Positions 1 to 22,212 of a stretch of DNA of 22,212 nt are shown here, piece after piece. Source of the DNA: a virus; the IMG/VR virus record IMGVR_UViG_3300013094_000305, positions 1 through 22,212 of that record. One strand, given 5' to 3'. The notes beneath the pieces were generated by a model that was not told where the DNA came from, ran no database searches, and saw nothing but the letters and a program-made list of their open reading frames with translations. A program made the position numbers and the translations under genes. Within the stretch, counting starts at the first letter, position 1. Each line of letters starts with the position of its first letter.

Positions 1-93
1 CAATTTGCAAAAATGGGTGAGGTAATTGATAATGTTGATGATTTAGAAATTATTGAAACAGAAGATAGAGGAACAATTGATTATGAAGATTAA
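1..93 (+). CDS. 3' end of an unknown protein with an acidic C-terminus (partial)
   Basis: An open frame enters from the left edge and ends at TAA 91-93, leaving the last 30 residues. They are rich in Asp and Glu (for example DNVDDLEIIETED) and end in DYED. Its 3' end overlaps the ATG of the exonuclease gene by 11 bases, the tight packing expected inside a phage replication operon. Acidic C-terminal tails occur in single-stranded DNA-binding proteins and other replication factors, but 30 residues cannot support a family assignment, so the function is left open. Confidence 0.6.
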   Translation, partial: QFAKMGEVIDNVDDLEIIETEDRGTIDYED

Positions 94-1108
94 GAAACCT
101 AAGGTTAACAGTTTGTTGATTGATGGTGAGAATTTGCTAAAGATTGGATTTCATGGCACCAAAAATACCCAAACAGAAAATGGTAGTGTTGGTGCCATTT
201 TTCATTTTATAAACACCATAAAAAGATTTTATTCCGAATATGGGATAACAAAGGTTGTGGTGTTTTGGGAAGGTGAAAACTCAAAAAAATATCGTCAAGG
301 ATATTATCCATATTACAAACAAAATCGAAACTCACAATATACTGAAGAACAAATTTATGATCTTGGTAGACAACGTATTCGAATTAAACAATACCTTGAG
401 GAGTTATATATTCGCCAAGTTGAAGTTGCTGAATGTGAAGCTGATGACGGTATTGCTTATTACTGTAAAAATTCACCAAACGAAATCAAATTAATATTGA
501 GTTCGGATAAAGATTTATTACAATTAATATCTGAAGATGTTAAAATATATCTTTTGAATAAAAAGGTTGTGATAACAGATAAAAATTTTCATACTTATTT
601 TGATTATCATCAAGGTAATGTTGGATTAATAAAAATGATTGCTGGTGATAGCAGTGATAATATTTCTGGTTTACAAAACATTGGTGAAGAAAAAACGTTG
701 AAATTATTTCCAGAATTGAGAAAAGAAAAAAAAGATTCTGATTGGATAATTGAACGTACAAATGAATTGTTAAGTGAAAAACCTGACAATAATATGTTGA
801 AAACAATTGTTGAAGGTAAAACAAAATGGGGTACATATGGTAACGATTACTTTGCTGTAATGAACAAGATTATTAATCTTGAATCGCCGAATGTAACTGA
901 AGAGTTAATGGAAACAATAAGTGTTATGGTTAATGAGCCAATGGATCCAGAAGGTAGAGGTGGGATTAATTCAGTAATGAAAATGATAAAAGAAGATGGA
1001 ATTATAAATTATATTCCAAGTTATGACGATGAATATTTTGTTTTTTGGAGTACGTTCATAACTATAATCAAAAAAGAACAAAATTATTTTAAAACTAAAA
1101 AAATCTAA
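83..1108 (+). CDS. rnh: 5'-3' exonuclease / flap endonuclease of the T4 RNase H type
   Basis: A PIN/FEN-fold nuclease, expected to remove RNA primers and 5' flaps during lagging-strand synthesis. Numbered from ATG 83 (341 residues), metal-binding acidic residues lie in LLIDGEN (Asp14), ECEADD (Glu119, Asp121, Asp122), SSDKDLL (Asp142, Asp144) and GDSSDNI (Asp189, Asp192). The last leads into a helix-3-turn-helix, SGLQNIGEEK (about 195-204). T4 RNase H is about 305 residues, so the length fits. The start ATG 83 is preferred over the in-frame TTG at 53 because it gives the usual short N-terminus before the first Asp motif. The final 23 codons (1037-1105) are duplicated, with different synonymous codons, after the downstream homing endonuclease gene. 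They are probably a replacement tail brought in with that gene. The family is clear. The symbol follows T4 usage. Confidence 0.88.
   Translation: MKIKKPKVNSLLIDGENLLKIGFHGTKNTQTENGSVGAIFHFINTIKRFYSEYGITKVVVFWEGENSKKYRQGYYPYYKQNRNSQYTEEQIYDLGRQRIRIKQYLEELYIRQVEVAECEADDGIAYYCKNSPNEIKLILSSDKDLLQLISEDVKIYLLNKKVVITDKNFHTYFDYHQGNVGLIKMIAGDSSDNISGLQNIGEEKTLKLFPELRKEKKDSDWIIERTNELLSEKPDNNMLKTIVEGKTKWGTYGNDYFAVMNKIINLESPNVTEELMETISVMVNEPMDPEGRGGINSVMKMIKEDGIINYIPSYDDEYFVFWSTFITIIKKEQNYFKTKKI
1035..1108 (+). repeat. Tail copy A: in-use, recoded 3' end of the exonuclease gene
   Basis: Positions 1037-1108 encode the last 23 residues and stop of the exonuclease (FVFWSTFITI through FKTKKI). They align without gaps to 1862-1933. 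By hand count, 59 of 72 bases match, and all 13 differences are synonymous across 11 codons, including serine AGT here against TCA there. Both copies start inside an identical 14-base block, ATTTTGTTTTTTGG (1035-1048 and 1860-1873). Because its upstream join is seamless, copy A is the end now used by the gene. Confidence 0.9.
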
Positions 1109-1131
1109 CTTTTAATCTTTTACTGGTCATC

Positions 1132-1159
1132 TTATATTTATAATAAATTATAAATATGA
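1132..1159 (+). promoter_or_regulatory. A/T hairpin covering the GIY-YIG start codon
   Basis: The arms 1132-1142 and 1149-1159 can pair over 11 positions (one T-G wobble) around the 6-base loop ATAAAT. The downstream arm contains the whole ATG at 1156-1158. The stem is essentially all A/T, so it would be weak, and A/T-rich DNA forms such stems easily by chance. Folding of read-through RNA could lower translation, a control known for phage T4 homing endonucleases. The role here is inference. Confidence 0.35.
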
Positions 1160-1860
1160 AACAAAAAATATATCTTTATATTAAAACAAGTCCAAAAGGT
1201 TTAAAATATTTGGGAAAAACCATAAAAGACCCCTTCAAATATATAGGTAGTGGTTTAGTTTGGCTAAATCATATAAAAAAACACAAAATAAAAACAAAAG
1301 ATATTATAACTGAAATTTTATTTGTGGGTTATAATAATGATGAGATAAAAGAGAAAGGTACTTATTACAGTCAATTATATAATATTGTTGAATCAGAAGA
1401 GTGGGCAAACCTAAAAATTGAAAATGGTGATGGTGGTTGGAGTGGATGGCATAATGAAGATACAAAAAAAAAGATGTCTGAGGCAAGAAAAGGTAAGATT
1501 GTTTCTGACGATATTAAAAAAAGAATGTCTGATGGTCAGTTAGGTAAAAAACACTCTGAAGATACGAAAAAAAAGATGTCTGAATCTAAAAAAAAGATGT
1601 CGGATGAAACTAAAGAAAAAATTAGATTTTCCGCTTTGAACAGAAGTGAAGAATATAAAAAAAAGATGTCAGATATTAAAAAAGGTACTATCATAACTGA
1701 AGATGTTAAATTAAAAATTTCTCAAAGTAATATTGGAAAAAAAAGGAGTGAAGGTACTAAAAGAAAAATGTCTGAATCTAAAAAAAATATGTCTGAAGAG
1801 ACTAAGAAAAAAATGTCTTTGAAAGCTAAAGAAAGATGGGCAAAAAATAAAAACAAATAA
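1156..1860 (+). CDS. GIY-YIG homing endonuclease with a NUMOD3 repeat tail
   Basis: A free-standing homing endonuclease of 234 residues. The N-terminal nuclease domain (about 5-95) shows a variant GIY-YIG signature, YLYIKTSPKGLKYLGKT at 6-22, then KYIGSG at 28-33, a likely catalytic Glu near 66 in EIKEKGTYYS, and the NLKIENGDGGWSGW end typical of phage members. The usual arginine after the second motif is not obvious here. From residue 99 to 228 the protein is a run of about eight NUMOD3-like repeats (core SEDTKKKMSE), a DNA-binding module of homing endonucleases. It lies 47 bases after the exonuclease stop and ends directly at a displaced copy of the exonuclease tail. Its likely target is an exonuclease gene without the insert. 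The frame looks intact. Confidence 0.85.
   Translation: MKQKIYLYIKTSPKGLKYLGKTIKDPFKYIGSGLVWLNHIKKHKIKTKDIITEILFVGYNNDEIKEKGTYYSQLYNIVESEEWANLKIENGDGGWSGWHNEDTKKKMSEARKGKIVSDDIKKRMSDGQLGKKHSEDTKKKMSESKKKMSDETKEKIRFSALNRSEEYKKKMSDIKKGTIITEDVKLKISQSNIGKKRSEGTKRKMSESKKNMSEETKKKMSLKAKERWAKNKNK
1450..1839 (+). repeat. Array of about eight NUMOD3-like codon repeats
   Basis: In-frame repeats of about 14-19 codons inside the GIY-YIG gene. Units begin near residues 99, 115, 133, 148, 162, 178, 197 and 211, each built on S/T-E/D-x-x-K-x-K-M-S. Some units are nearly identical in DNA, such as GAAGATAC[AG]AAAAAAAAG at 1456 and 1558, so the array has probably expanded by duplication. Confidence 0.75.
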
Positions 1861-1861
1861 T

Positions 1862-1933
1862 TTTGTTTTTTGGTCAACTTTTATTACTATTATAAAGAAG
1901 GAACAAAATTACTTCAAAACTAAAAAAATATAA
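1862..1933 (+). pseudogene. Tail copy B: displaced original 3' end of the exonuclease gene
   Basis: The 23 codons plus TAA encode exactly the peptide that now ends the exonuclease, but start one base after the endonuclease stop codon and belong to no gene. The stop at 1931-1933 lies 4 bases before ATG 1938, the spacing expected of an undisturbed operon, so this is most likely the ancestral end. Lack of any amino-acid change suggests it was displaced recently or came from a lineage under the same selection. Confidence 0.85.
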
Positions 1934-1937
1934 GATT

Positions 1938-2384
1938 ATGGAAGAAAGAAAAGAGCGTAATTTTGAGTTTACGTTGAAACTCAACGAACAGATTGTTGTT
2001 CAAAGATTGTTTAATGTTTTCGGTTTTAATAATAAAGCTGTGAACAGTTTAGATTTTAAATATGTTATTGACGATAACATAAGACTAATTCAGGAATCCC
2101 TTAAAAATAAGACTCTTGATTTTATGAATGAAAACAGAAACAATTACACTAACAACCCATCATTTGAACAAAATGAACATAGTGATATGTTTGTTTTTAC
2201 AATAAAAATGAATGGTAAAGAAATTGCTCACCGTGAATTTGATGCACGAATATATCCAGCTACTGTAAGATATAGTGTAGACATCAGAGAGCATATCTAT
2301 AAAATAATCACAAGTGTACAACGAGTGTTATGTTCTAAAACAGAAAATCTTGAATTGAATTATTTAGAATATAAACTTGGTTAA
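1938..2384 (+). CDS. Unknown 148-residue protein with two similar halves, in the replication operon
   Basis: I do not recognise this protein. It has two halves that resemble each other. Residues 9-56 begin FEFTLKLN, have R-x-F 14 residues after the first Phe and end in a helix-like segment. Residues 85-131 begin FVFTIKMN with R-x-F at the same distance and end similarly. A hydrophilic Asn/Glu-rich linker (about 60-84) separates them. No catalytic motif, signal peptide or membrane segment is visible. It starts 4 bases after displaced exonuclease tail copy B and ends 3 bases before the helicase start, so it was probably translated with both. A replication accessory or small dimer-like binding protein is possible but unproven. 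Confidence 0.8.
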   Translation: MEERKERNFEFTLKLNEQIVVQRLFNVFGFNNKAVNSLDFKYVIDDNIRLIQESLKNKTLDFMNENRNNYTNNPSFEQNEHSDMFVFTIKMNGKEIAHREFDARIYPATVRYSVDIREHIYKIITSVQRVLCSKTENLELNYLEYKLG

Positions 2385-2387
2385 TTT

Positions 2388-3782
2388 ATGGTTGAAAAGA
2401 TATCAAATTTAAGTGATCTTGGTCCTGAATATCAATTACAATTATTTAATGAAATAATAACAGACCACAAATTTGGTTTATCAATTATTGATATTATTGA
2501 TAAACAATATTTTCAAAATGAGGCCTTTTCAAAGATAGCCCACATTATTAAGGAATATTACAAAGAACATAATTGCCTTTTAAATTTCCCTGCGTTGAGA
2601 ACGGAAGTCAATATGAATATTCCGATGAACGCAGAAACATTTAAACAACAACTTTTAGATACCATTGATAACATACAAAAATGTAAAATCAATAATCTAA
2701 ATGTACAAGATACAGCGCAAAGATTCTGTAAAATGCAATCTTTGAAAAATGCTGTAAACAGTATCAAAAGCAAACTTGATAAAGGTATTCTACAAGATAT
2801 TGATAATATCGAGGAAACATTGAAGAAAGCTTTAACTTTCAGACAAGTAGATGAACCTATCGATCTTGAATTTGAAATAGATAATGTTTTATCTGATGAT
2901 TATAGAGAACCTATTCCAACTGGTATCACTGGAATAGATAACATTACAAATGGTGGTTTAGCAAGGGGTGAATTAGCACTTATAATAGCGCCACTTGGAG
3001 TAGGTAAGACAACAATGCTTACCAAAATAGCTAATACTGCCTATAGATCAGGTAGGAATGTATTACAAATATTTTTTGAGGATAGTCCTAAAGATGTTCA
3101 GAGAAAACATTACTCTTGTTCTACAGAAATTCCGTTACCTGAATTATCTTTGCGTAAAGATGAGGTTAAAAAGAAAATCAAGATTATCAATAATCAAGAA
3201 GGTATTGGTAAATTATATATACTTAAATTGTCCGCAGATGGTTGTACCGTTGGTGTAATTAAGAATACAATCAAAAGAATCAATTCTAAAGGCGATAAAA
3301 TAGATGTATTAATTCTTGATTATCTTGATTGTTTATCAGCAGAAAAAGAATTTGCTGGAGCAGAAGATTGGTCTAATGAAGGTAAAATTATGCGCCAAGT
3401 AGAATCAATGACAGCAGAATTAAACATTGCCAGTTGGGTAGCTACACAAGGTAATAGATCATCCACAAGTGTTGAGGTTGTAAAAACCGAAAATATGGGT
3501 GGAAACTTGAAAAAAGCACAAATTGCTCACCTTATTGTAAGTGTTGGTAAAACTTTGGAACAGAAAGAAAATGGTAGAGCGACTATAACCATATTGAAAA
3601 ATCGTATGGGTTCTGATGGAATGATTTTCCAAAACTGCCTTTTTGACAATAAACGTATGCTTATTGATACCGAAGATGTCATATCTATACATGGTTTCGA
3701 GGATAAAGATAAGCAAAATCGTCAGAAAAGCTTGAACGAAAATTTAAGATCTAAATGGGAAAAAAATGGGGCAACCCAGTAA
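2388..3782 (+). CDS. Replicative DNA helicase, DnaB / T4 gp41 family
   Basis: A hexameric fork helicase of 464 residues, against about 475 for T4 gp41. The N-terminal helical domain (1-150) precedes a RecA-like ATPase core. Its Walker A is APLGVGKT (201-208), the likely catalytic Glu is 231 in IFFED, Walker B is VLILDYLD with Asp311, the sensor Gln is 354 in VATQGNR, and the basic residues of LKNRMGSDG (403-411) match the arginine-finger region. The entry to the core, TGITGIDNITNGGLARGE (178-195), is typical of DnaB relatives. No intein is present, although helicases of this family are common intein hosts. It follows the 148-residue gene by 3 bases. Confidence 0.9.
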   Translation: MVEKISNLSDLGPEYQLQLFNEIITDHKFGLSIIDIIDKQYFQNEAFSKIAHIIKEYYKEHNCLLNFPALRTEVNMNIPMNAETFKQQLLDTIDNIQKCKINNLNVQDTAQRFCKMQSLKNAVNSIKSKLDKGILQDIDNIEETLKKALTFRQVDEPIDLEFEIDNVLSDDYREPIPTGITGIDNITNGGLARGELALIIAPLGVGKTTMLTKIANTAYRSGRNVLQIFFEDSPKDVQRKHYSCSTEIPLPELSLRKDEVKKKIKIINNQEGIGKLYILKLSADGCTVGVIKNTIKRINSKGDKIDVLILDYLDCLSAEKEFAGAEDWSNEGKIMRQVESMTAELNIASWVATQGNRSSTSVEVVKTENMGGNLKKAQIAHLIVSVGKTLEQKENGRATITILKNRMGSDGMIFQNCLFDNKRMLIDTEDVISIHGFEDKDKQNRQKSLNENLRSKWEKNGATQ

Positions 3783-3857
3783 ATAACAAACTATAAAAAA
3801 ATATATATAAACCTTGACAAAAATGGTTATATTTATTTTTAAAACCGATAAAAAAAA
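3783..3857 (+). promoter_or_regulatory. Intergenic gap with possible promoter before nrdJ
   Basis: The 75-base A/T-rich gap contains TTGACA at 3814-3819 and TATATTTAT around 3828-3836, which resemble promoter elements but are not optimally spaced. TATTTAT recurs in four other gaps of this window upstream of starts. No terminator hairpin is convincing: AACC/GGTT at 3810-3828 forms only a 4-bp stem. The reductase may be transcribed from here, from upstream, or both. Confidence 0.3.
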
Positions 3858-6800
3858 ATGGATATATCACAAAAAATTTTAAGCGACATTACGGTATACA
3901 TGAAGTATGCCAAGTACTTACCAGAGAAAGAAAGAAGAGAAAGCTGGGAAGATTTAGTAACAAGAAACATGGAAATGCATATTAAGAAATTTCCTATGTT
4001 AAGAGATGAAATTATAGAAAAATACAAATTTGTATATGACAAAAAAGTATTACCTTCTATGAGATCACTTCAATTTGGCGGTAAACCAATTGAAATTTCA
4101 CCAAACAGAATATACAACTGTTTTGGTAGGGAAACTGAATTTATTACATCGGAGGGAACAAAATCATTTAAGGATTTTGAACATGGAGATATTATAACTG
4201 TTTTAACACATACTGGTAGTTGGAAATCAGCCGTTGTTAAAAATTATGGTAAACAGTTTCTATCAACAGCCACCTTTAGTAGGGGTAAAAGTAAAAAAAC
4301 CATCAGAGTTACCAAAAACCATAGATGGATTTTATTTGATGGTTCTGAAACAACCGAACTTGAATTGAATAAACCACTCTTTCCAACACAAAAAAATGAA
4401 AATTTTGACTATAATGATGCAACACCTATGGAAAGATTATATTGGTGTTATGGTTATGTATTTGGCGATGGTACACTTCTTAAAAAGAATGGTGAAGCTA
4501 AATATTCTATGGTTAGATTGTGTGGAGATGAAGCAACTAAATATCTTTACAGATTCAAAGAAATGGGGTTTGAAACATCTACCTCTAATAGTTTGGATGG
4601 GGATATTATGGTTTATACTGGTAAATATTTAAAAACAACACCAGATATAAATATAGATGGTTTAAATATGATAAAAGCCTTTATGGATGGCTATTTATCC
4701 GCTGACGGTGCTAAAAACCCAGATTGGTATGAAAATAATACATTATCTAAATATAAATCTATACAATCTTCACAGGAAGATCATATAGATTTTCTTAAAA
4801 AATATTTGGAGGTTTGTGGTTATTATATTACAAATATTTCTGATTTAACAGGTGAAATAACAAATTTTGGTGAACGACCATTAACTAAAGATTTTTCAAT
4901 AACAAATCACATTGGTAGTAGACCAAACACATCTTGGTCTATGACTGAAGTTAATGATTCATTTGTATCAGAAGATGTGTGGTGTCTTGAAGTTGAGGAT
5001 GATAAAAGTTTTGTTTTATCTGGTGGTATTGTGACTGGTAACTGTTGTTATTTACCAATAGACTACATTGATTGCTTTAGTGAAGTAATGTTTTTATTGC
5101 TTGGTGGTACTGGTGTTGGTTACTCAGTACAAAGACATCACGTAGAAAAATTACCAGAAATAAGAAAACCAAACCCAACAAGAAACAGAAGATTTTTGAT
5201 ATCTGATTCAATTGAAGGATGGGCTGACGCTATCAAAACCTTGTTAAAATCATATACAGGTGATATTTCTTCAACACCAGTATTCGATTTTTCAGATATT
5301 AGACCAAAAGGTGCAAGATTGATTACATCTGGTGGTAAAGCTCCAGGGCCTCAACCACTTAAAGATTGTATTCATAATATTAAAAAAATATTAGATACTA
5401 TAGAAGATGGTGAAAAATTAACGCCAATTCAAGTTCATGATATTGTATGTTATATTGCAGATGCAGTACTTGCAGGAGGTATCCGTAGAGCGGCACTAAT
5501 TTGTTTATTCTCCGCTGACGATGATGAAATGATTTCTTGTAAATCTGGTGCATGGTGGGAAAATAACCCTCAAAGAGGTAGAGCGAATAATTCTGCCGTG
5601 TTACTAAGACATAAAATAACTAAAGAATTCTTTGATGATCTTTGGTTGAGAATCAAGTTGTCTGGTTCTGGAGAACCTGGTATTTATTTCACAAATGATA
5701 AGGATTGGGGTACCAACCCATCGTTAAGGGCAGGTACAAAAGTGTTAACAACAGAAGGGATTTTTCCTATTGAGGAGTTGCAAGATAAAAGTTTTAAAGT
5801 TAAAAATTTAAATGGTGAAATATCTGATGCAAAATGTTGGTTATCTGGTAAAAATCAGCAACTTGTTAAGTTAACACTTGAAGATGGTACCGAATATTTT
5901 GCAACTAAGGAACATGAATGGCCCGTTTGGGATGGTGAAAAGTATGTTAAAGTTAAAACACCAGATTTAACAAACGGTGATAAATTACCAATAATTAGAG
6001 AGAATAAACTTTTTGATGGTAATTTAGGTGGGTATGATGATGGTTTCTTATGTGGTTGGATTATTGGTGATGGTTGGGTTTCAAATAGAAAAGAACATTC
6101 AGAATATGGTATGATAGTATCCGACACTGATGATGAATCTAATATATCCGATAAATTATTAAATACATTAAAAACAAATGTTATAACATTTAATGGTAAT
6201 TTTAATCGTAGATTCAAAAAGGAACACCAAAATATTGAGGAGGAGATGCAAATAGTTCTTGTTGATACACACACAAAAGAGATATCTATAAATAATAAAG
6301 AGGTTGATTTATATATTAAAAAGTTTGGTAATGTGGATAAAAACTATGGTTTACCTAAGTCGGTTTGGGTTGATGGTTCAGAAAATTTTAGAAAGGGCTT
6401 AGTTGATGCATTATTCAGTTCAGATGGAAATGTAAGTAAAACACAAAAAAGAATAACATTTACATCTTCACATAAACAATTAGTGGATGATTTATCTGAA
6501 TTATTAGGTTTCTACGGTATAAAATCTAAAATAAAAACATCTAAATCTAAATTAGATGGTTATGATAGTGAATTTACAAGATATGATTTAAGAATATGTG
6601 AAACAAGTTCAATAAAACACTTTATTTCCTTGTTTAAATTAACAAATAAATATAAACAAGATATTTTAGATTCTTATAAATTTAGATATAATATTCATGA
6701 TGATAAACAAATAAAGGTTGAATCCGTTGAATTAACAAATATATATGAGGATGTTTGGGATATTTCTGTATTTGATTCAACACATTGTTTTCAAATTTCT

Positions 6801-7499
6801 AAATTAATTACAGGTAACTGTTGCGAAATTGCACTAAGACCATATCAATTCTGTAATCTATGTGAGGTAAATGTTTCAAATATTGAATCTCAGGAAGACT
6901 ACAACGAAAGAGTTAAAGCTGCCGCATTTATAGGTACATTACAGGCTGGTTATACAGACTTCCATTATCTTCGTGAGATTTGGAAAAGAACTACTGAAAA
7001 AGAGGCTCTAATTGGTGTAGGAATGACAGGTATCGGTTCTGGTATTGTATTAAACTACGATATTAAGGGAGCAGCTAAACTTGTAAAAGAAGAAAATGCT
7101 CGTGTTGCGGCAATTATAGGTATAAATGCTGCCGCAAGAACAACAACAGTTAAACCATCAGGTTGCCAAATACCATCTACTGAAATTAGAACAAATAGGG
7201 GTACGTTATCACTTGATGATATATTCAAATTAAATGGTGTTGACTTGGGTACTAAACTAAATGAATATCGTGAATGGTACGATGTTACAGAAGATATTAA
7301 AGTTTATAATTACCTAAATGAAGAAAAAACTATAACTAAGTTGTTTGTAAATGGTTATGAGGAAACAATAGAATTTGTTATGGAAGATGGTACTGTTATT
7401 GAATGTACACCAAACCATAAATTTATGATGGTTGATGGTACATGGAAAGAGGCTAAGGAAATCACAGAAAATGATGACTTTTTAATAAAAATTTTCTAA
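3858..7499 (+). CDS. nrdJ: Class II (B12-dependent) ribonucleotide reductase, N-terminal part, with two full inteins and a split-intein N-half
   Basis: The gene encodes 1213 residues. The exteins are residues 1-87, 396-621 and 988-1102. They match monomeric adenosylcobalamin-dependent reductases: SDITVYMKYAKYL and LPSMRSLQFGGKP at the N-terminus, LLLGGTGVGYSVQ, NPC plus CEIALRPYQFCNL at the radical site, and TTTVKPSG at the end. The Cys coded at 6819 fits the thiyl cysteine (Cys408 in the Lactobacillus leichmannii enzyme), and the Cys at 6852, 11 residues later, fits Cys419. The Cys at 5043 fits Cys119. The chain stops inside intein 3, so active enzyme needs two cis-splicing events and one trans-splicing event with the product of 8561-9238. 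No small radical subunit is visible, as expected for class II. Product: dNTPs for phage replication. Confidence 0.9.
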   Translation: MDISQKILSDITVYMKYAKYLPEKERRESWEDLVTRNMEMHIKKFPMLRDEIIEKYKFVYDKKVLPSMRSLQFGGKPIEISPNRIYNCFGRETEFITSEGTKSFKDFEHGDIITVLTHTGSWKSAVVKNYGKQFLSTATFSRGKSKKTIRVTKNHRWILFDGSETTELELNKPLFPTQKNENFDYNDATPMERLYWCYGYVFGDGTLLKKNGEAKYSMVRLCGDEATKYLYRFKEMGFETSTSNSLDGDIMVYTGKYLKTTPDINIDGLNMIKAFMDGYLSADGAKNPDWYENNTLSKYKSIQSSQEDHIDFLKKYLEVCGYYITNISDLTGEITNFGERPLTKDFSITNHIGSRPNTSWSMTEVNDSFVSEDVWCLEVEDDKSFVLSGGIVTGNCCYLPIDYIDCFSEVMFLLLGGTGVGYSVQRHHVEKLPEIRKPNPTRNRRFLISDSIEGWADAIKTLLKSYTGDISSTPVFDFSDIRPKGARLITSGGKAPGPQPLKDCIHNIKKILDTIEDGEKLTPIQVHDIVCYIADAVLAGGIRRAALICLFSADDDEMISCKSGAWWENNPQRGRANNSAVLLRHKITKEFFDDLWLRIKLSGSGEPGIYFTNDKDWGTNPSLRAGTKVLTTEGIFPIEELQDKSFKVKNLNGEISDAKCWLSGKNQQLVKLTLEDGTEYFATKEHEWPVWDGEKYVKVKTPDLTNGDKLPIIRENKLFDGNLGGYDDGFLCGWIIGDGWVSNRKEHSEYGMIVSDTDDESNISDKLLNTLKTNVITFNGNFNRRFKKEHQNIEEEMQIVLVDTHTKEISINNKEVDLYIKKFGNVDKNYGLPKSVWVDGSENFRKGLVDALFSSDGNVSKTQKRITFTSSHKQLVDDLSELLGFYGIKSKIKTSKSKLDGYDSEFTRYDLRICETSSIKHFISLFKLTNKYKQDILDSYKFRYNIHDDKQIKVESVELTNIYEDVWDISVFDSTHCFQISKLITGNCCEIALRPYQFCNLCEVNVSNIESQEDYNERVKAAAFIGTLQAGYTDFHYLREIWKRTTEKEALIGVGMTGIGSGIVLNYDIKGAAKLVKEENARVAAIIGINAAARTTTVKPSGCQIPSTEIRTNRGTLSLDDIFKLNGVDLGTKLNEYREWYDVTEDIKVYNYLNEEKTITKLFVNGYEETIEFVMEDGTVIECTPNHKFMMVDGTWKEAKEITENDDFLIKIF
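4119..5042 (+). mobile_element. Intein 1 in NrdJ (308 residues, LAGLIDADG type)
   Basis: Begins at Cys88 after RIYN and ends ...IVTGN before Cys (coded at 5043). Block A starts CFGRETEFITSEG. Block B has TKNH (TxxH) in VTKNHRW. The endonuclease dodecapeptides are LYWCYGYVFGDG and IKAFMDGYLSADG. Block F is EDVWCLEVEDDKSFVLSG, and the end is Gly-Asn with Cys at +1. The usual penultimate His is Gly, as in some active inteins. The joined extein reads RIYN-CCYLPID, putting the insertion at the conserved redox cysteine. Confidence 0.9.
5721..6818 (+). mobile_element. Intein 2 in NrdJ (366 residues, LAGLIDADG type, Ser1)
   Basis: Begins with Ser622 (SLRAGTKVLTTEG, a good block A with Ser for Cys) and ends SKLITGN before Cys coded at 6819. 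Block B has TKEH in ATKEHEW. LAGLIDADG motifs are FLCGWIIGDG and GLVDALFSSDG. Block F is EDVWDISVFDSTHCF. Removal joins DWGTNP to CCEIALRP, the class II radical-site sequence. The +1 splicing nucleophile is thus the same cysteine that the mature enzyme uses as its thiyl radical. Confidence 0.9.
7164..7496 (+). mobile_element. Intein 3, N-half of a split intein (111 residues)
   Basis: Starts with Cys1103 right after VKPSG. Block A is CQIPSTEIRTNRG, and block B is IECTPNHKFMMVDG with TPNH. The frame stops (TAA 7497-7499) where continuous inteins would enter the endonuclease domain, the normal break point of natural split inteins. Its partner is the 34-residue C-half at 8561-8662. Trans-splicing would create KPSG-TSSLVLG, the conserved class II site. 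Confidence 0.88.
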
Positions 7500-7508
7500 A
7501 TTCAGTTC

Positions 7509-7564
7509 GTTTCACTGTTGTTAGACTATTTATATAAAATGAATAGTTATGGCATCAGTGAAAC
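7509..7564 (+). promoter_or_regulatory. Long hairpin over the start codon of the Vsr-like endonuclease gene
   Basis: The pairing is GTTTCACTG (7509-7517) with CAGTGAAAC (7556-7564), then TGTTA (7519-7523) with TGGCA (7550-7554), then ACTATT (7525-7530) with AATAGT (7542-7547). About 20-21 pairs form with one T/T mismatch and a small bulge. The start ATG 7549-7551 lies in the downstream arm. The loop, TATATAAAAT (7531-7540), resembles a promoter -10 or T4 late promoter. Read-through RNA from nrdJ would hide the start codon, while RNA begun in the loop would not. The pairing is seen directly. The control is inferred from T4 homing endonuclease genes. Confidence 0.65.
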
Positions 7565-8574
7565 AATCTTGGATTAAAAAGTATGGTGAATTTGAGGGTT
7601 TAAGGCTCTGGGAAGAACGTAAAAAATTATCAGCTATTACAGAAGATAATTTAATTAAAAAATATGGTTTAGAAGAGGGTTCTTTGAGATGGTTAAGTTA
7701 CAAAAATAAACTAAAAATTCGTGGTACTAAGAAATGGTACGTTGATAAATTTGGTGATAAAGATGGTACAAGCAAATGGTTAGAAAAAAACTCTAAATTA
7801 TCTGTTAGTGAAGATACGTTAAAAAATAATGGGTTCTCTAATGAAGAAATAGATATTATTAGAACTAAACATCAAGTAAAATCCATTAGGTCGATTGATA
7901 ATTTTGCTAAAGAGTGTGGTAACTACGATAAGGGTGTTGAGAAGTATAATATTTATCGTGAAAAAAATAGATTAACATCTTCCTGGGGATTAAATTATTG
8001 GATTGAGAAGTGTAAAGGTAATATCGAAGAAGCAAAACATAAATTAACCGAACACCAAAGTAGAAATATTGAATGGTGGAAAGCTAAATATGGTGAAGTT
8101 GATGGTGTAATTAAATATAATGATTGGGTTATACAAACAACTAAAGCCATAATGTGTGGTGATAATGTTTCTAAAGGACAAATATTATTGGAAAATGATA
8201 TAAGACAATTCTACAAAGGGACTATTTTAGGTTATCAAGAGAAGTACGGTATAATATTAACCAACTCAGAAAAGAAAAATTATAAAATTAAAAATAGTAT
8301 ATTATATCCAGATATAATATTGCCAGACATAAAAGTAATTATCAATTATCACGGTGATTTTTGGCATGGTTCGGAAAATATCTTTAATAACGAAAACCTA
8401 ATAATACCAAGAGTTAATAAAACAGTAAAAGAAGTGAGATTAATTGATAATGAGAAAGACAACCTATATATCAATCGTGGTTATGCGGTTATCACTGTAT
8501 GGGAGAATGATTATCAAAAAAACAAAGAAAATATAATAATTGAATTAAAAAATAAAATATATGAAAATAATTAA
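7549..8574 (+). CDS. Vsr-like homing endonuclease within the fractured nrdJ gene
   Basis: A 341-residue free-standing endonuclease between the two nrdJ pieces, 49 bases after the first stop and overlapping the start of the second by 14 bases. The C-terminal domain resembles the very-short-patch repair nuclease and the related homing endonucleases of fractured genes: YPDIILPDIKVIINYHGDFWHG (with Asp, His and Trp-His positions like Vsr), then DNLYINRGYAVITVWENDY. The N-terminal two thirds hold about six degenerate 24-residue units of the form W-x-x-K-Y-G-x-x-E/D-G-x-x-x-W (near 6, 34, 61, 119, 149 and 174), probably for DNA recognition. Expected target: an uninterrupted nrdJ at the KPSG-T site. 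An extensive hairpin covers the start codon. Confidence 0.85.
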   Translation: MASVKQSWIKKYGEFEGLRLWEERKKLSAITEDNLIKKYGLEEGSLRWLSYKNKLKIRGTKKWYVDKFGDKDGTSKWLEKNSKLSVSEDTLKNNGFSNEEIDIIRTKHQVKSIRSIDNFAKECGNYDKGVEKYNIYREKNRLTSSWGLNYWIEKCKGNIEEAKHKLTEHQSRNIEWWKAKYGEVDGVIKYNDWVIQTTKAIMCGDNVSKGQILLENDIRQFYKGTILGYQEKYGIILTNSEKKNYKIKNSILYPDIILPDIKVIINYHGDFWHGSENIFNNENLIIPRVNKTVKEVRLIDNEKDNLYINRGYAVITVWENDYQKNKENIIIELKNKIYENN

Positions 8575-8662
8575 AAAGGAAATTAAGAAAAACTTTACGG
8601 TGGATATTGAAGTTGAGGATACACCAAACTATCAATTAAAGAACGGTATTGTATCGCATAAT
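8561..8662 (+). mobile_element. Intein 3, C-half of a split intein (34 residues)
   Basis: Starts MKIIKKEIKKNF, strongly basic, against the acidic end of the N-half (EITENDDF), a charge match known from natural split inteins. Block F is TVDIEVEDTPNYQLKNG, followed by IVSHN with the standard penultimate His and terminal Asn. The +1 residue is Thr, coded at 8663-8665. Confidence 0.88.
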
Positions 8663-9238
8663 ACAAGTTCATTAGTTCTTGGTACATCTTCAGGTATTCA
8701 CGCATGGCACAATGATTATTACATCCGTAGAATCCGTGTTGGTAAAAATGAGTCAATATATAATTATTTATATATGTATCATCCAGAACTTATTGAAGAT
8801 GAATATTTTAGACCACACGATACGGCTGTTATCAGTGTTCCTCAAAGAGCACCAGAAAACTCAATTTATAGAACTGAATCAGCTATAAATTTGTTGGAAA
8901 GAGTTAAAAAAATTAGCAAAGAATGGATTAAACCTGGCCATAGAAAGGGTGAAAACACACATAACGTATCAGCTACTATTGCAATCAAGGAAGATGAATG
9001 GGATACAGTAGGTACATGGATGTGGGATAATAAAGAATTCTATAATGGATTATCTGTATTACCTTATGATGGTGGAAGTTATATCCAAGCCCCCTTTACT
9101 GACATCACTAAAGAAGAATACGATGAAATGATAAATCATTTAACAGCTATCGATTTAACAAAAATAATCGAACATGAAGACAATACTGACCAAAAAGGCG
9201 AGGTTGCATGTGGTGCAAATGGGTGCGAAGTAAGATAA
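8561..9238 (+). CDS. nrdJ: Split-intein C-half fused to the C-terminal part of class II ribonucleotide reductase
   Basis: The first 34 residues are the intein C-half, and residues 35-225 (191) are the reductase C-extein, starting TSSLVLGTSSGIHAWHN, a conserved class II segment. The chain ends CGANGCEVR. The Cys-x4-Cys pair (codons at 9209 and 9224) matches the C-terminal redox shuttle Cys731/Cys736 of the L. leichmannii enzyme. After all splicing the full reductase would be about 619 residues, shorter than the 739 of that enzyme. The ATG at 8561 lies inside the last codons of the endonuclease gene (14-base overlap), so translation may be coupled. Confidence 0.9.
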   Translation: MKIIKKEIKKNFTVDIEVEDTPNYQLKNGIVSHNTSSLVLGTSSGIHAWHNDYYIRRIRVGKNESIYNYLYMYHPELIEDEYFRPHDTAVISVPQRAPENSIYRTESAINLLERVKKISKEWIKPGHRKGENTHNVSATIAIKEDEWDTVGTWMWDNKEFYNGLSVLPYDGGSYIQAPFTDITKEEYDEMINHLTAIDLTKIIEHEDNTDQKGEVACGANGCEVR

Positions 9239-9245
9239 ATTTTCT

Positions 9246-9276
9246 TAAGGTGTTGGTATCATCTACCAACACCTTA
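9246..9276 (+). terminator. 13-bp perfect hairpin after nrdJ
   Basis: The arms TAAGGTGTTGGTA (9246-9258) and TACCAACACCTTA (9264-9276) pair perfectly around the loop TCATC, 7 bases after the reductase stop. No T-run follows on either strand, so this is not a canonical rho-independent terminator. It may end transcription weakly, protect the mRNA 3' end or be a processing site. Confidence 0.55.
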
Positions 9277-9288
9277 TGGAAATACTAT

Positions 9289-9301
9289 ACTATTTATTAA
9301 T
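9289..9301 (+). promoter_or_regulatory. ACTATTTAT motif before the HNH pseudogene
   Basis: ACTATTTATTAAT lies immediately upstream of ATG 9302. It closely matches the motifs at 7525 and 9941. A shared phage promoter core is possible, but the motif is very A/T-rich and no start site is known. Confidence 0.3.
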
Positions 9302-9859
9302 ATGGGACGTAAAAATACATCTAAATATTCAAATAAATTTACTATTGGTCAAAAATATGGCGAATATTCTATTATTGATGAAAAAATTATAATTGAAAAA
9401 GAAGCTAAAGTAACATGTAAATGCTCTTGTGGTGAAATAAAAAAAGTATCGTGTTAATATTTAATCAAAGGTACATCAACAAAATGTTTAAATTGTGGTA
9501 ACTCATTAAAAAAAGAAAATAACCCATCATGGAAAGGGTTTAATAATATACCTGGTAAAGTTTTTAGTAAAATAAAAAGAGATGCTAAACTTAGAAATAT
9601 AGAATTTAAACTAACAATATCTTATCTAAACGATTTGTTTATAAAACAGAATAAATTATGCTCTTTAAGTGGTTTGTTGTTAGAAAGTACATATAATAAT
9701 ATGACAATGTCTTTAGACAGAATTGATAATAATAAAGGTTATATTGAAGAAAATGTACAATGGGTACATAAAGATATTAATATGATGAAACGGATTTATT
9801 CACAAGATTATTTTATATACATGTGTAAATTGGTTGCTGAATGTAATTCAGAAATATAA
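9302..9859 (+). pseudogene. HNH homing endonuclease broken by one in-frame TAA
   Basis: Reading from ATG 9302, one frame runs 186 codons with a single internal TAA at 9455-9457 (codon 52). Before it lies CKCSCGEIKKVSC, and after it YLIKGTSTKCLNCG, together a typical zinc-binding N-terminal region. Further on, LCSLSGLLLE, SLDRIDNNKGYIEENVQWVH and KDINMMK form the HNH nuclease core of phage homing endonucleases. The downstream part is otherwise undamaged, so inactivation looks recent (for example TAT to TAA) or is a sequencing error. Re-initiation at the TTG of 9635 would give only 74 residues, without the zinc region. It sits between nrdJ and the baseplate operon. Confidence 0.82.
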
Positions 9860-9886
9860 ACTAAATATTTAAATATTTTAAATATG

Positions 9887-9916
9887 AACCACTCAGTTCT
9901 CTGGGTGGTTTTTTTT
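9887..9916 (+). terminator. Rho-independent terminator
   Basis: AACCACTCAG (9887-9896) pairs with CTGGGTGGTT (9901-9910) over ten positions (one T-G wobble) around the loop TTCT. A run of eight T follows (9909-9916). It ends transcription from the nrdJ/HNH side just before the baseplate genes. Confidence 0.88.
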
Positions 9917-9940
9917 ATTGACTATAATTTTATTTTGATT

Positions 9941-9956
9941 ACTATTTATATTAAAT
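9941..9956 (+). promoter_or_regulatory. Candidate promoter core for the baseplate operon
   Basis: ACTATTTATATTAAAT lies 8 bases before the gp25 start and 24 bases after a strong terminator, where a new promoter is expected. A nearly identical sequence, ACTATTTATATAAAAT, lies at 7525-7540. The position supports a promoter. The exact element is inferred. Confidence 0.45.
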
Positions 9957-9963
9957 ATTTGAC

Positions 9964-10380
9964 ATGAATTTCAGGCAAAAAACAATAGGTATAAATTTTC
10001 CTTTCCAGGATTCTACAAACGGTGATTTTTTGGATTTAACAACATATCCTGAGAAAGAAATAAAATCTGATTTGGTACACCTTTTATTAACAAGAAAGGG
10101 ATCAAGATATTTTTTACCAGAATTTGGTACAAATTTATATCAATATATATTTGAACCATTGACGGATAATGTAACAACAGCAATCCAAAATGAAATAAAG
10201 GATGCTTGCACAGCATTTTTACCAAATTTAAAAATTAATACAATTAATATAAAACGATATGATACTGATCCAGCATATGTTAATGATCAACAATCACATC
10301 ATAAAGTAACAGTAACAATTGATTATACAATAACTTCCAGAACTTTTGAGGTTTCTGATGACGTAACAATTACATTCTAA
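9964..10380 (+). CDS. Baseplate wedge protein, gp25-like
   Basis: A 138-residue member of the gp25/GpW-gp25 family, a small wedge component that joins the sheath initiation region of contractile tails. The family core is visible at 41-66: LLTRKGSRYFLPEFGTNLYQ followed by YIFEPL. T4 gp25 is about 132 residues. It starts the baseplate operon after a terminator and candidate promoter and is followed, 2 bases later, by the gp6-like gene. The family's 'lysozyme' label is historical, and I infer no enzyme activity. Confidence 0.88.
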   Translation: MNFRQKTIGINFPFQDSTNGDFLDLTTYPEKEIKSDLVHLLLTRKGSRYFLPEFGTNLYQYIFEPLTDNVTTAIQNEIKDACTAFLPNLKINTINIKRYDTDPAYVNDQQSHHKVTVTIDYTITSRTFEVSDDVTITF

Positions 10381-10382
10381 TT

Positions 10383-12218
10383 ATGGCAACAACAAATACA
10401 ATATCATACGGTAGTAGAGACTTTGCTACTTTAAGACAAGAGCAGATAGATTATATAAATAAATATTATCCTGATGTAATCCAAAACTTTAATGATGGAT
10501 CAATTATGTCTGTCTTTCTTGACCTTGGAGCGGCATTGGCGGATAACCTACATTTTAATATTGATAGGTCATTACAGGAAACTGTACTTGATTTTGCTCA
10601 AGAAGGAAGATCGCTGTTTAATATAGCTAAAACTTATGGTTTAAAATTACCAACATTATCAGCAAGTATAGCCGTATGCCAATTCTCAGTTCAAGTACCA
10701 GTTTTTGGTGATGCTGAAGACACAAGATATTTACCTGTTTTAAAAGCTGGTACCCAAGTACAAGGTAATGGCCAAACTTTTGAACTTTTGTATGATGTTG
10801 ATTTTAGTAGTAACCTGAACTCTTCTGGTGCTTTAGATAGAACAAAAACACCAGTTTTCAATAATGGTATATTAACAGCATATTTGATTACCAAAACAGG
10901 TATAGTTGTCGCTGGTACAACGAGAATATATACGCAAGTATTTAACAATACACCACCAACACCTTTTTATCAAATAACATTACCAGAAAATAATGTTCTT
11001 GATATTGAGTCTGTGATTCACAAAAACGGTATAAACTTCACAACTAATCCTACAGATAACGAGTTTGCTTCACCAACAAACAAATGGTATGAGGTAAATT
11101 CATTAGCTGAAAATTCAGTTTTTGTATACGATACAACTGTACCGCCAACAAGTGATGGTATTTACAAAGGTATATGGTTAGATACAAACTATAGATTTGT
11201 GAGAGAATTTACACCTACAGGTTTTTGTACTTTAACATTCGGTGGACAAACAAACCAAGCATTCGATATACTTGATTCATTTCTATCTGGTAATAGTATT
11301 TCATTAAGTAATTTATTGAACAATAATAGTTTAGGTTATGCACCACTAACAAATACAACAATGTATGTAAAATATAGAGTTGGTGGTGGATCCTCAAGTA
11401 ATGTTGGCGCTAATGTGATTACATCATTTGGATATTTGAATATAACTTTGAATGGCCCTGATGCGCAGCTTAATGGTATCGTACAAGGCTCTTTGACTGT
11501 TACTAACATTACACCAGCTGTGGGTGGAGGTGAAGCTCCATCAATTGAGGAATTGAGAAATTATATATCATATAATTTCGCTGCTCAAAACAGAGCTGTA
11601 ACATTAAATGATTATAAAGCAATATTACTGGGTATGCCAAGTAAATTTGGTACCCCAGCAAGAGTAGGTGTGAGACAAAATCAAAATAAAATAGAAGTTA
11701 ATCCAATAACTGTTGATAGTAGTGGCGCTTTCGATTCACAAATAACAAGTGTTATACTCGAAAATATAGCTACATATCTTTCAGAATATAGGATGATAAA
11801 TGATTATGTTGTTGTAAAACCTGGCGAAGTTGTTGATTTGGGTTTTGAAATATCTGTTGTTGTAGATTCAACATCACAACTTTCAACAGTAACACAAATA
11901 ATTTCTGCTGTAACCAATGAATTTGTTTCAACTAATAGACAAATGGGTCAAAGTTATTATGTTTACAACTTGAATAAAATAATTTCCCAAATACAAGGTG
12001 TTCTTAATTTAAATTATATCAAGGTTTTTAATGAAACAACTTCAGGATATTCACAAAATACTATTAATCAAAACATTTTAGACACCTCAACAGGGGAGAT
12101 AGATATAACAACAGGTATATTAAATTGTGACGAAAATCAAATTCTACAATTAAGAAACCCTAATAGTGATATAGTTGTAATACCAGTTGTATCAACACCA
12201 ATTAGAACATTAATATAA
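10383..12218 (+). CDS. Baseplate wedge protein, gp6 / J-like
   Basis: A 611-residue homologue of T4 gp6 (about 660 residues) and of the P2 J / Mu gp47 group, which builds the inner baseplate ring. The N-terminal part (about 14-92) has the typical pattern of a DGSIMSVFLDLGAALADNLH helix, then ET-x-L-x-x-A and LFNIAKTYGLKLP. Near 380-410 the family hallmark GGGEAPSIEELRNYI then NRAVTLNDYKAI is clear. The gp25-gp6 order is common in contractile-tailed phages. The start ATG 10383 lies 2 bases after the gp25 stop. Confidence 0.85.
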   Translation: MATTNTISYGSRDFATLRQEQIDYINKYYPDVIQNFNDGSIMSVFLDLGAALADNLHFNIDRSLQETVLDFAQEGRSLFNIAKTYGLKLPTLSASIAVCQFSVQVPVFGDAEDTRYLPVLKAGTQVQGNGQTFELLYDVDFSSNLNSSGALDRTKTPVFNNGILTAYLITKTGIVVAGTTRIYTQVFNNTPPTPFYQITLPENNVLDIESVIHKNGINFTTNPTDNEFASPTNKWYEVNSLAENSVFVYDTTVPPTSDGIYKGIWLDTNYRFVREFTPTGFCTLTFGGQTNQAFDILDSFLSGNSISLSNLLNNNSLGYAPLTNTTMYVKYRVGGGSSSNVGANVITSFGYLNITLNGPDAQLNGIVQGSLTVTNITPAVGGGEAPSIEELRNYISYNFAAQNRAVTLNDYKAILLGMPSKFGTPARVGVRQNQNKIEVNPITVDSSGAFDSQITSVILENIATYLSEYRMINDYVVVKPGEVVDLGFEISVVVDSTSQLSTVTQIISAVTNEFVSTNRQMGQSYYVYNLNKIISQIQGVLNLNYIKVFNETTSGYSQNTINQNILDTSTGEIDITTGILNCDENQILQLRNPNSDIVVIPVVSTPIRTLI

Positions 12219-12219
12219 T

Positions 12220-14520
12220 ATGAGTGATATAAGAATACCGATAAATTTAAATAATAAAAATGAAAAAGTTGTAAGAGTAAACTTAGAACAAGAGTTTGAA
12301 ACTCTTGATGTTTTGAGTTTGAAAATTACAAGTACCGATGCATATAGAAGAATGTGTTCGGATTTTGGTGTTATTGTCGGTAGAGTTACATTAACAAATG
12401 GATTTGGGGTTCAAAATGCTAAAGTTACTGTATTTGTACCAATATCTGCTGACGATCAAGAAAGACCAGAAATAACACAACTATATCCATTTACATCATT
12501 GACAGATACATATCCAAATGGTGTAAGATATAACTTGTTACCAAGAGTTAGAGGTGCGAACCCAAGTCATAGAGCGGTTGGTAATTTCCCTAATATAAAT
12601 GATTTTGTTCATTATCCACAATCTGTTGAGGTTTTTGAAAAATATTATAAATATACAACCATAACTAACCATGCTGGTGATTATATGATATTTGGTGTAC
12701 CATTAGGTAAACAAGATGTTGTTATGGATTTCGATGTTTTCGATACAGAATCATTTGATATTTCAGCTAATGATCTTGTACAATTAACAACAGTTAATAA
12801 TGCGTTAGATAGTCTTGGTACATTAATAAGTGCATTTGGTACAACAACAAGTCAAACAGTAGATCCTAATAAAATACCAGATTATACCTATTACGGTAAT
12901 AACAACTTTGCTGTGGAGATAAAGTTGGACATATCATCTATGCCAAATATATTTCATGGGCAAAAAACAATTAACGTTGCACCATTCTGGGGTGATGATA
13001 ATTTTTGCGATGTGGGTATAACAAGATGTGATTTTACAGTCAATTTTAAATACACGCCGTCAGCAGTATTTTTTGGTTATCTTGATTCTTTGTCAGGTGG
13101 ATTTACTATTGATTCGGCAACATACAAGATGGCACAATTACAAGATAACACCAAAGCATTTCCAAATCAACCACAGATACTTGCAACAGATTCATCTCTT
13201 GGATATATGAATGGTGATATTTATCCATTCCAAAATCCTAAAGTTGTTGTCTATAAATTGGCGGATGATGGGGTGAGTAGACAAAGAACTGGTGTATATG
13301 AATTATCTGTTAATAATGGTATATTTAGATTAGCATTACCAATGTATGAGGATTATTATTCCTATAATGAGTTTGGTGATCTTTTACCATCCAAAGATAA
13401 AAAGACAGGTATTCCTACAAAAGGACATTATACATTTGAATTTTATGAAAATTCCGAATCATGGTACGGTAGAAGACAACCAGAGGGCTGGTATTCCAAT
13501 CCAATATTACCTGGTTTTAGAGTTCCATCAACAAATGATGGAGATCCGAATCTTGGTGGTTGGAATGATATATCGACTTCTTTATTCGAATATGATATAC
13601 ACGATAGAAAAAGAAGGTTTTATACATTAAAAACAACTTATTATAAACATACAATTGATGATGTTAGGGAATCAGGTAATTATGTATCGTGGTTTCCGTA
13701 TACAAGTCCGTATAAAGTATCTAATGACATCTATTGGAATTATCCAGTTGATTTCAGAGATATTCCAAATATTACAAATGATACAAATAGTATTGATATA
13801 ATTGGTTCGGTTTTAATGCCAAGGATAAAAATTGATTTACAACCAACAGCATATCCATATCCTGCACCAAATAGTACCGATGATATAATATCACCAGCTG
13901 CAATTATTAACATACCATATATTGATGGTTCGGTTACATATAACACACCAATAAAAGAATACGAAAAATACTTGGGTATTGGTGTTGGATTGAATGGTGT
14001 TAATTCAGGGGATGTTTTCAGAGAGCTATATAGTGCAGGTAGTTTTTTTAATTCTAATGGCGTATCCACATACGGTCAAAACCTAACATGGGATTATGGT
14101 GACAATACAACATTACCAGCACCATTTTTGACTGGTTATGCTTTGGAACTTCAAAATGTTGTTGGTTCCACAGCGAATTCTTATGGTATACAGAATCCAT
14201 ATACTCAAGCCGTAAATTTACAATATACATACGGCCCTTTTATAAATTCAGTTGAAGATATCTTCTTGACAGAATTTATGGATTTTAATGTTGTTGATAT
14301 TACAGATGATCTTGATGTGTTAATATCTAATGGTGTTTATTCTTCATTCAGAAAAGGTGACATTACTCAGGCAGAAACCGATTATTCAAAATCAATCAAT
14401 TCGTTTTCAACAACTAACTATAAAGCTAACTTATTCAATAACAATTTCTATTATTTTGGAAGATTTGAACCAAATAATGCATTAAAAGATATTGAATTAT
14501 ATTATAAAGTTAAGAAATAA
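12220..14520 (+). CDS. Large probable baseplate protein with a carboxypeptidase-regulatory-like beta domain
   Basis: A 766-residue protein that begins one base after the gp6-like gene, so a virion role is likely. Residues about 49-176 look like a carboxypeptidase regulatory-like (Ig/transthyretin-like) fold: GVIVGRVTLTNGFGVQNAKV early and TNHAGDYMIFGVPLGKQDVV later, with an insertion between. The rest is rich in Tyr, Asn, Asp and Pro, with many beta-type stretches and no recognised catalytic motif. By gene order it occupies the place of gp7 in T4-like wedge operons, but I see no sequence match to gp7. No signal peptide or membrane segment. Confidence 0.8.
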   Translation: MSDIRIPINLNNKNEKVVRVNLEQEFETLDVLSLKITSTDAYRRMCSDFGVIVGRVTLTNGFGVQNAKVTVFVPISADDQERPEITQLYPFTSLTDTYPNGVRYNLLPRVRGANPSHRAVGNFPNINDFVHYPQSVEVFEKYYKYTTITNHAGDYMIFGVPLGKQDVVMDFDVFDTESFDISANDLVQLTTVNNALDSLGTLISAFGTTTSQTVDPNKIPDYTYYGNNNFAVEIKLDISSMPNIFHGQKTINVAPFWGDDNFCDVGITRCDFTVNFKYTPSAVFFGYLDSLSGGFTIDSATYKMAQLQDNTKAFPNQPQILATDSSLGYMNGDIYPFQNPKVVVYKLADDGVSRQRTGVYELSVNNGIFRLALPMYEDYYSYNEFGDLLPSKDKKTGIPTKGHYTFEFYENSESWYGRRQPEGWYSNPILPGFRVPSTNDGDPNLGGWNDISTSLFEYDIHDRKRRFYTLKTTYYKHTIDDVRESGNYVSWFPYTSPYKVSNDIYWNYPVDFRDIPNITNDTNSIDIIGSVLMPRIKIDLQPTAYPYPAPNSTDDIISPAAIINIPYIDGSVTYNTPIKEYEKYLGIGVGLNGVNSGDVFRELYSAGSFFNSNGVSTYGQNLTWDYGDNTTLPAPFLTGYALELQNVVGSTANSYGIQNPYTQAVNLQYTYGPFINSVEDIFLTEFMDFNVVDITDDLDVLISNGVYSSFRKGDITQAETDYSKSINSFSTTNYKANLFNNNFYYFGRFEPNNALKDIELYYKVKK

Positions 14521-14521
14521 T

Positions 14522-16285
14522 ATGGATAATTTAACAGAAGTATTAGGACAGTATAAAAGCACGGCAAACTCAAATGTTGATTTGAGTACAAGACTTATAT
14601 TGGAACAACCGTCATCTAATACTATAGAAACAAATTTATTTCTTGAGATTAGTCAAGACAGCCAATTTATATTAGAAAAACAATCCTCTAATAATTTTAG
14701 AATATATGGTAAAATTAACCCAATCATTAATACCAATCCTGTAAATAAATCATCCAAACCAGTTGCGGTAACACCAATAACTATCAATAGAAACTTATTG
14801 GATTTTACAAACCAGAATTGGAGTGTTGTGTTGTTACAACCTATTCAAGATAACGGATTTAAAGGTCAAAAAATATTGAATAATGTTAAAAATGATGTCA
14901 CATACGATCTAAATAATGGTTTACCTGCTTTAACAAAAACTCAAAGTCTTAAAGATAATACAGCTGGTTTTTTATTATATCTTGGTCATAATTTTTCCCA
15001 AGGTGACAGTGTGTATATAACAAATACAGATCCAAATAATGCTCAATATTTAGGTTCAGGTATATATGAAATAACAAGTGTTAATGGTAATCTTATAACG
15101 GTTAACGCATCATTTAATTATAATAAATTTATTACACCAACCAAAGTATATTCACCATTGAATAATGTTGCTTTGATGAATGCTGAAAATGGTTATAACA
15201 ATATAAAGGTAAATGTTAGTCCAAAAAAGCTACAATCATTTTTAATCAATAATACTCAAAAAGTTTCTACTACAACAACTAACACATTAAAATTTAGTAT
15301 AAGAAATATAGATTTTAATTTTACACCTGTAGATATAGAAAACTTTGTATCAAATAGACCAAGTATATATAAAGTTGCAAAACCAAGTTATTTCATAAGA
15401 AAAATACAAAACAATGAAATATTAGAATATTATGTGAAGAAAGCACAGGTTTTGGCGGTTCTTGATAATTTTGATGATTGTGCATTTTCCCAATCAACTT
15501 ACGGTAGTATTAATAAAAATTTCATTTTTAAGCAAACAATAAATACAGATTTATTAAGAGATAATTTAAATTATCCATTAAATAATTTGTATATAGGGGT
15601 ATTCAAAAACGGTAGTACAAGCGATGCAACTTTTGGTGATGTTGAAGCAAATTTTTATAATTTAATAGAATTCACAACAGATTCAGATGGTTTTGAAATG
15701 GTATCGCCAGCTAAAACCACGTTATTAGCATCAAAGCCTAAAGTTGGTGATATACACATGATATCATTATGTGAATACAGTCTTGAAAATTTAACAGAAA
15801 CCGAAATAACACCTATGTATCATAGATTTATACATAATGATGTTCTATTTCACTATAATCCGTTCACAAATATAACAATAAAACATTTATCGAGCTATGT
15901 TGAAACTGGTAATAATGTATTGAATATGCCAGATTACGCATCATATAGTTTAACCAAAAAAACATATTTATGGAGGGATCTTTATGATATTGGCGTTGCT
16001 GATGAAAATGGTGTTACTGTTGATTTTCCATTCATGAATAATTCATATTATGTTTTTAATAATATTAACTTTATTTTGAATATTGAAAAAAATAAAACAA
16101 CAAAATACGATTTGAATATCAACGATATTAGCCAGGCCGATTTATTGAACAATGGCGGAATAAATGATTTGAACAATCTTATAAATGATTTAAATTCTAT
16201 AACTGATACACTAATTGGTGATACAACAAACCAACAAAACCTTGATAATAATCCATTCCAAACATATACAGATAAACCATGCTAA
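14522..16285 (+). CDS. Probable tail/baseplate structural protein, unknown family
   Basis: 587 residues from ATG 14522, one base after the previous stop. An upstream in-frame ATG at 14492 would overlap the previous gene by 29 bases and is less likely. The protein is rich in Asn, Thr, Tyr and Ile. A small beta-rich stretch, LGHNFSQGDSVYITN...GSGIYEITSVNG (about 155-195), resembles domains often found in phage fibres and baseplates. The C-terminus is a low-complexity Asn/Leu/Asp run (INDLNNLINDLN). No function beyond virion structure can be assigned. The stop overlaps the next start. Confidence 0.75.
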   Translation: MDNLTEVLGQYKSTANSNVDLSTRLILEQPSSNTIETNLFLEISQDSQFILEKQSSNNFRIYGKINPIINTNPVNKSSKPVAVTPITINRNLLDFTNQNWSVVLLQPIQDNGFKGQKILNNVKNDVTYDLNNGLPALTKTQSLKDNTAGFLLYLGHNFSQGDSVYITNTDPNNAQYLGSGIYEITSVNGNLITVNASFNYNKFITPTKVYSPLNNVALMNAENGYNNIKVNVSPKKLQSFLINNTQKVSTTTTNTLKFSIRNIDFNFTPVDIENFVSNRPSIYKVAKPSYFIRKIQNNEILEYYVKKAQVLAVLDNFDDCAFSQSTYGSINKNFIFKQTINTDLLRDNLNYPLNNLYIGVFKNGSTSDATFGDVEANFYNLIEFTTDSDGFEMVSPAKTTLLASKPKVGDIHMISLCEYSLENLTETEITPMYHRFIHNDVLFHYNPFTNITIKHLSSYVETGNNVLNMPDYASYSLTKKTYLWRDLYDIGVADENGVTVDFPFMNNSYYVFNNINFILNIEKNKTTKYDLNINDISQADLLNNGGINDLNNLINDLNSITDTLIGDTTNQQNLDNNPFQTYTDKPC

Positions 16286-18849
16286 CATCAGTATTAAATA
16301 ATATAGATTTGAATGTTGTTGCCAATATAACAAATCAAGATCAAAGTTCGGATACGGATTTTTATTACCAAAATCTTTTGAATAAAGCTGGTGATAAAAC
16401 AATCAATGCTATTTTTGACAGTGAGATATATAATTTTAAACCCAAATCTAACACTATAAATTTATTTACATATTTTTTGTCATTTAAAAATATGGATTTG
16501 AATCCAGATATAGTTAAGAATATTGAACCAGCATTCTCAACATATTTGAGTTCAGCTAAGAGTATATTAGATACTAATATTACTATATTGAACCCATATG
16601 AAATTAAACAGGATAACAATAATTTGGCACCATTAACACCACTTGATGCTAATTTAACACCACAACAAATCAATATCACAAGACCATATTTAGTTACTAA
16701 TCCAATCGAGGAGTTTATAAAAATTAAACCATTACAGAGTGGTTTACCATTATTTTATGATTCTTTTACATTTCCATTTTCTCAAAAAATCGAAACGTGG
16801 AAAAATGATATAAATGGTTTTAGTAAATCGGCTTTCCTATATAACTCTTTTTTGACTATGGAATTCTATACAACACCAATTCCAACAACTCAAAAAAGAA
16901 TCATGTTTATACCAATTTTTGTTAATGATAGATATATGTATCATGAACAATCTGTAAATGGGATTTATCAAGCAAGACCATCGTTCTCTTTAATCGATGG
17001 AGTGGAAGGATTCTCAATTAATTTTTTGAATAGTTATACAACACAAAGTTTTTATGTGAAGTTCAGTTTTTGGGATGCTCTTTCTGGTAATAAAATTCCA
17101 TTAATCCCATCTTCAATACATAGTCCGCAAAAAAAAGGTGTACAATCTCAAACAACTTTTAATCACAAAAATGAATACTTGAATTATAGCTTCAATTATA
17201 ATAATAAAACATATGGTATATATGAGTATAACGAGGCTATTGGTGATTATATAATTGAGGCATATGATATTGATCTTTACCAATTATATTACGATGATTA
17301 TTGGGCTGGTAAACTTGTACCTAATACAAGACCTATAAATTTAAATGAACCAATAATTACCACTGTTGATAATACACGAATATTCAAACCGTCTGTTAAT
17401 AAAACAAATATTCAAATACCAGATACTAAGCAGTTATTGTATTTAGATAATGATCAAATAAATAATTATTTTTCCCAAATATCTGATTTTGATTATGATG
17501 TTAATATAGCAAACAGAAGTATTGGTAAACATACTGTAATTAATGATGATAAAACATCTGGGTTCATAAAAACAACATTAAAGAATAATTTGGTGAATAA
17601 TCAATCATGTATATCCATCAAAAAAATGTTCCCTTTTACAAATAAAATTATTAGTTATCAAAATCTTGGTGAAACAACTATAGATGTAAATTGCTATGAA
17701 CATTTGATAGATAGTATAAAAATAACAAATAATGGAACTTCAGATAGTTTTTATATAAATAAATTGTCACTTAGTAATTGCACTATAAATCATAATCCAT
17801 TACAATATCTTGATAATTACCAGTTTCCAGGTAACACCCAACAAATTGTTTTTAATGATAATAACGTCTATTCAATAGACAAATACAATAAAAAAAGAAT
17901 TATTGCAGAATCATATATTACATATTCTGATATATATACTACAAAAAATAATCTTTTTTCAGATCAATTTACTGCTTTCATCTCAGACGATTCTTTGATA
18001 AATACGTATAGAGAAGATTCAAGTGTCTTGAATGGGTTGGCAGATTATATAAATAAAAATTATTATAAGTCAAATGATGAAAATTATAATTGGGTTTATT
18101 ATGTAATCCCAAATGGCCAAACTTTACAAAATCTTATTGATGATGCAATTCAAACCGCAACAATGGATAATGAAACTTATTATAATAATATCTTTAATAT
18201 TGACCTAACAGATTTGAATGATTTGAATCGATTGTTTGATTATTATTTAAGTAGTGATAAAATGTTGCAGAAACTATTTTTTCTTGTATATGGTGGTGAT
18301 AATATAATAGGGTATAGTGATTATATCTTAAATAAATTTAAAACTAATTTTCCTGGCTTTGTTAACTTGACACAACATTTGTCAAATGATATCGATTTTA
18401 CATCGCTTAATACTAATTATAGTAACTCTGATTTGACAAAATATTATGAATTCGAATATAGAAATTCAGGAATTACAACTGGTAGTACGTTACAAGGTCT
18501 TACCGATTATATACATGGTAGTACGTTACAAGGTCTTACCAATTATATACAAAACAATATAGTTAAAGATACCAATAATTATTCAGTGCAATCAGAAATT
18601 GGTAATCTTAGAACTTTCATGTTGGGTATAACTGCGGAGTACGAATTCGAAAATACCACATCAATAAAACCAAATGATAGTATAGATATAAACCTTAAAT
18701 TTTTTCTTGGTGAATTTGCTGCATACTTTATTTATAACCCATATAATGAAATTACAATAACAGCTAATCTTAATTTGGAATTGAAAGATTCGGTTAAAAA
18801 TAAAATGGAATATACCATCCCAATAAATTATACACTTAAATTGAGCTAA
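16279..18849 (+). CDS. Large probable structural protein with a tandem repeat
   Basis: 856 residues, starting inside the last codons of the previous gene (7-base overlap). I do not recognise the family. The sequence is Asn/Tyr/Ile/Asp-rich, like its neighbours, with no enzyme motif. Near the C-terminus a 12-residue unit, GSTLQGLTDYIH, occurs twice in a row. The last 90 residues are beta-rich (IDINLKFFLG, ITITANLNLEL). By operon position it is probably a virion protein, for example a baseplate or fibre-attachment component. That is inference from context. Confidence 0.75.
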   Translation: MLTSVLNNIDLNVVANITNQDQSSDTDFYYQNLLNKAGDKTINAIFDSEIYNFKPKSNTINLFTYFLSFKNMDLNPDIVKNIEPAFSTYLSSAKSILDTNITILNPYEIKQDNNNLAPLTPLDANLTPQQINITRPYLVTNPIEEFIKIKPLQSGLPLFYDSFTFPFSQKIETWKNDINGFSKSAFLYNSFLTMEFYTTPIPTTQKRIMFIPIFVNDRYMYHEQSVNGIYQARPSFSLIDGVEGFSINFLNSYTTQSFYVKFSFWDALSGNKIPLIPSSIHSPQKKGVQSQTTFNHKNEYLNYSFNYNNKTYGIYEYNEAIGDYIIEAYDIDLYQLYYDDYWAGKLVPNTRPINLNEPIITTVDNTRIFKPSVNKTNIQIPDTKQLLYLDNDQINNYFSQISDFDYDVNIANRSIGKHTVINDDKTSGFIKTTLKNNLVNNQSCISIKKMFPFTNKIISYQNLGETTIDVNCYEHLIDSIKITNNGTSDSFYINKLSLSNCTINHNPLQYLDNYQFPGNTQQIVFNDNNVYSIDKYNKKRIIAESYITYSDIYTTKNNLFSDQFTAFISDDSLINTYREDSSVLNGLADYINKNYYKSNDENYNWVYYVIPNGQTLQNLIDDAIQTATMDNETYYNNIFNIDLTDLNDLNRLFDYYLSSDKMLQKLFFLVYGGDNIIGYSDYILNKFKTNFPGFVNLTQHLSNDIDFTSLNTNYSNSDLTKYYEFEYRNSGITTGSTLQGLTDYIHGSTLQGLTNYIQNNIVKDTNNYSVQSEIGNLRTFMLGITAEYEFENTTSIKPNDSIDINLKFFLGEFAAYFIYNPYNEITITANLNLELKDSVKNKMEYTIPINYTLKLS
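18481..18552 (+). repeat. In-frame 36-base tandem duplication
   Basis: Units 18481-18516 and 18517-18552 are identical at 34 of 36 bases by hand count. They encode GSTLQGLTDYIH and GSTLQGLTNYIQ. The two differences change Asp to Asn and His to Gln. The similarity suggests a recent duplication within the gene. Confidence 0.9.
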
Positions 18850-18852
18850 GAT

Positions 18853-19842
18853 ATGCAAATATTAATAGGAAATACAGATTATAATATCTTAATTGGTTTG
18901 GAATCAGTTGTATCAATAACTGGATCATATATTAATGCTAATAAATTGACAATTGATACAATAGAAAATATGCTGGATAAATCATATAATACAGCAATTT
19001 CACCAAATAGATACGCATTAGATAAATCGGTTTTAAATAGTTATACAACAACACAAAACGATAGTGCCACATTAAACGTAAAAGTAGTAAACCAAACTAC
19101 CGTACCAGCAAGTTTAACAACAACACCTGTAGACTTAAAATCATATGAATATATTAAAAATTATTTTAATACAACAAAGTATGTTTTTGTTACTGGTACA
19201 ACCACAAGTAAATTTAGTAACCTATATAATTCTTATTCGGATATCGATTTGGATGTAAATAACCGACCAAATACAATTTTGATAACAAATTCTTCTGGGG
19301 CAAATTTTTATAATTCTGCAAATGTGGTAAAATCTGTTGATGTAAATTCACCATATAAATATAATACTAATTCTGTCAAAGGATTTTCTTCTATAAGTCA
19401 GTTGAATAACGCTGTAAATTCATCCAAAACCCAGACAAATACAAATACGACATCAAATTTGAAAAAAATACATGTTCCTATCAAAATATCTGGTACCGAC
19501 CAATATGGTATGATTTTGAATATTGGCGATTATCTTGAATATGTTTTGTATATTGATTCTAACTATCCTATAAAATATATTGATTTTCCTGATGGAACAA
19601 CTACCTTTATGTATAGACGAGCTGACGACACTCCGCAAAATAATGCAAATGTTGTTTTATATCCTGGATTAATTGAGGAACCTAAAATCTTTAATCAAGT
19701 ATTTATTGATAGAGGTGTAAATAACGCTTTCGAACCAGTTATAAGACTGAAAAACGTTAAATCGGTGTCAGAACTTATGAAAATTGGTATAAATTATTAT
19801 AAAATGAATTCGCAAGGGTTCAATTTTAAAAATGTAAAATAA
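18853..19842 (+). CDS. Probable structural protein, unknown family
   Basis: 329 residues, 3 bases after the previous stop. No family recognised. The N-terminal half is Thr/Asn/Ser-rich. A long polar linker (NSSKTQTNTNTTSN, about 195-208) leads to a beta-type C-terminal region (VPIKISGTDQYGMILNIGDY, FPDGTTTFMYRRADDTP, then VFIDRGVNNAFEPVIRLKN). The last segment resembles motifs I associate with phage structural proteins, but without a firm match. Operon position suggests a tail or baseplate component. Confidence 0.75.
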   Translation: MQILIGNTDYNILIGLESVVSITGSYINANKLTIDTIENMLDKSYNTAISPNRYALDKSVLNSYTTTQNDSATLNVKVVNQTTVPASLTTTPVDLKSYEYIKNYFNTTKYVFVTGTTTSKFSNLYNSYSDIDLDVNNRPNTILITNSSGANFYNSANVVKSVDVNSPYKYNTNSVKGFSSISQLNNAVNSSKTQTNTNTTSNLKKIHVPIKISGTDQYGMILNIGDYLEYVLYIDSNYPIKYIDFPDGTTTFMYRRADDTPQNNANVVLYPGLIEEPKIFNQVFIDRGVNNAFEPVIRLKNVKSVSELMKIGINYYKMNSQGFNFKNVK

Positions 19843-19860
19843 AATATAAAAAATATTTTA
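19840..19860 (+). other. A/T-only inverted repeat in the 20-base gap
   Basis: TAAAATAT (19840-19847) and ATATTTTA (19853-19860) could pair over 8 bases around AAAAA, between two structural genes and just before ATG 19863. It is all A/T, so it would be weak and may be chance. No promoter motif shared with the other gaps is seen. Confidence 0.25.
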
Positions 19861-19862
19861 AT

Positions 19863-20762
19863 ATGGCGATAGGAGTTTATGGTGTAAAAAGACCAGCAGA
19901 TGTGGATCCGATAGATGTTGAGGTTATAGTAATTTACACGCCAACCAGAAATGCTACAGAAAACCAAATAATTACAAAATTAAATGGTAGTGATGTTTTG
20001 ACACCAGTTTATAGTAATTCAACGCTTGGTGGCACAAACGTTGAAGTTTTAGGTGGATTATACAACCTTAAACTTCCAGTAACAACATTCAATGCTAAAG
20101 GATTTTATACAATATATGTAAGACCAACTCAAATAAGGGTTACAATAGCTGATTGTGCCCAACTTGCAACATATTCGGATGTACAAGGTTTAGTTTTCGA
20201 TAGAAACTCTGTACCAACTGAATATATTAGTAAATTTACTAATAATGGCCTTGATGGTTATAGAGTAGAATATTTAAATGCTGATGGTACTAAAGTTAGA
20301 AATCTTTATAGAATTATAACATCCTCATTTATATCTGAACCAGTACAAGTAAATACAGCTAATTCTTCTCAAAAAAGCATTAAATACATTTACAATAATA
20401 CAGGTAATATGTTATTTTGTACTGTAACACCTAATGCAGCCCCAAGTTTTAAACCTACAGCGACCCCTTTTATTGGTAAAAAAGGTCAAAGTGTTATTAT
20501 AACAAATACCAATTTTGCACCAGAAATATTTGAGGTTGAGCTTGTAAATTATGATCTTGAGTCATTGGCTATCGCACTATACGGCGATCAAACAAAATCT
20601 ATCGATGATGGTATTTACACGTTATATGACTCAAATAAAAATATATATGCCCAATACGATCTTTATGAAATTAGAGACAATTTAAATAATAAATTATACG
20701 AGGTTAGACGTAAAAGAACAACTATAGATAATTCGAAAGCTTATAACAATATTATACAATAA
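19863..20762 (+). CDS. Probable structural protein, unknown family
   Basis: 299 residues. The N-terminal region looks like a compact beta domain (VDVEVIVIYTPTRN is close to the residues seen, followed by YNLKLPVTTFNAKGFYTIYVRP at about 68-89). The middle mentions YRVEYLNADGTKVRNLYRI. The C-terminal part is charged and ends RRKRTTIDNSKAY. No catalytic motif, signal or membrane segment is visible. It is the only gene of the block preceded by a gap of about 20 bases, and its stop shares one base with the next ATG. A virion role is inferred from position. Confidence 0.75.
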   Translation: MAIGVYGVKRPADVDPIDVEVIVIYTPTRNATENQIITKLNGSDVLTPVYSNSTLGGTNVEVLGGLYNLKLPVTTFNAKGFYTIYVRPTQIRVTIADCAQLATYSDVQGLVFDRNSVPTEYISKFTNNGLDGYRVEYLNADGTKVRNLYRIITSSFISEPVQVNTANSSQKSIKYIYNNTGNMLFCTVTPNAAPSFKPTATPFIGKKGQSVIITNTNFAPEIFEVELVNYDLESLAIALYGDQTKSIDDGIYTLYDSNKNIYAQYDLYEIRDNLNNKLYEVRRKRTTIDNSKAYNNIIQ

Positions 20763-22212
20763 TGGCTGACTTGAGTTTTAGTAGTACACCAATAATTGGT
20801 GATTTATTTGATACCGCACAAGAGGCGCTTACACGTTCAGCCGAATTAGGTTGTAGCGGTTACAGAACTTATATAGTTAACGGTCAAACAAAATATGTAC
20901 CATGCTCAACATATCTTGAGTACGATAAAACATTAAGATATTACGTTCAACAAGGTAAACTTGCGGCGTTCGGTAAAGACGTTTTTGGTGATAAATTGGT
21001 TGGTTTACAATTTGCTAACTCAACAACTGAGGTAGATAAAGGAGATCCTTTTTTTACTCTTGGCAATTTTACACTTGGTAAAAGTTATATTGTTCAAAAC
21101 ACAACTGCAACACAAGTTTCTCAAGCAGACCCAACTCAAAAGTTCACAGCCAATATTATAAGTCAAAAGGCTGGGATAAATTCATCACAATTAGTTGATT
21201 TTGTAAACAACAACGTTCAAAGTAATCTTACCGCAACAATATTGTTTGACAAACGCAAACTTGAAAACTATGTTTTATTCTCATCGTTAAAAGAGAGAAT
21301 AAAAAATACAATTATTGAAATCACACAAGATTTCCCAGGCGGTATCAAAGCGTCACCAATTTCAATATTATATCCGTCTGTAACTAATTATGTTAATTTA
21401 ACAGCAACTAATAGAGCAACATTCAAAGTTAATATAGGTAATCTGTTTAACCCATTTGGAATTGATTACACATCAAAATCACTTACAAAAGTTGACGATC
21501 CTACGCTTACCCCATTGAGAAATTTCGGTAAAAATTACACAGATTTTGTAATTTATTACAATGGTACAGAATACCCAATCATTAGTGTATCACTACCAAC
21601 ATCTACATCTGATTTAGCTAATGGTTTGGTGATTACAACCAACGGAAGGCCATTCTTAGATAAATTAAACACAAACAACGAAGCAAACGTTCTTTTTTAT
21701 ATAAAACCGTCAGCTGAAAAATTTAATGAATTTTTCCAAAATATATCAGATCTTGGACAATTTTTATTGAATTATGATGAAACAACACAAGCATACAAAT
21801 CTGAATTTGTTGTGCCTGAAACAAATGATAATGGTGATACTGTATTGAACAAAAGAGCAATATATTTTCCAGTTTATGATGAAGTAAACGTAAATTTATT
21901 TGATTCTAAGTTTGATGATTTTTTAACACAACTAAATACAATATCAGACGACTTCGATGCATATAAAACAAATTTAATATCAAGATTTTTAACAACGGAC
22001 TCTTTAAAAGATTTTGATACAGTAGATAAAAAAGCACAAATTATTTTCAACTTATATGGTAGATACTTTGATGACGTTAAAAGATATGTTGACGGCTTAA
22101 CCTATATGACCAATTTAACATATGATAAGGTTGAAAATATCCCAGATGTTTTAGTAAAAAACTTTGCTCATATGTTAGGTCTTGAAACTTTTGAAATAGA
22201 AGATCAAGATAC
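20762..22212 (+). CDS. Probable structural protein, partial (runs off the right edge)
   Basis: An open frame from ATG 20762 (TAATG overlap with the previous gene) runs 483 codons to the window end without a stop. The translation begins MADLSFSSTPIIGDLFDTAQ, with a short TYIVNGQTKYVPCSTYLEY segment near 37-55. It ends in a helical region, IIFNLYGRYFDDVKRYVDGL, followed by NIPDVLVKNFAHMLGLETF, which is reminiscent of tail/baseplate proteins of large phages. Codons are slightly richer in C/G-ending forms than in the genes just upstream. No family is assigned with confidence. Confidence 0.8.
   Translation, partial: MADLSFSSTPIIGDLFDTAQEALTRSAELGCSGYRTYIVNGQTKYVPCSTYLEYDKTLRYYVQQGKLAAFGKDVFGDKLVGLQFANSTTEVDKGDPFFTLGNFTLGKSYIVQNTTATQVSQADPTQKFTANIISQKAGINSSQLVDFVNNNVQSNLTATILFDKRKLENYVLFSSLKERIKNTIIEITQDFPGGIKASPISILYPSVTNYVNLTATNRATFKVNIGNLFNPFGIDYTSKSLTKVDDPTLTPLRNFGKNYTDFVIYYNGTEYPIISVSLPTSTSDLANGLVITTNGRPFLDKLNTNNEANVLFYIKPSAEKFNEFFQNISDLGQFLLNYDETTQAYKSEFVVPETNDNGDTVLNKRAIYFPVYDEVNVNLFDSKFDDFLTQLNTISDDFDAYKTNLISRFLTTDSLKDFDTVDKKAQIIFNLYGRYFDDVKRYVDGLTYMTNLTYDKVENIPDVLVKNFAHMLGLETFEIEDQD

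Follow-up and report, generated by a model that had tools for sequence, protein, structure and literature searches.

A stretch of viral DNA of 22,212 nucleotides (the window) carries the 3' end of a 5'-3' exonuclease gene twice, on either side of a homing endonuclease gene (HEG). This arrangement is probably the product of a mobile HEG cassette that inserts in the end of a gene and restores that gene with a foreign, differently spelled end. Since the cases at the exonuclease and at other genes are joined by one at the 5' end of a neck gene, the cassette would replace either the 3' or the 5' end of its target, and the recipient's own end would become an orphan beyond the nuclease gene.

The duplicated exonuclease tail

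All features described here lie on the plus strand. The exonuclease body (Pfam 5_3_exonuc_N, E 4.2e-28; PHROG 107 exonuclease) extends from 83 to 1036, up to the duplicated tail. It is completed by copy A (1037-1108), the tail in use, which consists of the last 23 codons and the stop and is recoded according to a codon comparison. In the exonuclease model, copy A forms most of the C-terminal helix 314-339, with a pLDDT of 88 and 83 in the final two blocks of ten residues. Copy B (1862-1933) appears to be the displaced native tail. Translation of either copy yields FVFWSTFITIIKKEQNYFKTKKI*, and the original observation of one tail on both sides of the endonuclease gene was reproduced in full: 13 of 72 bases in 11 codons differ, all synonymously, including serine AGT versus TCA. 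Chance similarity is excluded because the tails match at 59/72 positions, while the next-best ungapped match in the window, on either strand, reaches 39/72. The site codons of copy A are TTC ATA ACT ATA ATC (1055-1069), and the canonical site TTTATTACTATTATA lies within copy B (1880-1894). The 14-base ATTTTGTTTTTTGG (1860-1873), common to the start of copy A, is read from the sequence as the junction of element and native tail. Copy B is followed after 4 bases by a gene of 148 residues (1938-2384), which in phages without the element lies directly 3' of the exonuclease, as seen from the gene order of relatives.

The same arrangement recurs in contigs L001, L002, L003 and L005, in which the HEG is 100% identical, and in L006, with a broken HEG at 89%; an assembly artefact of a single record is therefore ruled out. 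The window and the related contigs are of phage origin and contain baseplate and replication genes. Between L003 and L006, the element tract shows 5 substitutions in about 1040 bases, compared with 0-13 per 150 bases elsewhere, which is suggestive only.

The endonuclease gene

A single open reading frame of 234 amino acids (1156-1860) lies between the tails. Pfam detects NUMOD3 repeats in its product (E 4.8e-12), which is also similar to the homing endonucleases of PHROG 314 (E 1.3e-16). Pfam GIY-YIG gave no match to it. The AF2 model of residues 1-115 aligns with the catalytic domain of I-TevI (Z 9.4, 85 residues, 2.4 Å) and with the GIY-YIG domain of UvrC (Z 4.7). Foldseek alone returned nothing significant for this model, and it was a second alignment that gave I-TevI; a three-row HEG alignment searched against PDB sequences matched lectins and flavohemoproteins and no nuclease. 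The predicted GIY-YIG fold, already assigned by the sequence-only reading, is well supported because of the model's match to I-TevI. A late-type promoter motif of the HEG, TATTTATAATAAA, is located at 1135-1147. It was identified by motif enrichment in related phages: TATTTATAnTAAA was seen 18 times in 356 kb from two of them, against 0-3 times in six shuffles, and by eye the sites lie mostly just upstream of ATG.

Origin of the two tails

Among exonuclease relatives, the HEG is sporadically present at one site. The gap between the exonuclease and the next gene is 19 bases or less (-23 to 19), with room for one tail only, in 59 of 69 distinct relatives, and longer in the other 10. These 69 are the distinct exonucleases with the next gene visible, and the underlying scans covered the best-scoring relatives, e.g., the best 80 of 547. 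A gene with one tail followed directly by the 148-residue gene, which had been anticipated for phages without the element, is indeed what such phages carry, and the 4-base spacing of copy B agrees with theirs. On the gene-body tree, the long-gap state requires 6 changes, at least 4 of which are forced by well-supported branches. Within the window's own lineage, no close empty allele was found, the nearest empty loci being L007 and L009 at 74% amino acid identity. In the window itself, copy B would be native on the two grounds of site codons and spacing.

A closer comparison is provided by L007, which is empty, and L008, which is occupied and retains an HEG remnant between two tails (78% over 23 residues). 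Relative to L007, 13 of 18 codons are changed in copy A of L008 and 23 of 322 in the gene body (p 1.4e-10), while copy B equals L007 at 69 of 71 aligned bases. Judged from these alignments, the pair shows that copy B is native and that copy A came with the element. This had been proposed from the window alone and is mirrored in a neck gene described below. A recombination tract surrounds the element: 6 bases differ in L008 2300-3949, 21 in 3950-4259, and 7 over 170 bases beginning at copy B. Such tracts are not unique to the element, as a second, distant stretch (about L008 700-1200) is also strongly diverged between L007 and L008. When the L008 region was used as a DNA query against the phage collection, no match was obtained.

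Likewise, 13 of 19 tail codons and 72 of 331 body codons distinguish L033 from its empty sister L034 (p 3.5e-5); the corresponding p values are 0.0011 against L042 and 0.0054 against L024. In L019, L011 and L083, the tail is no more diverged than the body in the relatives compared (p 0.81, 0.81 and 0.15). Fading native tails were detected in the gaps of L033 (score 100) and L011 (score 80), with 101 control intergenic stretches scoring 45 or less. Both loci hold two tails and no HEG, a state that the sequence-only reading had named as evidence against itself and that does occur. As L008 still has part of an HEG between its tails, we infer that the double tails of L033 and L011 are what remained once an HEG was lost. 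Gap remnants in L019 and L022 (p 0.07 and 0.02) and L083 (p 0.05) were not counted as proven scars, as their scores lie below the best control intergenic stretches; in the motif scan, the L083 gap was not above the null and the L019 gap was absent from the list.

The same endonuclease family at other gene ends

The flanks of further HEGs of this family were compared with each other. The sample comprised 74 of 80 first-set loci, with L002 and L145-L149 excluded as copies of the window's element and that of L006. Addition of L003, L066 and L078 gave 77 loci, 5 of which were dropped because a contig end was too near the HEG, and 79 new loci brought the total to 151. These represent 92 distinct HEG N-termini, 83 with at least 300 bases on each side. 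Flanks matched above the cut-off score of 60 for 7 of the 92. One of these, L173 (score 263), reflects an internal repeat of a glycosyltransferase and was removed. The remaining six are the window clade, two thyX loci (L233 and L224), a phosphoesterase (L285), a DNA ligase (L292) and a gp4-like gene (L281). Among 250 mismatched pairs used as the null, one matched at 361 and all others at 59 or less. No duplicated gene end was present at 85 of 91 HEG loci (L173 excluded), so the duplication is occasional; two loci in bacterial metagenome-assembled genomes also have the HEG without duplicated flanks.

In each case, the HEG has a complete gene on one side and an orphan duplicate of one end of that gene on the other. 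An orphan tail occurs in 2 of the 16 HEG-bearing loci of the thyX subfamily. The best 80 of 599 thyX relatives include one linked HEG of this subfamily and no second tail. An empty thyX allele flanked by the same genes was sought and not found, and the native end is therefore judged by anatomy. The ligase, gp4-like and phosphoesterase loci are likewise interpreted from their anatomy as candidate duplicated-end cassettes.

A seventh case was found apart from the flank test, at the 5' end of the neck gene of the cultured Vibrio phage VB_VaC_SRILMA. Aligned with four empty relatives, its orphan 5' end is identical at 109-112 of 120 bases, whereas only 82-85 of 121 positions agree within the rescue end; beyond that end, the rescued gene agrees with them at 573-586 of 609. 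As far as these alignments reach, they show the orphan end as native and the rescue end as foreign. Of 40 codons in the rescue end, 14 differ nonsynonymously and 11 synonymously from pv27. The orphan end and the HEG form one in-frame fusion, with the junction close to the codon at which the rescue gene turns native. A second HEG of this phage, between SSB and an exonuclease, shows no duplication. The expectation that the GIY-YIG gene would be found next to other genes with duplicated ends is thus confirmed for thyX (twice), phosphoesterase, DNA ligase, gp4-like and neck genes. The HEG is antisense to its target in 5 of the 7 cases, and purely synonymous recoding is restricted to the window clade among the cases compared codon by codon. 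One Vibrio phage is annotated with two adjacent "head-tail adaptor" genes.

Proposed mechanism and alternative explanations

According to the favoured explanation, the nuclease would cut the conserved tail of an empty exonuclease gene. Repair from a donor phage would then rely on the exonuclease body at one flank and on the native tail with the next gene at the other. The product is the observed order of exonuclease body, copy A, HEG and copy B, in which copy A keeps the exonuclease protein whole. As its DNA differs from that of copy B, copy A would also escape re-cutting, would not serve as a repair shortcut, and would avoid recombination between the tails with loss of the element. After decay of the HEG, copy A remains in use, as in L006 and L008, and copy B would eventually fade, as is likely in L033 and L011.

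The immunity step has a competitor, which is compatible with the remainder of the mechanism. Synonymous recoding at the site was found in 10 of 10 long-gap exonucleases and in 2 of 27 short-gap ones, the other 25 having no synonymous change. Among 14 empty lineages, the F-I-T-I-I-K codons show a synonymous identity of 0.967, the highest of 337 exonuclease windows (mean 0.57, sd 0.11). Because the tail DNA of empty phages is the most conserved synonymously, the recoding can also be accounted for if copy A has lost an overlapping signal. This signal, perhaps a promoter (TTG...TACTATTATA) for the next genes, would be retained by copy B beside the downstream gene, so that copy A, which keeps the protein, is free at synonymous sites and selection for nuclease immunity becomes unnecessary. 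The 15-base core is kept in the fading copy B of L033 (15/15) and L011 (14/15), as judged by eye. Such a division of labour after insertion is a real possibility, though a somewhat doubtful one. The promoter motif is weakly enriched: TTG-N18-21-TACTATT was seen 11 times versus 0-7 in six shuffles, 2 of the 11 sites being the exonuclease tails themselves and a few others lying just upstream of ATG. Moreover, copy A of L008 and L033 is far more diverged from close empty relatives than the gene body, which argues that its differences already existed at import and did not arise by drift at the locus. The idea is also superfluous for the neck-gene and thyX cases.

The tail may instead have been duplicated first by recombination, with the HEG entering the duplicated spacer later. 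The two tails without an HEG in L033 and L011 would fit this order of events, but it is unlikely given the HEG remnant between the tails of L008 and the broken HEG of L006. Furthermore, the double tails of thyX were seen just where the HEG is present (2 loci, against none among the best 80 relatives), and the in-frame fusion in SRILMA nearly coincides with the point at which the rescue gene turns native. Still less probable is an ordinary intergenic HEG, with copy A as the old tail and copy B as a chance remnant of repair. Most HEG relatives do reside beside genes without duplication, but in its site codons and spacing it is copy B, not copy A, that resembles the empty alleles, and the orphan end fits them in L008 and the neck gene too. 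HEGs are common in introns and inteins of such phages, and the window's ribonucleotide reductase contains inteins (Pfam), but an intron or intein with copy B as the real last exon is very improbable, as no group I or II intron family matched at E up to 1 in 900-2050, Pfam showed an intein domain in neither the exonuclease nor the HEG reading frame, and copy A already closes the frame with a stop.

The favoured explanation, a cassette that brings its own gene end, may extend to a general class of natural phage home-and-rescue drives, in which one GIY-YIG family targets conserved gene ends and carries recoded, cut-proof 3' or 5' ends that persist as an immunity scar after the death of the nuclease. 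This proposal is tentative, falling just short of an even chance. If true, the ends of replication and head genes would record the history of such drives, since the recoded end stays as a heritable scar.

Significance and comparison with known systems

Besides introns and inteins, a spare gene end would offer a selfish nuclease gene another way to inhabit a phage gene that is in use. Its long-term outcomes are visible here as nuclease decay, retention of the recoded end and repeated invasion of one site. The cassette could also account for annotated phage genes that are hybrids or fragments of gene ends, such as adjacent "head-tail adaptor" genes, and its presence in a cultured phage with cultured empty relatives makes it directly testable.

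Split-intein fractured genes with Vsr-like endonucleases also have an HEG within a gene whose product is restored; there, restoration occurs by protein splicing, here by a replacement gene end. One such fractured gene may be located in the window at 7549-8574. Engineered home-and-rescue gene drives such as HomeR, whose re-coding is meant to confer resistance to cutting, would have a natural parallel in the cassette. Like the cassette, HomeR is inserted in its target gene with a re-coded 3' end; unlike it, HomeR is engineered, Cas9-based and re-coded by design. In Drosophila, it was placed in the essential gene PolG2 (PMC7968924, in excerpt).

The HEGs of T4-like phages (the free-standing Seg family and I-TevI) share the catalytic fold, the NUMOD3 repeats and the recombination tract with the element. 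Co-conversion is described for T4 HEGs, whereas a carried replacement gene end is absent from the excerpted account, in which "duplicat" has no occurrence (PMC2988022). Among the matches listed in a search of open-licence PubMed Central papers, no report of a phage HEG with a replacement gene end, or of any 5' form, was found.

The closest counterparts are mobile endonuclease reading frames in fungal mitochondria, which bring along a foreign gene C-terminus. The excerpted source lists Allomyces macrogynus atp6, Glomus atp6, atp9, cox2 and nad3, Rhizopus atp9 and Mortierella cox2; one end of Glomus atp6 has 100% amino acid but not DNA identity to a relative, i.e., it differs only synonymously (PMC3630166). 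Although the initial reading knew of no described family defined in this way, the element in the window is therefore not the first of its kind. Both types share an inserted end in phase, a nuclease reading frame and a displaced second end, and in both the displaced end matches empty relatives while the inserted one does not (L008/L007, mirrored at the 5' end in the neck gene). The phage element works like the fungal type but is not classed as a member because it occurs in phages rather than mitochondrial genomes. It further differs in that one GIY-YIG family targets several different genes at both 3' and 5' ends, with the HEG often antisense to its target and decayed scars across the phage group. 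The 3' form has a known counterpart in fungal mitochondria (PMC3630166, in excerpt).

Organisation of the exonuclease locus

The window, a virus record of 22,212 bases, begins with the end of a gene that looks RecA-like, an identification made by eye on the ORF preceding the exonuclease in the related contig L006. It is followed by a 5'-3' exonuclease gene, the homing endonuclease gene (HEG, 1156-1860), a 148-residue gene, a DnaB-like helicase gene, a ribonucleotide reductase gene with an intein, and baseplate genes. As the sequence-only reading had reported, the exonuclease tail is doubled: the final 23 codons and stop codon lie in frame at 1037-1108 (copy A) and again past the HEG at 1862-1933 (copy B). 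Both encode the same peptide, and the 13 of 72 bases that differ, spread over 11 codons, are all synonymous. The tail forms most of the terminal helix 314-339 in a structure model (mean pLDDT 88.6), so its loss would probably damage the protein.

The HEG contains NUMOD3 repeats and, like 26 of the 34 rows of its family alignment, matches PHROG 314 'homing endonuclease'. Pfam GIY-YIG gave no match for this ORF, and Foldseek alone gave no significant match for a model of its first 115 residues; structural comparison of the same model scored Z 9.4 against the I-TevI catalytic domain and Z 4.7 against the UvrC GIY-YIG domain. The HEG comes with a late-type promoter motif of its own, a copy of TATTTATAnTAAA in front of it. 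In two related phages (L126-L144), this motif occurs 18 times in 356 kb (0-3 times in six shuffles), mostly shortly upstream of ATG as judged by eye.

Several segments of the reductase gene (3858-9238) are intein. The last intein appears to be split, its halves separated by a free-standing endonuclease ORF (7549-8574; weak Vsr match, PHROG 22677), which resembles the 'fractured gene' arrangement. Two short ORFs after the reductase (9302-9859) read by eye like a broken HNH-type endonuclease and have no Pfam match above cut-off. In the related contig L054 (3364-4424), and also in L055-L057, the DnaB-like helicase is split at residue 208 by about 1 kb, a candidate intein or intron.

Origin of the two tails

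L007, an empty allele in which the exonuclease directly precedes the 148-residue gene, was compared with L008, an occupied one. Between copy A of L008 and the tail of L007, 13 of 18 codons are different, compared with 23 of 322 in the gene body (p 1.4e-10); copy B of L008 equals the L007 tail at 69 of 71 aligned bases. The tail of the long-gap allele L033 likewise differs from that of its empty sister L034 in 13 of 19 codons (body 72 of 331, p 3.5e-5), and comparison with L042 and L024 shows the excess again (p 0.0011 and 0.0054, respectively). Therefore, the proposal that copy B is ancestral and copy A imported holds in these pairs. L019, L011 and L083, for which the relatives compared were more distant, showed no such excess (p 0.81, 0.81 and 0.15). 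The IMG/VR exonuclease scans yielded no close empty allele of the window's own lineage, where site codons and spacing suggest that copy B is native.

L007 and L008 show 6 differences across L008 2300-3949, just upstream, 21 in 3950-4259, and 7 in the 170 bases that start at copy B and reach into the following gene. The divergent stretch is a recombination tract around the element, of the kind that homing with co-conversion would leave, a pattern described for T4 (PMC2988022). It is not unique, as the two alleles also diverge strongly at about L008 700-1200.

Empty, occupied and putatively scarred alleles

Among the matches listed in IMG/VR scans with the exonuclease (one scan: best 80 of 547), 69 distinct sequences had the 148-residue gene in view. 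The gap between the two genes measures -23 to 19 bases in 59 and 33 to 829 bases in 10. Long gaps occur in the window clade (HEG intact), L006 (HEG broken by a changed start codon and disrupted frame, both tails kept), L008 (HEG remnant matching residues 210-232), L033/L047, L011, L019/L022/L023, and L083. On a gene-body tree with the tail excluded, this state requires six changes, at least four of them forced by well-supported branches. In L023 (3026-3066), the exonuclease frame continues through the gap region, giving a protein with a new C-terminus.

Both tails without a HEG, the case that the sequence-only reading had named as refuting it, exist in L033 and L011. In their gaps, most of the length of a fading tail can be traced (score 100 in L033 and 80 in L011; 101 control intergenic stretches at most 45), a standard that the gap remnants of L019/L022 and L083 fall short of. 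We think that L033 and L011 had the HEG and then lost it, as L008 nearly has.

Recoding at the site

Empty lineages almost invariably spell F-I-T-I-I as TTT ATT ACT ATT ATA, and the synonymous identity of FITIIK (0.967) is the highest of 337 windows of the exonuclease gene (whole gene 57%). Of the 37 distinct exonucleases that have the F-I-T-I-I motif, all 10 with a long gap and 2 of the 27 with a short gap show synonymous change at the site (Fisher 1.9e-7, relatedness ignored). Under an immunity mechanism, the element-borne tail would have to escape its own nuclease and avoid recombining with the native tail. The recoding would also fit release from a constraint, the native tail DNA holding an extra signal for downstream genes that is kept by copy B and dispensable in copy A. 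The sequences fit both immunity and release, which may act together. The signal is perhaps a promoter with TACTATTATA, but this motif is only weakly enriched (11 copies, two being the exonuclease tails themselves; shuffles 0-7).

Duplicated and probable replacement ends in other genes

The central idea of the sequence-only reading, a HEG carrying a working replacement for its host gene's end, is borne out and extends to other genes and to 5' ends. Scanning twice with relatives of the HEG yielded 151 loci that could be used. They comprise 92 distinct HEG N-termini, of which 83 have 300 bases or more on each side. For every HEG, one flank was compared against the other in each reading frame and in either sense. 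Seven of the 92 scored above 60; among 250 mismatched flank pairs, one match of 361 was taken to reflect homologous genes and the rest reached at most 59. L173 was dropped as an internal glycosyltransferase repeat.

Six cases of duplicated ends remain. The 3' end is affected in the exonuclease of the window clade, in thyX (L233 and L224, both with antisense HEG) and in a phosphoesterase gene (L285); the 5' end is orphaned in an ATP-dependent DNA ligase gene (L292) and a gp4-like head-closure gene (L281). Of the 16 HEG-bearing thyX loci (L224-L238, L246), 13 have a HEG whose 3' end overlaps the matched end of thyX; L233 and L224 are the two with an orphan tail. Separately fetched thyX relatives (best 80 of 599; one carries a HEG of this family) contained no second tail, and a search for an empty thyX allele with the same neighbours found none. 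For thyX, phosphoesterase, ligase and gp4-like genes, the proposed direction of replacement rests on anatomy. The rescued ligase gene of L292 (reverse complement, 4419-5267) appears to hold an intein too (weak Hint match, below cut-off).

The cleanest demonstration is the neck (head-tail adaptor) gene of the cultured Vibrio phage VB_VaC_SRILMA (PP083314.1), a mirror image of the window's case. Its first 40 codons are fused in frame to a HEG of the window's family, and next comes a neck gene of full length whose 5' end is different and which overlaps the end of the HEG. Against four empty relatives (pv27, phiTY18, Va1 and phiKT1024), the orphan 5' end matches at 109-112 of 120 bases, the 60 bases 5' of it at no fewer than 57 of 61, and the rescued gene beyond its rescue end at 573-586 of 609, compared with 82-85 of 121 for the rescue end itself. 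Relative to pv27, the 40 rescue codons carry 14 nonsynonymous and 11 synonymous changes, and the other 203 carry 1 and 29. Since the orphan end and the gene remainder match the empty relatives and the rescue end does so poorly, the break in the native gene lies near codon 40: what was its 5' end has become the start of the HEG, and a 5' end of foreign origin makes the gene whole again. Elsewhere in SRILMA (153257-158613), a second HEG of this family lies between the SSB and exonuclease genes, with unduplicated flanking gene ends.

Relation to known systems

The sequence-only reading knew of no described family of this kind. In open PubMed Central literature, no phage report of a HEG with a replacement gene end, or of any 5' form, was found, nor did the portions consulted of PMC10448857 and PMC2988022 contain either. 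A mitochondrial relative does exist: according to PMC3630166, endonuclease ORFs in fungal mitochondria come with a C-terminus of foreign origin, the native one being left on their downstream side, as in Allomyces atp6, Glomus atp6, atp9, cox2 and nad3, Rhizopus atp9, and Mortierella cox2. Precedent for the 3' form thus exists in a different type of genome; in phages, and at 5' ends, the kind appears to be new. Engineered home-and-rescue drives (PMC7968924) have the same design as the phage element, including a re-coded 3' end.
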